From positions 124,001 to 188,000 of the forward strand of contig NZ_JALGBI010000003.1 of the NCBI RefSeq assembly GCF_022809125.1: a stretch of DNA of 64,000 bases. Direction: 5' to 3'. The notes under the pieces are model-generated. The model made no database searches and had not been told where the DNA came from. It saw nothing but the letters and a program-made list of their open reading frames with translations. The translations under genes were made by a program, and so were the position numbers. The DNA is from Variovorax terrae. Its GTDB lineage: Bacteria > Pseudomonadota > Gammaproteobacteria > Burkholderiales > Burkholderiaceae_C. Shown in pieces: positions 1-64,000 of the stretch. Each line of letters opens with the position of its first letter. The stretch's first letter is position 1.

Positions 1-283
1 ACACATCGCGTTTGCGACTTTGTCCACTTCGCCTCTTCGGGCGAAGCAGGGTTCTCGGCAGCAGAACCCGCTAGTCAGGCCCTGTAATCGCGAGGGTTGC
101 GCCTTTGACGCGCAGATAGCCCCGATCTCCCTCCTACCTGCCCTTTCAGACACTGCTGCTGCGGTGTCATGCGACCTGCCCCTGTTGGGGATGTGGCCTG
201 AGCGGACAGCCCCGGAACCCCTGGCATTCGGGCGTGCCTTGTCTTTCTTCTTCGGATGGCGGCCAACCCGCCATCGTTCTGCA

Positions 284-532
284 TTGAATTTCATCAACAA
301 TACGATCTCCGTCGGCAAGTACCGCGTTTCGCCACTGTCCAGGCAACGGGAAGACGGCCTCTACGCCGCCAGCGTTTCCATCAGCAGCGGCCGCGGCAGC
401 GCGTCCACCGACCGCGTCATGCGCTTCGGAGAGGCTTTTCACACCCAGGACGCAGCGCACCGGTACGCCAGCGAGCAGGGGCTGATCTGGGTGCTCGAAG
501 CCCAGCGCCCCGCAGGCGCGCGGCCGTCCTGA
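284..532 (+). CDS. small conserved-looking hypothetical protein
   Basis: A short protein of about 82 residues, not recognised as a named family. The part that looks genuinely coding runs from INNTISVGKYRV through DAAHRYASEQGLIWV, with a balanced amino-acid mix and a hydrophobic pattern suggesting a small beta-rich then helical fold. The frame is open further upstream (from base 20), but that stretch has low-quality composition. I chose a TTG at 284; no convincing ribosome-binding site is visible, so the start is uncertain. It lies 47 bases upstream of infA in the same direction and may share its transcript. The first 283 bases of the window show no supported gene. Confidence 0.45.
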   Translation: MNFINNTISVGKYRVSPLSRQREDGLYAASVSISSGRGSASTDRVMRFGEAFHTQDAAHRYASEQGLIWVLEAQRPAGARPS

Positions 533-579
533 GCGCCAGCCCCTGGCACCCCTTCATTTGAGTATTAACGGAGCACACG

Positions 580-837
580 ATGGCCAAAGAAGATCTGATT
601 GAAATGAGCGGCGTGGTGGCGGAAGTCCTGCCCGACTCCCGCTTCCGTGTGACACTGGACAACGGCCACCAGCTGGTGGCCTACACCGCCGGGCGGATGC
701 GCAAGCACCACATCCGCATCCTGGCGGGCGACAAGGTGTCGCTGGAGCTCTCCCCGTACGACCTGACCAAGGGACGCATCAAGTTCCGCCACATCGAGGG
801 CCGGAGCCAGGCGCCCGCCGTGCGCCGCACCCGCTGA
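580..837 (+). CDS. infA: translation initiation factor IF-1
   Basis: IF-1 is a one-domain S1/OB-fold protein that binds the ribosomal A site during initiation. The start [13 protein letters not shown], the central [14 protein letters not shown] and [13 protein letters not shown] match the family closely along its whole length. At 85 residues it is about 13 longer than the usual 72: the core ends at KFRHIEG and a basic tail [12 protein letters not shown] follows. A GGAG at 570-573 lies six bases before the ATG. It is not inside a ribosomal protein operon, so it is probably the second infA copy that many Burkholderiales carry, while the copy in the ribosomal cluster has the standard length. It is followed closely by a transglutaminase-like gene. 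Confidence 0.93.
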
Positions 838-847
838 GCGTTGCCCC

Positions 848-1720
848 ATGGTCCGCCTGCAGTTCTCGGTTGAGCTCGCCTACGAGGTCACCGCGCCCGG
901 CACGGACTTCGTTTTCAACATCGAGGCCGCGCGCACGCACCACCAGCGCGTGCTGGCGGAACACCTGAGCATCAGCCAGACGCTGGTGCCGCAGGCGCAC
1001 GTGGACCCGATCACGCACAACCGCTACCTGCGCCTGCAGGCGCACCCCGGCGCGCTGCGCGTGCGCTATGACGCGACGGTGGACCTGGCCCACCACGCGG
1101 TGGCCCCCGAACTGGTGGGCGAGGTGTGGGTGGCCAACCTGCCGGGCGCCGTCCTGCCCTACCTGTATCCGAGCCGCTACTGCGAGTCCGACCGGCTGCA
1201 GGGCTTTGCCCTGCAGCATTTCGGCGGCCTGTGGCAAGGCTACGGCCGCGTCATGGCCATCCGCGACTGGGTGGCCGGGCATGTGGCCTTCCGCTCGAAC
1301 ACCTCCGACAGCCACACCTCCGCGGTCGACACCCTGGCCGGGCGCGAAGGCGTGTGCCGCGACTTCGCGCACCTCATGATCGCGCTGTGCCGCGCCGTGA
1401 ACATCCCCGCCCGCTTCGCGACGGGCATCGACTACGGCGCCGACCCGGCACTGGGGCCAACCGACTTCCACGCCTATGTGGAAGCCTATCTCGGCAACCG
1501 CTGGTACATCTTCGATCCCTCGGGCACCGCCATTCCCATGGGCTTCGTCCGCTTCGCCACCGGCCGCGATGCGGCCGACGCGGCCTTTGCCACCATCTTC
1601 GGCCGGGTCGAGAGCCATGCACCGCGGATCCGCATCGACGCCGTGCCCGACGACGAAGGCCATCTGGTGCTGCCCCGGCACCGCGCCGAAGCGCTGTCCA
1701 CGGACGCGGGCGCCCACTGA
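848..1720 (+). CDS. transglutaminase-like cysteine protease family protein
   Basis: A 290-residue cytoplasmic protein of the bacterial transglutaminase-like superfamily. Residues 1-110 form the beta-rich N-terminal domain typical of these proteins. The catalytic domain follows, with Cys in GREGVCRDFAHLM (about residue 175), His in TDFHAYVEAY (about 210) and Asp in YIFDPSG (about 225), giving the expected Cys-His-Asp triad. Such proteins are often encoded with alpha-E or circularly permuted ATP-grasp genes, but none is present here. No signal peptide is visible. The gene begins 10 bases after infA ends, so co-transcription is likely. Peptidase or amidase activity is a family-level inference; the substrate is unknown. 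Confidence 0.85.
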   Translation: MVRLQFSVELAYEVTAPGTDFVFNIEAARTHHQRVLAEHLSISQTLVPQAHVDPITHNRYLRLQAHPGALRVRYDATVDLAHHAVAPELVGEVWVANLPGAVLPYLYPSRYCESDRLQGFALQHFGGLWQGYGRVMAIRDWVAGHVAFRSNTSDSHTSAVDTLAGREGVCRDFAHLMIALCRAVNIPARFATGIDYGADPALGPTDFHAYVEAYLGNRWYIFDPSGTAIPMGFVRFATGRDAADAAFATIFGRVESHAPRIRIDAVPDDEGHLVLPRHRAEALSTDAGAH

Positions 1721-1795
1721 GCCCCTTGGCGCAAAGAGGCATCACCCCGACACGCAAGAAGCGCATACTGTCGGCTTCAGGTCAAGAAAGCAGCC

Positions 1796-2017
1796 ATGGA
1801 TCAAACCTCGGTCTTCCGGCACCAGCAGTACGAACTGCTGTGCAGCGCCAAGGCCCTCGACGGTGGGACGTTCACCCCGGCACTGGTGATCGTCAAACAG
1901 GTCTGGCCCACCCGGCCGCGGCAGATCGCCGTCGACCGGTGCGACTTCCCGACCGCCGCGGAAGCCATCGATGCCGCCCAGAAACGCGGCATCGAATGGA
2001 TCGGGCACTACGGGTAG
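1796..2017 (+). CDS. small hypothetical protein (73 aa)
   Basis: This 73-residue protein begins MDQTSVFRHQQYELLCSA and ends with AAEAIDAAQKRGIEWIGHYG. It has no recognised domain. The pattern of two beta strands, a proline-rich turn and a C-terminal helix followed by W-I resembles the small protein at 284-532, which ends in a similar ASEQGLIWV segment, so both may belong to one small fold class. There is no signal peptide or membrane segment. It lies in the same direction as the transglutaminase-like gene and the following short gene. Function unknown. Confidence 0.6.
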   Translation: MDQTSVFRHQQYELLCSAKALDGGTFTPALVIVKQVWPTRPRQIAVDRCDFPTAAEAIDAAQKRGIEWIGHYG

Positions 2018-2078
2018 CCGGCGGACCCGCCGCGCGAGCGCAGCATGGATGGCCCGGCCAAGACGACTGGATGGCGCC

Positions 2079-2339
2079 ATGCCCAAACCCCTCCGGACCA
2101 AGGCGCAGCTGAGCCTGCTGCTGCAGGACTCGCTCGAGGCGCTGCCCGAAGTGATCGACTACCGCCGCCGCCATGCCGGCGCGGCCATCTACTTCGTCGG
2201 CCTGAACGCCACCCAGCGCGACACCCATGGCCGGAACTGGAACTGCCGGGACACCTGCGCCGAGTTCCCCCGGCCGCTCTCCCGGCCGGCCCGGCGGCAG
2301 CTCGACGCCTTGCGCGAGATGTATGACTTCAAGGCTTAG
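2079..2339 (+). CDS. small hypothetical protein (86 aa)
   Basis: A protein of 86 residues starting MPKPLRTKAQLSLLLQDS; the reading frame is open from 1971, but the upstream part is compositionally odd and 2079 is the better start. It contains two cysteines in NWNCRDTCAEF and a basic C-terminal segment PARRQLDALREMYDFKA. No known domain is recognised. The stop codon (2337-2339) overlaps, tail to tail, the stop codon of the convergent efflux gene (2336-2338), so there is no room for a terminator between them. Function unknown. Confidence 0.5.
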   Translation: MPKPLRTKAQLSLLLQDSLEALPEVIDYRRRHAGAAIYFVGLNATQRDTHGRNWNCRDTCAEFPRPLSRPARRQLDALREMYDFKA

Positions 2340-2776
2340 GCCGCCTGCCCCACGCCGCCCGACGCCGAGGCCGGCAGACCGAACACGCGGTCGAACGCCC
2401 AGCTGAACACGAAGGTGTAGATCAGGAAGAACACCACCAGCCCCAGGTCCATCACCAGGGCCTGCCACAGGCTCACGTTCAGCCACCAGGCGATCAGCGG
2501 CACCAGGAACAGCACCAGCCCGCCCTCGAAGCCGATGGCGTGCGCCACGCGCCGGCCCAGGCTGCGCCCGCGCACCGCCTGCCGGGCCTCCCAGGCCTCG
2601 AACAGGTGGTTGAACACCAGGTTCCAGGCCACGGCCACGGCCGAAGCCGCCGCCGACAGCACGCTCGCATGGGCCACCCCCTGGCCCGAGGCCGCCGCCA
2701 GCGCCACGCTGCACACCGCGATCGCGATCGCCTCGTACAGCGCCACGTACACCACTTTGCGTTTGATCCCTTGCAC
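2336..2776 (-). CDS. PACE-family multidrug/biguanide efflux protein (AceI-like)
   Basis: A 146-residue inner-membrane protein with four predicted transmembrane helices arranged as two tandem bacterial transmembrane pair domains. The first repeat contains YEAIAIAVCSVAL and AVAWNLVFNHLFEAWEAR. The second contains HAIGFEGGLVLFLVPLIAWWL and VFFLIYTFVFSWAFDRVFG. The WNxxFNxxFExWE and YTFxFxWxFD motifs are signatures of the proteobacterial antimicrobial compound efflux (PACE) family, whose prototype AceI exports chlorhexidine and short-chain diamines using the proton gradient. It is divergent from a LysR gene, matching the usual aceI-aceR arrangement, so induction by the transported compound through that regulator is likely. 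Confidence 0.9.
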   Translation of the reverse strand: MQGIKRKVVYVALYEAIAIAVCSVALAAASGQGVAHASVLSAAASAVAVAWNLVFNHLFEAWEARQAVRGRSLGRRVAHAIGFEGGLVLFLVPLIAWWLNVSLWQALVMDLGLVVFFLIYTFVFSWAFDRVFGLPASASGGVGQAA

Positions 2777-2836
2777 GGCTGTTGTCCTTTCAAAACCGTA
2801 AAAACGAATGACTTGAGGTGACTGTATGGCTAATAA

Positions 2837-2878
2837 TCTGATACATAAAGTCAGATACTTTCAGTTTTTCTGATAAAT
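2837..2878. promoter_or_regulatory. candidate LysR operator between efflux gene and regulator
   Basis: The A+T-rich divergent spacer holds an inverted repeat TCTGA-N9-TCAGA at 2837-2855, and three spaced copies of a TCWGATAMWT-like word beginning at 2837, 2851 and 2869. The last copy overlaps the LysR start codon. This fits autoregulation plus control of the efflux gene, but it is inferred only from symmetry and position. Confidence 0.45.
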
Positions 2879-3776
2879 GAGCCTCAACAGCGACGACGTC
2901 GAACTGTTTCTCGCCGTGCTCGACCACGGCTCGTTCTCCGCCGCGGCGCGCGCGCTGCGGCGCGTGCCCTCGGCCGTGAGCATGGCCATCGCCCAGATCG
3001 AAGCCGAGCTCGACCTGCCTCTGTTCGATCGCAGCGGCCGCGAGCCGCGCCCCACCGAGGCCGCCCGCGCGCTGGAGCCGCAGGCCCGGCTGCTGGCCGG
3101 CCAGCTCCGGCAGCTAAGGGCCGAGGCGCTGGCGCTGACGCAGGGGCTGGAGACGCGGCTGGCGCTGGCCATCGCGCCCGAGCTGCTGTCGGCGCCCTGG
3201 AGCGAGCCGCTGGCCGCGCTGGCGCAGGACTACCCGCTGCTCGAGGTGGAGGTGCTGGTGGCGCCGCAGGCCGACGCGCTGCGCCTGCTGCACGAGGGCT
3301 GCGTGCAGCTCGCGCTGGTGTTCGAGCGCCCGAGCCTGGATGGCCGGGAGGATTTCCAGGAGCTCGGCAGCGAGACGCTGGTGGCGGTGATGGCGCCCAC
3401 GCACCCGCTGCTGCAGACCACGGCCGTGCTGGGCGCCGAGCACCTGACCACCACGCGCCAGGTGGTGGTGGCCGGCCGCGACATCGGCCAGACCGACCCG
3501 CGCTTCGTGTTCTCGCGCCAGCACTGGCGCACCGACAACCACATCGCCGCGCTCAGCCTGATCCGTGCCGGGCTGGGCTGGGGCTGGCTGCCGCGCGGCC
3601 TGGTGCAGCCGCACATCGCGGCCGGCACGCTGGTGGAGATTCCGCTGAAGAACCTGACCAACCAGCTCGAACTCTGGGTTGACGTGGTGTGGTCCAAGGA
3701 GCGGCCGCTGGGGCTGGCGGCGCGGCGCTTCATCGAGCACATGAAGGCCGGCCGGCCGGACCCGGCGCCCGGTTGA
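2877..3776 (+). CDS. LysR-family transcriptional regulator (efflux-linked)
   Basis: A 299-residue LysR-type regulator. The N-terminal winged helix-turn-helix (residues 1-60) reads MSLNSDDVELFLAVLDHGSF, followed by AAARALRRVPSAVSMAIAQI. The C-terminal periplasmic-binding-like effector domain spans about 88-290. It is divergent from the PACE efflux gene with a 100-base spacer carrying repeated operator-like words, so it most likely senses a toxic amine or biguanide and activates efflux, as AceR does. The end of the gene faces metH-type gene 3807-4853 across a 30-base spacer with a perfect 8-bp hairpin. Confidence 0.9.
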   Translation: MSLNSDDVELFLAVLDHGSFSAAARALRRVPSAVSMAIAQIEAELDLPLFDRSGREPRPTEAARALEPQARLLAGQLRQLRAEALALTQGLETRLALAIAPELLSAPWSEPLAALAQDYPLLEVEVLVAPQADALRLLHEGCVQLALVFERPSLDGREDFQELGSETLVAVMAPTHPLLQTTAVLGAEHLTTTRQVVVAGRDIGQTDPRFVFSRQHWRTDNHIAALSLIRAGLGWGWLPRGLVQPHIAAGTLVEIPLKNLTNQLELWVDVVWSKERPLGLAARRFIEHMKAGRPDPAPG

Positions 3777-3781
3777 GCGAG

Positions 3782-3802
3782 CCGCCGGCTGAGCGCCGGC
3801 GG
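3782..3802. terminator. hairpin between convergent genes
   Basis: CCGCCGGC (3782-3789) pairs perfectly with GCCGGCGG (3795-3802) around a five-base loop, in the 30-base gap between two convergent genes. There is no T tract on either side, so it is a possible but atypical bidirectional terminator. Confidence 0.4.
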
Positions 3803-3806
3803 GCGG

Positions 3807-4853
<1,047 letters not shown>

Positions 4854-4901
4854 GGTCCCCGTATTGTAGGAAGCCCCGCTTTTCCCCGGACAATAGAGGG
4901 C
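4854..4901. promoter_or_regulatory. 48-bp bidirectional promoter region
   Basis: The short divergent spacer between the homocysteine methyltransferase and rhodanese genes contains TATTGT (4862-4867) and its inverted copy ACAATA (4890-4895). These could act as opposed -10 elements for the two genes. Inference from position only. Confidence 0.35.
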
Positions 4902-5294
4902 ATGAAGAACCTGCTCCCCCCAGAGGCCTGGGCCCTGATCCAGCAGCAGCCCGACGCCTTGTTCGTGGACGTGCGCATGGAGATCGAATCGTTGTACGTG
5001 GGCCGCCCGCCCGGCGTGGAGAACATCCCCTGGTACGAATACCCGGACCTGACGCCCGACCCGGCGGCCTTCGCCAGGGCCGTCGAGCGCGAGGCCGGCC
5101 GCAAGGACCGCACCGTGGTGCTGATCTGCCGCAGCGGCAAGCGCACCACCGACGCGGGCCGGGCGCTCGAGGCCGCCGGCTTCACCGACGTGGTGAACGT
5201 GGTGCACGGCTTCGAGGGCGACCTGGACCACGGCTTTCACCGCTCCACCGTCAACGGCTGGCGCCACGACGGGCTTCCCTGGGAGCAAATGTAA
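4902..5294 (+). CDS. rhodanese-like sulfurtransferase domain protein
   Basis: A 130-residue single-domain rhodanese. The active-site loop is CRSGKRT (about residue 75), carrying the catalytic cysteine that forms a persulfide, with preceding strand TVVLI and the family signature DVR at the end of the first strand ([10 protein letters not shown]). The C-terminal segment [13 protein letters not shown]…[12 protein letters not shown] is common in proteobacterial single-domain rhodaneses. No signal peptide, so it is likely cytoplasmic. It is divergent from the methionine synthase module, which hints at sulfur metabolism, but the sulfur acceptor is unknown. The 3' end is followed four bases later by a family 1 repeat. 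Confidence 0.88.
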
Positions 5295-5297
5295 GTC

Positions 5298-5354
5298 AAA
5301 TCGGCCAAATGTCCGCGTCCCGCGGTCGTTTTCAGCTATTAAATTCATAGCATT

Positions 5355-5356
<2 letters not shown>
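5298..5356. repeat. family 1 interspersed repeat, copy A
   Basis: Copy A fills the gap between the rhodanese gene and recQ. It runs from the tail (AAATCGGCCAAATGTCC) to the head (AGCTATTAAATTCATAGCA). The same layout, in either orientation, recurs near 18.6, 27.2, 30.4, 34.4, 40.5, 50.9 and 58.7 kb. The recQ start codon lies at the head-side edge. Confidence 0.75.
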
Positions 5357-7286
<1,930 letters not shown>

Positions 7287-7316
7287 GAACGCAGCCCGCC
7301 CCGCGGTGGCGATTCA

Positions 7317-8321
7317 TCAGAAGCTGTGCCGGACTCCCAGCTCGACGCCGGTGCGTTTGGTACTGTCGTTGAAACGGACGTTGGCATAGTTGCCATACAA
7401 GGTGGTGCGCTTGGACAGCGGGTAGAAATAACCGGTCGACCACTTGCGATCATGCTGGCTCCCGTTGGCCAACGTGTAGCGTTCGATCAGCCCGCGCAGC
7501 TCGCCCCCGCCCAGCACCGCCGTGAAGCCCAGCAGGAGGTTGCTTTCCTTGTTGCCCAGGCGCTTGCCGCTGACATAGGAGAACATGGGCTTGATGAAGC
7601 CGAAGTTGTACCAGGCGCCGATGGGCGTGGAGTAGTGGCGGTCGTTCCAGCGCTGGTGTGCAATGCCCGCGTAGAACGGGCCGCTGGTGTAGGTGAGGCT
7701 GCCGCCTTTGGAGTCCGCCGTGCCGGGCGTTTCGGACAGGGCGTACTGGGCCCGCGCCTGAAAACCGCCGAGCACCGGCGACGCATAGGTGATGCTGTTG
7801 CTGGACTTGAAGCTGTAGAAGTCCTGGGGGGCGGCCGGCAGTCCCGCCGGCGCCGGCGCTCCTGTCGGGTTGACGCGCAGATACGACCAGGGGCCGGCCT
7901 GGCCCATGGTGTCGCCCTGCCATGGATCGAAATCCAGGGTGATGTACAGCGCGGGCTGGTCGATGCGGCCGAAGTCGATGCGCCCATAGGCGGGATTGGA
8001 GATCCCGACGGTGGAGCGTCCATCGAAGTAGGTGAGCGCAGCGGTTCCGTCATCCCCGTTGAAGGTCGCATCCAGGAAGACGTGGCCACGCCATCCGCCG
8101 CCCAGATCCTCGTCGACCCGGATGCCCCAGCGGTTGCGCGATGCGGGCACCATCAGCAGGGCGTCGTTGGTCGACATGCCGCCCGGCCCGGACTGGGTCG
8201 AGTTGCCTGCCGTCTTGCGCAGGCTCAGGTCGATGCGGCCGAAGATCGTCACGGACGATTGCGCCTGTGCGCAGCCGCAGACGGCCGCGAGAGCGAGCGG
8301 CGCAAGTTTCCAATTGTTCAT
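7317..8321 (-). CDS. outer-membrane porin, beta-proteobacterial OmpC-like type
   Basis: A 334-residue general porin forming a 16-stranded beta-barrel trimer in the outer membrane. The signal peptide MNNWKLAPLALAAVCGCAQA is followed by the first strand SSVTIFGRIDLSL. The barrel shows alternating strands, the conserved FGRID pattern twice, and the C-terminal Phe (ELGVRHSF) recognised by the Bam complex. A GAGGAGACAG ribosome-binding site precedes the ATG at 8321. It is the last gene of a minus-strand catabolic block. It has its own upstream spacer with a LysR-type box matching the one at the head of the block, suggesting the porin admits the substrate of that pathway. Confidence 0.93.
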   Translation of the reverse strand: MNNWKLAPLALAAVCGCAQAQSSVTIFGRIDLSLRKTAGNSTQSGPGGMSTNDALLMVPASRNRWGIRVDEDLGGGWRGHVFLDATFNGDDGTAALTYFDGRSTVGISNPAYGRIDFGRIDQPALYITLDFDPWQGDTMGQAGPWSYLRVNPTGAPAPAGLPAAPQDFYSFKSSNSITYASPVLGGFQARAQYALSETPGTADSKGGSLTYTSGPFYAGIAHQRWNDRHYSTPIGAWYNFGFIKPMFSYVSGKRLGNKESNLLLGFTAVLGGGELRGLIERYTLANGSQHDRKWSTGYFYPLSKRTTLYGNYANVRFNDSTKRTGVELGVRHSF

Positions 8322-8409
8322 GTCTGTCTCCTCGTTATGTAGCGTCATGGACGGGCGCCAGTCTGCGGCGCGGTGGCCCCTGCCGCAATCGCAAATCCCG
8401 GCTATCGGT

Positions 8410-8426
8410 TATGAGTGCCGCTCATG
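8410..8426. promoter_or_regulatory. LysR-type box upstream of porin
   Basis: TATGA-N7-TCATG, with a T-N11-A core TGAGTGCCGCTCA at 8412-8424. It lies about 90 bp upstream of the porin start and overlaps the stop codon of the preceding lyase gene (8422-8424). The half-sites match the dyad at 14201-14217, near the LysR gene of this cluster. Confidence 0.55.
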
Positions 8427-9312
8427 CGGCGCCCGGGCCTTCGGCTGCCGCGTAGCGCGCCTCGACCGATGTGTGGCGGCCGAGATCGAGAATGGTGTTC
8501 ATCTGCCCGAAGGTGACCTGGGGCGGGTAGGCCGCTTCATCGTCGGCGCGGTGCGCCGCCAGGTGCTGTTCGATCGCATGGGCGACGCTGAACAGCAGGG
8601 TCGGGTCGGTGACGATCCGAAAGCCGATGTCACGCACTTCGGCGCGGCTGAGGTAGGCCATGTGGTTCTCCTGGCCCCGCGAGTTGTTGCCCCAGGTCGC
8701 CACCTCCATGGCGCGCACGAAGCGGCGCATCTCGCCGACGTCCTGCAGCGCCTCCATGAAGACGATGTCGGCGCCCTCCGCCTGGAAGTCCAGGCAGCGC
8801 GCGAGCGCCTCCTCGAAGCCCAGCAGGCGCCGGGCGTCCGTGCGCGCGAGGATCACGATGTCGAGGCCGCTCTCGCGGCGCGCATCGACGGCGGCCCGGA
8901 TCTTCATGCGGGCTTCCTGCCGTGAAACCACGGCGCGCGGGCCGATGTGGCCACATCTCTTGGGTGTGATCTGGTCTTCCAGCAGCAGCCCGGCGGCGCC
9001 GGCGCGGGCGAATTCGGTGACCGTGCGCCGCGCGTTCATGGCGTTCCCATAACCCGTGTCCGCGTCCGCGATGAGCGGGAAGCCGGGCAACGGGCCGCAG
9101 ATGTCGCGCACCTGCGCTGCAACCTCGGTCTGGGTGCTGTAGCCGATGTCGGGAAGGCCCAGGCGCGAGGCGGACACCCCGTAGCCGCTGAGGAACGCCA
9201 GCGGGTAGCCCGCATGGGCGATCATCCGGGTGGACAGGGCGTCATAGCAGGCGGGGATGAAGTGTGTGTCGGGGCGTGCGAGCAGCTCCCGCAGACGGGT
9301 GACGGCGTTCAT
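8422..9312 (-). CDS. isocitrate lyase/PEP mutase superfamily enzyme
   Basis: A 296-residue TIM-barrel enzyme of the PEP mutase/isocitrate lyase superfamily. It has the metal-binding DADTGYGN (about residues 83-90), the catalytic loop Cys in PKRCGH (about 118) and the ARTDA strand. The superfamily includes 2-methylisocitrate lyase, oxaloacetate decarboxylase, dimethylmalate lyase and carboxyphosphonoenolpyruvate mutase. The KRCGH loop favours a C-C lyase acting on a 2,3-disubstituted malate or citrate-like acid. It is followed by the porin and preceded by a Bug receptor, so it probably performs a late carbon-splitting step of the local pathway. The exact substrate cannot be read from the sequence. 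Confidence 0.85.
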   Translation of the reverse strand: MNAVTRLRELLARPDTHFIPACYDALSTRMIAHAGYPLAFLSGYGVSASRLGLPDIGYSTQTEVAAQVRDICGPLPGFPLIADADTGYGNAMNARRTVTEFARAGAAGLLLEDQITPKRCGHIGPRAVVSRQEARMKIRAAVDARRESGLDIVILARTDARRLLGFEEALARCLDFQAEGADIVFMEALQDVGEMRRFVRAMEVATWGNNSRGQENHMAYLSRAEVRDIGFRIVTDPTLLFSVAHAIEQHLAAHRADDEAAYPPQVTFGQMNTILDLGRHTSVEARYAAAEGPGAA

Positions 9313-9325
9313 GGATTCTCCGGAT

Positions 9326-10288
9326 TCAGGGGGTGGCGGCGGTGAAGCCAATCGCCTTCACATGGGCGCGCATCGCGTGGTACTCGGACTTCAGGCGGCG
9401 CGTGAACGCCTCCGGGTTGAGGGGCAGGGACTCCATGCTGAACTTCGACAGAAACGCGCTGTCCCTGGCCAGTTCCTGGACCACGCCGGCAAGCCGTTCG
9501 GTCTGGGCGGCGGGTGTCTTGGCAGGCACCCAGACGCCGTTCATGTCCGTCATCACCAGGTCCGGGTAGCCCAGCTCGAGGAACGTCGGCACGTCCGGCA
9601 GGAAGACCGAGCGCTTGCGGCCCGAGGTCGCCAGGGCGCGCAGGCGGCCTTCCTTGTGGTTGCGCACCACGGCTTCGTTGAGCGCGCCGATGGTGGCGGG
9701 GATCTGGGCGCCCATCAGGTCCTGGAATGCGGCCGGCCCGCCGCGGTAGGGAACATGGTCGATCTGGGTCTTCGTGGCGCGTGCCAGCATGTAGCCCACG
9801 ATGTGCGGGCCCGAGCCGATGCCTCCGGTGCCGTAGCGCGCGACGCCCGGGTCCTTGCGTGCCAGCTCCAGGTACTGGGCGAAGGTCGCAGCGGGGAGCC
9901 CGGCATGCACCGTGAACACGTAGTCGAGGTCGCTGATCGCGCCCGCGGCAGAGAAGTCGCCGAAAGGATCGAACAGCGGCTTCGCAAAGGCATGAGGCAG
10001 GATGGTCATGACCGAGGCAGGCCCCAGCAGCATGGTCATGCCGTCGGCAGGCGCGGCCTTCACATACTGCAGCGCCACCAGTCCGCCGGCGCCCGGCCGG
10101 TTCTCGACGATGGCCGTCTCGGCATAGCCGGTCGACCGCAGGAGGTCGGCCAAGCGCCGGGCCAGCACATCGCCCTGTCCACCGGCCGCGAAACCCACCA
10201 CGATGCGCGCGGAGTTGCCCTGCGCCTCGCTGGTGAGTGGAGCGAAGGCGGCGGCCGCGGCCGCGCCGCAGAAATGTCTACGTTTCAT
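9326..10288 (-). CDS. Bug/TctC-family periplasmic solute receptor
   Basis: A 320-residue tripartite tricarboxylate transporter receptor-type protein. The N-terminus MKRRHFCGAAAAAAF has a twin-arginine-like motif ahead of a signal segment. It is followed by IVVGFAAGGQGDVLARRLA, the first binding loop of the family, and by VENRPGAGG, the second. The GTGGIGSGPHIVGYML segment and the DHVPYRGG motif are typical. No TctA or TctB membrane subunits are nearby, as for most Bug proteins in Burkholderiales. The gene sits between the PEP-mutase-type lyase and an amidohydrolase, in one minus-strand operon with short gaps. It probably binds the carboxylate substrate of this pathway; the ligand is unknown. 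Confidence 0.9.
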   Translation of the reverse strand: MKRRHFCGAAAAAAFAPLTSEAQGNSARIVVGFAAGGQGDVLARRLADLLRSTGYAETAIVENRPGAGGLVALQYVKAAPADGMTMLLGPASVMTILPHAFAKPLFDPFGDFSAAGAISDLDYVFTVHAGLPAATFAQYLELARKDPGVARYGTGGIGSGPHIVGYMLARATKTQIDHVPYRGGPAAFQDLMGAQIPATIGALNEAVVRNHKEGRLRALATSGRKRSVFLPDVPTFLELGYPDLVMTDMNGVWVPAKTPAAQTERLAGVVQELARDSAFLSKFSMESLPLNPEAFTRRLKSEYHAMRAHVKAIGFTAATP

Positions 10289-10315
10289 GTTGTGTTGTTT
10301 CCTCGAGGTGGCGGC

Positions 10316-11464
10316 TCAGGACAATCCGTACAGTCTCGCCGCGTTGCCGTAAATGATCTTGTGGCGCTCGGCCTGGGGCAGGTGGTCGAACAGCTTGTGG
10401 ATGTAGGACTGCGAGTCCGGCCAGATGCCATCGGGATGCGGGAAGTCCGATGCCCAGAGGATGTTGTCGTACCCGGCGTGCTGGAGCACGGGGATGGCCG
10501 ACTCCTCGGTCTGAAAGGACGCATGGCACTGGCGGTACCAATAGTCGGACGGCCGCAGGGACAGCTTGATGGTGTGGCGAAACTCCTCGTCGTAGCTCCA
10601 GTTGAGCCGGTCGAGGATGTAGGGAATCCAGCCGATGCCCGATTCGGCGAACACGATGCGCACCTGCGGGAAGCGCTCCAGCACCCCGCCCATCACCAGC
10701 CCGGTCAGCACGCGCGCGGCGCGGAAGATCTGGCCGCAGGCAAAGGCCGCGCCGCGCGCACCTTCCCTGGTCACGGCGTCCCAGCCCGTCATGTCCGGCA
10801 TCTCCGGCCCGAAGGTGTGGAAGTGCACCGGCATCCGCGTTTCATTGGCGAACGCCCAGAACGGATTCCAGTCGGGGTGGTAGTACGGTTTCGCGGTCGG
10901 CGCGGCCGCGGCCATGTCCAGCCCGCGGTAGCCTCCCGCAGCGGCGATGCGCATGGCTTCCTGCAGCGCCATCTCGGGCGTGTGGCAGGGAATGTTCGCC
11001 AGTCCGAGCAGCCGGCTGGGCGCATAGGCGCAGAAGGTGCGCAGCCAGTCGTTGTAGATCCTGAGCATCACGACCGAGGCCTCGTCGTCCTTCAGCCGGT
11101 CCGACATGCCCAGGATGCCGTACAGGACCTCGCCGTCGACGCCGTCCAGCGCCTGGTCCCTGACCCGCAGTTCGGGGGTCGAGATCCGCCGGATGCCCTT
11201 GGCCCCGTCGGAAAACAGGCCGTGCTCAGCCATCCGGTCCGCCCGCTGGATCTTGCCCGGCTCATAGGGCCGGCCCGTTGCGCCGAGCGCGCAGGCGAAG
11301 CCCAGGTGCAGGCCCGAACGGGTGGTCCAGCGGGGGCCCTGGGCGGTAGGTTCCTGGAACGGCATGCGGTCGCGGAATGCCGCGGGAGCGTTCTCGGTGA
11401 ACAGTTCCGGCGGCAGCCAGGACATGTCGATGTGCGAATCGGCGGAAATGCAGCGTTGTTTCAT
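10316..11464 (-). CDS. metal-dependent amidohydrolase/decarboxylase (amidohydrolase_2)
   Basis: A 382-residue TIM-barrel hydrolase of the ACMSD/LigW-like amidohydrolase_2 family, which includes zinc- or manganese-dependent decarboxylases and hydrolases of aromatic acids. The N-terminal metal site is ADSHID (D-x-H rather than H-x-H), followed by a central HFHTFG, the FAESGIGWIP segment and the C-terminal WASDFPHPDG with the catalytic Asp. The length fits the family. It starts 11 bases after the ThDP enzyme gene ends, so it belongs to the same operon. A decarboxylase role on an aromatic or unsaturated carboxylic acid is likely from family and context; the substrate is not identified. Confidence 0.87.
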   Translation of the reverse strand: MKQRCISADSHIDMSWLPPELFTENAPAAFRDRMPFQEPTAQGPRWTTRSGLHLGFACALGATGRPYEPGKIQRADRMAEHGLFSDGAKGIRRISTPELRVRDQALDGVDGEVLYGILGMSDRLKDDEASVVMLRIYNDWLRTFCAYAPSRLLGLANIPCHTPEMALQEAMRIAAAGGYRGLDMAAAAPTAKPYYHPDWNPFWAFANETRMPVHFHTFGPEMPDMTGWDAVTREGARGAAFACGQIFRAARVLTGLVMGGVLERFPQVRIVFAESGIGWIPYILDRLNWSYDEEFRHTIKLSLRPSDYWYRQCHASFQTEESAIPVLQHAGYDNILWASDFPHPDGIWPDSQSYIHKLFDHLPQAERHKIIYGNAARLYGLS

Positions 11465-11475
11465 GGATTACCTTG

Positions 11476-13158
11476 TCAGTGGGAGGCGGGAGCGGCCGCG
11501 AGGCCGAGTTTCTTGGGCGCCCATTCCACCCAGACGTCGAAGTCGGGCCTGGTACGCACATCCACGAGGTAGAGGCCGCGCAGCTTTTCTGGCGTGATCC
11601 GGAAGTTGTCGAGATCCTCCTTGGTGCGCAGGGTCTCGCCGGCGCCGCCAACGGCGCGGGCAAGCGCCTCATACGAGCGGTACTCCCACTGCGCGGCGGC
11701 CATGCTCATGGTGTGGCCGTCCCTGCGGAGGTGGCTCAGGTGGCGCGACTCGGAGCCGTACTGCGCATCGTTCATCACGATGACCAGCATCTGGCGGTGG
11801 TAGCGGGTGACCGTATCGAGCTCCTGCGCGTTCATCAGGAAGCCGCCATCGCCGCACACCAGCACCAGCGGCCGGTCCTGCGCCGCGTAGCCCGCTCCGA
11901 GCGCCGCCCCGATCCCCAGGCCGATCGAGGCGAACCCCGATGTGTAGAGGTAGCTGCGCGCATCGCGCGCCGGCAGCAAATGGTGCAGGGTCTCGATGCA
12001 GCGCCCCCCGTCAGTGACGACCATCCTGTCTTCAGGGAGATCGCGGTGCAGGCGCTGGAACAGCGTGCGTGGATCGATTCCGGTGCTGTCGCTCACGTCG
12101 TCGCTGGCACGGTGCGGGTAGAAGCTGGCGATCTGCGCGCTCAAGGCGGCGGCGGGCGGCCTTGCCGGGATGTCCCGGGCGCACAGTTCGGCGAGCAGCG
12201 CCTGCGCGGTCAGCCGCGCGTCGCCGATCACGGAGACGTCCACGCGATGGAAATCGGGCGTGTTGAGCAGATGGCTGTCCACGTGGATCACCGGCTTGCC
12301 TTCGAAGAGCTTCTGCCGCTTCGTCTGCAGGTTGTTCAAGGAGGCGCCGAACACCAGCACGCAGTCCGCGTCGCGCAGCCAGAGGTCCGTCTGAGGATGG
12401 GAGCAGACCCCGACCAGGCCCACGTCCGGCTGGTCGCGGTCGAAGAAATTCTGGGCCAGCATGCTGTGGCAGAAGGCCGCGCCCAGGTGCTGTCCCAGCG
12501 ACTGGATGGCCTCTTTCGCCTCCGAATGCACCGCGCCCTGGCCGACCAGGATGGCCGGCATGCGGGCCCGGCTCAGCAAGTCCACGGCGCGCGCGATGTC
12601 CGTTGGGGCGGGCGCAGCGCGCGGCAAGTCCAGCAGACCCGGGCCCCAGGGCGCGTCATGGCTGGCGAGTTCCTTTTCCTGATGGTCGTTGTAGATGCCC
12701 ACCACCTGGGGCTGGCGCGTCTGGTAGGCCAGCTTCGTGGCCCGCACGAGCGTGCTCGCGATTTTTTCCGGCTGCTCGACCTGGTGAAAGGCGGCGCCCG
12801 TGAGCTCCACGAAGCTGCGATGGTCCATGCGCTGCGGGGCCGTCGGATTGGACAAGGCCGGAATCCCGATCAGCAGCACGACCGGCGAGTTGTCCCGTGC
12901 GGCTGCCGCCAGCGCGGTGAATGCGTTGCCGATGCCGGGGCCGTGGGTGGTGGTGGCCAGGCCGACGCGGCCCGAGGCCCGGGCGTAGCCCGCGGCGGCG
13001 TTCACGGCGCTCGCTTCGTGGCGCACCGACACATACTCGAAGAGCGCGCGATCGACGCCGTGGCAGAGCCAGGGCAGATTGCCGGCGCCCATCAACCCGA
13101 ATACCTGGCGGAACCCCAGCTCGGCCACCGTGCTCGCGATCAGTTCGAAGCCGTACAT
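11476..13158 (-). CDS. thiamine-diphosphate-dependent enzyme (acetolactate synthase-like)
   Basis: A 560-residue ThDP enzyme of the acetolactate synthase/benzoylformate decarboxylase superfamily. The N-terminal Pyr domain has the catalytic Glu in VSVRHEASAVNAAAGYARASG (split here as RHEASAVNAAAGYA). The middle domain follows, and the C-terminal PP domain carries GDGGFLMNAQEL through VIVMNDAQYG, the GDG...N cofactor motif. A good AGGAG precedes ATG 13158, which is preferred over an upstream TTG. There is no adjacent regulatory subunit, so it is unlikely to be the anabolic IlvB. In this operon a 2-oxoacid decarboxylase or carboligase role in degradation is more probable. Confidence 0.88.
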   Translation of the reverse strand: MYGFELIASTVAELGFRQVFGLMGAGNLPWLCHGVDRALFEYVSVRHEASAVNAAAGYARASGRVGLATTTHGPGIGNAFTALAAAARDNSPVVLLIGIPALSNPTAPQRMDHRSFVELTGAAFHQVEQPEKIASTLVRATKLAYQTRQPQVVGIYNDHQEKELASHDAPWGPGLLDLPRAAPAPTDIARAVDLLSRARMPAILVGQGAVHSEAKEAIQSLGQHLGAAFCHSMLAQNFFDRDQPDVGLVGVCSHPQTDLWLRDADCVLVFGASLNNLQTKRQKLFEGKPVIHVDSHLLNTPDFHRVDVSVIGDARLTAQALLAELCARDIPARPPAAALSAQIASFYPHRASDDVSDSTGIDPRTLFQRLHRDLPEDRMVVTDGGRCIETLHHLLPARDARSYLYTSGFASIGLGIGAALGAGYAAQDRPLVLVCGDGGFLMNAQELDTVTRYHRQMLVIVMNDAQYGSESRHLSHLRRDGHTMSMAAAQWEYRSYEALARAVGGAGETLRTKEDLDNFRITPEKLRGLYLVDVRTRPDFDVWVEWAPKKLGLAAAPASH

Positions 13159-13169
13159 GGGCCGGCTCC

Positions 13170-13613
13170 TCAACGCACCGCCAGGACCTGGCCGAAGAAC
13201 ACCTCCACCGTGACCTTCTCGGCGATCATCCAGACGCCGTTCTCGCGCCTGAACTTCATGTGGTACTCGCCGATCGCAGGAGCGCCGATCGAAGGCACCG
13301 GCCCCCGCAGCGGATGGCCGCCGTCGTTGATCGCCCCCACGAGATAGCAGGTGGTGGACGCGTTGTTCTCGTCGTGCAGCTCGAAGATGATGTTGGTGAT
13401 CAGATGCCGCACCAGGCGGTCCTTCGGCCGCATGGAAATGCCGGCCAGGACTGCGTCCTTGCCGCGCAGTTCGCCACGGGACGGGCTCTTGTACAGGCAG
13501 TCCTGCGAAAACAGCGCGAGCATGCTGGCGTAGTCCTGGTAGTCGTAGTACCGCGTCATGCGGTAGATCAATTGCTCGATCTCGGTCTTGGCTTCTAGGT
13601 ATGACGGGCTCAT
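13170..13613 (-). CDS. SnoaL-like/NTF2-fold protein, paralogue 1
   Basis: A 147-residue protein of the SnoaL-like (NTF2-like) fold, related to the small subunits of ring-hydroxylating dioxygenases and to small hydratases and isomerases. It begins MSPSYLEAKTEIEQLIYRM. It is clearly paralogous to the next gene upstream: both share a YDYxDYxxMxALFxxD-like segment, a DRLVRHxxxN segment, GHPxxxxVxxxGxPAxxEYHxxFRR and a C-terminal VEVFxGQVL. The gap to the ThDP gene is 11 bases. In the operon it could act on a strained or unsaturated intermediate. No alpha subunit or ferredoxin is nearby, so a dioxygenase role is unlikely. Confidence 0.75.
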   Translation of the reverse strand: MSPSYLEAKTEIEQLIYRMTRYYDYQDYASMLALFSQDCLYKSPSRGELRGKDAVLAGISMRPKDRLVRHLITNIIFELHDENNASTTCYLVGAINDGGHPLRGPVPSIGAPAIGEYHMKFRRENGVWMIAEKVTVEVFFGQVLAVR

Positions 13614-13632
13614 TCTTGGTGCTTTCGTGGTT

Positions 13633-14121
13633 TCAAGGTTGGATGAAGAGGGTGTGTAGCGGGCCGCCGTCTTCTGCATGCTGCAGGACCTGGCCGGAGA
13701 AAATCTCCACGGTCCGCTTGCGTGAAATCAGCCAGCGGCCATCGACGCGCCGGAAGGCAAAGTGGTATTCGGCGAAGGCGGGCGGGCCCACCTGCGCAAC
13801 GGCGCGCGTGACCGGGTGGCCGTGGTGGTTGATGTAGGCGGTCACGTAGCACAGGCCCTGGGCGCTGTCCCGGTTCAGCAGATCGATGACGGTGTTGCTC
13901 AGGACGTGGCGGACCAGTCGATCGGGCTCACGGTCGCGCATCAGCTGCAGGATGGCGGCGCGCCCGCAAACATCGCCGCGCCAGTTGGCATAGTGGGCGT
14001 CTTCGGTGTAGAGCGCCACCATCTCGGTGTATTCGTGCAGCTCATAGTGCCGGTTGACACGCGACATCAGCTCCGAAAGTTCGGCTTTGGCGCTCAGGAT
14101 GTCGATGGGTTCGAGTGACAT
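13633..14121 (-). CDS. SnoaL-like/NTF2-fold protein, paralogue 2
   Basis: A 162-residue SnoaL-like protein and first gene of the minus-strand catabolic operon. It begins MSLEPIDILSAKAELSELM. It shares about half its residues by eye with the following gene (HYELHEYTEMVALYTEDAHY, PDRLVRHVLSNTV, VEIFSGQVL), indicating a tandem duplication. The extra C-terminal tail QHAEDGGPLHTLFIQP is absent from its partner. Start 14121 is chosen because the open frame upstream runs through the regulatory spacer. A 20-bp palindrome lies 9 bases upstream of the start, and a LysR-type box about 80 bases upstream. Confidence 0.75.
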   Translation of the reverse strand: MSLEPIDILSAKAELSELMSRVNRHYELHEYTEMVALYTEDAHYANWRGDVCGRAAILQLMRDREPDRLVRHVLSNTVIDLLNRDSAQGLCYVTAYINHHGHPVTRAVAQVGPPAFAEYHFAFRRVDGRWLISRKRTVEIFSGQVLQHAEDGGPLHTLFIQP

Positions 14122-14129
14122 GGTGTGTT

Positions 14130-14149
14130 CGATGCAAGACAGTGCATCG
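14130..14149. promoter_or_regulatory. 20-bp palindrome near operon start
   Basis: CGATGCAAGACAGTGCATCG has seven-base arms around a six-base centre. It sits 9-28 bases upstream of the first SnoaL-like start codon. It could be a second regulator site or a hairpin in the leader overlapping the ribosome-binding region. Confidence 0.4.
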
Positions 14150-14200
14150 CAGTATCCAGGCCGCCCTGGTGCCGCACAACCGCGCGCCGGGACTATGCGA

Positions 14201-14217
14201 TATGAGCCGTGTTCATA
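14201..14217. promoter_or_regulatory. LysR-type box upstream of catabolic operon
   Basis: TATGAGCCGTGTTCATA is a TATGA-N7-TCATA dyad with a T-N11-A core at 14203-14215. It lies about 80 bp upstream of the operon start and on the regulator's side of the divergent spacer. It matches the half-sites of the box at 8410-8426 upstream of the porin. Confidence 0.6.
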
Positions 14218-14537
14218 CGCTCTGCCGGGGCGGCCTGGCGTTTGCCGGGATGTCGGCCGGTGGCAGGCCCTTGGCGCGCACACGGCGGCTGGGGCTGCCA
14301 CGCAGTAAAGGGCTTGCGCCGTCCGCTCCGAGCGTTGGGCAGGAGGTCCGCCTGGAATGGGGATGGCGGATTTCAAGTAGATTACTGGCGTGCGGGCGGA
14401 TTTGCGGCCGTGCGAAGGATTGGCCATGCAAGGCATGCGCGCGAACGGTGGCGCACCAGTCCCTAGAATGATTCAACTGCTCAACCATCGGCCCGCGGCG
14501 ACGCGCGGCGGGCCGGCTCTCCTTCCAGCACACGCCT

Positions 14538-15437
14538 ATGCACCTCCGGGATCTCGATCTCAACCTGTTGAAGGTGTTCGATGCCGTGTACCGGCTGCGA
14601 AGCGTCAGCCGTGCCGCCGATGCGCTGGGCCTGACGCAGTCCGCGGTCAGCCATCGGATCGGGCAGCTTCGCGTCATCCTCAAAAGTCCGCTGTTCCTGC
14701 GCGTGCCCAGCGGGGTCAAGCCGACGCCGAAGGCGGATCGGCTGGCCGTCGCAGTGCAGATGGCGCTGGCCACGCTGGAGCGCGCGGTGGAGGAAAGTGA
14801 ACAGTTCGACCCCGCCCTGTCTCACAAGACCTTCCGCTTCCACTTGAGCGACGTCGGCGAGCGCGCGTTCCTGCCGCGCCTGTCCCGGGCGCTGGAAACC
14901 GCGACGCCCAACATCACCCTGGCATCGTTTCAGTTCCCCGATGCCGAGATCGAGAGCGCCCTGCACGAGGGGGCGATCCATTACGCCATCGGGTATCTGC
15001 CGCAGTTGGTTGGCTGCCATTCGCACCTCCTGCTGGAAGACACCTACGGCCTCGTGGTGCGCACGGGCCATCCGGTGCTGGACGAGCTCGCGGCGTCGCC
15101 GGGTTCGGTCGAACCCTTGCTGAAGCTGGAGTTCGTGGTGAGCAAAGCGCACGCGCATGGCTTGCGGGTGCTGGAGCAGTTGGGCGCCGCAAGCCGCGTG
15201 CGTGTGACGACCTCGCAGGAGGCCGCTGTGCCGTCCATCGTGCGCGAGAGCGGGCTGGCGGGCATCGTCGCGTTGCGTTGCTCGCAGGCACTGGGCGCGC
15301 TGGACGGCTGCCAGGTGGTGCCGACGGCCATCACGCCGGTCTCATGCAATGTGTCGCTCTACTGGAGCCGCCGGTTCGACGCGAACGTCGCCAACGGCTG
15401 GCTGCGCGCCCGCCTGCTGGAACTGTTCCCGGCCTGA
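14538..15437 (+). CDS. LysR-family regulator of the adjacent catabolic block
   Basis: A 299-residue LysR-type regulator of the NodD/NahR-like subgroup. The helix-turn-helix MHLRDLDLNLLKVFDAVYR with SVSRAADALGLTQSAVSHRI is characteristic of this subgroup, which often responds to aromatic compounds or their degradation products. The effector domain spans about 90-295. It is divergent from the six-gene operon ending with the porin, and the shared T-N11-A boxes suggest it controls both the operon and the porin. The MFS exporter gene follows in the same direction, 111 bases downstream. Confidence 0.92.
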   Translation: MHLRDLDLNLLKVFDAVYRLRSVSRAADALGLTQSAVSHRIGQLRVILKSPLFLRVPSGVKPTPKADRLAVAVQMALATLERAVEESEQFDPALSHKTFRFHLSDVGERAFLPRLSRALETATPNITLASFQFPDAEIESALHEGAIHYAIGYLPQLVGCHSHLLLEDTYGLVVRTGHPVLDELAASPGSVEPLLKLEFVVSKAHAHGLRVLEQLGAASRVRVTTSQEAAVPSIVRESGLAGIVALRCSQALGALDGCQVVPTAITPVSCNVSLYWSRRFDANVANGWLRARLLELFPA

Positions 15438-15548
15438 AGCGCGTCCTGCGGCGGCTGTATGAATGCCGTCGATGTTGCTTATGAGGGCCTTCAGGAACGC
15501 CCCTCGGGGGGCGCAGCATGCCAAACTCGGTGGCACTCTCCGCGACCG

Positions 15549-17162
15549 ATGAAGCCACTCTCCCTTCCTGACGTGCTGACCCCGCTGCGCCAACCCGCGT
15601 TCCGCCTGCTGTGGCTGACCTGGGCGGCGGCGAATGTCTGCATGTGGATGAATGACATGGCCGCCGCCTGGCTGATGACCTCGCTCACCACGTCGGCCAC
15701 CATGATTGCCCTGGTGCAGACGGCCGCCACCCTGCCGGTCTTCATGCTCAGCATGCCCAGCGGCGTGCTGGCCGACCTGTTCGAGAGGCGGGCCATCCTG
15801 ATTGCGACGCAGGTGTGGGCCGCCGCGGCCGCGCTGGTGCTGGCCGCTGCCGCCTCCACCGGCCACCTGGAGCCGCACCTCCTGCTGGCGCTGGTGTTCG
15901 CCAACGGGGCGGCCCTGGCAATGCGAGGCCCGGCCTTCGTGGCCACCGTGCCGGACATCGTCAACCGGGCCGAATGGCCGAAAGCGTTCGCGCTGACCGG
16001 CGTGGCATCGCATGGGGCGCGCATCGTCGGGCCCATCGTGGCCGGCCTCGTGATCGGGGCTGCGGGTGCGGGTGCCGTCTTCGCGCTCAACGCCGCCATT
16101 GCGATGCTCACCGCGGTGTCGCTGTGGCGTCTGCGCGGCCTGAAGCCCGTGCGCGCCCTGGATGCGCAAGCCTTGCCCAGAGAGCCGTTCTTCACGGCCT
16201 TGCGGGTCGGGTTGCAGTACGCCGCCCACACCGACAGGGTGAAGATGATCCTGCTGCGAGTGCTGGCTTTCTACCTTGCGGCCGTGGGCTTGCTGGCGCT
16301 GCTGCCAGCCGTGGTGAAAGGCCGGTGGATGGGCGGAGCGGGCACCTACACCGCCATGTTCGCGGTGATCGGAGCGGGTGCGATCGCCGTCACCTGGCTG
16401 CTGCCCCGCCTGCGCGCGCGCGCCAGCGACCAGCAGCTGCTGGCCGCTGCCGTGCTGGGGTATGCGGCGGCCCTGGCGATCGTGGCTATCGCGCCTCAGC
16501 CATGGCAGGCCGCGCCTGCCCTGGCCCTCGCGGGCGCTGCCTGGATGCTGGCCAGCAACCAGTTCATCACCGAACTGCAGTCCATCCTGCCGTCCTGGGT
16601 GCGGGCGCGGGGCGTCTCCTGCTACCACACGGTCCTCATGGCCGGGAACGCGGGCGGAGCGCTTCTGTGGGGACGGCTGGCCGACACCACCGGCCTGCGC
16701 ACCAGCCTGCTTTGCGCCGCAGTGGCGACTGCGGCGCTGGTCGTGCTGATCGCCGTGACGGACCGCGCGTCGCTCGAGGAGGACATCACACCCGATGCGT
16801 TTCAGCCCGTTGCCGGCGGCCCGGTGGCCACGGCGGCCAGCGGCCGCGTCTTCACCACCATCGAATACCGCGTGGCCGCGCGGGACCATGCCGAGTTCTG
16901 CGGCCTGATGCAGGCGACACGCAAGTCACGGCTGCGCTCCGGCGCCCTCGGCTGGAAGCTGCTGCGCGATGCGGCCGACAGCACCCATTTCGTGGAAGCC
17001 TTCTCGGACGTGTCGTGGACCGAGATGCGGCGCCGCATGCAGCGCTCGGTGGCGCATGACAAGGCACTGCGCGACCGCCGGCACGCGCTGCATATGTGCC
17101 CCGGCAAGCCGCGCGTGCGGATCCTGCTCACGCAGCCGCATCAAACGAGCCAAACATCCTAG
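15549..17162 (+). CDS. MFS exporter fused to C-terminal ABM-like domain
   Basis: A 537-residue protein. Residues 1-410 form a 10-12 helix major facilitator of the MFS_3/transmembrane secretion effector (EntS-like) family, with motif GVLADLFERRAIL after the second helix and ALAMRGPAFVATVPDIV in the middle. Residues from about 430 form a soluble domain, RVFTTIEYRVAARDHAEFCGLM...HFVEAFSDVSWTEMRRRM, resembling antibiotic-biosynthesis monooxygenase/dimeric alpha-beta-barrel folds. This fusion recurs in the family. The start at 15549 avoids a 30-residue low-quality extension. It lies downstream of the LysR gene, so export of a toxic intermediate or a related compound is possible. Substrate unknown. 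Confidence 0.85.
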   Translation: MKPLSLPDVLTPLRQPAFRLLWLTWAAANVCMWMNDMAAAWLMTSLTTSATMIALVQTAATLPVFMLSMPSGVLADLFERRAILIATQVWAAAAALVLAAAASTGHLEPHLLLALVFANGAALAMRGPAFVATVPDIVNRAEWPKAFALTGVASHGARIVGPIVAGLVIGAAGAGAVFALNAAIAMLTAVSLWRLRGLKPVRALDAQALPREPFFTALRVGLQYAAHTDRVKMILLRVLAFYLAAVGLLALLPAVVKGRWMGGAGTYTAMFAVIGAGAIAVTWLLPRLRARASDQQLLAAAVLGYAAALAIVAIAPQPWQAAPALALAGAAWMLASNQFITELQSILPSWVRARGVSCYHTVLMAGNAGGALLWGRLADTTGLRTSLLCAAVATAALVVLIAVTDRASLEEDITPDAFQPVAGGPVATAASGRVFTTIEYRVAARDHAEFCGLMQATRKSRLRSGALGWKLLRDAADSTHFVEAFSDVSWTEMRRRMQRSVAHDKALRDRRHALHMCPGKPRVRILLTQPHQTSQTS

Positions 17163-17225
17163 GGTTTTTACCTAGATTCAGCAGCCCGGCTGGTCAGGTT
17201 GCTTAAAAGCGCGCAAGCCTACAGT

Positions 17226-17247
17226 CCGATGACAACTCTGCCATCGG
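17226..17247. promoter_or_regulatory. inverted repeat before citrate-type symporter gene
   Basis: CCGATG (17226-17231) and CATCGG (17242-17247) form an inverted repeat with a ten-base spacer, ending just before the ribosome-binding GGAGG region. It may be an operator or a small leader hairpin. Confidence 0.3.
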
Positions 17248-17257
17248 AGGCCCCGCC

Positions 17258-18562
17258 ATGAAGCCCGCCCTCGCCACCCAGCCGGCCTCGTCCAAGTTCG
17301 CCACCGTCCTGCGCGTGACCGGCGGCAACTTCATGGAGATGTTCGATTTCTTCCTGTTCGGCTTCTATGCCACGCAGATCTCCAAGGCTTTCTTCCCCGC
17401 GGGCAACGAGTTCGCCTCGCTGATGCTGACCTTCATGACCTTCGGCGCGGGCTTCCTGATGCGGCCGCTGGGCGCGATCTTCCTCGGCGCCTACGTCGAC
17501 CGCGTGGGCCGCCGCAAGGGCCTGATCGTGACACTCGCGCTGATGGCCGTCGGCACGCTGCTGATTGCCTGCGTGCCGTCCTACGCCACCATTGGCCTGG
17601 CGGCGCCGCTCTTGGTGCTGATCGGGCGGCTGCTGCAGGGCTTCTCGGCCGGCGTCGAGCTGGGCGGCGTGTCGGTCTACCTGTCGGAGATGGCCACGCC
17701 CGGGCACAAGGGCTTCTACGTGAGCTGGCAGTCGGCCAGCCAGCAGGTCGCCATCATCGTGGCGGCGGCGCTGGGCTACTGGCTCAACGTGACCTTCAGC
17801 CCCGCCGAGATTTCCGACTTCTACTGGCGCATCCCGTTCTTCGTCGGCTGCCTGATCGTGCCGGTGCTGTTCATCATCCGCCGCTCGCTGCAGGAGACCG
17901 AGGAATTCATGGCGCGCAAGCACCGGCCCGACGCGCGCGAGATCTTCCGCTCGATGGTCAGCAACTGGGGGCTGGTGATTGCCGGGATGATGCTGGTGTC
18001 GATGACCACCGTCTCGTTCTACCTGATCACGGTCTACACCCCGACCTTCGGCAAGAACGTGCTGCACCTCTCGACCACCGACGCGCTGGTGGTGACGCTG
18101 TGCGTGGCGGTCTCCAACTTCTTCTGGCTGCCCGTCATGGGCGCGCTGTCGGACCGCGTGGGCCGCAAGCCGCTGCTGGTCGTGTTCACCGTGCTCACCG
18201 TGCTCACGGCCTACCCGGCGCTCAAGTGGCTGGTCGCCGCGCCCGACTTCGGCCGCATGCTCGAGGTGGAGCTGTGGCTGTCGTTCCTCTACGCGAGCTA
18301 CAACGGCGCGATGGTGGTGGCGCTGACCGAGGTGATGCCAGTGAACGTGCGCACCGCGGGCTTCTCGCTGGCCTACAGCCTGGCCACCGCGATCTTCGGC
18401 GGCTTCACGCCCGCCATCGCCACCGGGCTGATCGAGTGGACCGGCGACAAGGCCGCCCCGGGCTGGTGGATGACGGCCGCCGCCACCTGCGGCCTGATCG
18501 CGACGCTGCTGCTCTACCGGCGCGGCGCGGGGCGCACGCCGGCGCTTGGCGCGCTCGCGTGA
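17258..18562 (+). CDS. MFS citrate/tricarballylate-type proton symporter
   Basis: A 434-residue inner-membrane transporter of the metabolite:H+ symporter branch of the major facilitator superfamily, with 12 predicted helices. The N-terminus [20 protein letters not shown], the loop DRVGRRKGL after the second helix, and [20 protein letters not shown] with [20 protein letters not shown] match CitA/TcuC-type proteins closely. It probably imports citrate or a similar tricarboxylate with protons. No catabolic gene for such a substrate is adjacent. The TGA stop (18560-18562) touches a family 1 repeat. Confidence 0.9.
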
Positions 18563-18627
18563 ATGCTATTTAATTTATAGCTAACAATGACCACGGGACA
18601 AGGACCTCTGGCACTTTTCATTGCAAA
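18562..18627. repeat. family 1 interspersed repeat, copy B
   Basis: Head AATGCTATTTAATTTATAGC, then the conserved centre CCACGGGACAAGGAC, then a tail with ATTGCAAAA. It shares the 15-base centre exactly with copy C at 40.5 kb. It fills the gap between two convergent genes and contains the stop codon of the AAA ATPase gene (18618-18620). Confidence 0.8.
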
Positions 18628-20918
18628 AACCCGATGCCGCGCGCCTCGCGCACCTCGGGCTTGATGCGGTGCTCGGCTTCGAGCTGGGCCAGGAACTCGT
18701 CGGCATCGAACTCGACCGCCAGGATGTCGGTCTGGCGCTTGACGGCCGCGAAATCGCCGGGGCACAGCTGATCGAGCCGGGCCAGGCGCGCCAGCAGCTC
18801 GCCCGTCAGCCGCGCGCCCTCGCCGGCCAGCGCCTCGGTGACGAACATCTTCTCGCGCTGCGCGGCGGTCAGCGGCTTGAACCGGATCTTGAAGGTGAAG
18901 CGCCTGAGCGCGGCCTGGTCGATGCGGTCCAGCAGGTTGGTGGTACAGACGAAGATGCCGGCGAAGCGTTCCATGCCCTGCAGCATCTCGTTGACCTCGG
19001 TCACCTCGTAGGTGCGCTGCGCGCCGCGCCGGTCCTGCAGGAAGCTGTCGGCCTCGTCCAGCAGCAGCACGGCCTTCTCGCTCTCGGCCTCCTGGAACAT
19101 CGCGGCCATGTTCTGCTCGGTCTCGCCGACGAACTTGCTCATCAGGTCGCTGGCCTGCTTGATGATCAGCGGCCGGTCCAGCTCGCGCGCGATGTGCTCG
19201 GCCAGCGCGGTCTTGCCGGTGCCGGGCGCGCCGTAGAAGCACAGCGTGCCGTGGCCGCGCGCCTTCAGGGCCTGCACGATGCGCGGCACCTCGAAGCGCG
19301 ACTCGACGTTGAGCATGTCCAGGTCGTAGGTGGTCACGTTGCGCCGGCCCTGCAGCTCGCCGGCGCGGTTGCCCAGGGCCAGGTCGGCGTTCCTGAGCTG
19401 GCGCTCGATCAGGCCTTCGAGGTGGCCGCCGTCGGACTGCGCCAGCCCGGCAAACCGCACGGCGGTGCGGATCTGCGCGGGCGTCAGGCCCTTGCGCCCG
19501 GTGAGCTTGGCGACGAAGGCCTCGGACACGGCCACGCCTTCGAGCGTCTTGCGCACCAGGCCTTCGCGCGCGCCCGGCGGCGGGCTCTTGAGCTCGAGGT
19601 GGTAGGCGAAGCGGCGGCGAAAGGCCGGGTCGATCTGCTCGATGCGGTTGGTCACCCACAGCGTGGGCACGGCGTTGGATTCGAGAATCTGGTTGACCCA
19701 GGCCTTGCCGCTCACGCTGCCGTTGCCGGGCGCCACCACCTGCTCGGCGCGCGCCATGAGCTGCGCCGCCTCGCTGGAGATCGGCGGGAACACGTCCTCC
19801 ACCTCGTCGAACAACAGCGCCGCCTGCGCGCTGCCCTTGAGGAACACCTGCGCGATCTGCAGCGAGCGGTAGCGGTCGCGCCCGCTGAGCGAGTTGCCGT
19901 CGCGGTCGGCGTACTCGACCTCGAACAGCTCCAGCCCCGCGGCCTGCGCCACCACCTTGGCCAGCTCGGTCTTGCCGGTGCCGGGCGGGCCGTACAGCAG
20001 CACGTTGACGCCGGGCTCCTTGCGCGCCACGGCGTTGCGCAGCAGCGCGCACAGCACCTGCGCGTCGTCCTCGACGAAGCTGAAATCGCCCAGGGCCAGC
20101 GCGCTCTTGGCCGAGGGCCGGGTGAACACCGCCATCAGCTCGTTCTGGTCGCGGTACTCGCGCATCAGCACCGGCGGCAGCTTCTCGCTGACCTTCATGA
20201 GATCGGCCAGGTCGGTGATGTTGTGCTCGGAGATCAGGTTCTCGACCAGGCCGATGCGCTCCAGCCGCGAGCCCGCGCGCAGCGCCTCGCCGACCTCGGC
20301 GGCCTTGACGCCGGCCACCTCGGCGATGGCGGCGTAGGCCTCGGGCGCGTTGTTGACCTTGAACTCCACCAGGATCGAGCGCAGGTCGCGCTGGTAGCGC
20401 GCCAGCGTGCCGTACAGCAGCAGCGCGCGCTCGGCCTTGTTGAGCTGCAGCAGGCTGGACAGCGCGTCGATGTTCTTCTCCACCAGGGTGGACTGCTTCT
20501 TGAGCGCCTGCGTCAGCCAGTCGCCGGTGACGCCCAGCACCGACAGCAGGTCCTTGGGCTGGTCCTTGGCGTACTCGTCGAGGTAGAAGAACAGCGTGCC
20601 CTCCTCGTAGGGACCGCGCCAGACGGCGTGGCGCGCCAGGAACTCGCGCGTGTCCAGGCTTTCGTGGCCGCGCCAGAACTCGTTGCCGCTGCAGCGGCGC
20701 AGCAGGAACTCGCGGATGCGGCCCAGCACCGGCACCGGCCACACCAGGTGCCGCCCGGCCAGCGACAGGAGGCCGTTGAGGTCGCGCCGCACATTGAACT
20801 TGCCGCCCTGCTTGGCCGCGAGCGTCAGCACAAAATGCGAGCACATCAGGTCCAGCACCGGCGCGTCTTTCAGCCCGGGAGAGGGGAGCACCTGCAGGTC
20901 CTGTAAACGCTTGGCCAT
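18618..20918 (-). CDS. tandem AAA-domain ATPase
   Basis: A 766-residue cytoplasmic protein with two AAA ATPase modules. Residues 1-290 form a helical N-terminal region without a recognised domain. The first module has Walker A LLYGPPGTGKTELAK (about 305) and Walker B LLFDEVEDVFPP (about 368). The second has FYGAPGTGKTALAE (about 562) and VLLLDEADSFL (about 616), with an arginine-finger-like region TNLLDRIDQAALRRFTFKI. The layout resembles bacterial CDC48/FtsH-like or RavA-unrelated tandem AAA proteins of unknown role. A GGAGG lies before ATG 20918. Its last codons (FLQ and the stop) lie in a family 1 repeat. A remodelling or unfolding role is inferred; the partner is unknown. Confidence 0.85.
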   Translation of the reverse strand: MAKRLQDLQVLPSPGLKDAPVLDLMCSHFVLTLAAKQGGKFNVRRDLNGLLSLAGRHLVWPVPVLGRIREFLLRRCSGNEFWRGHESLDTREFLARHAVWRGPYEEGTLFFYLDEYAKDQPKDLLSVLGVTGDWLTQALKKQSTLVEKNIDALSSLLQLNKAERALLLYGTLARYQRDLRSILVEFKVNNAPEAYAAIAEVAGVKAAEVGEALRAGSRLERIGLVENLISEHNITDLADLMKVSEKLPPVLMREYRDQNELMAVFTRPSAKSALALGDFSFVEDDAQVLCALLRNAVARKEPGVNVLLYGPPGTGKTELAKVVAQAAGLELFEVEYADRDGNSLSGRDRYRSLQIAQVFLKGSAQAALLFDEVEDVFPPISSEAAQLMARAEQVVAPGNGSVSGKAWVNQILESNAVPTLWVTNRIEQIDPAFRRRFAYHLELKSPPPGAREGLVRKTLEGVAVSEAFVAKLTGRKGLTPAQIRTAVRFAGLAQSDGGHLEGLIERQLRNADLALGNRAGELQGRRNVTTYDLDMLNVESRFEVPRIVQALKARGHGTLCFYGAPGTGKTALAEHIARELDRPLIIKQASDLMSKFVGETEQNMAAMFQEAESEKAVLLLDEADSFLQDRRGAQRTYEVTEVNEMLQGMERFAGIFVCTTNLLDRIDQAALRRFTFKIRFKPLTAAQREKMFVTEALAGEGARLTGELLARLARLDQLCPGDFAAVKRQTDILAVEFDADEFLAQLEAEHRIKPEVREARGIGFLQ

Positions 20919-21051
20919 TGAAGAGCCTCCGGCAACGACGTGCTTTGATTCCACGATAACGCAGACTTACCGCTTATGGAAGACGCTGATGGTGTGAAAA
21001 CCACCACATTTACGCCACCTTTGCGGGGCTTTACGGCCCACAATGCCAGCC

Positions 21052-22254
21052 ATGATCCAGCTCGCCGACATCAACCAGGCCGCCGCCCGCCTGCAGGGAC
21101 AGGTGCTCAACACGCCCTGCGTGGAATCCCGCACGCTATCGCAGATCGTGGGCGCGCAGGTGTTCCTGAAATTCGAGAACCTGCAGTTCACCGCCTCGTT
21201 CAAGGAGCGCGGCGCCTGCAACAAGCTGGCCCAGCTCAGCGATGCCGAGAAGCAGCGCGGCGTGGTGGCCATGAGCGCGGGCAACCACGCGCAGGGCGTG
21301 GCCTACCACGCGCAGCGCCTGGGCCTGCGCGCCGTGATCGTGATGCCGCGCTTCACCCCCGGCGTGAAGATCGAGCGCACGCGCGGCTTCGGCGCCGAGG
21401 TGGTGCTGCACGGCGACACGCTGGACGAGGCGCGCAGCCACGCCCTGCAGCTCGCCCAGGCGCAGCAGCTCACCTTCGTGCACCCCTATGACGACGAGGC
21501 CATCGTCGCGGGCCAGGGCACGGTGGGGCTGGAGATGCTGCAGGCCGTGCCGGACCTCGACACGCTGGTGATCGCGGTGGGCGGCGGCGGCCTGATCGCG
21601 GGCATCGCCACCGCGGCCAAGTCGCTGAACCCGCGCATCGAGGTCATCGGCGTGCAGACCGCGCGCTTTCCGGCCATGGTCAACGCCATCAAGGGCACGC
21701 ACCATCCGCAAGGCGGCAGCACCATCGCCGAGGGCATCGCGGTGGGCACGCCGGGCCAGGTCACGCAGGCCATCATCGCGCAGCGCGTGGACGACCTGGT
21801 GCTGGTGGACGAGGGCGACATCGAGCAGGCCATCGTGATGCTGCTGGAAATCGAGAAGACGCTGGTGGAAGGCGCCGGCGCCGCCGGCCTGGCCGCGCTG
21901 CTCAAGGACCCGGCGCGCTTTCACGGCCGCAAGATCGGCCTGGTGCTGTGCGGCGGCAACATCGACCCGCTGCTGCTGGCCGCCATCATCGAGCGCGGCA
22001 TGGTGCGCGCCGGGCGGCTGGCGCGCATCCGCGTGAGCACGCGCGACGTGCCGGGGTCGCTCGCGCGCATCACGGCCACCGTGGCCGATGCCGGCGCCAA
22101 CATCGACGAGGTGCATCACCAGCGCGCCTTCACCACGCTGGCGGCGCAGAATGTGGAGATCGAGCTGGTGCTGCAGACGCGCGGCCGCGCCCACATCGCG
22201 CTGGTGCTCGAGGCCCTGCATGCGGCAGGTTTTCCGGCAGAGGAACAGAAATGA
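21052..22254 (+). CDS. ilvA: threonine ammonia-lyase (catabolic-type, ACT domain)
   Basis: A PLP-dependent threonine dehydratase of about 400 residues that converts threonine to 2-oxobutyrate and ammonia. The PLP lysine is in TASFKERGACNKL (about residue 51). The SAGNHAQGVA loop and the glycine-rich phosphate cup GGGGLIAGIA (about 178) are intact. A single C-terminal ACT domain (about 325-400, VSTRDVPGSLARITATVADAGANIDEVHHQR) is shorter than the double ACT of E. coli IlvA, so this is the short, TdcB/IlvA1-like type. An alternative ATG lies at 21043. The stop overlaps the ATG of the following thioesterase gene by ATGA, indicating translational coupling. Confidence 0.9.
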   Translation: MIQLADINQAAARLQGQVLNTPCVESRTLSQIVGAQVFLKFENLQFTASFKERGACNKLAQLSDAEKQRGVVAMSAGNHAQGVAYHAQRLGLRAVIVMPRFTPGVKIERTRGFGAEVVLHGDTLDEARSHALQLAQAQQLTFVHPYDDEAIVAGQGTVGLEMLQAVPDLDTLVIAVGGGGLIAGIATAAKSLNPRIEVIGVQTARFPAMVNAIKGTHHPQGGSTIAEGIAVGTPGQVTQAIIAQRVDDLVLVDEGDIEQAIVMLLEIEKTLVEGAGAAGLAALLKDPARFHGRKIGLVLCGGNIDPLLLAAIIERGMVRAGRLARIRVSTRDVPGSLARITATVADAGANIDEVHHQRAFTTLAAQNVEIELVLQTRGRAHIALVLEALHAAGFPAEEQK

Positions 22255-22655
22255 ACACCGACAAGCTTCAAGCGGCACTGTCCGAATACTTTGCGCCCTG
22301 GGTCCAGGCGCTCGCGCTGCGGGTCGAGCCGCTGGGCGCCGACGGCGTGACGCTACGGCTGCCGCAGAGCGACCAGCTGTCGCGCGTGGGCGGCATGCTG
22401 TGCGGCCAGGCCATGATGGCGGCTGCCGACACGGCCATGGTGCTGGCGTTGATCCGCCACTTCGGCGAGTTCCGCCCCTGCACCACGGTGCAGCTCAGCA
22501 GCAGCTTCCTCAAGCCGCTGTCGAACCAGGACGCGCTGGTCGAGGCCCGCGTCCTGCGCGCCGGCAAGACGCTGGCCTTCGGCGAGATCGACATCCGCGG
22601 CGCGGCCGACGGCAAGAGCGTGAGCCGCGCCAGCACCACCTACGCGCTGCTGTAG
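22251..22655 (+). CDS. PaaI-type hotdog-fold thioesterase
   Basis: A 134-residue hotdog-fold protein of the PaaI/YdiI acyl-CoA thioesterase family. The central GGMLCGQAMMAAADTAMVLAL matches the conserved GG-hydration helix region with the catalytic acidic residue (AADTAM), followed by TTVQLSSSFLKPL. It overlaps the end of the threonine dehydratase gene by four bases. Its acyl-CoA substrate is unknown; coupling to threonine breakdown (propionyl-CoA side) is only a contextual guess. Confidence 0.87.
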   Translation: MNTDKLQAALSEYFAPWVQALALRVEPLGADGVTLRLPQSDQLSRVGGMLCGQAMMAAADTAMVLALIRHFGEFRPCTTVQLSSSFLKPLSNQDALVEARVLRAGKTLAFGEIDIRGAADGKSVSRASTTYALL

Positions 22656-22745
22656 CCCGCCGCCCGGCCCTGGCCTCGCGGCAGCCGGGGCGTGCGGGTA
22701 AAATTGGGGAAGACCCCAGTTACGCAAGATTCCCAAGGAAACGCC

Positions 22746-22886
22746 ATGTCCGCTCCCGACACCTCCCACAAGCCGGCCGAACAAGACCCGATCGAGTCCA
22801 TCATGCCGTCCATCCCGCTGGTGCTGCCCATCGTCGGCGGCGTGCTGATGTTCCTGCTGGCCTTCATCGCCGTCAGCATGGCCTGA
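22746..22886 (+). CDS. 46-residue single-pass membrane protein
   Basis: A small protein with a polar N-terminus MSAPDTSHKPAEQDPIESIM and one hydrophobic segment SIPLVLPIVGGVLMFLLAFI ending in AVSMA. A clear AAGGAAACGCC ribosome-binding site precedes the ATG at 22746. The frame is open from 22692, but the upstream codons are non-typical. A hairpin terminator follows 12 bases after the stop, which supports expression as a short transcript. Function unknown. Confidence 0.7.
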   Translation: MSAPDTSHKPAEQDPIESIMPSIPLVLPIVGGVLMFLLAFIAVSMA

Positions 22887-22897
22887 GCGGCCTGAAG

Positions 22898-22920
22898 TCC
22901 CCGTCGCGCGGGGATTTCTT
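22898..22920 (+). terminator. intrinsic terminator
   Basis: TCCCCG (22898-22903) pairs with CGGGGA (22909-22914) around TCGCG, followed by TTTCTT. It lies just after the 46-residue membrane protein gene. Confidence 0.6.
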
Positions 22921-22922
22921 GC

Positions 22923-22940
22923 TCATCAATTCATAGCATT
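22923..22940. repeat. family 1 head fragment, copy J
   Basis: CATCAATTCATAGCATTT resembles the head end of copy A (AATTCATAGCATTT). Only the head appears to be present, directly after the terminator. Confidence 0.45.
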
Positions 22941-23113
22941 TCGGCCGCGCCGCCCTGGCGCGCCAGCCGTTCGCGTTGCCCGCGGCGGCCCCGCCCTCCG
23001 GCGCCCTGCCGCCGGACAGCCTTCCCGGCCCCTCCATCCCCGTTCCCGACGGCCTCCCGCCGATCCCGCGCCATGGGCGCGCCGGCGCCCGAGACGGCTT
23101 TGCGCCCGCCCCT

Positions 23114-23203
23114 TGTGCCCGGTTCGGGCACACCATATTTTCATGCATAAACCTATGCATGTTTTGCATGGAATTGACAGGTAACTGGCAACAGGGCTTC
23201 ATA
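23114..23203 (+). promoter_or_regulatory. pckG promoter region with two dyads
   Basis: TGTGCCCG-GTT-CGGGCACA (23114-23132) is a perfect eight-base dyad. ATGCAT-N6-ATGCAT (23143-23160) is a second palindrome, followed by another TGCAT at 23165. A sigma-70-like TTGACA (23174-23179) with TTCATA (23198-23203) at 18-base spacing lies downstream. The rest of 22941-23379 shows no gene; the implied leader is about 170 bases. Confidence 0.5.
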
Positions 23204-23379
23204 AAATTGACATCCCAGCCGACCCGCGGGCCGTGAAACCTGCTTCACATCCCCTTGCTGCCCCAGCGGCAGCCCCGAGAGCCGACTGAGCAGCCCAGCC
23301 GTTTTTTTCAAGGCCGCTCTCAGCGATTTGCGCCCGAGCTTCTTTCGAAAAGACGATTTTCAACTTAGGAGCTTTACCG

Positions 23380-25230
23380 ATGAACTCTCCCGTGATGCAG
23401 GGCCTGAATCTCAACGCCCCCGCCTACGTGAAGAACGCGAAACTGATCGCCTGGGTGGCCGACATGGCCGCGCTGTGCAAGCCCGAGGCCATCGAGTGGT
23501 GCGACGGCAGCGAAGAGGAATACAACCGCCTGTGCCAGCAGCTGGTCGACGCCGGCACCTTCAAGAAGCTCAACGAAGCCAAGCGCCCCAACAGCTACCT
23601 CGCCTGCTCCGACCCGAGCGACGTGGCGCGCGTGGAAGACCGCACCTACATCTGCTCCGCGAAGAAGGAAGACGCCGGCCCGACCAACAACTGGATGGCC
23701 CCGGCCGAGATGCGCGCCACGCTGCAGCCGCTGTTCGATGGCTGCATGGCCGGCCGCACGATGTACGTGGTGCCGTTCTCCATGGGGCCGCTGGGCTCGC
23801 CGATCGCGCACATCGGCATCGAGCTGTCCGACAGCCCCTACGTGGCCGTCAACATGCGCATCATGACGCGCATGGGCAAGGCGGTGTACGACGTGCTGGG
23901 CGTGGACGGCGAGTTCGTGCCCTGCGTGCACACCGTGGGCGCGCCGCTGGCGGCCGGCCAGGCCGACGTGAAGTGGCCCTGCAACAAGACCAAGTACATC
24001 GTGCACTACCCCGAGACGCGCGAGATCTGGAGCTACGGCTCGGGCTACGGCGGCAACGCGCTGCTGGGCAAGAAGTGCTTCGCGCTGCGCATCGCCTCGA
24101 ACATGGGCCGCGACGAAGGCTGGCTGGCCGAGCACATGCTGATCCTCGGTGTGACCAACCCCAAGGGCCAGAAGTACCACGTGGCCGCCGCCTTCCCCAG
24201 TGCCTGCGGCAAGACCAACTTCGCGATGCTGATCCCGCCCGCGGGCTTCGACGGCTGGAAGGTCACCACCATCGGCGACGACATCGCCTGGATCAAGCCC
24301 CAGGCCGACGGCACGCTGCGCGCCATCAACCCCGAAGCCGGCTACTTCGGCGTGGCCCCCGGCACCAACCAGCTGACCAACCCGAACTGCATGGCCAGCC
24401 TGGACAAGAACGTGATCTTCACCAACGTGGCGCTGACCGATGACGGCGACGTCTGGTGGGAAGGCATGGGCGAGGCCCCGGCGCACGCGATCGACTGGCA
24501 GGGCAAGGACTGGACGCCGCAGATCGCCAAGGAAACCGGCGCCAAGGCCGCCCACCCGAACGCGCGCTTCACCGTGGCCGCCCTCAACAACCCGGCGCTC
24601 GACGAAGCCTGGGACGACCCCAAGGGCGTGGCGATCGACGCCTTCATCTTCGGCGGCCGCCGCTCGACCACCGTGCCGCTGGTCACCGAGGCGCGCAACT
24701 GGGTCGAAGGCGTCTACATGGCCGCCACCATGGGCAGCGAGACCACCGCCGCGGCCGCCGGCCAGCAGGGCGTGGTGCGGCGCGATCCGTTCGCCATGCT
24801 GCCCTTCACCGGCTACAACATGAGCGACTACTTCCAGCACTGGCTGAGCCTGGGCAACCAGCTCGCCCAGGCCGGCGCGAAGCTGCCCAGGATCTACACC
24901 ACCAACTGGTTCCGCAAGGGCGAGGACGGCAAGTTCGTCTGGCCCGGCTACGGCGAGAACATGCGCGTGCTCAAGTGGATGATCGACCGCATCGAAGGCA
25001 CGGCCCAGGGCCATGAGCATGTCTTCGGCGTGAGCCCCGCCTACGAAGAACTCAACTGGACCGGCCTGAACTTCACGGCCGAGCAGTTCAAGACCGTGAC
25101 CAGCATCGACAAGGCGGCCTGGACCGCCGAGCTGAAGCTGCACGAAGAGCTGTTCCAGCAACTCGCTTACCACCTGCCGAAAGAACTCGAAGAGACAAAG
25201 GCCCGGATCGAACAACGTCTGGCCGCCTGA
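23380..25230 (+). CDS. pckG: phosphoenolpyruvate carboxykinase (GTP)
   Basis: A 616-residue GTP-dependent PEP carboxykinase, which converts oxaloacetate and GTP to PEP, GDP and CO2 in gluconeogenesis. The phosphate-binding kinase-1a loop [13 protein letters not shown] (about 271-283) contains the hyper-reactive cysteine of the GTP class. The [12 protein letters not shown] segment, GSETTAAA and [11 protein letters not shown] are also conserved. The length is typical. The start ATG follows AGGAGC at a normal distance. The gene stands alone between a palindrome-rich promoter and a strong terminator. The two dyads upstream suggest carbon-source control. Confidence 0.97.
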
Positions 25231-25273
25231 CCCCAAAAGGTGCTGCGGGCCCGACCGGCCCGCACCCACCCAG

Positions 25274-25305
25274 CCGCCCCGGCCACAAACCGGGGCGGTT
25301 TTTTT
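25274..25305 (+). terminator. strong intrinsic terminator after pckG
   Basis: CCGCCCCGG (25274-25282) pairs perfectly with CCGGGGCGG (25290-25298) around a seven-base loop, followed by seven T residues. Confidence 0.9.
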
Positions 25306-25427
25306 ATGGGGCGCCTGTTCTCCCCCATTTGCAGGATGCGCCCGGCCGCGGCCTCGGCGCCTAATCGCGGGATCGCCGCCCGGCGCACGCCCGGCTTCCC
25401 TGGTCCCTGCCCTTCCGGAGAACATGC

Positions 25428-26030
25428 ATGAACTGCGACGACCTCATCGACACCATCCTGGCCCTGGGCCGCATCTCGGTCCTGGTGCTGGGCATGCTGG
25501 CCGGCACCTTCGTCATCTACCTGGGCTGGAAGCTCTACCGCGATGCGGTCATCTCGAAAACCAGCGGCGAGTTCTCCTACAAATCGGTCCGGGTCGCGCT
25601 GACGGCCACCGGGCCCGGCGTCTTCCTGGCCCTGTTCGGCGCCTACCTGCTGCACACCATCGTGAACCAGCAGGTGGACCTGTCGCAAAGCAGCGGCGGC
25701 GCCACGCTGGCGCCCGGCAAAGCCCCGACCCACCAGCAGCCGCTGGCCGGCCATGCGGCCGGCGCGGCCCTGATCCGGGTGCAGGCGACTGCACCCGCGC
25801 CCGCGGCCGCCGCGCCGAAGCCGGCGCCCGACTGCACCATCCAGGTCAAGACGCGGCGCCTGTATGCCGGCCAGCCGCCCCTGAGCCAGGGCGACATCCG
25901 GGCCGCCCTGACCCTGGCCCTGGCCTCGCTGGAGCAGCAGAAGCGGCAGCTCACCGATGACGGGCAGGTGGCGTCGATGCGCAGCACCATCGCGATCATG
26001 GAACAGCTGAGGGCCGGAGTGCTCGAGTGA
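25428..26030 (+). CDS. hypothetical protein with two membrane segments
   Basis: A 200-residue protein with two hydrophobic segments near the N-terminus (ISVLVLGMLAGTFVIYLGW, about 15-34, and GPGVFLALFGAYLLHTIV, about 63-80). A low-complexity Ala/Pro linker (PAPAAAAPKPAPDC, about 124-137) follows. The C-terminal soluble part is helical, ALTLALASLEQQKRQLTDDG. No known family is recognised. Its last codon overlaps the GTG start of the metalloprotein gene (GTGA), so the two are translationally coupled and probably act together at the inner membrane. Confidence 0.65.
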   Translation: MNCDDLIDTILALGRISVLVLGMLAGTFVIYLGWKLYRDAVISKTSGEFSYKSVRVALTATGPGVFLALFGAYLLHTIVNQQVDLSQSSGGATLAPGKAPTHQQPLAGHAAGAALIRVQATAPAPAAAAPKPAPDCTIQVKTRRLYAGQPPLSQGDIRAALTLALASLEQQKRQLTDDGQVASMRSTIAIMEQLRAGVLE

Positions 26031-27124
26031 GCCTCACGCCGGCCCGGCTTCGGCGGGCCGCCGCGGGGCTTGGCCTGCTGCTGTGGGCGGCCCTGGCCGC
26101 GGGCCAACCCTGGCAGACCTATGTGAAGACCGTGGCCCCGGCGCTGCAGGACCAGGCCTCGGCCTTCGCGGCCGTGAAGCGCACGCTGACGGAACTGCCG
26201 GCGGCCGACGCGGAGCGCTTCCAGCAGCGCTTTCTCGCCTTCGCGCTGCGCGACTCGGACGACACGCTGCACTGCAACCTGCCGTTCGACCTGGGCGGCG
26301 CCGAGTCCGTGCCGGGCCGCACCGGGGCCCTGCTGTTCCTGTGCCGGCAAAGCCTGATCGCCGCCGGGCAAGCCATCACCACCGCCTTTCTCATCGCCAT
26401 GGCGGCGGAGCAGGACCAAGACCGGCTGGCCCGCGCCCTGACGGACGCCCTGCTCAGCGGCGCCCAGATGACGGTGTCGCTGTTCGAGGGCTGGAAGGAC
26501 GGCAACGCGTCCGGCTTCACCTGCACGCCGGCCTACCGGGCGTACGTGCACCTCAACGGCCTGGCCGCGAAGGACTGCTGGGGCCTGCAACCGCGCACGG
26601 TGAAGGACTTCATGTGGCCGCGCATCCGCTCGCTGGCGCGCCAGATGAACATCGCCCCCGAGCAGCTGGCCGACAACACGCTGTACTTCGCGCTGGCCGA
26701 GGAGACGGGCAAGGAGGTGGCCAGCCTGCTGTTCGACTTCGTGGTGCTGCACGAGGCGGCCCACATCATGCATGGCGACGTCTGGAACGCGGCCCTGCCG
26801 GCCCAGGCGGCGCAGCAGGAACTCGCCGCCGACATGGCGGCGTTTCGCGTGCTGGCCCACCGGGATGCGGCCGAGAGCGCCCTGTCGGCCAGCCTGCTGA
26901 GCGTCTTCTCGATGCTGCACCTGAGCGCCGTCTCCAGCGTCTGGGCCGCGAACGCCAGCTTCAGCCCCGAGATGCAACAGCGCATCGAGACGCGCCAGCA
27001 GGCGCTGGCCTGCACGCTGCGCTCGGCGCTGCGGCAGCCCGCCCTGCCCGACTGGGAGCAGGCCCTGCTGCGCCAGCTCGCGGCGGGGCTGGACCGTGCG
27101 CAGGGTGCGGTGGCCTGCCCCTGA
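26027..27124 (+). CDS. exported HEAAH-motif metalloprotein (putative peptidase)
   Basis: A 365-residue protein with a signal peptide (AAAGLGLLLWAALAAGQ) and a gluzincin-like zinc motif VVLHEAAHIMHGD (about 240-252). This is followed 21 residues later by QQELAADMAAFRVLAH, where Glu and Asp could supply the third metal ligand. Four cysteines lie in the central part (HCNLP, FLCRQ, FTCTP, KDCWG), suggesting periplasmic disulfides. The family is not recognised; the motif spacing resembles M48- or minimal gluzincin-type peptidases. The start is GTG at 26027, overlapping the preceding stop. A peptidase role is inferred from motif only. Confidence 0.65.
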   Translation: MSLTPARLRRAAAGLGLLLWAALAAGQPWQTYVKTVAPALQDQASAFAAVKRTLTELPAADAERFQQRFLAFALRDSDDTLHCNLPFDLGGAESVPGRTGALLFLCRQSLIAAGQAITTAFLIAMAAEQDQDRLARALTDALLSGAQMTVSLFEGWKDGNASGFTCTPAYRAYVHLNGLAAKDCWGLQPRTVKDFMWPRIRSLARQMNIAPEQLADNTLYFALAEETGKEVASLLFDFVVLHEAAHIMHGDVWNAALPAQAAQQELAADMAAFRVLAHRDAAESALSASLLSVFSMLHLSAVSSVWAANASFSPEMQQRIETRQQALACTLRSALRQPALPDWEQALLRQLAAGLDRAQGAVACP

Positions 27125-27158
27125 CACGGGTAGAGGCCGCTGCGCTTCGCCCTAACCG

Positions 27159-27225
27159 GTTTTTCAAACAAAAAAGCCGCGGAGGTCCACGGCTTTCGGT
27201 CATTGCTTGCTACTGAATCGATAGC
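27159..27225. repeat. family 1 repeat, copy H, with terminator-like hairpin
   Basis: A tail GTTTTTCAAACAAAAAAG leads into AAGCCGCGG-AGGT-CCACGGCTT (27174-27195, one mismatch), then a head GCTACTGAATCGATAGC (27209-27225). It lies between convergent genes, and the hairpin with flanking A and T tracts could terminate in either direction. Confidence 0.6.
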
Positions 27226-27228
27226 GGA

Positions 27229-27471
27229 TCAGTAGTAGCCCCGCACATCGCGCTCGGCTTCGCGGGTCATGCCGCGGCTGATGTCGGCCATCACGCGGGC
27301 GTCCGCATGCGCCAGCGCCAGCATCTGTTCATCGGCGACGGCCTGCTTGCGGCGGGCGATCCAGGCCTGGTAGCGGCGAACCACGCCCTGCTTCAGGGCT
27401 TCGAGCAAATGCTCGGCACGGGCCACGCCGGGGTGTTGCGCGGGGTAGGTGACATGGACAAAGGAACTCAT
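27229..27471 (-). CDS. small hypothetical protein, paralogue of the next gene
   Basis: An 80-residue soluble protein beginning MSSFVHVTYPAQHPGVARAE. It ends with AHADARVMADISRGMTREAE and then RDVRGYY. The start motif SFVHxxYPxQHPGVAR and the DxRVMADxxxxxxxEAE segment also occur in the neighbouring 27511-28056 product, so this gene is a shortened paralogue lacking the membrane segments. AAGGAGAAAGACC provides a good ribosome-binding site. Function unknown; likely co-transcribed with its neighbour. Confidence 0.7.
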   Translation of the reverse strand: MSSFVHVTYPAQHPGVARAEHLLEALKQGVVRRYQAWIARRKQAVADEQMLALAHADARVMADISRGMTREAERDVRGYY

Positions 27472-27510
27472 GGTCTTTCTCCTTCTGGTTGAACGGGGAC
27501 GACTCGAGAC

Positions 27511-28056
27511 TCAGGCGTAGTAGGCGGCCTGGCTGGGGCGGCCGTCGGGCGTGGCGGCACGCAGCAGGCGGGCACCCAGGGCTTCGCTCACCGAAGCCTG
27601 CAGGCGGCTGGCCACCGCGGCTTCCTCGATCTCGGCCTCGGCTTCGCTGCGCAGCCGGGCGGCCTGCAGGTCGGCCATCACGCGCGGGTCGTTGCGGGCG
27701 ATGGCCCACAGGCGCTTGTCGGCACGCTGCTGCGCCACGCGGTGCGACCAGGCGTCGAGCGAGGTCACGAGGCGCCGGGCGATCAGGCGCGCGGTGCCGG
27801 CGAACAGCGCCAGCGCGGCAAAGCCCACGGCCCACAGCAGGACCCAGGCCGCCAGCAGGTGGCCGTCGGTCCAGGTGTCGACCAGGCGGCTGGCCACCAC
27901 CAGCAGGGCCGACACGATGGCTGCCAGCAGCATGGCGGCGAGGCCCTTGGCGCTGTCGAAGCGTTGCCCCATCTGCCGAACCGTGCCGACAGCGGATTCC
28001 ATCCGGGCGACGCCGGGGTGTTGCAGCGGATAGTGGGTATGGACGAAGCTGGTCAT
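27511..28056 (-). CDS. hypothetical membrane protein opposite a LysR gene
   Basis: A 181-residue protein. It begins MTSFVHTHYPLQHPGVARME, shared with the smaller paralogue at 27229-27471. Two hydrophobic stretches follow (GLAAMLLAAIVSALLVVASR, about 39-58, and LLAAWVLLWAVGFAALALFAG, about 67-88). A basic and acidic helical C-terminal half contains NDPRVMADLQAARLRSEAEA. It starts at 28056 after GAGGAAAGAAATC. It is divergent from a LysR gene across a short A+T-rich spacer, implying regulation by that protein. No known family is recognised. Confidence 0.7.
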   Translation of the reverse strand: MTSFVHTHYPLQHPGVARMESAVGTVRQMGQRFDSAKGLAAMLLAAIVSALLVVASRLVDTWTDGHLLAAWVLLWAVGFAALALFAGTARLIARRLVTSLDAWSHRVAQQRADKRLWAIARNDPRVMADLQAARLRSEAEAEIEEAAVASRLQASVSEALGARLLRAATPDGRPSQAAYYA

Positions 28057-28166
28057 GATTTCTTTCCTCAAAGCCCCGGGACGAATGAATCCAGGGGATG
28101 GAGCAATATTAGGGTTAATACTAGTGTTATTCAAGTTTATATTTGTGATTACATATATTCACCAAA

Positions 28167-29138
28167 ATGATTAATCAGCTCAACTTCCGTACCCTGGACC
28201 TGAATCTGCTGCGCGTTTTCGACGAGGTGATGTCCGAGCGCAGCCTGACGCGCGCCGCGCGCAACCTGTCGCTGACCCAGCCGGCCGTGAGCAATGCGCT
28301 GCGCCGGCTGCGCGAGACGCTGGGCGACGAGCTGGTGCGCCGCAGCGGCCAGGGCGTGGAGCCGACGCCGCGCGCGCTGGCGCTGTGGCCCGCGGTGCGC
28401 GATTCGCTGCGCCAGCTCCAGGAGACGCTGGCGCCCAGCGCCTTCGTGCCGGAGGAGGCCAGCACCACCTTCGTGCTCGCGATGGCCGACGCCACGGCCA
28501 ACGAGCTGGTGCCGCGCCTGGGCGAGATCCTCGAGCGCGAGGCGCCCGGCGTCTCGGTGCGGGTGATTCCGCTGACCACGCGCGACCCGCGCCGGCTGCT
28601 GGAGCAGGAGGCGGCCGACCTCGCGATCGGCTACTTCCCCGCCGTGCTGGCCGACCTGACCTCGCGCGCCCAGACCGGCGAGGTGGTGGCCTTCGCGCAC
28701 CAGCGGCTCTATGACGGCCAGTACGTGTGCGCGATGCGGCGCGGCCATCCGCTGGCGCAGGAGCCGCTCACGCTCGAGCGCTACTGCGCGGCGCGCCACC
28801 TGCTGGTGAGCTTCTCGGGCCGGCCCTATGGCTTCATCGACGAAGCGCTGGCCTCGCTCGGGCGCGAACGGCGCATCGTGTTCACGGTCAACCAGTTCTT
28901 CACGGCCGGCCGCGTGGTGGCGGCGTCCGACCTGCTGACGGTGCTGCCGCGCCACTTCGTGCGCGTGACCGGCGTGGCCGACGAACTGGTGCTGCACGAG
29001 CTGCCGTTCGACGTGCCGGTGGTGCACGTGGATGCGCTGTGGCACAGCCGCATGCAGCAGCGCAGCGCCCACCAGTGGCTGCGCCAGACCATCGCGCGCT
29101 CGGGCGGCAAGGCGTTTTCGGGGCCCAACCCGGCCTGA
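28167..29138 (+). CDS. LysR-family transcriptional regulator (NodD/NahR-like)
   Basis: A 323-residue LysR-type regulator. The helix-turn-helix region FRTLDLNLLRVFDEVMSERS with NLSLTQPAVSNALRRLRETL is of the NodD/NahR-like subgroup. The effector domain spans about 95-310. It is divergent from the paralogous membrane/soluble gene pair (27229-28056), with an A+T-rich 110-base spacer (28057-28166) unlike the surrounding G+C-rich DNA. The pair is its most likely target. The inducer is unknown. Confidence 0.9.
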   Translation: MINQLNFRTLDLNLLRVFDEVMSERSLTRAARNLSLTQPAVSNALRRLRETLGDELVRRSGQGVEPTPRALALWPAVRDSLRQLQETLAPSAFVPEEASTTFVLAMADATANELVPRLGEILEREAPGVSVRVIPLTTRDPRRLLEQEAADLAIGYFPAVLADLTSRAQTGEVVAFAHQRLYDGQYVCAMRRGHPLAQEPLTLERYCAARHLLVSFSGRPYGFIDEALASLGRERRIVFTVNQFFTAGRVVAASDLLTVLPRHFVRVTGVADELVLHELPFDVPVVHVDALWHSRMQQRSAHQWLRQTIARSGGKAFSGPNPA

Positions 29139-29158
29139 GTCCAGGCACTGTCTCACTG

Positions 29159-29181
29159 CAATGCTACGGTTTCAATAGCAG
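29159..29181. repeat. family 1 head fragment, copy I
   Basis: ATGCTACGGTTTCAATAGCA matches the head of copies C and G (GCTAc...aTAGC). The tail is not evident. It lies between the LysR gene and a convergent small gene. Confidence 0.5.
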
Positions 29182-29199
29182 TTCAGCGAAGCGCCGGGC

Positions 29200-29376
29200 T
29201 CAGCGCACCACGCTCAGGTAGGCGCGGGCCGCCAGCCGCAGTTCCTCGGCCTGGTAGGGGCTGAGGCCGGCGCGCGCTTCGGCGCGCTCCATCAGGTTGC
29301 GGGCGACGCCATCGGCCGCCGTGACGGGCCGGGTCGTGGGAATCAAACGGGTGACCTGGGTCAACAAGTTAAACAT
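29200..29376 (-). CDS. 58-residue hypothetical protein
   Basis: A small basic protein starting MFNLLTQVTRLIPTTRPVTA, with a C-terminal part ARAGLSPYQAEELRLAARAY then LSVVR. The frame is open to 29418, but 29376 is preferred for its ribosome-binding sequence. The SPYQAEELRxAARAYL helix resembles small Burkholderiales proteins of unknown role. It is convergent with the preceding LysR gene. Function unknown. Confidence 0.5.
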   Translation of the reverse strand: MFNLLTQVTRLIPTTRPVTAADGVARNLMERAEARAGLSPYQAEELRLAARAYLSVVR

Positions 29377-29530
29377 GAGAGGCTCACCGCTTGGCGGTGA
29401 AGAGTTGCGATGAATCAAGAGTAAGGGTTTTCCCTAGGATTTCAAACCCTTGCGCATGCCTTTCCTGCATGAGGCGCTCGGCAGCCGGGCATAAGACGCT
29501 GATTTCCAGGCGATTTAGACTGCTGACTCC

Positions 29531-30391
29531 ATGAAGATCCAACTGCTGTCCGACCTGCACCTCGAAACCCAGCCCGACTTCACCTTCCGGCCCGCGCCGG
29601 GCGCCGACCTGCTGGTGCTGGCCGGCGACATCGGCTCGTACCAGCGGGGCTCGCGCCTCGCCGACGAGGATTTCGGGCTCGCGCGCTTCTCGCCGCGCCA
29701 CGGCTGGCCCGTGCCGGTGCTCTACGTGCCGGGCAACCACGAGTACGACGGGCTGGATTTCGACCTCACCCATGCGCGGCTGCGCGCCACCTGCGAGCGG
29801 CTGGGCATGGTCTGGCTGGAGCGCGAGTCGCTCGTGCTCGAGGGCGTGCGCTTCATCGGCACCACGCTGTGGAGCGACTTCGACGCGCTGGGCCAGGGCC
29901 CCGAGGGCCAGAGCAGCTCCCTGGCGCACAGCCTCAAGATGCGCGAGAAGGCGTTTCGCGCCGCCAACTTCTACCTGCAGAAAGCGCACTCCCTGCGCCA
30001 TGGCCAGCCCCTGCTGGCCGAGCAGGTGCGCGAGCAGGCCCTGCTGTGCCAGGCCTGGCTGCGCGAGGCGCTGGCCGTGCCGTTCGACGGCCCCACGGTG
30101 GTGGTGACGCATTTCGCGCCCAGCCTGGACAGCGCCGACCCGCGCTACGGCCTCAGCCCCGGCACCGCGGGCTTCTGCAACGCGCTGGATGCCCTGCTGC
30201 CGCAGGCGCAGCTCTGGCTGCACGGCCACCTGCACTGCCCGAGCCACTACGTGAAGCACGGCTGCCGCGTCGTGGCCAACCCGCTCGGCTATGCCCAGAA
30301 AGGCGAGCAGGACGCCTTCCGGCCCGATTTTCTGATCGAAATCGCCCCAAGGTCCTCGCGCAATGGTCTTGAGCAGCTATCAAAACAATAG
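29531..30391 (+). CDS. calcineurin-like metallophosphoesterase
   Basis: A 286-residue two-metal phosphoesterase. All five family motifs are seen: LLSDLHLE (residue 5), LAGDIGSY (about 35), GNHEYDG (about 70), VVTHFAPS (about 195) and HGHLHCP (about 236). It is likely cytoplasmic, with no signal peptide. The natural substrate is unknown (cyclic nucleotide, phospho-ester or nucleic acid). The last approximately 20 residues (IEIAPRSSRNGLEQLSKQ) and the stop codon at 30389-30391 come from a family 1 repeat, so the C-terminus has been replaced or extended by repeat sequence. Confidence 0.88.
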   Translation: MKIQLLSDLHLETQPDFTFRPAPGADLLVLAGDIGSYQRGSRLADEDFGLARFSPRHGWPVPVLYVPGNHEYDGLDFDLTHARLRATCERLGMVWLERESLVLEGVRFIGTTLWSDFDALGQGPEGQSSSLAHSLKMREKAFRAANFYLQKAHSLRHGQPLLAEQVREQALLCQAWLREALAVPFDGPTVVVTHFAPSLDSADPRYGLSPGTAGFCNALDALLPQAQLWLHGHLHCPSHYVKHGCRVVANPLGYAQKGEQDAFRPDFLIEIAPRSSRNGLEQLSKQ

Positions 30392-30394
30392 CAA
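30326..30394. repeat. family 1 interspersed repeat, copy G
   Basis: Tail GATTTTCTGATCGAAATCG then a centre with AAGGTCCTCGCGCAATGG, ending in the head AGCTATCAAAACAATAGCAA. It is closely similar to copy F at 34.4 kb. It encodes the end of the metallophosphoesterase, including its TAG stop. Confidence 0.8.
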
Positions 30395-30426
30395 CCTAAG
30401 GATCAAGCCCCCACCCGGCAACGGCC

Positions 30427-30822
30427 TCAGCCCCGCGGCGGCCGCAGCGCCACGGCCTCGATCTCGACGCGCACCGGCGCGATCAGCCCCGCGACCACGG
30501 TCGAGCGCGCAGGCGCCGCGCCGGGCGCGAAGCGTTCGCCGTAGGCGGCATTGAAGGCCGGGTAGTCGGCGGCGTCGACCAGCCAGACGGTGGTCTTCAC
30601 CACGTCGGACAGGCGGCAGCCGGCGCGCGCCAGGATGGCCTCGATCTGGTCGATGGCCGCATGGGTCTGCCCCGCGATGTCGGGCGCGGCGGGCCGGCCC
30701 TCGCGCATCGGCACCTGGCCCGACACGAACACCAGCGGGCCGTCGGCCTGCACCGCCGGCGAGATCGGCTGCACCTGGCCGCCCCGCACCACGGGCGGCC
30801 CGATCCGGGTGATGCCGTTCAT
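30427..30822 (-). CDS. RidA/YjgF-family deaminase
   Basis: A 131-residue RidA-family protein. These form trimers and hydrolyse reactive 2-aminoacrylate and related enamines or imines. The family signature is visible in FVSGQVPM (about residue 30), the DVVKTTVWLVDAADYPAFNAAY segment (split here as KTTVWLVDAADYPAFNAAY), and the C-terminal PARSTVVAGLIAPVRVEIEA with the conserved arginine. Such proteins accompany PLP enzymes and amino-acid catabolism; the Bug receptor and DadA-like genes downstream in the same direction fit that. Confidence 0.9.
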   Translation of the reverse strand: MNGITRIGPPVVRGGQVQPISPAVQADGPLVFVSGQVPMREGRPAAPDIAGQTHAAIDQIEAILARAGCRLSDVVKTTVWLVDAADYPAFNAAYGERFAPGAAPARSTVVAGLIAPVRVEIEAVALRPPRG

Positions 30823-30881
30823 CGCCGCACCTCAGCGGGCGCTGCGTGCCCCATGCCAGGGCCACCGCGGAACCGGCTTTG

Positions 30882-30940
30882 CCGGGCCGCCGGTGGCGCC
30901 CCCTCGAGGGGGAAGTGCCGCAGGCGCTTCGGGGGTGGGC
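30882..30940. repeat. family 2 repeat, divergent intergenic copy
   Basis: CCGGGCCGCCGGTGGCG then CCCCCTCGAGGGGG, ending GGGGGTGGGC. This matches the outline of the recQ and acetoacetyl-CoA synthetase copies with several substitutions. It lies in the gap between ridA-type and Bug receptor genes. Confidence 0.55.
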
Positions 30941-30945
30941 TCATC

Positions 30946-31956
30946 TCAATCAGCCTTGGCCCCCGAAGCCTTGACGATGCGCGACCACTTCTGCACCTCG
31001 CCCTGGACGAAGGTCCGGAACTCGGCCGCGCTGCTGCCGCCCAGGGCGAAGCCGCGCGAGCCGAAGTACTCCTGGATGTCCGGGCTGGCCAGCGCCTTGT
31101 TCACCTCGCGGTTGATCTGCTCCACGATCGCCGGCGGCGTGCCGGCCGGCGCGAACAGCCCCTGCCAGGACAGCGCCTCGAAGCCCGGGTAGCCGCTCTC
31201 CGCCACGGTCGGCACGCTGGGCAGCATGCGGTGGCGCTGCCGCGAGGTGACGGCCAGCGGCACCAGCTTGCCCGCCTCGATCTGGGGCCAGACCACCAGG
31301 AAGTCGCCCCACATGGTGTTGATCTGCCCGCCCATCAGGTCCTGCAGCGCGCCGGCGCTGCCGCGGTAGGGAATGTGCAGCATCGACACCTTGGCCGCGA
31401 GCTTGAACATCTCGCCCGTCAGGTGCATCGAGGTCCCGTTGCCCGGCGAGCCGAAGCTCACCGAGCCCGGCCGCGCTCGGGCCGCGGCCACCACGTCCTG
31501 CAGGCTGGCGGCCTGGAAGCCCGGGCCGCGCACCAGCACCAGCGGCGACGACACCACGAGCGACACCGGCGCGAAGTCCTTCTCCACGTGGTAGGGCAGC
31601 TTGGGGTAGAGCGCGCCGCTGATCGCGTTGGTGCCGGTCACGCCCAGCAGCAGCGTGTAGCCGTCGGGCGCGGACTTGGCCACGACGTCGGCGCCCAGCG
31701 TGCCGCCGGCGCCGGCGCGGTTGTCCACGATCACCGGCTGGCCCCAGGCCACGGCCAGCTTCTCGCCGATGCGCCGCGCCAGCAGGTCGGTGCTGCCGCC
31801 GGGCGGGAACGGCACCACGATGTGCACCGGCCGGCCCGGCCAGCTCTGCGCGCGCGCCGCGCCGCCGGGGCCGAGCAATGCGGCCGCGGCCAGGGCGCTG
31901 CCGCTGCCCAGCAGCAGCCGGCGGCGGCTGGTCGTTGCGATGGGGGATGTCGTCAT
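30946..31956 (-). CDS. Bug/TctC-family periplasmic solute receptor
   Basis: A 336-residue TctC-type receptor. The N-terminus TTSRRRLLLGSGSALAAAAL carries a twin-arginine-type signal, cleaved near ARAQS. The mature part starts PVHIVVPFPPGGSTDLLARR, then VDNRAGAGGTLG, with HIPYRGSAGALQDLMGGQI in the middle, all family hallmarks. The start at 31956 has AAGGAGTG upstream. It is 58 bases downstream of a DadA-like gene on the same strand. An amino acid or 2-oxo acid ligand is a reasonable inference. Confidence 0.92.
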   Translation of the reverse strand: MTTSPIATTSRRRLLLGSGSALAAAALLGPGGAARAQSWPGRPVHIVVPFPPGGSTDLLARRIGEKLAVAWGQPVIVDNRAGAGGTLGADVVAKSAPDGYTLLLGVTGTNAISGALYPKLPYHVEKDFAPVSLVVSSPLVLVRGPGFQAASLQDVVAAARARPGSVSFGSPGNGTSMHLTGEMFKLAAKVSMLHIPYRGSAGALQDLMGGQINTMWGDFLVVWPQIEAGKLVPLAVTSRQRHRMLPSVPTVAESGYPGFEALSWQGLFAPAGTPPAIVEQINREVNKALASPDIQEYFGSRGFALGGSSAAEFRTFVQGEVQKWSRIVKASGAKAD

Positions 31957-32014
31957 CGGATCACTCCTTGCTTGGCTTCCATGGAAAAAGGCGTCGCGGT
32001 CTGCAGCGCCCGGC

Positions 32015-33250
32015 TCAGAAACGGTCGGGCCGGAACGGCGCCAGATCCACCTGCGCCGGCCGGCCGGCCGCCAGGTGCGCGATCTCGCGGCCGGTGCTCG
32101 CGCCCATGCACATGCCCATGTGGCCGTGGCCGAAGGCGAGCCAGGCATTGTCGGCGCCGCGCGCGGCGCCGATCACCGGCAGGCTGTCGGGCAGGCAGGG
32201 CCGGTGGCCCATCCAGCGCGTGACCTCGGAGGTGTCGAGCCGCGGAAAGAGCGTGCGCCCCTGCGCCAGCAGCGCATCGGCGCGCGCGTAGTCGGGCGCG
32301 GCGCGCAGCCCCGCGAACTCCACCGTGCCGGCCAGCCGCAGGCCCATGGCCATGGGGTTGACCATCAGGTTGTGCTCCACCGCCATCACGGTGTGGCGCA
32401 GCTGCAGGTTGGCGCTGCGCACCGTGACGTGGTAGCCGCGCTGCGTCTCCAGCGGCACGCGCGCGCCCAGCGCGGCGGCCAGCGGGCGCGACCAGGCGCC
32501 GGCCGCCACCACCACGCCGTCCACCGGCAGGGCCTCGCCGCCCTCGATCTGCACGGCGCTCACGCGCCGGCCCTGGAACTCGAAGCCGCTGGCGCGCCGG
32601 CGCAGGCTTTGCGCGCCGTCGGCCAGGCACTGCGCATGCAGCGCCTTGACCAGCGCCGAGGGGTCGAGCGTGGCGCCGTTCTCGGGCGCCAGGATACCGA
32701 AGCGAAAGCGCCCCTTGAGCTCGGGCTCCAGGCTCTCCAGCTCGTCGCGCTCGACGTCGAGCAGGCGCACGCCCAGCGAGCGCCGCAGGTCCATGCCCCA
32801 CTGCCATTGCGCCGCCACCGCGCGCGACGAATACACGTAGAGGCAGCCGCTGCGCTGCACCAGCGCCTGCGCGCCGGCGCGCGCCAGCAGCGGCTCGTAG
32901 CACTCGAAGATCGGCGCCAGCAGGCTGCGCAGCGCGCCCGCGATGCGCGTGACCTCTTCGCGCGAGGAATGCCGCAGCATGCGCAGCAGCCAGGGCAGCA
33001 CCAGCGGCGCATGCTGCCAGCGCACGGTCAGCGGGCCCAGCGGGTCGAGCAGCCAGCGCGGCACGCGCTTCCACATGCCGGGCATGCCCACCGGCAGGCA
33101 GGCGCTGGGCGAGAGCGAGCCGGCGTTGCCGAAGGAGCAGGCCTCGCCGGCCTCCAGCGGGTCGATGAATGTGACCTGGTGGCCGTCGCGCTGCAGCCAG
33201 GCGGCGCTGCAGACACCCACGACCCCGGTTCCGATGACGGCGATGTGCAT
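32015..33250 (-). CDS. DadA-like FAD-dependent amino acid dehydrogenase/oxidase
   Basis: A 411-residue flavoprotein of the DAO/DadA family. The FAD-binding fold starts at residue 2 with IAVIGTGVVGVCSAAWLQRD, followed by CSFGNAGSLSPS near residue 42. It has VVVAAGAWSRPLA in the middle and the C-terminal GHGHMGMCMGASTGREIAHL, which closes the FAD site. The substrate is probably a D- or cyclic amino acid. It is less similar to E. coli DadA than the copy at 36767. It is divergent from a LysR gene and is followed by the Bug receptor gene, giving an uptake-plus-oxidation unit. Confidence 0.87.
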   Translation of the reverse strand: MHIAVIGTGVVGVCSAAWLQRDGHQVTFIDPLEAGEACSFGNAGSLSPSACLPVGMPGMWKRVPRWLLDPLGPLTVRWQHAPLVLPWLLRMLRHSSREEVTRIAGALRSLLAPIFECYEPLLARAGAQALVQRSGCLYVYSSRAVAAQWQWGMDLRRSLGVRLLDVERDELESLEPELKGRFRFGILAPENGATLDPSALVKALHAQCLADGAQSLRRRASGFEFQGRRVSAVQIEGGEALPVDGVVVAAGAWSRPLAAALGARVPLETQRGYHVTVRSANLQLRHTVMAVEHNLMVNPMAMGLRLAGTVEFAGLRAAPDYARADALLAQGRTLFPRLDTSEVTRWMGHRPCLPDSLPVIGAARGADNAWLAFGHGHMGMCMGASTGREIAHLAAGRPAQVDLAPFRPDRF

Positions 33251-33284
33251 GATGGGCCGATTGTGGAAAGCGCCCGGCCATCAG

Positions 33285-33320
33285 GCAAACCAATTTTTTT
33301 GATTCAGGCATCAGGTTTGC
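33285..33320. promoter_or_regulatory. inverted repeat in LysR/DadA-like divergent spacer
   Basis: GCAAACC (33285-33291) and GGTTTGC (33314-33320) are perfect inverted arms 22 bases apart, with an A+T-rich centre. This is a candidate binding site for the adjacent LysR regulator. Confidence 0.45.
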
Positions 33321-33360
33321 TCATAATCGGCCATCGACCGGCTCAAACGGGAGGCACGCC

Positions 33361-34260
33361 ATGAACATCAGTTTTCGACAGATGCGCGCCTTCGCTGCCG
33401 TTGCGCGCGCCGGCAGCTTCACCGCGGCGGGGCGGCAGCTGCACCTCACCCAGTCGGCGGTGAGCATGCTGGTGCAGCAGCTCGAGGCGGAACTCGGCGT
33501 GCAGCTGTTCGACCGCGGCGCCAGCGTCACGCTGACCGAGGCCGGGCAGAAGCTGCTGCCGCTGGCGCGCCGCATCCTCGACGACATGAACCAGGTGGTG
33601 GAAGGCGCCAGCGACCTGCGCTCGCTGCGCAGCGGCGTGCTGCGCGTGGTGGCGCCGCAGATGCTGGCCTGCACCTGGGTCTGCGCGGTGGTGGGCGAGT
33701 TCGAGGCCGCGCACCCCGACATCAGCCTGCGCATCACCGACGCCACCACCGACGACGTGGTGGGCGTGGTGCGCCGCGGCGAGGTCGAGCTGGGCGTCGG
33801 CCCCGAGCGCGCCACCGGCGACGACGTGACGCGCAGCTTCCTGATGGACGTGCCGATCCGCATGGTCTGCCCCGCCCACCACCGGCTGGCCCAGCGGCGC
33901 ACCGTGTCCTGGCGCGAGCTGCGCGACGAGCGCTGGGTGCTCTACTCGAGCGAGTTCAACCGCTACCTGGAGCACATGCTGCAGGCGCACGATGCCTCGC
34001 TGTCGATCCAGACGGCGACCGAGGTCGACTACCTCACGACCGCGCTGGCCCTGGTCGGCGTGGGCACCGGGCTGGCCGCCGTGCCCGACTACGCACGGCG
34101 CTTCGCCGGCAACTTCGGGCTGCGCTTCGTGCCGCTGCGCGGGCCCGAGCTGCGGCGCCAGTTCTTCATCTACCAGCGCCGCGGCATGGCGCTGTCGCCC
34201 GCGGCCGAAGCCTTTGCCCGCATGATGCGCCGCCATGCGCGCGCACCGGCGCGCGATTGA
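33361..34260 (+). CDS. LysR-family transcriptional regulator
   Basis: A 299-residue LysR-type regulator. The helix-turn-helix MNISFRQMRAFAAVARAGSF is followed by LHLTQSAVSMLVQQLEAELG, and the CbnR/CynR-like effector domain spans about 90-295. It is divergent from the DadA-like and Bug receptor genes, with an inverted repeat in the spacer, so it likely controls them in response to the amino-acid substrate or its product. Confidence 0.92.
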   Translation: MNISFRQMRAFAAVARAGSFTAAGRQLHLTQSAVSMLVQQLEAELGVQLFDRGASVTLTEAGQKLLPLARRILDDMNQVVEGASDLRSLRSGVLRVVAPQMLACTWVCAVVGEFEAAHPDISLRITDATTDDVVGVVRRGEVELGVGPERATGDDVTRSFLMDVPIRMVCPAHHRLAQRRTVSWRELRDERWVLYSSEFNRYLEHMLQAHDASLSIQTATEVDYLTTALALVGVGTGLAAVPDYARRFAGNFGLRFVPLRGPELRRQFFIYQRRGMALSPAAEAFARMMRRHARAPARD

Positions 34261-34350
34261 AGGGATGGACCGCGCGGGCACCAAAAGCGGGACAAAGTGG
34301 CGCCCCTTGGTGGGGCGTCGCCCCAAAACGGTGAAACCGGGGTTTCAGCC

Positions 34351-34420
34351 GATTTTTGGATAGAAATCAGCCCCAGGTCCGCACGCAGCGGTCATCGATA
34401 GCTATCAAAACGATAGCAAT
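34351..34420. repeat. family 1 interspersed repeat, copy F
   Basis: Tail GATTTTTGGATAGAAATCAG, centre CCCCAGGTCCGCACGCAGC, head AGCTATCAAAACGATAGCAA. It lies in the gap between convergent LysR and TetR genes, ending six bases before the TetR stop. The bases before it (34261-34350) show no gene. Confidence 0.8.
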
Positions 34421-34425
34421 CGAAA

Positions 34426-35055
34426 TTACTTCGCTGGCGCGCGGGTCCGCAGGCCGTCGAAACAGGTGCCGAGCACCAGCTCGACGATCTGCTCGTCGCT
34501 GTACTGGCCGCCGGCCTTGAGGAATTCGAGCACCGGGTCGCAGGCGCGGGCGTACAGCGTGTACAGCACGGCGGTGGCCGGCAGTTCGGGATTGAGCACG
34601 CCCTGCTGCTGGGCCGACTCGATCCAGCCGCCCAGTAGCTGGCTGAACGCCATCAGCCGGTCCAGGTAGTCCGGGTTGGCCATCAGCGCGGCGCGCAGGC
34701 AGGAGTTCTGGCGCGGCAGCGCGGGCATGTCGCTGGCCAGCTGCATCCGCATGGACCAGCGCACCACCGCCCGCAGCTTGTCCAGCGGCGCATCGGTGGC
34801 CGGCAGAGTGAGCACGAACTCTTGCGCCTGCTTCAGGATGCGCAGCATGGCCGCGGCGGCAAGGTCTTCCTTGCTGGTGAAATGCTTGTACAGGCTGGCC
34901 TTGGCGATGCCCACGGCCGCGGCAACCTCATCCACCGTCATCGCCTCGAAGCCCTTCTCGGCCAGGAAGCGGTTGGCGGTTTGCACAATGGCGTCTTCGC
35001 GCGCCTGGAGCATCTGCTCCTTGAACGAAACCTTGGCCACCTTGCTGCTGTTCAT
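34426..35055 (-). CDS. TetR-family transcriptional regulator
   Basis: A 209-residue TetR-type repressor. The N-terminal DNA-binding domain contains FLAEKGFEAMTVDEVAAAVG then IAKASLYKHFTSKEDLAAAA (about 30-75). The C-terminal ligand/dimer domain is entirely helical. It is divergent from the exported protein gene at 35213, across an A+T-rich 157-base spacer, which is its most likely target along with its own gene. No clear operator dyad was assigned. The ligand is unknown. Confidence 0.9.
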   Translation of the reverse strand: MNSSKVAKVSFKEQMLQAREDAIVQTANRFLAEKGFEAMTVDEVAAAVGIAKASLYKHFTSKEDLAAAAMLRILKQAQEFVLTLPATDAPLDKLRAVVRWSMRMQLASDMPALPRQNSCLRAALMANPDYLDRLMAFSQLLGGWIESAQQQGVLNPELPATAVLYTLYARACDPVLEFLKAGGQYSDEQIVELVLGTCFDGLRTRAPAK

Positions 35056-35212
35056 ACTGTCATTCTAGGTTTGCTACATTCAGATACATATCGTTGGTCT
35101 ACTTTACAACCGGGGGGTCACGGTGCAACTCAACAGTATGAAACACTTCCTCATTGCATATATCTTGCTTGTTGTTTAGTCTTCAAAGGCTTCTATTGCG
35201 GGAGAGTTCGCC

Positions 35213-35764
35213 ATGAACAAGGTCTGGATGAACACTTTGGCCTGGGTTGCCGCGGTGATGGCGGCGCTGACCCTGTCCTTTGCCGGCCCCGATGAAACCA
35301 GCATCATGGGCCGCCTGCCCTCGCTGATCGGCCAGCGCCTGGGCCGACAGCCCGTTGCCCTGCCCCAGGGCCTGCCGGCCGACCGCACGCTCGCCCTCAT
35401 CGCCTTCCATGGCGGCCACCGCAAGGATGTCGAGAGCTGGATCAACGGCCTGCAGCTGCGCGACAACCCCTCGATTTCCTGGGTCCGGATGCCGGTGCTC
35501 AATGACCCCGGCAACGCCGCCGGCCGCACGGCGCTCGAAAACCACCTGATGGCGCGCTACCCCAGCGATGGCGACCGCGCCAACCTGATGCCCGTGTTCA
35601 CCGACCGCGCCGCCTTCGTCCGCTCGGCCGGGCTGGGCAGCACCGAGCAGGTCTACGCCGTGGTCATCAACCGGCAAGGCGAGGTGCTGGCTCGCGTCGA
35701 AGGCCAGTTCGACGAGCGCAAGGCCCAGGCCCTGCGCGAGACGCTGCAGCAGCGCGGCCTGTAA
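35213..35764 (+). CDS. exported hypothetical protein, possible thioredoxin-like fold
   Basis: A 183-residue protein with an N-terminal signal or anchor (NTLAWVAAVMAALTLSFAG). Its strands TLALIAFHGGH (about 60-70), SWVRMPVLND (about 88) and VYAVVINRQGEVLARVEG (about 148-165) resemble the order of a thioredoxin-like fold. There is no CxxC and in fact no cysteine, so redox activity is unlikely. The gene is under a TetR gene on the opposite strand and convergent with argP. Function unknown. Confidence 0.65.
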   Translation: MNKVWMNTLAWVAAVMAALTLSFAGPDETSIMGRLPSLIGQRLGRQPVALPQGLPADRTLALIAFHGGHRKDVESWINGLQLRDNPSISWVRMPVLNDPGNAAGRTALENHLMARYPSDGDRANLMPVFTDRAAFVRSAGLGSTEQVYAVVINRQGEVLARVEGQFDERKAQALRETLQQRGL

Positions 35765-35785
35765 CGTAACGGTTCGCGTTGAACG

Positions 35786-36691
35786 TCAAAGCATCGCGGC
35801 GGCGGCCGAGGTCAGGGCCGCGCTCAGGCTTTCGAGCACATCCGACTCGAGGTTCCAGCAGTGCCAGTAGAGCTGGATCGGCAGCACATGGCCGGGCGCG
35901 ATATTGACCAGCTGCCCCTGCTCGAGCAGGCCGCGCGCCAGCAGCTCGGGCACCACGCTCACGCCCCAGCCCGCCAGCACCGCGCGCACCTGGCCCTCCG
36001 AGCTGGGCACGAACAGCTGGTTCAGCGTGACGCGCTTCAGGCCGAAGGCCTTGGCCACGAATTCGGTCTGCCCGTCGTCCTTGCGGTTGAAGGCCAGGAA
36101 CGCCAGCTCGCGGAAGTTGTGCGGCGTCAGGCCCTGCGGGCAATGCTGCTGCGCATACGCCGGCGCGGCCACGGCCACGTAGTTCATCGCGCCCAGCGGC
36201 ACCACGCGGCAGCCGCGCAGCGCCTGCTTGAGCGTGGTCACGCAGCCCAGCACCTGGCCCTCGCGCAGCCATTCGTGGGTGAAGTCCTGGTCGTCGGTGA
36301 TGATCTCCAGCGGCAGGCCCTGGCGGGCCAACTCGCCCAGCGCCGGCAGCGCCCAGGTGGCGATGCTGTCGGCGTTGATGGCGATCGAGATGCGCTCTTC
36401 CTCGCGCGCGCCGCCGATCGAGCTGGGCGCCAGCTCCTTGAGGTCGCGCTCCAGGTCGGCGCGCAGCAGGCGCAGCTGCTTGGTGTGCTTGAGCAGCAGC
36501 TGCCCGGCGGCCGTGGCCTTGAGCGGCCGGCTGCGCACGATCAGCACCGTGCCCACCTGCGCCTCCAGCGCGCGCAGCCGCTGCGACACCGCCGACTGGG
36601 TGATTGACAGGCGCTGCGCCGCGCGCTCGAAGCCGCCCTCTTCCACAATGGCGGCCAGGCATTCCAGGGCATCGGGATCGAACGTGCTCAT
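35786..36691 (-). CDS. argP: LysR-family regulator ArgP (IciA)
   Basis: A 301-residue LysR regulator of the ArgP/IciA type. The N-terminus STFDPDALECLAAIVEEGGF, then ERAAQRLSITQSAVSQRLRA and the linker VLIVRSRPLKATAAGQLLLK, is diagnostic. In other bacteria ArgP controls arginine or lysine export (argO/lysE) and amino-acid metabolism, with lysine as co-effector. Here the divergent neighbour is not a LysE-type exporter but a D-amino acid dehydrogenase (75-base spacer), so control of D-amino acid or basic amino-acid catabolism is plausible. Confidence 0.9.
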   Translation of the reverse strand: MSTFDPDALECLAAIVEEGGFERAAQRLSITQSAVSQRLRALEAQVGTVLIVRSRPLKATAAGQLLLKHTKQLRLLRADLERDLKELAPSSIGGAREEERISIAINADSIATWALPALGELARQGLPLEIITDDQDFTHEWLREGQVLGCVTTLKQALRGCRVVPLGAMNYVAVAAPAYAQQHCPQGLTPHNFRELAFLAFNRKDDGQTEFVAKAFGLKRVTLNQLFVPSSEGQVRAVLAGWGVSVVPELLARGLLEQGQLVNIAPGHVLPIQLYWHCWNLESDVLESLSAALTSAAAAML

Positions 36692-36766
36692 ATAAGTTGT
36701 ATTGATGTTTTCACTAAGAGTTTAATTTTTCTTTTATTAGCCGGCAACATCCTCCACACTGGCAGC

Positions 36767-38074
36767 ATGAAAGTCACCGTCCTGGGCGCCGGCATCATCG
36801 GCACAAGCACCGCCTGGCATCTGCTGGAGCGCGGGCATGAAGTCACCGTGGTCGAGCGGCAGGCCGACGCGGCTCTTGAAACCAGCTTCGCCAACGCGGC
36901 GCAGATCTCGGTGAGCTATTGCGAGCCCTGGGCCAACAGGCACGCGCCGCTCAAGCTGCTGCAATGGATGTTCCGCAACGATGCGCCGCTGCTGTTCCGC
37001 CCGCAGCTGGACTGGCAGCAATGGCGCTGGGGCCTGCAGTTCCTGGCCCAGTGCAGCGATGCCGCGTTCGAGCGCAACGTGCAGCAGCTGGTGGCGCTGG
37101 GCGCCTACAGCCACACGGCACTCAAGGACGTGGTGCGCGCCACCGGCATCGACTACCAGCGGCTCGAGCGCGGCATCGCGCACTACTTCACCGACGCCAA
37201 ATCGTTCGACGCCGCGGCCGGCGCCGCCGCGCTGATGCAGCGCTACGGCGTGGCGCGCAAGGTGGTGAGCCGCGACGAGCTGCTGCAGATCGAGCCCGCC
37301 TTCAAGTCGTTCGCGCACCGCATCGTGGGCGGCACCTACACCGCCAGCGACGAGAGCGGCGATGCCCGCGTGTTCACCCAGGCGCTGGCCCGGCGCTGTG
37401 CGGCGCGCGGCGCGCAGTTCCTCTACGGCCATGACATCGAGCGGCTGGACACCGCCGGCGGCGCCCTCGAAGCCGTCGCGGCGCGCGACCGCGCCACCGG
37501 CGGCCTGCGGCGCCTGCGCGCCGACGCCTATGTGGCCGCCTGCGGCTCCTGGACCGCACCGCTGCTGCGCACCGTGGGCGTGAACCTGCCGATCTACCCG
37601 GGCAAGGGCTACAGCGCCACCTTCAAGTTGAAGCAGCCCGCGCTCGCGCCCTTCGTCTCGACCATCGACGACGAAGTCAAATGCGCGATGAGCCGTCTGG
37701 GTGACACCCTGCGCGTGGCCGGCACCATCGAGGTCGGCGGCTACGACCTGTCGCTCGACACGCCGCTGGCCCGCGCGCGCTGCCAGATGCTGGTGGACCG
37801 CATCGAGGAGGTGCTGCCCGGCGTGTGCGACACCGCCGAGCCCCATTTCTGGGCCGGCCTGCGCCCGGCCACGCCCACCAACATTCCCTACATCGGCAAG
37901 ACGCGGGTCGGCCGGCTCTGGGTCAATGCCGGCCACGGCACCCTGGGCTGGACGCACGGCGCGGGCTCGGGCAAGGCGCTGGCCGAACTGATCAGCGGCG
38001 AACGCCCGGCCATGAACTTCGGCTTCCACGGCTTCGCCGGCGACCCGGCCGGGCTCGCGCCCCAGGCCGCCTGA
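36767..38074 (+). CDS. dadA: D-amino acid dehydrogenase small subunit (DadA)
   Basis: A 435-residue FAD enzyme that oxidises D-amino acids to 2-oxoacids and passes electrons to the respiratory chain. The Rossmann start KVTVLGAGIIGTSTAWHLLE is followed by ALETSFANAAQISVSYCEPW, then LKLLQWMFRNDAPLLF. The C-terminal VNAGHGTLGWTHGAGSGKAL is nearly diagnostic for DadA. Length matches E. coli DadA (432). It is divergent from argP. Alanine racemase, the usual partner in catabolic dadAX operons, is not adjacent. Confidence 0.92.
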   Translation: MKVTVLGAGIIGTSTAWHLLERGHEVTVVERQADAALETSFANAAQISVSYCEPWANRHAPLKLLQWMFRNDAPLLFRPQLDWQQWRWGLQFLAQCSDAAFERNVQQLVALGAYSHTALKDVVRATGIDYQRLERGIAHYFTDAKSFDAAAGAAALMQRYGVARKVVSRDELLQIEPAFKSFAHRIVGGTYTASDESGDARVFTQALARRCAARGAQFLYGHDIERLDTAGGALEAVAARDRATGGLRRLRADAYVAACGSWTAPLLRTVGVNLPIYPGKGYSATFKLKQPALAPFVSTIDDEVKCAMSRLGDTLRVAGTIEVGGYDLSLDTPLARARCQMLVDRIEEVLPGVCDTAEPHFWAGLRPATPTNIPYIGKTRVGRLWVNAGHGTLGWTHGAGSGKALAELISGERPAMNFGFHGFAGDPAGLAPQAA

Positions 38075-38102
38075 CGCCCCCCCGGCGCCCGCGGCAGCGG
38101 GC

Positions 38103-39764
38103 TCAGCGCACGCAGCTGAAGCCGGCCGCGCTGTCGGCCGAAGCGCCTGCCGCACCCGTGAACTTCGGCCAGGCCGGGTAGCGGCACATCGGCCGCGTGC
38201 GGCTGGCGCCGGTGTTGTTGTCCGAGGCGCTCAGCGTCTCGGGCGCCTCGCCCTGCGCCACCCAGCGATCGAGCACGGCCAGGCCATCGTAGGCCGCCTT
38301 GAACGGCCCGAAGCCGTGGCCGAAGCCCGGGACCACGTAGTAGCGCACGAAGCCGTCCACCGCGTCCTGGCCCAGCGCGGCCACCTGGGCACGGTAGTAG
38401 TCGGCCGTGTTGTGCGGGCTGATGAAGTCGTCGGCCGTGCCATGCGTGAGGATCAGCTTGCCGCCCTTGGCGCGGAAGGCGGCGAGGCTCACGGCCGTCA
38501 CGTCGGTGATCGTGCCGAGCTGCTGCAGCCGCGGCTTCCAGGCCGCAGGGTCGTAGCGCATCGCGTCGAGCGCCGGGTCCTGCGTGACCAGGTACTTGGC
38601 ATGCGCCGCGCCGATCGCGTAGAGCAGCGCGTCGGTGGGCGCCGGCGGATTGGCGGGCTGGGCGGCAGCGCCGAACGAGGACACGTTGAACAGCGCCCCC
38701 TCCAGCAGCGGCCAGCGCGGAAAGACGCGCTGGCCGGCGATCTCGAAGCCGGCGTCGTAGGGCGAGGCGATGGCCTGCACCGTGGCGATCTGCGCGTCCG
38801 ACAGGCAGCCGTCGCCGCTGTCGGCGCCGCCGGGGCAGCGCAGCGTGGCCTTCACGGTGTCGAGGTTGAACGCCGCGTTGCAGCCGGCCACGTTGCTGAT
38901 GATGCCGTCCTTCGCGCCGTCCAGCGCCACGGTGTCGCAGGCCGCGTAGACCGCGTCGGTCAGCAGCTTGACCTTGGCCTTGCCGAGCCAGCCCGCGCCA
39001 CCGCCCGAGTACATCGCGCGCCCGGCGTTGAGCGAGGCCAGCTGCAGCAGCGTGATGTTGTAGGCCGGGTAGTTGGCGATCACGCCGTCATAGTCCTCGG
39101 GGTAGCGCGCGGCCGCGTCCAGCGCCTCGTGGCCGCCCTGCGAGCCGCCAATGAAATAGAAGTACTTCGGCACCGCGTTGTAGTACTGCCGGATCAGTGC
39201 CAGGGCCACGTCGTGCGCCTTCTTCACCGAGAGCTGGCCGTAGTTGGCCAGCGCTTCGGCGTTGAGCGCGAAAGTGCCATCGAACGAACCCTGGCCCTTG
39301 TGGCCGCCGTCGCTGCCGAGCGTCACATAGCCCTGCTTCAGCGGATGGGCCAGCGCGGCCGGCTGCATCGTGAACGGACCAAGGCCGGTCACCAGCGTGC
39401 CGTCGTAGCCGCCCCCGCCCATCTGCAGCGCGCGGGCGTTCCAGTTCGCCGGCAGGTTGACCTGGAATTCCAGATCGGGCGCGCCCGCGCTGGCCGGCTT
39501 GACCACGCCCTTGACCGCGCAGTACGCGCCATGGGGGTTGCCCGGCGCCTCGCCCGACACGAAGACCGCCGACTGCACCACCGCGCCCGAACTCGGCTTG
39601 CCGATGAGCGAGGCCGGCAAGGAAAAACCCGCGAGCGTCGAACAGGCGTCGGGCGAGGTGGCGTAGGCGCTACCGCAGCTCAAAGCTGCGAGCTGGGCCG
39701 CCGCGAACAGCGCCAGCCGGGCGGCCGGGCGGCGGCCGGTGGCGGGTTGTCTCTTGTTCTTCAT
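38103..39764 (-). CDS. tannase/feruloyl esterase family protein
   Basis: A 553-residue secreted serine esterase of the tannase and feruloyl esterase family, which releases hydroxycinnamic or gallic acids from plant esters. The signal peptide ARLALFAAAQLAALSCGSAYA follows a basic N-terminus (MKNKRQPATGRR). The nucleophile serine is in YFIGGSQGGHEALDAAARYP. The Asp is in LILTHGTADDFISP and the His in VPGFGHGFGPF. Conserved cysteines (DACSTL, YAACDT, CLSDAQ) are present. Start 39764 has GGAG upstream. Substrate choice is not predictable here. Confidence 0.9.
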   Translation of the reverse strand: MKNKRQPATGRRPAARLALFAAAQLAALSCGSAYATSPDACSTLAGFSLPASLIGKPSSGAVVQSAVFVSGEAPGNPHGAYCAVKGVVKPASAGAPDLEFQVNLPANWNARALQMGGGGYDGTLVTGLGPFTMQPAALAHPLKQGYVTLGSDGGHKGQGSFDGTFALNAEALANYGQLSVKKAHDVALALIRQYYNAVPKYFYFIGGSQGGHEALDAAARYPEDYDGVIANYPAYNITLLQLASLNAGRAMYSGGGAGWLGKAKVKLLTDAVYAACDTVALDGAKDGIISNVAGCNAAFNLDTVKATLRCPGGADSGDGCLSDAQIATVQAIASPYDAGFEIAGQRVFPRWPLLEGALFNVSSFGAAAQPANPPAPTDALLYAIGAAHAKYLVTQDPALDAMRYDPAAWKPRLQQLGTITDVTAVSLAAFRAKGGKLILTHGTADDFISPHNTADYYRAQVAALGQDAVDGFVRYYVVPGFGHGFGPFKAAYDGLAVLDRWVAQGEAPETLSASDNNTGASRTRPMCRYPAWPKFTGAAGASADSAAGFSCVR

Positions 39765-39919
39765 GAAGGACTCCTGTGTCTCTGGATGGGTAGCGTGCCC
39801 GCTGCGATGGCAGGGCCGTGTCGGCATTGTGCCCATGGCCGGCCCCGCCCGGGCGCCTGTTCAACGCTGCTGAGCATCGGCGCGCGCCACGGGCGGCTCC
39901 CAGCCGCTACGATCACGGC

Positions 39920-40486
39920 ATGGCTGAAGCACCCCGACACTTTCTCTTTCTCGTCACCTCGACCCGCGAGCCCGGCCACCTGGGCAACACCGAATGGCTG
40001 GCGCGGCAGGCCGCCGCGGCCCTGCCGGCGGGCACGGCGCAGACCTGGCTGCAGCTCGCGCCGCTGCAGCCGCAGCTGCCGCCGTTCGTGGACCAGCGCC
40101 ACACCGCAGGCCAGTACCCGATGCCCGAGGGCGCGCTCAAGGCCCTGCTCGACGCCACGCTGGCGGCCACCGACATCGTGCTGGTCTCGCCGGTCTACTG
40201 GTTCAGCATTCCGGCCCCGCTCAAGGCCTACCTCGACCACTGGAGCGCCTGGCTGCGCGTGCCCGGCCTGTCGTTCAAGGAGACGATGGCGCAGAAGACG
40301 CTGCGCCTCGTCGCCACCAGCGGCGACCGCGCCAAGGCGCAGCCGATGATCGACTCGGTGAAGCTGTGCGCCGAGTTCTTCCCCATGGCCTGGGGCGGCG
40401 CGCTCTGGGGCAAGGGCGGGCCGCCCGACGCGGTGCAGGCCGATGCCGGCGCGCGCGACCAGGCTGCTACGTTTTTAATAGCGTAA
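39920..40486 (+). CDS. NAD(P)H-dependent FMN reductase/flavodoxin-like oxidoreductase
   Basis: A 188-residue flavodoxin-like oxidoreductase. The FMN-phosphate loop is TSTREPGHLGNTEWLARQA (about residues 13-31), and DIVLVSPVYWFSIPAPLKAYLDH (split: VLVSPVYWFSIPAPLKAYLD) is the classic flavin-contact motif. The protein ends in AATFLIA, and these last codons plus the TAA stop (40484-40486) lie in the head of a family 1 repeat, so the native C-terminus was probably replaced. It is divergent from the tannase gene. Likely role is quinone, azo or flavin reduction. Confidence 0.85.
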   Translation: MAEAPRHFLFLVTSTREPGHLGNTEWLARQAAAALPAGTAQTWLQLAPLQPQLPPFVDQRHTAGQYPMPEGALKALLDATLAATDIVLVSPVYWFSIPAPLKAYLDHWSAWLRVPGLSFKETMAQKTLRLVATSGDRAKAQPMIDSVKLCAEFFPMAWGGALWGKGGPPDAVQADAGARDQAATFLIA

Positions 40487-40532
40487 AATGTCCACGGGAC
40501 AAGGACATCCGCCCGTTTTGATTCAAAAATCA
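40464..40532. repeat. family 1 interspersed repeat, copy C
   Basis: Head TGCTACGTTTTTAATAGCG, centre TCCACGGGACAAGGACATCC, tail GTTTTGATTCAAAAATCA. It provides the TAA of the flavodoxin-like gene at one end and the TGA of the convergent molybdenum hydroxylase (40530-40532) at the other. Confidence 0.85.
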
Positions 40533-42848
40533 GGGCTGCAGCGCCTGCCAGACGCGCGCCGGGCTCAGCGGCATCTGCAGCCGCGGTGACTGCGCGCCCT
40601 GGCCGGCGCGCGCGAAGGCATCGGCCACCGCGTTGACCACGCTGGGCGTGGCCCCGATGGTGCCGAGCTCGCCCACGCCCTTGACGCCCAGCGGGTTGTT
40701 CTTGCACGGCGTGGTCTCGTCCATCTCGGTGCGGAACGGCGGCGCCTGGTCGGCGTGCGGCAGCGCGTAGTCCATGAAGCTGCCGGTCACCAGCTGGCCG
40801 GTCTCGCGGTCGTAGACGATGCGCTCGTGCAGCGCCTGGCCGATGCCCTGCACCGCGCCGCCGTCGAGCTGGCCGCGCACGATCAGCGGGTTGACCACGC
40901 GGCCCACGTCGTTGACGCTGGCGTAGGCCACCACCTGCACCTCGCCGGTCTGCGGGTCGATCTCGACCTCGCTCACGTGGCAGCCGTTGGGCCAGGTCGG
41001 GCCCGAGACGCTGCTGGTGCTGTCCATGAAGATGCGGCCCTCGGGCTGGCGCTGCGCCAGCTCGGCCAGGCCCAGCGTGAGGTCGGTGCCGGCGACGCTG
41101 AAGGCGCCGGCCTCGTAGCGAACGTCATCCACCGCGGCCTCGAACTCCTTGGCGGCCAGTTCCTTGGCCGCAGCGATGGCGCGCTCGGCGCCCACGCGCA
41201 CGGCCGAGCCGCCGGTGAACAGCGAGCGCGAGCCGGCGCTGCCGAAGCCGTCGCCGCGGTCGGTGTCGCCCAGCACCACGCGCACGCGCCCGATCGGGAT
41301 GCCGAAGGCGTCCACCACGAGCTGCGCCAGCGTGGTGGCGATGCCCTGGCCCATGGCGTTGACGGCCGAGAACACTTCCACCGTGCCGTCGGACAGCACG
41401 GTGACGGTGACGCGCTCCTCGAACACGTTGCCGCCGGTCCATTCGAGGAAGGTGGCCAGGCCCAGGCCGCGCAGTTTGCCGGCGCGCCGCGAGGCGGCCT
41501 CGCGCGCGGCAAAGCCGTCCCAGTCGGCCAGCGCCAGGCCCTGGTCCATCACATGCTCGAAGCGGCCCGTGTCGTAGACCTGGCCCATGGGGTTCTTGTA
41601 AGGCATCTGCTCGGGCCGGATGAAGTTGCGCCGGCGCAGCGCCACGCGGTCGATGCCGGTGGCGCGCGCGGCCTCGTCCATCAGCCGCTCCATGATGAAG
41701 ATGGCCTCGGGCCGGCCCGCGCCGCGGTAGGCGCCGGTGGGCGCGCAGTTCGTCAGCACGGCCTGGAAGTGGAAGTCGATGGTCTGGATGTCGTAGACGC
41801 TGGTCTGCACCCAGGGCCCGATCAAGAGCTGGATCGCCACGCCGGTGCCGGTGGCGTAGGCGCCCACGTTGGCCAGCGAATGGATGCGCAGCGCGAGGAT
41901 GCGGCCGCTCTCGTCGAGCGCGAGCTCGGCATGGCTCTGCAGGTCGCGCCCGTGGGTGGTGGCGAGGAACTCCTCGCTGCGGTCGGCCACCCACTTGACG
42001 GGCCGGCGCAGCTGCTGCGCGGCCCAGGCCACCACCAGGTCCTCGGGGTAGGCGCCGGTCTTCATGCCGAAGCCGCCGCCCACGTCGCCCACCCGCACGC
42101 GCACCTGCTCCCTGGGCAGGCCCAGTGCGTCGCAGATGGCGTTGCGCACGCCCGAGGGCATCTGCGTGCTCATGCGCACCGTGAGGCGCTGGTCGGCCGG
42201 ATCGAGGCAGGCCAGCACCGAGCGCGGCTCCAGCGTCACCGCGGCCACCCGCTGGTTGGTGATGTCCAGCGCCACCACATGGCGCGCGCGGGCGAACGCC
42301 GCGGCCGTGACGGCGGCATCGCCGTGGCGCATCTCGGCCGCGAGGTTGTCGGGCGCCTCGGGGCACAGCGCGGAGGCGCCGGCGGCGGTGGCCTGCCGGG
42401 CGTCCACCACGGCGGGCAGCTCCTCGTAGTCCACGAAGACCGCCTCGGCCGCATCGCGCGCCTGCTGCATCGTCTCGGCCACCACGGCGGCCACCGGCTC
42501 GCCGACGAAGCGCACGCGCTCGTGCGCCAGCGCGCGGCGCGGCGGCGAGGCCCCCGGTGCACCGTCGGCGCGCTGGAAGCCCGGACCGGGCATGGGTTTG
42601 ACTCCCGCCTGCGCCAGCTCGGCGCCGGTCCAGACCGCCCGCACGCCGGGCAAGGCGCGCGCGGCGGCGGTGTCGATGCCCACGATGCGCGCATGCGGAT
42701 AGGGCGAGCGCACGAAGCACAGGCGCAGCTGGCCCTCGGGCGCGGCATCGTCGGTGTAGCGGCCCGCGCCCCGCAGCAGGCTGTCGTCTTCGATGCGGCG
42801 CACGGCCTGGCCGCTGCCGAATCGGGGGTAGGAGGTGTCGGTGGTCAA
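40530..42848 (-). CDS. xanthine dehydrogenase-family molybdopterin-binding subunit
   Basis: A 772-residue large subunit of the molybdenum hydroxylase (CoxL/XdhB-like) family. The N-terminal a/b hammerhead contains VRRIEDDSLLRGAGRYTDDA and the segment from VRFVGEPVAAVVAE. Molybdopterin-binding domains contain GGGFGMKTGAYPED, GAYRGAGRPEAIFIMERLMD (active-site loop), and a C-terminal GVKGVGELGTIGATPSVVNA carrying the catalytic Glu. The active-site loop GAYRGAGR lacks the AYRCSFR of true CO dehydrogenase, so this is a form II or other hydroxylase. The usual FAD (medium) and 2Fe-2S (small) subunit genes are not adjacent. It may hydroxylate an N-heterocycle or aldehyde. Confidence 0.9.
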   Translation of the reverse strand: MTTDTSYPRFGSGQAVRRIEDDSLLRGAGRYTDDAAPEGQLRLCFVRSPYPHARIVGIDTAAARALPGVRAVWTGAELAQAGVKPMPGPGFQRADGAPGASPPRRALAHERVRFVGEPVAAVVAETMQQARDAAEAVFVDYEELPAVVDARQATAAGASALCPEAPDNLAAEMRHGDAAVTAAAFARARHVVALDITNQRVAAVTLEPRSVLACLDPADQRLTVRMSTQMPSGVRNAICDALGLPREQVRVRVGDVGGGFGMKTGAYPEDLVVAWAAQQLRRPVKWVADRSEEFLATTHGRDLQSHAELALDESGRILALRIHSLANVGAYATGTGVAIQLLIGPWVQTSVYDIQTIDFHFQAVLTNCAPTGAYRGAGRPEAIFIMERLMDEAARATGIDRVALRRRNFIRPEQMPYKNPMGQVYDTGRFEHVMDQGLALADWDGFAAREAASRRAGKLRGLGLATFLEWTGGNVFEERVTVTVLSDGTVEVFSAVNAMGQGIATTLAQLVVDAFGIPIGRVRVVLGDTDRGDGFGSAGSRSLFTGGSAVRVGAERAIAAAKELAAKEFEAAVDDVRYEAGAFSVAGTDLTLGLAELAQRQPEGRIFMDSTSSVSGPTWPNGCHVSEVEIDPQTGEVQVVAYASVNDVGRVVNPLIVRGQLDGGAVQGIGQALHERIVYDRETGQLVTGSFMDYALPHADQAPPFRTEMDETTPCKNNPLGVKGVGELGTIGATPSVVNAVADAFARAGQGAQSPRLQMPLSPARVWQALQP

Positions 42849-42942
42849 GGAGGAACCTCGTCGTGCAATGGGGGGGGGTGCGGCAGGTTTACCGGAATCG
42901 ACTTTAGCGAATTCCGGCGATCCCTGCGCATGCCGCCCGTTC
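42849..42942. other. short non-coding spacer before the element
   Basis: Leader of the molybdenum hydroxylase gene, including a nine-G run (42870-42878) and a TTTACCGGAATC stretch. No gene is seen in 42849-43210 other than the inverted-repeat element annotated separately. Confidence 0.5.
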
Positions 42943-43211
42943 AGAACGTGTTTGCGATCTGTATGGGGTCGCGTTGGGACGCAATCGGGATGAGTTGGCC
43001 GCCAAGATCACGCCGCATGGGCTGATGCCCATGCAAGGGATTTGGTGGACAAATCGCCCGATTTCGTCCCAACCCGAAGGGCAAGTGCCTTTTCGGGCGG
43101 TCTGCGGCGTTGCGCTGCTGGCCAATAGCCAGCTATTGGCGGTGCAGCGCGCCTTGCAGCCCATCCCGAAAAGACACTTGCGCGACCCCATACAGATCGC
43201 AAACACGTTCT
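42943..43211. mobile_element. 269-bp MITE-like element with 31-bp TIRs and two hairpins
   Basis: Perfect 31-bp inverted repeats at 42943-42973 and 43181-43211 (outer end AGAACGTGTTTGCGATCTGT). Inside lie two long hairpins. One is 42974-43072, with 16-base arms (one mismatch) and an inner stem GCATGGGC-TGAT-GCCCATGC (43015-43034). The other is 43081-43180, with arms GCAAGTGCCTTTTCGGG/CCCGAAAAGACACTTGC and an inner stem GCCAATAGC-CA-GCTATTGGC (43121-43140). No protein is encoded. No clear target duplication is seen. Its right end meets the stop codon of the LysR gene. Confidence 0.75.
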
Positions 43212-44095
43212 CAGGCCTGGCGAAAGCGCCCCAGCACATCCAGCACCTGCCGGGTGGCCAGCTCGGGCGTGCCCGAGCGGTGCGCAATGCCCAGCGGCCG
43301 CCACAAGGCCGGGCGCAGCGGCAGCATGGCGATGCGCGGGTCGGGCAGCGGGGCCGAGGCCTCATGCGGCAGCAGCGTGGCGCCGTAGCCGGCGGCCACC
43401 AGGCTCTTGATGGCGTCGTTGTAGTTGAGCTGGATCCGCGCCTTGGGCTGTTCACCCGCGGCCGCGAACCATTCCGCGGTCAGCCGCGCGAGCCGCGTGC
43501 TGGTGTCGTTGAGGATCAGCGGCCGCGCCGCCAGCCAGGCCGCGGTAGCTCGCCGGGGAGCCGGCCAGGCGGCGGGCACGAAGGCCATGACCGGGTCGCG
43601 CCGCCAGGGCAGCACGCGCAGGCCCGGTGCCGCGGGCTGGGGCAGGGCCACCAGGCCGATGTCCAGCGTGCCGCCGGCCAGGCGCGCCAGCGTTTCCTGC
43701 GAGGTGAGCACCGCCACCTGCACGTCGATGCCCGGGTGCTCGGCGCCCAGCACCTGCAGCGCCTGCGGCAGCAGGTGCGCAATGGCGCCGGTGGAAGCCC
43801 CCAGGCGCACCCGCCCGGTGCGGCCCTGCACCTGGCGCTGCACATCGTCCAGCGCCTCATCGGCATCGGCCAGCAGGCGCCGTGCACGTTCGATCAGGGC
43901 TTCGCCAATGGCCGAAGGGCCGACCTGCCCGCGCGTGCGCAGCAGCAGCGGGGCACCGATGCGCGCCTCCAGCTCGGCCACATGCAGGCTCACCGTGGGC
44001 GGCGCCAGGTTCAGCGCGCGCGCGGCGGCGGCGAAGGAGCCCAGGTCGGCAATGGCGACCAGGGTGCGCAGTCGATCGAGGCTGAGTTCGCGCAT
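43211..44095 (-). CDS. LysR-family transcriptional regulator
   Basis: A 294-residue LysR-type regulator. The helix-turn-helix MRELSLDRLRTLVAIADLGS with AAARALNLAPPTVSLHVAEL is followed by an effector domain at about 90-290. The stop codon TGA uses the last base of the adjacent inverted-repeat element. It is divergent from argC with a T-N11-A box in the spacer, so regulation of argC or autoregulation is likely. Confidence 0.9.
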   Translation of the reverse strand: MRELSLDRLRTLVAIADLGSFAAAARALNLAPPTVSLHVAELEARIGAPLLLRTRGQVGPSAIGEALIERARRLLADADEALDDVQRQVQGRTGRVRLGASTGAIAHLLPQALQVLGAEHPGIDVQVAVLTSQETLARLAGGTLDIGLVALPQPAAPGLRVLPWRRDPVMAFVPAAWPAPRRATAAWLAARPLILNDTSTRLARLTAEWFAAAGEQPKARIQLNYNDAIKSLVAAGYGATLLPHEASAPLPDPRIAMLPLRPALWRPLGIAHRSGTPELATRQVLDVLGRFRQA

Positions 44096-44099
44096 GGTG

Positions 44100-44114
44100 T
44101 TCAGAAAAACTGAA
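44100..44114. promoter_or_regulatory. LysR-type box between regulator and argC
   Basis: TTCAGAAAAACTGAA is a perfect five-base dyad with an internal T-N11-A (44101-44113), about five bases upstream of the LysR start codon and 78 bases upstream of argC. A second short palindrome TTCATGAA follows at 44122-44129. Confidence 0.5.
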
Positions 44115-44191
44115 TCCGACCTTCATGAAATTCAACTTTTCTTAGTTTACGCCCCGCGCCAAGATGGCGCTCCCATCACAGGAGCCCCTTC

Positions 44192-45163
44192 ATGAAACCG
44201 ATTGTCTTCATCGACGGCGACCAAGGCACGACCGGCCTGCAGATCCATGAGCGCCTGCGCACGCGCCAGGACCTGGCCCTGCTGACCCTGCCCGAAGCCG
44301 AGCGCAAGGACCTGCGCCGCCGCGCCGAAGCCATCAACGCCTGCGACGTCGCCATCCTGTGCCTGCCCGACGGGCCGGCACGCGAGGCCGCGGCGTCCGT
44401 CACCAACCCGGCCGTGCGCGTCATCGACGCCAGTTCGGCGCACCGCACCGACCCGCAATGGGTCTATGGCTTCCCCGAAATGACCGCGGGCCAGGCCGGC
44501 CGGATCGCCGCGGCACGGCGCGTCAGCAACCCGGGCTGCTACCCGACTGGCGCGGTCGCGCTGCTGCGCCCGCTGGTGGAAGCGGCGCTGCTGCCCGTCG
44601 ACTACCCGGTCACGGTCCATGCGGTGTCGGGCTACTCGGGGCGCGGGCGCGCCGGGGTGGAACAGCACGAAGGCCCCGCCGCCGCCAGCGCCCCGGCCTT
44701 CCAGGTCTACGGCCTGCGCCTGGACCACAAGCACGCACCCGAAATCCAAGCCCACGCCGGCTTGACGGGGCGGCCCTTTTTCGTGCCCGCCTATGGCGCG
44801 TTCCGCCAGGGCATCGTGCTCACGGTTCCGCTGCAGCTGCGCCTGCTGCCGGCCGGGGTGGACGGCACCCGGCTGCATGCCTGCCTGCAGCGGCACTTCG
44901 CGGGGCAGCCGCAGGTCGAGGTCCTGCCGCTGGCCGACGCGCAGGCGCTGGAGCAGCTGGACCCGCAGGCCCTGAACGGCACCAACAGCCTGCGCCTGGC
45001 CGTGTTCGAGAACGCCCGGCATGGCCAGGTGCTGCTGGCGGCGGTGTTCGACAACCTGGGCAAGGGCGCTTCGGGCGCCGCGGTGCAGAACCTGGATCTG
45101 ATGCTGGGCCGGCCCGGGACGGCGACGGCCCCGGCGCGGGCGGCCGAGGCCGTCGCCGCCTAA
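44192..45163 (+). CDS. argC: N-acetyl-gamma-glutamyl-phosphate reductase, type 2
   Basis: A 323-residue type 2 AGPR, which reduces N-acetylglutamyl-phosphate to the semialdehyde in arginine synthesis. The N-terminal [17 protein letters not shown] binds NADP. The catalytic Cys is in [17 protein letters not shown] (about residue 115), and GYSGRGRAG and the HKHAPEIQ segment are family-specific. Type 2 enzymes are shorter than the type 1 form (about 345). It stands alone, away from other arg genes, divergent from a LysR regulator. CAGGAGCC precedes the ATG. Confidence 0.93.
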
Positions 45164-45173
45164 GGGCCGGCGC

Positions 45174-45980
45174 CTACTTGCCCGGCGCGGCCAGGCGCTC
45201 GCTCATCCAGCGCAGCAGGTCCAGCCACATCTGGCGCATCTCGGCGTCCAGCGGCGTGCGCTGCGCGTTGGGCAGCTCGATGGTGACCACCGGCACGCCC
45301 TTGTGCACGCCGCCGTAGTTGCCCAGCGACCCGGGGAAGATGCCGACCTGGTCGAGATACAGCCGGCCGAGCTTGCTCGGCGGCACCGAGGGGCCGTCGA
45401 AGTCGAGCACGCCATAGGGCGCGTGGATGCTCACGATCAGGTGCGGCTTGAAACGCTGCATCTCGTCGTGCAGGAACTGGGTCTCGGGCTCGGACAGCGG
45501 CTTCGGCCCGGGCCAGCGGCGCGGGTCCTTGCCGGTGCGCTTGGCCCAGTAGACCGGCGCGTCGCGCTCCCACTGGGGCGTGGGGAAGTTGCGGTTCAGG
45601 TCCACGCCGCTGGCGTTCATGCGGCGCGGCGGCTGGCCGAACAGGCCGTCGGGGTTGACCGCGGGCACGAAGCGCCAGTGCACCGGCTGCGGCATCTGCA
45701 CGGCCGGGTCTTCGGCCAGCCGGATCCAGTGCAGGGCCACCGAGGCGGAGGACAGCTCGTCGCCATGGATGCCGCCGATCACCAGCACGCGCAGCTTCTC
45801 GCCGTCGGGCCGGATGTCGCGCACGTACAGCGTGCGGCCCTGGACCGAGCGCCCCGCGCTGGGCTCGAGCCGGGCGCCGGCGCACAGGGCGGCACTCACG
45901 TTCGGCAGCCTCTTGACGAAATCGCCGCAAACGCCTGTGCCTTGTGCGATGGCGGCGATTGAAAACAGGGCCGGCAGCAC
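45174..45980 (-). CDS. M14-family zinc carboxypeptidase (MpaA-like)
   Basis: A zinc peptidase of about 268 residues of the M14 family. The zinc ligands are His and Glu in IGGIHGDELSSASVALHW and His in LIVSIHAPYG. The substrate-binding DLNRNFP and catalytic Glu in VVTIELPNAQRTPLD are present. The MpaA branch trims murein tripeptides (gamma-D-Glu-diaminopimelate amidase). A hydrophobic leader LPALFSIAAIAQG suggests export. I give GTG 45980 as start, but the frame is open further upstream across the divergent gene's promoter, and the start is uncertain. Confidence 0.8.
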   Translation of the reverse strand: MLPALFSIAAIAQGTGVCGDFVKRLPNVSAALCAGARLEPSAGRSVQGRTLYVRDIRPDGEKLRVLVIGGIHGDELSSASVALHWIRLAEDPAVQMPQPVHWRFVPAVNPDGLFGQPPRRMNASGVDLNRNFPTPQWERDAPVYWAKRTGKDPRRWPGPKPLSEPETQFLHDEMQRFKPHLIVSIHAPYGVLDFDGPSVPPSKLGRLYLDQVGIFPGSLGNYGGVHKGVPVVTIELPNAQRTPLDAEMRQMWLDLLRWMSERLAAPGK

Positions 45981-46034
45981 ACCGGCCAGCGCCCGCCAGG
46001 GCCACCGGCCGCCGGCCGCCCTACACTGCGCGCC

Positions 46035-46793
46035 ATGTACACGCGCTGCCCCAAGTGCGGCCACCTGCCGCTGCCCGAAGACCAGGCTTTCCCGGCCGCC
46101 TGCCCGGCCTGCGGCGTGATCCTCGCCAAGGTGGGCCAGCCGCTGCCGGCCCGCCGCCGCGAACAGGCGCCGCAGGACGACGCGGACGAGGCCGAGTCCC
46201 TGCGCGGGCAGGCGCGGGCCCTGCTGCTGCACGTGCCCGAGCGGGTGGACGGCCTGGGCTGGTGGCTGCGCGTGGTACTGCTCGCGGGCTTCGCCGTCTG
46301 GGGCGGGGTGCTGATCGGCCTGGACTACCAAGATGGCGAGATCGCGGGCGCGTTCCTGCACATTCCGCTGCTGGTGTTTCATGAAGCGGGGCATGTGATC
46401 TTCAGGCTGCTCGGCGAATGGATGGGGGTGTTGGGCGGCAGCCTGTCGCAGTTGCTCATGCCCCTGATTCTGGCAGGTGCGCTGCTGGTGAAGAAGCAGG
46501 ACCCGTTCGGCGCGGCCATCGGCACCTGGCTGGCCGGCGTGTCGCTGCTGGACCTGGCGCCCTACATGTACGACGCCCTGCACCCGCAGCTGATGCTGCT
46601 GTCCGGCACGACCGGCGAACAGGGCGGCCACGACTGGATCTACCTGTTCTCGTCGCTCGACCTGCTGGCCCGGGCGCAGCGCATCGGCGCGGCCGTGCAC
46701 ACGCTCGGCGCGCTGGTGGTGGCGCTGTCGCTGGTGTGGGGCGCCTGGGTACTGCGGCTGCAGCGCGCGCGGCTGGCCGAGTCCGGGGCCTGA
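46035..46793 (+). CDS. zinc-ribbon multi-pass membrane protein with HEAGH motif
   Basis: A 252-residue protein. Residues 1-35 form a zinc ribbon (TRCPKCGHLPLP...ACPACGVIL, two CxxC pairs). After a charged linker, five or so hydrophobic segments follow. One contains LLVFHEAGHVIFRLLGE (about residues 115-131), an HExxH in a membrane context, as in site-2-protease-like peptidases. A partner LDLAPYMYD (about 180) could give the third ligand, but the NPDG motif of S2P is not seen. Not assigned to a named family. It is divergent from the M14 peptidase gene. Confidence 0.7.
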   Translation: MYTRCPKCGHLPLPEDQAFPAACPACGVILAKVGQPLPARRREQAPQDDADEAESLRGQARALLLHVPERVDGLGWWLRVVLLAGFAVWGGVLIGLDYQDGEIAGAFLHIPLLVFHEAGHVIFRLLGEWMGVLGGSLSQLLMPLILAGALLVKKQDPFGAAIGTWLAGVSLLDLAPYMYDALHPQLMLLSGTTGEQGGHDWIYLFSSLDLLARAQRIGAAVHTLGALVVALSLVWGAWVLRLQRARLAESGA

Positions 46794-46817
46794 CCCCGGA
46801 GGCCCGGCGAGCGCGTC

Positions 46818-48074
46818 TCACTCGTCGCGCTCGCCCGCCTCGTACAGCGTCTCGCGCCCCATGCGGTCGAGGATCAGCTCGGCCGTCCAGGGCAGCATCA
46901 GCGAGCCGCAGCGGCTGTCGCGGTACAGGCGCTCCAGCGGCAAGTGCTTCATCATGCTCTGGCCGCCGCAGGTGCGGATCGCCAGGCGCGCGATGTCGTT
47001 GGCGCCTTCCATCACGCTGTAGTGTGCGGCATAGAGGCGCAGCTTCTCGTCCTTGCCCGGGTTGGGCCGGGCCTCGGCGATGGCGCGGCCAAACAGGCTT
47101 TTCATGGCCTCGAGCTGGATGCGCATCTGCGCCACGGCGATCTGCTTGGTCGGGTACTGGCGGCGCTTGACGGGCGGCTCGCCCGGCACCTCGCCGCGCA
47201 GGTACTGCACCGTGAAGTCGTAAGCCGCGTTGGCGATGCCAAGGTAGGTGGGCGCGAGGGTGAAGAACATCGCGGGCCAGGTCTGCGCACCTTTGAAGTA
47301 GATGCCGCGCGGCATGAGCTGCTCGTCGTCGCTCACGAACACGTCCTTGAACACGAGGTTGCGGCTCACGGTGCCGCGCATGCCCAGCGGGTTCCACTCG
47401 CCGCTGATGGTGAAGCCGGCGCTGGTGGCGGGCACGGCGATGTAGAGCGTGTCGCGCGCGTCAGGGTGCTCGTCGCCCTTGTCCTCGGTGCACAGCACGC
47501 CGTAGTAGTCGGCCGCGCCCGAGAGCGAGGCGAAGATCTTGCGGCCGTTGATGAGCCAGCCGCCGTCCACCTTCTTCGCGGTGGTGCCGAAGGGCGCGCG
47601 GCCCGCGGCGGCGGCGCTGCCCTCGCTGAAAGGCTGGGCGTAGATCGCGCCGTCGTTCACGATGCGCGCGAAGTGCAGCTCGCGCCGCTTCGCGTGCTCG
47701 GCGCGCTGCGCGTCGGTCATGGGGATGCCGTCGGCCAGCACGCCGGTCCACATCGTGGAGCAGATGTGCATGTTCCATGTGAGCGCGGTGGCGCCGCAGA
47801 AGCGGCCGATCTCGGCCGCCACCATCATGTAGGTGGCGAAGTCGGCGCCCAGGCCGCCGTGCGATTCGGGCACGCACAGGCGCAGCAGGCCGGCCTCGCG
47901 CAAGTCGTCGTAGTTGGCGAACGGAAAGCTCGCGCTCTCGTCCCACTGCGCGGCGCGCGGCGCAAACCTGGTGCGGCCCAGCTCGTTCGCCAGCGCTAGC
48001 AGCGAGCGCTGCTTCGGCGTGAACGGCAGGTCGCCCACGGCGGGCGTGAAACTCAGTGCGGGCAAGGCATCCAT
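46818..48074 (-). CDS. acyl-CoA dehydrogenase-fold flavoprotein
   Basis: A 418-residue FAD or FMN enzyme of the acyl-CoA dehydrogenase superfamily. The N-terminal helices contain FPFANYDDLREAGLLRLCVP and ESHGGLGADFATYMMVAAEI. The C-terminal domain contains GANDIARLAIRTCGGQSMMK and LPLERLYRDSRCGSLMLPWT. The superfamily also contains flavin-dependent monooxygenases fed by a separate flavin reductase (HsaA/DszC type). A flavin reductase lies in this same divergent locus, so a ring- or carbon-oxidising monooxygenase is as likely as a CoA-ester dehydrogenase. It is last in the operon starting at 51167, 17 bases after the serine hydrolase gene. Confidence 0.85.
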   Translation of the reverse strand: MDALPALSFTPAVGDLPFTPKQRSLLALANELGRTRFAPRAAQWDESASFPFANYDDLREAGLLRLCVPESHGGLGADFATYMMVAAEIGRFCGATALTWNMHICSTMWTGVLADGIPMTDAQRAEHAKRRELHFARIVNDGAIYAQPFSEGSAAAAGRAPFGTTAKKVDGGWLINGRKIFASLSGAADYYGVLCTEDKGDEHPDARDTLYIAVPATSAGFTISGEWNPLGMRGTVSRNLVFKDVFVSDDEQLMPRGIYFKGAQTWPAMFFTLAPTYLGIANAAYDFTVQYLRGEVPGEPPVKRRQYPTKQIAVAQMRIQLEAMKSLFGRAIAEARPNPGKDEKLRLYAAHYSVMEGANDIARLAIRTCGGQSMMKHLPLERLYRDSRCGSLMLPWTAELILDRMGRETLYEAGERDE

Positions 48075-48091
48075 GGTCGTTCCTCTGAATA

Positions 48092-49327
48092 TCAATCGGT
48101 GCTGCCGCCCAGCGACTGCAGCACGCCGCGCCAGAAGGCGTCGCGCTCCTGGCCGGGCTGCGGGTCCTGCTGGCCGCTGGCGGATTCGTACACCGCCGTC
48201 TGCACCATCACGATGCCGCTGGCAGGCTGCACGAAGACGGCCTGGCCGTGCACGCCCTGGAGGGCGAAGCTGCGCTCGCGCATCGGGAACAGCCAGAACT
48301 GGTAGCCGTAGCCGAAGTACGGCGTGGCGCTGCGCGGCTTGAAAGCCGCGGGCTGGCGCGCCGCGTCGGTGGCGTCGAGCAAATAGTCCAGCGGCACCAC
48401 CTGCTGCTCGCCCACGCGGCCATCGCGCGCCAGCATCAGCCCCAGGCGGCCCCAGTCGCGCAGGCTGGCGTTGAACATGGCGGAGCTGCGCTCCTGGCCT
48501 TCGTGGTTCAGGCCCCAGAAGGCATCGCGCTCGGCGCCCAGCGGCTGCCACAGCCATTCGTGGGTGAGCTCGGCCACGCTGCGCCCGCTGGCGCCGGCCA
48601 GCACCAGGCCCAGCACCTCGGTCTCGGCGCTGGCGTAGACGAACTTGCGGCCGGCCGGGTCGTGCCGCTGCTCGATGGAGCGCAGCACCTCGACCACCGT
48701 CGGGCGGCCGGTGGCGGCGGCGCGCGACAGGCGGGCGATGTCGTCGCGCCCGTCGTAGTGCTCGGTGAAGGTCAGGCCCGAGCTCATGCGCAGCAGCTGG
48801 CGCACGGTGGTGGCGCCATAGGGGCTGCCGGCCAGCGCCTGGGCGTAGGTTTCGGCGGGGTCGTCGAGCGAGGCGATCACGCCCTTGGACACGGCGATGC
48901 CGACCAGCAGCGAGGTCACGCTCTTGGCCATGGAGAACGAGAGAAAGCGCGCGTCGGGCGTGCGGCCGTAGCGATAGCGCTCGGCCACGATCTCGCCGTT
49001 CTTGAGAATCAGCAGGCCAGTGACGCGGTTGCGCTCCAGGTAGTCGTCCAGCGTGTAGCCGAGGTTGCGGTAGCGGTAGTGGATGGCGGCCGGCTGCGCC
49101 GCTGCCGGCAGCGGCGACACGGGGCCGCTGCGCGCCACGGTGCGCGTCGGCAGACCCCGCACCTGGTCCAGCGCCGACCAGGAGCCCACGCGGTAGGGCT
49201 GCGAGTACCAGGTGGCGAGGTTGCCCACGGGGTAGCCCTGGGCCTGACCCAGCAGCGCGGCATCGGGCTCGGCCCGCGCCAGCAGCACACAACCCAGCAG
49301 GCCGAAGGACAGCAACAGGCGTTTCAT
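48092..49327 (-). CDS. class C-type serine hydrolase (beta-lactamase fold)
   Basis: A 411-residue secreted serine hydrolase of the beta-lactamase class C/esterase EstB/6-aminohexanoate-dimer hydrolase group. The signal peptide LLLSFGLLGCVLLARA leads the protein. The nucleophile motif is FLSFSMAKSVTSLLVG (SxxK, about residue 131), the second motif is the YASAETEVLGLVL region, and a C-terminal HGQAVFVQPASG lies near the third motif. It may be an amidase or esterase. In the operon it sits between a NicD-like hydrolase and the ACAD-fold flavoprotein, with gaps of 8 and 17 bases. Confidence 0.85.
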   Translation of the reverse strand: MKRLLLSFGLLGCVLLARAEPDAALLGQAQGYPVGNLATWYSQPYRVGSWSALDQVRGLPTRTVARSGPVSPLPAAAQPAAIHYRYRNLGYTLDDYLERNRVTGLLILKNGEIVAERYRYGRTPDARFLSFSMAKSVTSLLVGIAVSKGVIASLDDPAETYAQALAGSPYGATTVRQLLRMSSGLTFTEHYDGRDDIARLSRAAATGRPTVVEVLRSIEQRHDPAGRKFVYASAETEVLGLVLAGASGRSVAELTHEWLWQPLGAERDAFWGLNHEGQERSSAMFNASLRDWGRLGLMLARDGRVGEQQVVPLDYLLDATDAARQPAAFKPRSATPYFGYGYQFWLFPMRERSFALQGVHGQAVFVQPASGIVMVQTAVYESASGQQDPQPGQERDAFWRGVLQSLGGSTD

Positions 49328-49335
49328 GGATCGGC

Positions 49336-50121
49336 TCAGTGAAGCACGCGCGGCAACGCCAGGAAGTTGAGCACCAGGCCGTCGAAGTCTTCGGGCGCCT
49401 CCAGGTTCTGCAGGTGGCCGATGCCCTTCATCTCGATGTAGCTGCTGCCGGCGATCTGCTCGGCCATCTTCTTCATGACGGCCGGCGGCGCGTTCTTGTC
49501 ATGCTCGCCGGCCACCAGCAACGTGGGCACGTGGATGTTGGGCAGGTTGGCCTTGCGGTCGAAGCTGACCAGCGCCTCCAGCGCGCGGCGGTAGGTGGCC
49601 GGGCTGACCTGCGCCATGCAGTGCGTGGCCAGCTTCACGCCCTCGGGCAACGCGCCGGGGCCGATCATCTGCGGCACCAGCGTTTCGGCCAGCTCGGCCA
49701 TGGTGCGGCCCGCATCCAGCGGCGCGGTGCGCTCGGCGACGAAGCGGCGCTGCCAGTCCCCATCGGGCTTGCCGAAGGCGGGCGAGGTGCCGCAAAGAAT
49801 CAGCTTGTTCACGAGTTCGGGCCGGCGCGCCACCACCTCCTGCGCCACCATGCCGCCCATGCTGTGGCCCAGCAGGATCACGCTGCCGCACTGCAGGCCT
49901 TCGATCAGCGCGATGCAGCTCTGCGCCAGGCCCTTGAAGGTGTAGGGCTCGATCGGCGCGCTGCGGCCGTAGCCTGGCATGTCCCAGGCCACGGCGCGGT
50001 AGCCCGAGCCGGCGAAGGTCTCGACCTGCGGCGCGAAAGCGAGGTTGCCGCCGCCGATGCCGTGCAGCATGAGGATCGTCGGGCCCGCGCCCAGGGTGCT
50101 GAAGGTGGGCATCGTGCTCAT
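49336..50121 (-). CDS. alpha/beta hydrolase, NicD-like (N-formylmaleamate deformylase candidate)
   Basis: A 261-residue alpha/beta hydrolase. The oxyanion HGIGGG (about residue 20), nucleophile ILLGHSMGGMVAQEV (about 93), acid GEHDKNAPP (about 211) and His GIGHLQNLE (about 240) form a complete triad. The sequence also resembles 3-oxoadipate enol-lactonase (PcaD), a close relative. The ATG overlaps the stop of the NicX-like dioxygenase gene by four bases (50118-50121). Direct coupling to a 2,5-dihydroxypyridine dioxygenase is the best argument for a NicD-type deformylase role. Confidence 0.82.
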   Translation of the reverse strand: MSTMPTFSTLGAGPTILMLHGIGGGNLAFAPQVETFAGSGYRAVAWDMPGYGRSAPIEPYTFKGLAQSCIALIEGLQCGSVILLGHSMGGMVAQEVVARRPELVNKLILCGTSPAFGKPDGDWQRRFVAERTAPLDAGRTMAELAETLVPQMIGPGALPEGVKLATHCMAQVSPATYRRALEALVSFDRKANLPNIHVPTLLVAGEHDKNAPPAVMKKMAEQIAGSSYIEMKGIGHLQNLEAPEDFDGLVLNFLALPRVLH

Positions 50122-51167
50122 GCGACTACCCGGCCCTGCTCGACCACGGCCACGCCATCGAGCTGCACCGTGCAGTGGCGCAGCGGCAGGTCGAAATGCC
50201 CCAGCGTGTGGCGCCCGGCCACCTCGTTGGCGCCGGTGCTGTAGAGGAAGTTGCCGGCAAAGGCGCGCAGCTCGGTGCCGTTGAAGTCGCGCTTGTCATA
50301 CAGCGCCATGCTGTCCCAGCGCGCCGCGGCGTTCAGGCCGTAGCCGACGTGGCTGACGGCGTAGGCCTCGCGGTCGCCTTCACGCTCGCTCCAGGCCGCG
50401 ATGTAGCTGCGCATCAGCTCGGCATCGACGCCGGCGCCCTCGATCTTCGTCACGTAGTCGTGCTCGATGGTCAGCGTGACGGGCCGCTCGATGTAGCGCT
50501 TGAATGTGAGGTTGACGTCGCCCTCGGCCAGCACCAGGGTGCCGTTGACGCTGCCGGCCGCGGGGAAGGCCAGCGCCAGCCCGCCGGGCCAGTGCGTCAT
50601 GGTGCCGGGCCGGGTGGTGAAGCCCCAGTTGCCGCCCGCCACCGCGCCCTGCAGCGAGATGGCCAGGTCGGTGCCAGCGGGCGAGGTCACGCGCATGGCC
50701 CGGGCCGCGCGCAGGCGCTTGACGTGGGCCTTGACCAGCGGCTCCAGCTCGTCGCCGGGCAGCAGGCGGGCCAGCGCCTCGGGGTGCTCGTTGCTCACGT
50801 AGACCACTCGGGCGCCACCCTTGAGGATGGCCGGCAGCTCGGGCGCGTGCATCAGGCCTTCCACCGTGCAGTCCACCACCAGCGTGCTGCCGGCCAGCGC
50901 CGAGACCACGGGCGCTATGTTTTGGATAGCACAAGATGACCCAGTGGAGCGGACCACCGGCCGATTTGATTCAAAAACCGTGGGCAACAGCAGCGTGAAG
51001 GCCTGCGCGCCCAGGCGCGCCGCCGCCAGCCGCGCAAGCTGGGGCAGCACCGGGCGGCTCTGGCTTTCGCAGAGAATGGCGACCGTGTCCCCCGGCTGCA
51101 GCGCGCAACGGTGCAGCACGGCCTCGAAGGCATCGATCCAGGCGGGTTCAATGATTTCCTGCAGCAT
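50118..51167 (-). CDS. 2,5-dihydroxypyridine 5,6-dioxygenase-like protein (NicX family)
   Basis: A 349-residue protein of the M29-aminopeptidase-like/NicX family, which opens 2,5-dihydroxypyridine to N-formylmaleamate with Fe(II) and O2. Conserved-looking C-terminal His and Asp ligands occur in YAVSHVGYGLN (about residue 273) and AGRHTLGHFDLPLRH (about 325-338), matching the His/His-x-Asp set reported for NicX. Residues about 64-85 (VFESNRPVVRSTGSSCAIQN) are encoded by an in-frame family 1 repeat and are not expected in the family. Start 51167 is preferred over 51194, which lies inside the operator palindrome. First gene of the minus-strand operon. Confidence 0.8.
   Translation of the reverse strand: MLQEIIEPAWIDAFEAVLHRCALQPGDTVAILCESQSRPVLPQLARLAAARLGAQAFTLLLPTVFESNRPVVRSTGSSCAIQNIAPVVSALAGSTLVVDCTVEGLMHAPELPAILKGGARVVYVSNEHPEALARLLPGDELEPLVKAHVKRLRAARAMRVTSPAGTDLAISLQGAVAGGNWGFTTRPGTMTHWPGGLALAFPAAGSVNGTLVLAEGDVNLTFKRYIERPVTLTIEHDYVTKIEGAGVDAELMRSYIAAWSEREGDREAYAVSHVGYGLNAAARWDSMALYDKRDFNGTELRAFAGNFLYSTGANEVAGRHTLGHFDLPLRHCTVQLDGVAVVEQGRVVA
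50913..50977. repeat. family 1 repeat, copy D, in frame inside the NicX-like gene
   Basis: Head GCTATGTTTTGGATAGC, centre with GTGGAGCGGACCACCGG, tail CGATTTGATTCAAAAACC. It matches copy C in head and tail. Read on the minus strand it codes about 22 residues without a stop. Confidence 0.8.
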
Positions 51168-51189
51168 GGTTTTTCCGTTCAATCCATAA

Positions 51190-51207
51190 TACATGAAATT
51201 TCATGTA
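51190..51207. promoter_or_regulatory. MarR-type operator between divergent operons
   Basis: TACATGAAATTTCATGTA is an 18-bp perfect palindrome in the 50-base spacer between the NicX-like gene and the flavin reductase gene. The MarR gene is the second gene on the plus side, so this is probably its own operator, repressing both directions. Confidence 0.75.
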
Positions 51208-51217
51208 ATTCATCATC

Positions 51218-51727
51218 GTGAACCCTCCCCGCAAGGCGCAGCCTCCGTCATTCTCCGCGCGTGAATTCCGCGCGGCGCTGGGCATGTTCGCCACCGGCGT
51301 GACCATCGTCACCGCGCGCACCGCGCAAGGCGAGCTGGTGGGCCTCACGGCCAACTCGTTCAACTCCGTCTCGCTCGACCCGCCGCTGGTGCTGTGGAGC
51401 CTGGCACGCGCGGCGGGCTCGCTGCCAGCCTTCAGCACCGGCTCGCACTACGCCATCAACATCCTCGCGGCCGACCAGAAGGACCTGGCCGAGCGCTTTG
51501 CGCTCAAGGGCGCCGACCGCTGGGGCGGCGTGGGCTTTGCCGAGGGCGCGGGCGGCGCGCCGCTGCTGGCCGGCGCCGCGGCCAGCTTCGAGTGCTACAA
51601 CCGCAGCCGCTACGAGGAAGGCGACCACGTGATCTTCGTGGGCGAGGTGGAGCGCTGCACGCACCGCGGCGGCGCATCGCCCCTGCTGTTCCACGGCGGG
51701 CGCTTCTTCACCGAGCACGCCCTATGA
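51218..51727 (+). CDS. flavin reductase of a two-component monooxygenase (HpaC-like)
   Basis: A 169-residue flavin reductase with the DIM6/NTAB split-barrel fold, which supplies reduced FMN or FAD to a partner monooxygenase. The family motifs FRAALGMFATGVTIVTART, then LVGLTANSFNSVSLDPPLVL and SHYAINILAADQKDLAERF are clear. The start is GTG at 51218, ten bases after the palindromic operator. It overlaps the MarR gene by four bases (ATGA). The ACAD-fold flavoprotein at 46818 in the divergent operon is its most plausible partner. Confidence 0.9.
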   Translation: MNPPRKAQPPSFSAREFRAALGMFATGVTIVTARTAQGELVGLTANSFNSVSLDPPLVLWSLARAAGSLPAFSTGSHYAINILAADQKDLAERFALKGADRWGGVGFAEGAGGAPLLAGAAASFECYNRSRYEEGDHVIFVGEVERCTHRGGASPLLFHGGRFFTEHAL

Positions 51728-52143
51728 GCGAGCCGCGCTTCGTCGACGGCTACCTCGGCTACCTGCTGGGGCAGGCCAACCACACGCTGTTCAAAGGCTT
51801 CGAGCCCGAGGTGCGCGCCGCCGGCCTGAGCTCGATCGAGTGGCGCGTGCTGGTCACGCTGCACGACGGCGCGCCGCTCACGGTGAGCCAGCTCGCGCAC
51901 GAGGTGCTGAGCAAGCAGCCCACCGTGACCAAGCTGGTGCAGCGCATGGGCGAGCAAGGCTGGGTGGCGCTGCAGGCCGACCCCGCCGACCAGCGCCGCA
52001 CGCTGGTGGCGGCCACCGCGGCAGGCAAGCGGCTGGTGAAGCCGCTGGTCGGCAAGGCCCGACAGCACGAGACCCATGTGCTGCAGGCGCTGGACGCCGG
52101 CGAGCGCGAAGCGCTCAAGCGCCTGCTGGCCCGGCTGGCCTGA
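51724..52143 (+). CDS. MarR-family regulator (NicR-like)
   Basis: A 139-residue winged-helix repressor. The recognition region SQLAHEVLSKQPTVTKLVQR and the wing LQADPADQRRTLVAATAAGK are typical. MarR-type regulators (NicR, PicR) control known pyridine-carboxylate degradation clusters. It overlaps the flavin reductase gene and lies 520 bases from an 18-bp palindrome that is its likely operator. The inducer would probably be a hydroxypyridine intermediate. Confidence 0.9.
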   Translation: MSEPRFVDGYLGYLLGQANHTLFKGFEPEVRAAGLSSIEWRVLVTLHDGAPLTVSQLAHEVLSKQPTVTKLVQRMGEQGWVALQADPADQRRTLVAATAAGKRLVKPLVGKARQHETHVLQALDAGEREALKRLLARLA

Positions 52144-52202
52144 GCGGCCGAGGCCGGGCGCCCCGCTGCACGCGGCGCCGCTCTGCCCTACCATCGGGGC
52201 CC

Positions 52203-53096
52203 ATGACCCCGACAAGAAAAAACCACCTCGACGCCCTCGCCGTCTCGCTGCTGTTGGCCTGCTGCGCGTTCTGGGGCTTCCAGCAGATTCTCATCAAGAC
52301 CACCGTGGGCGAGGTGCCGCCGCTGTGGCAGGCCTCGCTGCGCTTCGTGGGCGCCACCGTGCTGCTGCTGGGCTGGTGCGCCTGGCGCGGCATCCGGCTG
52401 TTCGAGCGCGACGGCACGCTGCCCGCGGGGCTGCTGGCCGGCCTGCTGTTCATGGCCGAGTTCGCGTGCATCTACCTGGGCCTGCGCGACACCACGGCCT
52501 CGCGGCTCACGGTGTTCCTCTACACCTCGCCGTTCGTGGTGGCGCTGCTGCTGCCGCGCTTCGTGCCGTCCGAGCGGCTGCGCGGCGTGCAGTGGGTGGG
52601 GCTGGTGATTGCGTTCGTGGCCGTGGCCTTCGCCTTCAGCGAGGGCTTCTCGCACACCACGGCGCGGCAAGTGCGCGGCGACGCGCTGGCGCTGGCCGCG
52701 GGCATCTTCTGGGGCCTGACCACGCTGGTGATCCGCAGCAGCAAGATGATGACCGTGAGCCCCGAGAAGACGCTGTTCTACCAGGTGGCGGTGACCGCCG
52801 CGGCCGCGCCGCTGCTGTCGCTGGCGCTGGGCGAAACCTGGTCGTTCTCGTACTCGGCCTGGGCCTGGACCTCGATCGGGCTGCAGACCGCCATTGGCGC
52901 CTTCGCCAGCTACCTGGCCTGGATGTGGATGCTGCGGCACTACCCGGCCACGCAGATGTCGTCGTTCACCTTCCTCACGCCGGTGTTCGCGCTGGTGCTG
53001 GGCGTGGCGGTGCTGGGCGAGCCGCTCACGCTGCAGCTGGTGCTGGCGCTGGCCGGCGTGGCGGCGGGTATCGTGCTGGTGAACCGCAAGGCCTGA
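52203..53096 (+). CDS. DMT-superfamily (EamA) transporter
   Basis: A 297-residue inner-membrane protein with ten predicted helices in two EamA repeats. The first repeat contains CCAFWGFQQILIKTTVGEVP and LYTSPFVVALLLP. The second contains AAGIFWGLTTLVIRSS and FTFLTPVFALVLGVAVLGEP, the usual second-repeat signature. It begins 59 bases after the MarR gene in the same direction and may belong to that transcript, in which case it could export or import a metabolite of the pathway. Substrate unknown. Confidence 0.9.
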   Translation: MTPTRKNHLDALAVSLLLACCAFWGFQQILIKTTVGEVPPLWQASLRFVGATVLLLGWCAWRGIRLFERDGTLPAGLLAGLLFMAEFACIYLGLRDTTASRLTVFLYTSPFVVALLLPRFVPSERLRGVQWVGLVIAFVAVAFAFSEGFSHTTARQVRGDALALAAGIFWGLTTLVIRSSKMMTVSPEKTLFYQVAVTAAAAPLLSLALGETWSFSYSAWAWTSIGLQTAIGAFASYLAWMWMLRHYPATQMSSFTFLTPVFALVLGVAVLGEPLTLQLVLALAGVAAGIVLVNRKA

Positions 53097-53106
53097 GCGC
53101 GCCGGC

Positions 53107-54090
53107 TCAGTCCTGCGCCTCTTGCTGGCGACCCGTTCCACCCTGGTGCCGCCGGTACATCGCCGGCGAAATGCCCACGTGCCTGACGAAGCTGCGGCGC
53201 AGCGTGTCGGCGTTGGCAAAACCGCACCGGGCCGCGACCTGCTTGGGCGCCTCCGCGCCCGCCTCCAGCAACGCGCGGGCGGCCGACACGCGCATCCTCT
53301 CAACCCATACCGCGGGCGTGCTGCCGACCTCGGCGTGGAACAGGCGCGCGAAATGCCTGGGGCTGAGGCCGGCACGCCCGGCCAGCGCATCGACCGACAG
53401 GTTCTGCGCCGGGTGGGCCGCGGCCCAGCGCTGCACCTCCTGCAGCACGGAGCGCCCGGCCACGCCGGTATGGCCGTTGCGGCTGAACTGCAGCTGCCCG
53501 CCGGGACGCTTGAAGAACATCACGAGCTGGGACGCGACGCGCGCCGCCACCTCGCGCCCGCAGTCCTCCTCGACCAGCGATAGCGCCAGGTCCAGCCCCG
53601 CGGTGACGCCTGCCGAGGTGCGCAGCCTGCCGTCGCGCACATGCAGCGCGTCCTCTTCCACCGTGATGCGCGGATAGGCCTGCTTCAAATCGTTCGCCAC
53701 CGCCCAGTGGGTCGTCACCCGCCGGCCATCAAGCAGGCCGGCAGCGGCCAGGAACAGCGCGCCGGAGCAGACCGAACCAAAGCGCCGGGCGCGCCGGGCC
53801 GTGGCGCGCAGCCATTGCACCGTCGGCTCGTTTAAAAGGGTGTTTGCAGCGTTCGGCGCGCCGGCAACCAGCAGCGTGTCCAGGCGCTCGGGCGGCCCGC
53901 CCACCACGGCGTCGGGTACCAGGCGCACGCCCGAGGAACTGCGGATCGGCGCGGAATCCCGGCCCACCACGCGCAGTGTGTAGAGCTCGCGGCCCAGCTC
54001 GGCGTTGGCCTGCGCGAACACGTCCAGCGGCCCCGACACGTCCAGCAGCTGCACGCCCGGCAGGGCCAGGATCGCGATGGTCTTGGTCAT
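53107..54090 (-). CDS. GlxA-type regulator (DJ-1/PfpI plus AraC)
   Basis: A 327-residue regulator of the GlxA family. The N-terminal DJ-1/PfpI domain (about 1-180) contains IAILALPGVQLLDVSGPLDV and the nucleophile-elbow-like GSVCSGALFLAAAGLLDG. The C-terminal AraC domain (about 220-320) has two helix-turn-helix motifs, AGLSPRHFARLFHAEVGSTP and VAARCGFANADTLRRSFVRH. The start at 54090 avoids the upstream open frame. It is divergent from the HD-domain gene, with a dyad in the spacer. Confidence 0.9.
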   Translation of the reverse strand: MTKTIAILALPGVQLLDVSGPLDVFAQANAELGRELYTLRVVGRDSAPIRSSSGVRLVPDAVVGGPPERLDTLLVAGAPNAANTLLNEPTVQWLRATARRARRFGSVCSGALFLAAAGLLDGRRVTTHWAVANDLKQAYPRITVEEDALHVRDGRLRTSAGVTAGLDLALSLVEEDCGREVAARVASQLVMFFKRPGGQLQFSRNGHTGVAGRSVLQEVQRWAAAHPAQNLSVDALAGRAGLSPRHFARLFHAEVGSTPAVWVERMRVSAARALLEAGAEAPKQVAARCGFANADTLRRSFVRHVGISPAMYRRHQGGTGRQQEAQD

Positions 54091-54142
54091 GGAATGGCTC
54101 CTGTCCACCGGTGTCGCCATCTCGCGTGAAATGGCAGAAACA

Positions 54143-54155
54143 GACGTTATACGTC
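54143..54155. promoter_or_regulatory. dyad between GlxA-type regulator and HD gene
   Basis: GACGT-TAT-ACGTC is a perfect dyad, about 55 bases from the regulator start and 62 bases from the HD gene start. It is flanked by AATGG (54130) and CCATT (54155), extending partial symmetry. Confidence 0.4.
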
Positions 54156-54216
54156 CATTGAAGACAGGCCAGTGTATCTCCAGAATCGATCGGATCACTT
54201 TGAAAGGAGCCCCGAC

Positions 54217-54858
54217 ATGAGCCTCGACCTCGATGGCATCGCCATCCCCCAAAGCCAGCTGGCGCGCGAGATCACCGAGCTGGTTCGCGACACGGCCTCG
54301 CCGCTGCTGTTCCACCATTCCAGCCGCGTCTACTACTTCGGCGCCCTGGCCGGCAAGAAGCGCGGGCTCAAGTTCGATCCCGAGCTGCTGTACTGCGGCT
54401 GCATGTTCCACGACATGGGCCTGACGCACCGGCACAGCAGCGCGTGCTGCCGCTTCGAGGTGGACGGCGCCAACGCGGCGCGCAACTTCCTGCACGGCCA
54501 CGGCATCGCGCAGCAGGACATCGACCTGGTCTGGACTGCGATCGCGCTGCACACCACGCCGGGCATTCCCGAGTTCATGCACCCCGTCATCGCGCTGGTG
54601 ACCGCGGGCGTGGAGATGGACGTGCTGGGGCTGACCTACGCCGACTACAGCGATGCCGAACGCGAGGCCGTGGTGGCCGCGCACCCGCGCGGCCCGCACT
54701 TCAAGGAAGACATCCTCCAGGCCTTCCACGATGGCATCCAGCACAAGCCGCAGACCACCTTCGGCAATGTGAAGGCCGACGTGCTGGCCGACAAGGACCC
54801 GGCGTTCCAGCCGATGAACTTCTGCAGCGTGATCCGCCGCTCGCCGTGGCCGGGCTGA
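54217..54858 (+). CDS. HD-domain hydrolase, cyanamide hydratase-like
   Basis: A 213-residue metal-dependent HD-domain protein. The signature FHHSSRVYYFGALAG (about residues 33-47), then LLYCGCMFHDMGLT with the HD pair (about 57-70) and AIALHTTPGIPEF (about 110), matches the cyanamide hydratase/Ddi2-like branch of the HD superfamily. AAAGGAGC precedes ATG 54217. It is divergent from a GlxA-type regulator, which probably induces it. Activity on cyanamide or another nitrile-like or amide compound is a family inference. Confidence 0.85.
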   Translation: MSLDLDGIAIPQSQLAREITELVRDTASPLLFHHSSRVYYFGALAGKKRGLKFDPELLYCGCMFHDMGLTHRHSSACCRFEVDGANAARNFLHGHGIAQQDIDLVWTAIALHTTPGIPEFMHPVIALVTAGVEMDVLGLTYADYSDAEREAVVAAHPRGPHFKEDILQAFHDGIQHKPQTTFGNVKADVLADKDPAFQPMNFCSVIRRSPWPG

Positions 54859-54864
54859 GCGCGG

Positions 54865-55770
54865 TCAGCCGACGGCGTCCAGGCGCAGCTCGCGCGCCAG
54901 GTCGATGAGCGCGCGCAACCGCGCGGGCACGAAGCGGTGGCCCGAGTAGTAGAGCCTGAGGCCGCCGAACGATGGGCACCACGAGGCCAGCACCGGCACC
55001 AGCGCACCGGAGGCCAGTTCTTCCTCGATGAACCACTCGGAGATGAAGCCGATGCCGAGCCCGAGCAGCACCGCCTGCCTGATGGCCGGCAACTCGTTGA
55101 ACGCCAGGCGCACGGGCAGGTCCATCTGCAGCTTCTGGCCCTTGCGCTCCAGCTCCCAGTGGTAGATGCCGCCGTGCGACAGGCGCATGCCGATGCTCTG
55201 GTGCCGGAGCAGGTCGCGCGGATGCCGGGGCGTGCCGTGGCGCTGCAGGTACTCGGGCGTGGCCACCACGAGCATGCGGATGTCGCGCGAGAGCGGCACC
55301 GCGATCATGTCCTGCGGCACGGACTCGGCGAGACGGATGCCCGCGTCGAAGCCTTCGGCCACGATGTCGATCATGCGCGACTCGCTCACGAGGTCGATGC
55401 GCACCTGCGGGTGGCGCTGCGCGTACTCACTGAACAAAGGCTCCAGCAGCAGGAAAGCCGCGCCCTGCGGCGCGTTGATGCGCAGCGTGCCGCTGGGCAC
55501 GCCGGGGCCGGTGGCGGCCTCTTCGCCGGCGCTCTGGATTTCGGCCAGCGCCGGCGCGATGCGCTCGACATAGCGCTGCCCCGCATCGGTGAGCGCCACG
55601 CTGCGCGTGGAGCGGTTGAACAGGCGCACCTTCAGGCGCGCCTCCAGCCCGGCCACGGCGCTGCTCACGGCCGTGGTGGACATGCCGAGCGCCAGCGCCG
55701 CGCCGCGAAAGCTGCGCCGGCGCGCGACGGCCAGAACCACTTCGAGCTCGGTCATTCCGGTGCGGTGCAT
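54865..55770 (-). CDS. LysR-family transcriptional regulator
   Basis: A 301-residue LysR regulator of the CrgA-like subgroup. The helix-turn-helix [20 protein letters not shown] with [20 protein letters not shown] is followed by an effector domain at about 90-295 with [20 protein letters not shown]. It ends six bases after the HD gene (tail to tail) and is divergent from an aldehyde dehydrogenase gene. An eight-base inverted repeat in the spacer is a candidate site, so it likely controls that dehydrogenase. An internal Met at 55755 is an alternative start. Confidence 0.9.
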
Positions 55771-55780
55771 GGATTGTCCT

Positions 55781-55831
55781 GATTTCTGGGATATGCCATC
55801 CGCCATTAGACGGCTTATCAGAACAGAAATC
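55781..55831. promoter_or_regulatory. inverted repeat in LysR/aldehyde dehydrogenase spacer
   Basis: GATTTCTG (55781-55788) and CAGAAATC (55824-55831) are perfect inverted arms 35 bases apart. They could be distant LysR half-sites. The 102-base spacer is otherwise without features. Confidence 0.4.
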
Positions 55832-55872
55832 CATTCCTAGACTGCGTGCATCCCATCACGAAAGGAATCGAC

Positions 55873-57303
55873 ATGCAACGCATCGAGCAGCTCTACATCA
55901 ACGGCGAATTCGTCACGCCGCACGGCCAGGAATGGTTCGACCTGCACAACCCGAGCACCGAACAGGTCATCGGCCAGGTGCGCCTGGGCGACGAGCAGGA
56001 CGCGCGGCGCGCCATCGCGGCGGCCAAGGCGGCGTTCCCCGCCTGGTCGCGCACGACGCGCGAGGAACGCATTGCCGCCCTGCAGCGCATGCAGCAGGCC
56101 ATCGCCGCGCGCGAGGACGACCTGCTGGAGGCCATCGTGGCCGAGTACGGCGCGCCGTCGGTGCGCGGACGCTGGATGGCGACCTATCCGGCCGACGTCA
56201 TCGCCCAGGCCATCGAGGCGCTGCAATCCTTCGCGTTCGAGGAGCAGGCCGGCAGCGCGCGGGTGATGCTGACGCCGATCGGTGTGGCCGGCCTGATCAC
56301 CCCGTGGAACAGCAACGCGGGCTTCATCTGCAACAAGCTCGCCACCGCGCTGGCGGCGGGCTGCACCGCCGTCATCAAGCCCAGCGAGATGAGCGCGATG
56401 CAGACGCAGATCGTGGCCGAGGCGCTGCACGCAGCCGGCCTGCCCCCGGGCGTGTTCAACATCGTCAATGGCCGCGGCGACGTGGTGGGCGAGGAGATCG
56501 CGCGCCATCCCGACATCGCCAAGATCTCGTTCACCGGCTCCTCCGCCGTGGGCCAGCACCTGGTGAGCGCCGGCGCCGCCACCCTGAAGCGCGTGACGCT
56601 GGAGCTGGGCGGCAAGTCGCCCACGGTGGTGCTCGACGACGCGGACTTCACGGCCGTCATGCCGCTCGTGCTGCAGGCCGGGTTCATGAACAGCGGGCAG
56701 GCCTGCATCGCGGGCACGCGCATCCTGGTGCCGCGCCATCGGCTGGCCGAGTTCGAGCAGGCGGCGAAGGAGGCGGTGTCGCACGTCAAGGCCGGCGACC
56801 CGCGCGAGCCCGGCACCGACATCGGCCCGATGGTGAGCGCGAAGCAATGGGAGCGCGTGCAAAGCTACATCCGCATCGGCCAGGAAGAAGGCGCGACGCT
56901 GCTGGCCGGCGGCGCGGGGCGGCCGCAGGGCCTGGACACGGGCTGGTTCGTGAAGCCCACGATCTTCACCCGCGCGACCAACCAGATGCGCATTGCGCGC
57001 GAAGAGATCTTCGGCCCCGTGCTCACCGTCATCGCCTACGACGACGAGGCCGACGCGGTCGCCATCGCCAACGACACGCGCTACGGCCTGAGCGCCCTGG
57101 TGCTCGGCGCGGACCCGGCGCGCTGCGAGCGCGTGGCGCGCCAGATCGACGCGGGCCGCGTGCTCATCAACACCCTGGCCCATGAGCCGCGCGCGCCGTT
57201 CGGCGGCTTCAAGCATTCGGGGCTGGGGCGCGAGATGGGCCGCTGGGGACTCAGTGCCTACCTGGAGCCCAAGACGCTGCTGGCGGCGCCGTCCGCGCCG
57301 TGA
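55873..57303 (+). CDS. NAD(P)-dependent aldehyde dehydrogenase
   Basis: A 476-residue aldehyde dehydrogenase. The cofactor region contains TPIGVAGLITPWNSNAGFIC and KPSEMSAMQTQIVAEAL. The catalytic Glu is in VTLELGGKSPTVV (about residue 252) and the catalytic Cys in MNSGQACIAGTRIL (about 283). REEIFGPVLTVI completes the fold. Start 55873 has AAAGGAATC upstream. It is divergent from a LysR gene. The substrate aldehyde cannot be deduced; the FxC..CIAGTR pattern is closest to general DhaS-like dehydrogenases. Confidence 0.92.
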   Translation: MQRIEQLYINGEFVTPHGQEWFDLHNPSTEQVIGQVRLGDEQDARRAIAAAKAAFPAWSRTTREERIAALQRMQQAIAAREDDLLEAIVAEYGAPSVRGRWMATYPADVIAQAIEALQSFAFEEQAGSARVMLTPIGVAGLITPWNSNAGFICNKLATALAAGCTAVIKPSEMSAMQTQIVAEALHAAGLPPGVFNIVNGRGDVVGEEIARHPDIAKISFTGSSAVGQHLVSAGAATLKRVTLELGGKSPTVVLDDADFTAVMPLVLQAGFMNSGQACIAGTRILVPRHRLAEFEQAAKEAVSHVKAGDPREPGTDIGPMVSAKQWERVQSYIRIGQEEGATLLAGGAGRPQGLDTGWFVKPTIFTRATNQMRIAREEIFGPVLTVIAYDDEADAVAIANDTRYGLSALVLGADPARCERVARQIDAGRVLINTLAHEPRAPFGGFKHSGLGREMGRWGLSAYLEPKTLLAAPSAP

Positions 57304-57327
57304 CGCAGAAATGCAGCGCCCGCCGGC

Positions 57328-59433
57328 TCAGGCCGCCGCGCCCAGCCGCTCGCGCGCCAGCGCCACGTACCAGCCCAGGCAGCCGGGGTTGGCCATGGCG
57401 TCCTGGTTGACCACCTTCTCCAGCGGCTGGCCGAGCAGCAGCTTCTTGATCGGCAGCTCCTGCTTCTTGCCCGAGAGCGTGCGCGGAATCTCGGCCACCG
57501 GGTAGATCTGGTCGGGCACGAAGCGCGGCGACAGCGCGGTGCGGATGGCGCCGTTGAGGCGCGCGCGCAGGGCATCGTCCAGCACCGCGCCCTCGCGCAG
57601 CACCACGAACAGCGGCATCCAGCTCTCGCGGCCCAGGTATTCCAGGTCCACCACCAGGCTGTCCAGCACCTCGGGCAAGGCCTCCACCGCGCTGTACAGC
57701 TCGCTGGTGCCCATGCGCAGGCCGTGGCGGTTGATGGTGGCGTCGCTGCGGCCGTAGATGATGCAGCCGCCGGCAGACGTGACCTTGAGCCAGTCGCCGT
57801 GGCGCCAGACGTTGGGGTACATGTCGAAGTAGCTCGACAGGTAGCGTTTGTGGCCTTCGTCGCCCCAGAAGTACAGCGGCATCGACGGAATCGGCCGCGT
57901 GCACACCAGCTCGCCCACCTCGCCGACCACGGGCTGGCCCTGCTCGTTCCAGGCCTCGACGGCGCAGCCCAGCAGCCGGCACTGCATCTCGCCAGGCACC
58001 TGGGGCAGCTCGCGGTTGCCGCCGATGAAAGCACCCGCAAAGTCGGTGCCGCCCGAGATGTTGCACCACCAGATGTCGCCCCCACGCTCCCCCACTGCGT
58101 GTGGGTCGCTGTCCCCCGAGGGGGCCGCATCCGCCTTGGGGCGGCCCGGCGGCGGATGGTCGTCGGTTGGCCTCAGCCTGCGGAACTGCTCGGTGCCCCA
58201 GCGCTGCGCCTCTTCACTGAGCGGCGAGCCGGTGGTGCCGAGCGCGCGCACGGTCTTCAGGCCCGGCAGCGCGGCCAGGTCCACGCCGGCCTTCATGCAG
58301 TTGGCGAAGAAGGCCGCGCCGGCGCCGAAGAAGGTGACGCCGAGTTCGGCACCGAAGCGCCACAGCGTGGTCCAGTCGGGCCGGTCCTTGGGGCCGCCGG
58401 GGTTGCCGTCGAACAGGCAGCAGGTGGTGCCGTTGAGCAGGCCGCTCATCTGCGCGTTCCACATCACCCAGCCGGTAGAGCTGTACCAGTGGTAGCGCTC
58501 GCCCCAGGAGTTGGGGTGGTAGCTGCAGCCCACGTCGTTGTGCAGCACCTTGAGCGCCAGCGCCACCACGAGGGTGCCGCCATGGCCGTGCACGATGGGC
58601 TTGGGCAGGCCGGTGGTGCCGCTGGAGTAGACGATCCACAGCGGATGGTCGAACGGCAGCCAGAGTGGCTCGAAAGCTGCTGTTTCGGCATCATTTCGGG
58701 CCAATGTCCTCGCCAGATGGTCTTTGTTTGCTATCGAATCGAGAGCATCGAGCGGTACGCCCAGGTTCTCGTGCACCACCAGGTGCTGCACGCTGGGCAG
58801 CGCCGCGCAGAGCTCGGCCACCACGCCGGTGCGGTCGAAATCGCGCCCGCCGTAGGTCACGCCGTCGCAGGCGATCAGCACCTTGGGCTCGATCTGGCGG
58901 AAGCGGTCGAGCACCGCCGCCGTGCCCATGTCGGGCGCGCAGATGCTCCACACGCACCCTAAGCTCACCGAGGCGAGGAAGGCCACCATGGCCTCGGGAA
59001 TGTTGGGCAGGTAGGCCGCCACACGGTCGCCCGGCTGCAGGCCCTGCGCCTTCAGGTGCAGCGCGAGCGAGGCCACCTGGCGCCGCAGCTCGGGCCAGGA
59101 CAGCTCACTGTGCTGCCCCTTCTCGTTGCGGCCGATCAGGGCGGCAAAGCCCGCCGCGTGCGCCGGCGCCACATGGCGGAACACCTGGCGCGCGTAGTTC
59201 ACCTGCGCGCCGGGAAACCACTGCGCGCCCGGCATGCGCTCGTCGGCCAGCACGGCGCTGTGCGGCGTGGGCGACTGCAGTTTGAAGTAGTCCCAGATGC
59301 TTTGCCAGAAGGCGTCGAGGTCGCTCACCGACCAGCGCCACAGCGCGTCGTAGCTGTCGAAGTGCAGGCCGTGTTCGGCCTTCAGCCAGTCCTGGTAGAG
59401 GCGGATCTGGGGAATGTGCGGAGGAGTCGGCAT
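57328..59433 (-). CDS. acetoacetyl-CoA synthetase with two repeat-encoded insertions
   Basis: A 701-residue acetoacetate-CoA ligase of the ANL superfamily. The AMP-binding P-loop is WIVYSSGTTGLPKPIVHGHG (about 267). ISGGTDFAGAFIGGN (about 458), the GDWLKVTSAGG hinge region and the C-terminal GKKQELPIKKLLLG catalytic lysine region are present. Two segments are foreign to the family. Residues about 228-252 are a family 1 repeat (DSIANKDHLARTLARNDAE). Residues about 428-452 are a family 2 repeat (DDHPPPGRPKADAAPSGDSD). The frame is intact through both. Downstream of the aldehyde dehydrogenase, convergent. Confidence 0.9.
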   Translation of the reverse strand: MPTPPHIPQIRLYQDWLKAEHGLHFDSYDALWRWSVSDLDAFWQSIWDYFKLQSPTPHSAVLADERMPGAQWFPGAQVNYARQVFRHVAPAHAAGFAALIGRNEKGQHSELSWPELRRQVASLALHLKAQGLQPGDRVAAYLPNIPEAMVAFLASVSLGCVWSICAPDMGTAAVLDRFRQIEPKVLIACDGVTYGGRDFDRTGVVAELCAALPSVQHLVVHENLGVPLDALDSIANKDHLARTLARNDAETAAFEPLWLPFDHPLWIVYSSGTTGLPKPIVHGHGGTLVVALALKVLHNDVGCSYHPNSWGERYHWYSSTGWVMWNAQMSGLLNGTTCCLFDGNPGGPKDRPDWTTLWRFGAELGVTFFGAGAAFFANCMKAGVDLAALPGLKTVRALGTTGSPLSEEAQRWGTEQFRRLRPTDDHPPPGRPKADAAPSGDSDPHAVGERGGDIWWCNISGGTDFAGAFIGGNRELPQVPGEMQCRLLGCAVEAWNEQGQPVVGEVGELVCTRPIPSMPLYFWGDEGHKRYLSSYFDMYPNVWRHGDWLKVTSAGGCIIYGRSDATINRHGLRMGTSELYSAVEALPEVLDSLVVDLEYLGRESWMPLFVVLREGAVLDDALRARLNGAIRTALSPRFVPDQIYPVAEIPRTLSGKKQELPIKKLLLGQPLEKVVNQDAMANPGCLGWYVALARERLGAAA
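58078..58149. repeat. family 2 repeat in frame inside acetoacetyl-CoA synthetase
   Basis: A 72-bp copy, in the opposite orientation to the recQ copy relative to the + strand, containing GCCCCCACGCTCCCCCACTG, then CCCCCGAGGGGGCCGCATCC. Nearly the whole length matches the recQ copy after reverse complementing. Confidence 0.8.
58676..58750. repeat. family 1 repeat, copy E, in frame inside acetoacetyl-CoA synthetase
   Basis: Tail with TCATTTCGGGCCAATGTCCT, centre CGCCAGATGGTC, head TTGCTATCGAATCGAGAGCAT. The layout matches copy A (tail to head on the + strand). Confidence 0.7.
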
Positions 59434-59563
59434 GGCGCGGGATCGGACCGGGAGTTGCGTCGTTGCTTTCGACGCTACAGGGGAAAACCGCCGCCCACCA
59501 TAGGGACCTTCCCAATCCCCCGGGACCGCGCCATGGCGCGGCGCCCCCTTGCCCCGCCCGCGC

Positions 59564-60535
59564 TCAGTCGAACTTGAGCCCGGTCTCCTTGGCGATGCGG
59601 CGGTACAGGCGCAGGTCGCTGCCCACCCGGCGCGCCAGGTCGTCGGCGGGGCCCGCCACGGGCGACATGCCGAGGTCTGCGAGGCGCCGGCGCACCGCGT
59701 CCTCCTTCACCAGCTCGCCCACGGCCTGGCTCAGCCGCGCCACCACCTCGGCCGGCGTGCCCACGGGCGCGAACAGGCCCAGCCACGACACCTGCTCGTA
59801 GCCCGGCAGGCCGGCCTCGGCGACGGTGGGCGTGTCGGGAAAGCGCGGGTCGCGGCGCGTGTCGGTCACGGCCAGCAGCCGCACCTTGCCCGCATCGACG
59901 TAGGGCTTGACGGCGCCGTCCATCGTCATGTCGAGCCGGCCGCCGGCCACGTCCTGCACCGCCAGCGAGGTGGAGCGGTACGGGATGTGGGTCATGGTAA
60001 TGCCCGTCATCTGCCTGAGCCACTCGCCCGCGAAGTGCACGCCGCTGCCCGCGCCCGCGCTGCCGTAGTTGACGCGGCCGGGGTGCTTGCGCGCGTAGTC
60101 GATGAACTCGCCCAGGCTCTTCACGGGCAGCGCGGGGTTGACCACGATGGACAGGCCGTAGGTGGCGATGGTGCGCACAGGCACCAAGTCCTTCTCCGGG
60201 TCGTAGCTGGCCGCCGGGTCGACGACGGGCAGGATGGCGTAGCTCGCGTTGCTCAGGTACAGCGTGTAGCCGTCCTTGGGCGCCTTGACTGCCACCTCGG
60301 TGCCGAGCTTGGTGCCGGCGCCGGGCCGGTTCTCGATGACGAAGGGCTGGCCCAGCAGCTGGCCCAGGCGCTCGGTTACCACGCGGGCGCCGATGTCGGT
60401 CACGCCGCCTGCGGGGAAGGGCACGATCACGCGCACCGGCTTGAGGGGGTAGCCCGGCTGCGCCTGGACGCCGCACGCGGCGAGGCCCAGGCACAGGGCG
60501 ATGAGGTATTTCTTCTTGGTACTGACGATGTTCAT
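59564..60535 (-). CDS. Bug/TctC-family solute receptor, possible lipoprotein
   Basis: A 323-residue TctC-type receptor. The N-terminus KKKYLIALCLGLAACGVQAQ contains a signal peptide with a lipobox-like LAAC, so it may be a lipoprotein. The mature region has VRVIVPFPAGGVTDIGARVV, then VIENRPGAGTKLG, with MTHIPYRSTSLAVQDVAGGR in the middle. It is the last gene of an operon with aldehyde dehydrogenase, DapA-family and OCD-family genes, so it likely binds the substrate of that pathway. Confidence 0.9.
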   Translation of the reverse strand: MNIVSTKKKYLIALCLGLAACGVQAQPGYPLKPVRVIVPFPAGGVTDIGARVVTERLGQLLGQPFVIENRPGAGTKLGTEVAVKAPKDGYTLYLSNASYAILPVVDPAASYDPEKDLVPVRTIATYGLSIVVNPALPVKSLGEFIDYARKHPGRVNYGSAGAGSGVHFAGEWLRQMTGITMTHIPYRSTSLAVQDVAGGRLDMTMDGAVKPYVDAGKVRLLAVTDTRRDPRFPDTPTVAEAGLPGYEQVSWLGLFAPVGTPAEVVARLSQAVGELVKEDAVRRRLADLGMSPVAGPADDLARRVGSDLRLYRRIAKETGLKFD

Positions 60536-60580
60536 GGTCTGTGTCTCCTGATGCAGTGTCTGTCTCCGGGTCCGGGCGCG

Positions 60581-62065
60581 CTAGCCTTGCAGCCCGTCCC
60601 AGCACAGGTATTTCATTTCCAGATAGTCCTCGATGCCGTGGCGCGAGCCTTCGCGCCCGAGCCCGCTTTCCTTGACGCCGCCGAACGGTGCCACCTCGTT
60701 CGAGATCAGGCCGGTGTTGATCCCGACCATGCCGCTCTCCAGCCGCGCGCTGACGCGCCACAGGCGCGCCGCGTCGCGGCTGTAGAGGTAGGCGGCCAGC
60801 CCGTACGGCGTATCGTTGGCCAGGGCAACGGCCTCGTCCTCGCCGGCAAAGCGCATGACCGCCGCGACCGGGCCGAAGGTTTCCTCGGTGGCAAGGCGCA
60901 TGGCCGGCGTGACGCCGCTGATCACCGTCGGCTCGTAGAAGCGGCCACCCAGCGCATGCGGGCGCCCGCCGGTGTGGACGCGCGCGCCCTGGCCCACGGC
61001 ATCGGCCACATGCGCCGCCACCTTGGCGACGGCATCATCGTCGATCAGCGGCCCCTGCTGCACGCCCTCCTCCAGGCCGTGCCCCAGCTTCAGCGCCTGC
61101 ACGCCCGCGGTCAGCCGTTCGACGAACGCGTCGTGCACACGCTCGTGCACCAGAAAGCGGTTGGCGCTGATGCAGGCCTGCCCCGTGTTGCGGAACTTGC
61201 AGGCCATCGCCCCGGCAACGGCGGCGTCCAGATCCGCGTCGTCGAAGACGATGAAGGGCGCGTTGCCGCCCAACTCCATCGAGGCCTTCTTCACGCCGTC
61301 GGCGCCCTGGCGCAGCAGGATCTTGCCCACGGCGGTGGAGCCGGTGAAGCTGATCTTGCGCACGCGCGGGTCCTGCGTCAGCACCCGGCCGACGGCCGGC
61401 GCCTCGTCGGCGTGCGTGGTCAGCACGTTGAACACGCCAGGCGGAATGCCGGCGCGGTGCGCCAGCTCGGCCAGCGCCAATGCCGTCAGCGGCGTCTGCT
61501 CGGCCGGCTTGACCACCATCGTGCAGCCGGCCGCCAGTGCGGGTGCGGCCTTGCGCGTGATCATCGCCGCGGGGAAGTTCCAGGGCGTGATGGCGGCCGC
61601 CACGCCCACCGGCTCGCGCGTGACGAGGATGCGTTGCCCGGCCGCCGGCGCGGGCACGATCTCGCCATACGTGCGCCGCGCCTCCTCGGCGAACCACTGC
61701 ACGAACGACGCGGCGTAGCGCACTTCGGCACGCGCCTCGGCCAGCGGCTTGCCCTCTTCCAGCGTGATCAGCCGGGCCAGGTCTTCGGCGTGCACCGTCA
61801 TCAGCTCGAACCAGCGGCGCAGCCGCTCGGCCCGGTGCCCCGCCGTCTGCTCGCGCCAGGACGCGAAGGCCGCGTGGGCCGCGGCCACGGCCGCCAGCGC
61901 CTCGGCCTCGCCCAGGCGCGGCAGCGAGGCCAGCGGCTCGCCGGTGGCCGGGTCCACCACCTTGAAGCGCCCCAGCGGGCCGTGCTCCACCCAGCGGCCG
62001 CCGATCCAGGCGCCGGCCTTGCACAGGCCGGGGTCCTGCAGGTGCCGGGCGGCCCCGCTCAGCAT
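60581..62065 (-). CDS. aldehyde dehydrogenase, succinate/2-oxoglutarate semialdehyde type
   Basis: A 494-residue aldehyde dehydrogenase of the GabD/DavD/KGSADH group. EPVGVAAAITPWNFPAAMIT, then SMELGGNAPFIVFDDADLDA with the catalytic Glu, and CKFRNTGQACISANRFLVHE with the catalytic Cys, match succinate-semialdehyde dehydrogenases. The C-terminal EVAPFGGVKESGLGREGSRH is also typical. It overlaps the DapA-family gene by seven bases (62059-62065). Paired with a DapA-family enzyme, a 2-oxoglutarate semialdehyde (2,5-dioxovalerate) dehydrogenase role is more likely than GABA catabolism. Confidence 0.9.
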   Translation of the reverse strand: MLSGAARHLQDPGLCKAGAWIGGRWVEHGPLGRFKVVDPATGEPLASLPRLGEAEALAAVAAAHAAFASWREQTAGHRAERLRRWFELMTVHAEDLARLITLEEGKPLAEARAEVRYAASFVQWFAEEARRTYGEIVPAPAAGQRILVTREPVGVAAAITPWNFPAAMITRKAAPALAAGCTMVVKPAEQTPLTALALAELAHRAGIPPGVFNVLTTHADEAPAVGRVLTQDPRVRKISFTGSTAVGKILLRQGADGVKKASMELGGNAPFIVFDDADLDAAVAGAMACKFRNTGQACISANRFLVHERVHDAFVERLTAGVQALKLGHGLEEGVQQGPLIDDDAVAKVAAHVADAVGQGARVHTGGRPHALGGRFYEPTVISGVTPAMRLATEETFGPVAAVMRFAGEDEAVALANDTPYGLAAYLYSRDAARLWRVSARLESGMVGINTGLISNEVAPFGGVKESGLGREGSRHGIEDYLEMKYLCWDGLQG

Positions 62066-63078
62066 GGGTGGCGCCCCACCATGAACTGCGCGTCCGGGTC
62101 CGCCGTGACCGGCAGGCCCGAGGCCTGCAGGCCGGCGCGCAGGCTCTTCATGAAGCGGTCCGGCACGCGCATGCTCGGCGCGCGCAGCGGGCCGCCGTTG
62201 AAGCCGGCCAGCCAGTCCTGGTATTTCCACATCGTGCGGTTCAGCACGCCGGTGCCACCGGCATACGACTGCGCGGCCGCGCCGTTGGCGCTGCGCGCCG
62301 GGTTGACCTGCCAGTACAACGCCATCGCTTCCTCGAAGCGGCCGTGGCGCGCCAGCTCGAAGGCGCGCGGGTAGTAGTCGCTCATCCACTGCGTGTTGCT
62401 GGTGCCCGAAAACTGCAGCTGCATCACGCTCATGAGCGGGATCGCGTCGCCCTCGATCGGGCAGCTGATGACCACCTCGTCGCGGAAGTGGTGGTACATC
62501 TCGCACAGGCCCGCGGGCAGCGGGAAGCCCTGCTCGGACTTGATGGCCACGATGTTGGGGCAGTCCTGCAGCAGCCGGCGCACCAGCGGTACGGACATGC
62601 CCGCTGGATGCACCCGCTCGAAGCCCCACAGCGGGATCGGGAACAGCATCACGGCCAGATCGGTCGCGTCGCAGAAGACGCGAGTGTAGTCGTAGATCTG
62701 CTGCTCGCTGGTGGGCCAGAACTGGGGCGGGTAGGACAGCAGCACGATGTCGGCGCCAGCCTTCCCGGCCAGCTTCGCGGCCTCGATGTTGTCGGCCAGC
62801 GTGCCCCAGGCGGCGTGGAAGAACAGGCCGAGCTGACCGCCCGCCGTGTCCCTGGCCCAGGCGGTGAACTGCGCATTCTCCTCGGGCGTGATCGCCACTT
62901 CGGAGCACAGCAGCGTGTAGCGGTAGCCCAGCGTCTGCGCCAGCGCGATGTCGTGGCGGATGCCGGCTTCGTTCAGGCGCTTGAGGTCGGCGCTGTAGCT
63001 CGGGATGGTGACGGCGGAACAGCCGGTCAGCTGCTCGCGCGCCCAGGCGCGGGCATCGCTTTTCTTGTAGGCAGGCAT
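62059..63078 (-). CDS. dihydrodipicolinate synthase-superfamily enzyme
   Basis: A 339-residue TIM-barrel enzyme of the DapA/N-acetylneuraminate lyase superfamily. The Schiff-base lysine is in NIVAIKSEQGFPLPAG (about residue 176). The usual Tyr of the YNxPGRT motif is not seen: the aligned region reads VMLFPIPLWGFERVHPAG, with Phe. This suggests altered chemistry. Family members paired with a semialdehyde dehydrogenase include keto-deoxy-glucarate dehydratase and pyrroline-hydroxycarboxylate deaminase of hydroxyproline catabolism. Length (339) exceeds DapA (about 292), with a longer C-terminus ending PDAQFMVGRHPC. Confidence 0.85.
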   Translation of the reverse strand: MPAYKKSDARAWAREQLTGCSAVTIPSYSADLKRLNEAGIRHDIALAQTLGYRYTLLCSEVAITPEENAQFTAWARDTAGGQLGLFFHAAWGTLADNIEAAKLAGKAGADIVLLSYPPQFWPTSEQQIYDYTRVFCDATDLAVMLFPIPLWGFERVHPAGMSVPLVRRLLQDCPNIVAIKSEQGFPLPAGLCEMYHHFRDEVVISCPIEGDAIPLMSVMQLQFSGTSNTQWMSDYYPRAFELARHGRFEEAMALYWQVNPARSANGAAAQSYAGGTGVLNRTMWKYQDWLAGFNGGPLRAPSMRVPDRFMKSLRAGLQASGLPVTADPDAQFMVGRHPC

Positions 63079-63120
63079 GGAAACTCCAGAGTTGAAAAAA
63101 AGAAATCGGGAAAACCGCTG

Positions 63121-64000
63121 CTACTTGGCCACCGGCGCGATGGAAACCGGCAGGTCCGTGCCCACGCCGCGCGCCAGCGCGCGGTCGAGCAGCATGCCGG
63201 CCAGCACCACGTCCTGCAGCGCCGAGCCGACCGATTTGTAGACCGCGATGTCGCCGGGCTCCGCCCGCGCCACGGCCTTGCCGCCGACGAGCCGCGACAG
63301 CGCCACCAGGCGCGGCGCCAGCGACAGGCCCGCCGCCTGCGCGGCAATCAGGTCGCCGGTGTCGTGCAGCACCTCGTCGGGCATGTCGGCCACGATGCTG
63401 TGCGCCCGCGCCAGCACGTCCACGTCCAGCTCGCGCTGCTCGGGCAGCGTGGAGCCGATGGATACCACGGTGGCGCCGGGCGCCAGCCAGCCGGCGCGCA
63501 GGATGGGCTGCTCGCCGCGGGCGCGCGCGGCGCAGAGCACGACGTCGGCGCCCTGCACCGCGTCCTGCGGCTGTGCCGCGGCCTGCACCGGCCAGCCGCG
63601 GTGCTCGAACAGCGCCGCGAAGGCTTCGCGGCTGGCCGGGTTGGGGCTGTACACCGCCACCGAGGCGATCGCGCGCTGCGCGGCCAGCGCGTGCAGCTGC
63701 GCCCGCGCCTCGAAGCCCGACCCCAGCACGGCCACCCGCAGCGCCCGCCGTGGCGCCAGGTGGTCCACGGCCACCGTGGCCGTCGCCGCCGTGCGCAGCC
63801 CGGTGATCTGGTTGCCGTCGATCAGGCCCGCCAGCGCCATCGTGCCGGCGTCGAACAGTGCGATCAGGTAGCTGGCGCGGGCCGCGCGCGGCGAGGCGCT
63901 GATGAGCTTGCAGCCGAGGTAGCCGCCGGGCACCACCGCCGTCAGGCTGCGCAGCCAGATGCCGTCGCCGCGCGCCATGGCGCGTGGCGGCACGCAGGCC
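63121..64000 (-). CDS. ornithine cyclodeaminase/mu-crystallin family protein (partial)
   Basis: The C-terminal 290 or so residues of an OCD/mu-crystallin family NAD(P)-dependent protein; the N-terminus lies beyond the window end. The substrate-side GGYLGCKLISASPRAARASY is followed by LIDGNQITGLRTAATATVAV, then the dinucleotide fold RVAVLGSGFEARAQLHALAA. Family members include ornithine cyclodeaminase, ketimine reductases and pyrroline-2-carboxylate reductase (LhpI). Combined with the DapA-family and semialdehyde dehydrogenase genes, a proline-analogue or imino-acid pathway is plausible. An internal GTG at 63993 is not the likely start. Confidence 0.85.
   Translation of the reverse strand, partial: ACVPPRAMARGDGIWLRSLTAVVPGGYLGCKLISASPRAARASYLIALFDAGTMALAGLIDGNQITGLRTAATATVAVDHLAPRRALRVAVLGSGFEARAQLHALAAQRAIASVAVYSPNPASREAFAALFEHRGWPVQAAAQPQDAVQGADVVLCAARARGEQPILRAGWLAPGATVVSIGSTLPEQRELDVDVLARAHSIVADMPDEVLHDTGDLIAAQAAGLSLAPRLVALSRLVGGKAVARAEPGDIAVYKSVGSALQDVVLAGMLLDRALARGVGTDLPVSIAPVAK

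Follow-up and report, generated by a model that had tools for sequence, protein, structure and literature searches.

To our knowledge, 2,5-dihydroxypyridine is the only substrate of dioxygenases of the NicX type. According to excerpts of PMC7910607, the non-heme Fe dioxygenases have a subtype of which NicX is the defining member, and its Glu177 binds the C2-derived oxygen of the substrate. The stretch of 64,000 nucleotides analysed here (the window) carries a gene cluster that follows the logic of nic clusters, i.e. a hydroxylase, a dioxygenase and an alpha/beta hydrolase, but in which a putative two-component ACAD-fold oxygenase replaces the NicC-like FAD monooxygenase.

Quinaldine degradation differs in that its ring is cleaved by a 2,4-dioxygenase that is cofactor-free and has another fold. 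This enzyme releases CO, and the quinaldine upper pathway of Arthrobacter sp. Rue61a ends, like the route that we propose below, in anthranilate, which is then handled by an anthranilate-CoA ligase and a 2-aminobenzoyl-CoA monooxygenase/reductase (passages of PMC3534580). The indole iif/ind pathway also leads to anthranilate by means of a two-component flavin oxygenase, and indole degradation in Cupriavidus needed a 2-aminobenzoyl-CoA cluster downstream (passages of PMC6221969). It differs from our cluster in that IifC is a group E enzyme (PMC7225977, in part) and in that the last step is performed by the cofactor-independent IifA (PMC6221969, in part). An ACAD-fold oxygenase working with a flavin reductase is known from indole-3-acetate degradation, where IacA and IacG oxidise indoles (PMC7225977, in part); we liken our pair to it by fold and partner. 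MarR-type control is shared with iac loci too, but these have other partners and lead to catechol, as excerpts of PMC9613470 state. The titles and abstract openings listed and the paper passages contain no description of the gene set presented here.

Gene layout and conservation

All six genes proposed for positions 46818-52143 were located where the original prediction had placed them, which confirms their arrangement, and the NicX-like and alpha/beta hydrolase frames do overlap by ATGA (50118-50121). The genes for the ACAD-fold oxygenase, serine hydrolase, alpha/beta hydrolase and NicX-like dioxygenase lie on the minus strand. Divergent from them are the flavin reductase and MarR genes, whose frames also overlap by ATGA (51724-51727), and an 18-base palindrome separates the two groups.

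Table 1. Features of the cluster, in window coordinates
Feature	Position	Strand	Evidence
ACAD-fold flavoprotein, proposed oxygenase component	46818..48074	-	PF02771, PF02770, PF00441, PF08028; Leu394 at dehydrogenase Glu place
Class C beta-lactamase-fold serine hydrolase (SMAK motif), sporadic accessory	48092..49327	-	PF00144 109.9 bits
Alpha/beta hydrolase, PcaD neighbourhood, GHSMG motif	49336..50121	-	PF00561 90.6 bits; TIGR02427 139.9 bits, below cut-off
NicX-like Fe(II) dioxygenase, 349 aa from probable start	50118..51167 (frame open to 51194)	-	NicX 7cn3 match, Fe ligands
Palindrome TACATGAAATTTCATGTA, proposed MarR operator	51190..51207	.	Core unique in window
Flavin reductase, proposed reductase component	51218..51727	+	PF01613 134.6 bits
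MarR-family regulator	51724..52143	+	PF12802 46.5 bits; HpaR 60.4 bits, below cut-off 121.2
EamA-family transporter, membership uncertain	52203..53096	+	PF00892 122.1 bits

We compared 49 non-redundant loci of the window type, mostly from Burkholderiales and each flanked by 5 kb or more in either direction, with six canonical NicX loci. Within 6 kb of the NicX-like gene, an ACAD-type oxygenase was present in 45/49 loci, an alpha/beta hydrolase in 45/49, a flavin reductase in 41/49 and a MarR gene in 40/49, while each of these partners was found in 0/6 canonical loci. The grouping of these genes is more than chance, and the core set was found again in relatives, including Ramlibacter, Hydrogenophaga, Polaromonas and Ensifer. 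Even distantly related Proteobacteria retain the ACAD-fold protein, flavin reductase, NicX-type dioxygenase and alpha/beta hydrolase as a group, and the MarR gene is usual in the set on the Burkholderiales side. Some NicX-like genes stand without an ACAD gene, and no NicX-like gene is listed near the ACAD matches on three plasmids, those of Dolichospermum, Variovorax and Ensifer canadensis.

The serine hydrolase, previously suggested as a possible pathway component, occurs in only 5 of these 49 loci and is a sporadic accessory outside the core. It matches 8rlj (187.6 bits) and 6-aminohexanoate-dimer hydrolases (about 95-99 bits), and its N-terminus, judged by eye, resembles a signal peptide. 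Other genes found in relatives are those of TRAP (acid-type) transporters and of an ANL CoA ligase 3' of the ACAD gene, the latter in Polaromonas/Rhodoferax and several others.

The dioxygenase and its partner enzymes

NicX of P. putida (PDB 7cn3) was the sole solved-structure match of the dioxygenase at E<=0.001, with 197.5 bits and homology over the full length (residues 21-358 against NicX 10-343), so the NicX likeness noted earlier stands. The start is probably at 51167 and not at 51194, because relatives begin at the second Met and 51194 falls inside the palindrome. As in NicX, Arg293 is present, and the Fe ligands H265, S302, H318 and D320 are kept in 134/134 window-type sequences, as is His105; His189 is kept in 132/134. 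Unlike NicX, all 134 have lost Tyr178 and Glu308, and Glu177 is kept in 0/134 window-type vs 16/17 canonical sequences, its place being taken by Asn in the window protein. In a phylogenetic tree, the window-type proteins form their own clade, separate from canonical NicX with support of 100/100. The grouping with aminopeptidases that would have spoken against the original prediction did not appear, and the enzyme falls outside canonical NicX. What emerges is a large sister clade of NicX that shares its metal site but differs in the pocket and has conserved partners of its own. Its members go in public sources by the names peptidase M29 or 2,5-dihydroxypyridine dioxygenase.

The alpha/beta hydrolase, with its GHSMG motif at residue 85, is nearer to the 3-oxoadipate enol-lactonase PcaD, although it scores below the TIGR02427 cut-off of 255.85, than to the NicD-like gene of L031, a canonical nic cluster, with which it shares 20% identity over 219 residues.

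In the ACAD-fold protein, Leu394 aligns, once the alignment is extended by two residues, with what we take to be the position of the catalytic Glu in short-chain acyl-CoA dehydrogenase; the check covers this one position. Among NCBIfam models, the protein scores 135 bits with FadE16, 115 with AcrC, 72 with HsaA and 69 with DszC, all far below the cut-offs. The nearest models of the flavin reductase, also below their cut-offs, are the HPA hydroxylase reductase, FerA and HsaB. The absence of the usual Glu and the flavin reductase that travels along agree with a group D (ACAD-fold) two-component monooxygenase and with the earlier view of this protein as an oxygenase rather than a dehydrogenase. 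The recurrence of the core set and the lack of the usual dehydrogenase Glu in its oxygenase support, at the level of sequence, a hydroxylation with subsequent opening of the ring.

Possible genomic links to maleate and anthranilate

The reported absence of NicC, NicE and NicF at the locus was reproduced: no homologue was found in the window at E<=1e-3, nor within 6 kb of the NicX-like gene in any of the 49 loci (0/49). The window's one NicD match is the 20% one described above. For NicE and NicF, we also rejected the idea that they had been overlooked farther away: the genome has no NicE at E<=1e-20, and its NicF match, outside the window, is no better than 35%. Maleate isomerase is present in 3/44 genomes with only the window type vs 17/20 canonical NicX genomes. 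Where window-type and canonical NicX occur in one genome (G133 and G570), the isomerase is found next to the canonical NicX.

A different picture was obtained for proteins of the NF006101 family, which we read as 2-aminobenzoyl-CoA monooxygenase/reductase; the NCBI name is salicylyl-CoA 5-hydroxylase. They occur in 19/19 carriers of the window type vs 52/379 other genomes of the phylum sample, and in 29/31 carriers vs 115/219 others in Burkholderiaceae. Against canonical NicX carriers (8/15), the 19/19 gives a Fisher p of 0.0012, with kinship ignored. A control, phenylacetyl-CoA epoxidase (TIGR02156), gave 14/19 vs 7/15 (Fisher p 0.16, kinship likewise ignored), and it leans in the same direction. 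In eight carriers the NF006101 gene is within about 15 kb of the NicX-like gene; it is absent from the carriers G104 and G188, on another contig in G358 and below the cut-off in G290. In the genome studied here it lies on a contig other than that of the cluster (G000:C2:146846-149188). The NF006101 operon also encodes a ligase of the benzoate-CoA-ligase family, an enoyl-CoA hydratase and a Rid imine deaminase. The operons of this type that we inspected already contain a benzoate-type ligase, which shares 28% identity with the CoA ligase of the relatives; this weakens the idea that the latter is an anthranilate ligase.

Proposed pathway, alternatives and regulation

With a probability of roughly 0.4, we propose that the cluster is a catabolic module for an N-heteroaromatic compound, perhaps a benzo-fused one, in which hydroxylation, NicX-type cleavage and deacylation might yield anthranilate for the 2-aminobenzoyl-CoA route. 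In favour of it are the conserved core genes, the separate clade with its intact Fe site and lost Glu177, Tyr178 and Glu308, the rarity of maleate isomerase, the distribution and operon of NF006101, the IacA/IacG and quinaldine precedents and the palindrome. Reduced flavin from the flavin reductase would enable the ACAD-fold oxygenase to hydroxylate the ring beside the N-CH. In the next step, the NicX-like enzyme would split N(H)-CH=C(OH)- with O2, which would give a fresh carboxylate and an N-formyl (or N-acyl) group, the alpha/beta hydrolase would strip the acyl group, and anthranilate might enter the 2-aminobenzoyl-CoA route encoded elsewhere in the genome. The most likely substrate class seems to be a benzo-fused ring (e.g. 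an indole or 4-quinolone), which we infer more weakly than the order of reactions. It is more doubtful, if still conceivable, that an as yet undescribed aerobic route of this kind operates in many Proteobacteria, with hydroxylation of an indole- or quinolone-type ring by an ACAD-fold two-component flavin monooxygenase, opening to an N-formyl or N-acyl product of the anthranilate type by a NicX-type Fe(II) enzyme that was re-tasked from pyridine when it lost Glu177, and release of anthranilate by the hydrolase. If the anthranilate reading is true, it bears on whether iif is the only aerobic indole degradation gene cluster, a question left open in the passages of PMC6221969. It needs to be said that the CoA ligase and TRAP transporters of relatives are not explained by indole itself, that the 2-aminobenzoyl-CoA operon carries its own ligase, and that NF006101 also occurs in module-free and canonical NicX genomes. 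The likeness of the hydrolase to an enol-lactonase speaks against a deformylase role.

Alternatively, the substrate of the hydroxylase, dioxygenase and hydrolase might be a monocyclic pyridine, though not 2,5-dihydroxypyridine itself, e.g. a hydroxypyridine that bears a carboxyl or alkyl group, and the product would then bypass maleate. The NicX homology and intact Fe site fit such a substrate, and the CoA ligase and TRAP transporter of relatives suit an organic acid, but NF006101 in all 19 carriers would be left unexplained, and we regard this reading as rather unlikely. The original prediction, in which a different set of partner enzymes leads to or from 2,5-dihydroxypyridine, was not upheld and is now very unlikely: despite the full-length homology, the kept Fe ligands and His105, and a nearly invariant His189, the substrate-binding Glu177 (its role as given in excerpts of PMC7910607) is lost together with Tyr178 and Glu308, maleate isomerase is rare and the hydrolase bears no close resemblance to NicD.

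We consider it improbable that the ACAD-fold protein uses a CoA thioester formed by the relatives' ligase, in which case the ring compound would be a CoA ester either prior to its cleavage or afterwards. The position of this ligase after the ACAD gene, its 53% homologue in our genome and scores with true dehydrogenase models that are no lower than those with HsaA or DszC would agree with it. However, the clusters of Ramlibacter, Hydrogenophaga and Ensifer/Aminobacter have no CoA ligase, the usual catalytic Glu is absent, and the homologue has unrelated neighbours (an epimerase, a glycosyltransferase and a nitronate-monooxygenase-like protein) with no pathway seen around it. The NCBI names of relatives suggest an M29-type aminopeptidase, but for the NicX-like protein this is hardly credible and was rejected, as no Pfam family (M29 included) matched at E<=0.001, NicX is the sole structure match at that limit and all four NicX iron ligands are kept.

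As to regulation, we propose from its sequence that the palindrome is the MarR operator, through which MarR would repress both divergent transcripts until a pathway compound binds. The palindrome core occurs once in the window and in 0 of 100 shuffles, and ATGAAWWTTCAT has a single occurrence in the genome. In 43/133 relatives, the best palindrome is one of four similar cores. In many loci of Ramlibacter and Hydrogenophaga, an EamA-family transporter gene adjoins the gene set.

The module and its conservation

The module comprising a NicX-like dioxygenase, an alpha/beta hydrolase, an ACAD-fold flavoprotein, a flavin reductase and MarR is real and conserved and, as far as our searches of the literature show, has not been described.

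Features of the locus and its flanks (window coordinates)
Feature	Coordinates	Strand	Remarks
Downstream neighbour	45160-46005	minus	conserved at several loci in Ramlibacter and Hydrogenophaga; M14-type carboxypeptidase likeness by eye, no Pfam family at E<=0.001
ACAD-fold flavoprotein	48074-46818	minus	fourth in transcription order
Class C beta-lactamase-fold serine hydrolase	49327-48092	minus	third
Alpha/beta hydrolase	50121-49336	minus	second; ATGA overlap with dioxygenase frame
NicX-like dioxygenase	51167 (or 51194) to 50118	minus	first
Palindrome TACATGAAATTTCATGTA	51190-51207		perfect, 18 bases; between the divergent transcripts
Flavin reductase	51218-51727	plus	divergent from dioxygenase transcript
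MarR	51724-52143	plus	ATGA overlap with flavin reductase
EamA-family transporter	52203-53096	plus	after MarR
DJ-1/PfpI plus AraC-type regulator, FtrA-like	53107-54744	minus	545-residue frame, probably too long at its start because its domains begin near residue 220

From sequence comparison we place the dioxygenase start at 51167, because the ATG at 51194, proposed earlier, sits within the palindrome and relatives begin at the next Met. The window contains one copy of the palindrome core, which 100 shuffles never produced, and ATGAAWWTTCAT has a single occurrence in the whole 4.93 Mb genome. Upstream stretches were obtainable for 133 relatives; in 43 of them the best palindrome was one of four similar cores (ATGAAATTTCAT in 18, ATGAATTTTCAT in 16, ATGAATATTCAT in 5 and ATGAAAATTCAT in 4), and no such site was found upstream in the rest.

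A scan of 250 genomes of the same family gave 39 with a match: 31 were window-type (identity at least 60%), 7 had only the canonical type, nearer to Pseudomonas putida NicX, and 1 was weak; one genome, G133, carries both types. A named-genome scan yielded 549 relatives, and the best 80 of these came from Ramlibacter, Caenimonas, Hydrogenophaga, Polaromonas, Rhodoferax, a few Alphaproteobacteria and SAR324. Gene neighbourhoods were counted in 6 canonical loci and in 49 non-redundant loci of the window type, each of the latter flanked by 5 kb or more on both sides and most of them from the best-80 set. The core genes hold together: no more than 6 kb from the dioxygenase gene, the ACAD gene and the hydrolase are each present in 45 of the 49 loci, the flavin reductase in 41 and MarR in 40, while NicC, NicE and NicF were each found in 0/49. 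Canonical loci have NicF (4/6), NicE (2/6) and NicC (2/6), and none of the six has the ACAD gene, the window-type hydrolase, the reductase or MarR. The serine hydrolase is present in only 5/49 window-type loci.

The ACAD gene is absent from loci L119, L129, L135 and L137 of this first set. Among later loci, largely from Alphaproteobacteria, it occurs in 14/16 (L140-L142, L174-L186) and 12/19 (L221-L239); it is missing from L181, L182, L226, L229, L233, L235 and L237-L239; in L235 and L238 the gene caller also missed the dioxygenase itself. L129 (3056-14085) has a NicX-like gene (66% identity) but no ACAD-type oxygenase; next to this gene are ABC transporter genes, an ACAD whose dehydrogenase domains are strong, and a further protein of the class C beta-lactamase fold. 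Close to the divergent NicX-like gene of L226 (G721:C9; about 49% identity) are an SDR, a hydrolase that shares 33% identity with that of the window and, by eye, genes resembling the end of a meta-cleavage pathway.

Ramlibacter and Hydrogenophaga share the layout of the window. An ANL acyl-CoA ligase follows the ACAD gene in Polaromonas and Rhodoferax; relatives of genome G441 have this ligase with a TRAP transporter and, in some, a P450 gene, and family f48, perhaps Bradyrhizobium, has a ligase, an ABC transporter and a 2-aminobenzoyl-CoA-type operon. In Ensifer, Aminobacter and their kin, including plasmids (L140 14004-21732, L141 10263-22376, L174, L175, L186), dioxygenase and ACAD genes accompany a glutamine-synthetase-like protein and an APC permease, and a replacement hydrolase, about 31% identical to that of the window, bears an N-terminal Polyketide_cyc2 domain. 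Some of these add a gentisate-dioxygenase-like cupin (upstream in Aminobacter and three other genomes), a fumarylacetoacetate-hydrolase-family protein and a nitrilase-like protein. The CoA ligase and acid-type transporters suggest that some relatives take in an organic acid, and therefore the substrate may differ between branches. The best Variovorax terrae homologue of the ligase (53%; L139, G000:C3:66112-67545) is isolated, its neighbours being an epimerase, a glycosyltransferase and a gene resembling nitronate monooxygenase. In L228 a gene beside the module (10221-11492) tested as a cytochrome P450 gene; L232 and L234 have similar ones, and none of these three loci yielded a flavin reductase.

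The enzymes and the case against 2,5-dihydroxypyridine

P. putida NicX (7cn3) was the sole PDB match to the dioxygenase at E<=0.001, over almost its full length. The NicX structural account (PMC7910607) gives H265, S302, H318 and D320 as Fe ligands, with R293 holding D320, L104 and H105 guiding the substrate, E177 and H189 binding the C2-derived oxygen and E308 possibly acting via H105. We compared these positions in 210 sequences (window, NicX and fetched loci), reduced to 151 without near-copies, of which 134 were window-type and 17 canonical. The four Fe ligands, R293 and H105 are kept in all 134 window-type sequences and H189 in 132. However, E177 is Glu in none of them (N, V, G, T, I or A), compared with 16/17 canonical sequences and Gln in the other; Y178, Tyr in 17/17 canonical sequences, is replaced by W, P, A or F, and E308 (Glu in 15/17) by V, F, T, Y, I or S. 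As the original prediction supposed, the protein belongs among NicX-related sequences, but in a group of its own: in a tree, the 17 canonical sequences and 49 of the window type split at 100/100, with some long branches on both sides. The plain reading is a dioxygenase with NicX chemistry and a different substrate. Public names among the 120 best relatives (identity at least 80%), where any, are peptidase M29 or 2,5-dihydroxypyridine 5,6-dioxygenase; both are probably wrong for the window-type clade.

The proposed substrate, 2,5-dihydroxypyridine, fares poorly on genome content. It is converted by NicX and NicD to maleamate and then to maleate, which are handled by NicF and NicE. NicE (query from the canonical nic cluster L031, E<=1e-20) was found in 0/18 window-type-only and 14/15 canonical-only genomes of the phylum sample, and in 3/26 (G083, G104 and G204; 59-66% identity) and 3/5, respectively, in Burkholderiaceae, or 3/44 versus 17/20 pooled. 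Both NicX types are present in G133 and G570, and there NicE lies beside the canonical copy. NicF at identity of at least 40% was present in 1/18 window-type-only (G573) versus 14/15 canonical-only genomes. The alpha/beta hydrolase is near PcaD (139.9 bits to TIGR02427, under the cut-off of 255.85) and shares only 20% identity with the NicD-like gene of L031. The original prediction is supported in its logic of hydroxylation followed by ring opening, and not in the substrate that it names.

For the ACAD-fold protein, the alignment with rat short-chain acyl-CoA dehydrogenase reaches residue 366 of the rat chain, and the catalytic residue of the latter is Glu368. Two positions beyond the alignment end, Leu394 would occupy this place, within an LMLP motif invariant among 8 relatives. 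The protein thus appears to be without the usual dehydrogenase Glu at the short-chain position, as distinct from the alternative Glu position of isovaleryl-CoA dehydrogenase. Placing it in a subfamily takes more than sequence, because the best named models are all far under their cut-offs (FadE16 135 of 600 bits, HsaA 72 of 450, DszC 69 of 850). A precedent, by published description, for an ACAD-fold protein with a flavin reductase is IacA with IacG, which oxidise indole-3-acetate and other indoles (PMC7225977).

A possible anthranilate link

A benzo ring could fit into the space freed by the loss of E177 and Y178. NicX-type cleavage would split N(H)-CH=C(OH)-R to N-CHO and HOOC-R. Indoxyl as substrate would give N-formylanthranilate; a pathway for indole put forward in 1953 has this compound as an intermediate (PMC6221969). 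Perhaps anthranilate is the end of the module's route.

Family NF006101, named salicylyl-CoA 5-hydroxylase/oxidoreductase by NCBI, joins an FAD monooxygenase to an OYE-type reductase. We read it as 2-aminobenzoyl-CoA monooxygenase/reductase because of this make-up and because an enoyl-CoA hydratase and a ligase of the benzoate-CoA-ligase family are encoded beside it; several operons also have an SDR, a Rid imine deaminase and a thioesterase-type protein. In raw genome counts, it occurs in 19/19 window-type genomes of the phylum sample (G290 below cut-off) versus 52/379 others, and in 29/31 versus 115/219 in Burkholderiaceae, where it was not found in carriers G104 and G188; some fragments fall below cut-off. 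It is also present in 8/15 canonical NicX genomes of the phylum sample. The distance to the NicX-like gene is about 8 kb in five genomes (G283, G406, G577, G606, G623), 4.5 kb in G627 and G628 and 15 kb in G087. In the remaining carriers it lies on another contig or far off, as in Variovorax terrae (G000:C2:146846-149188).
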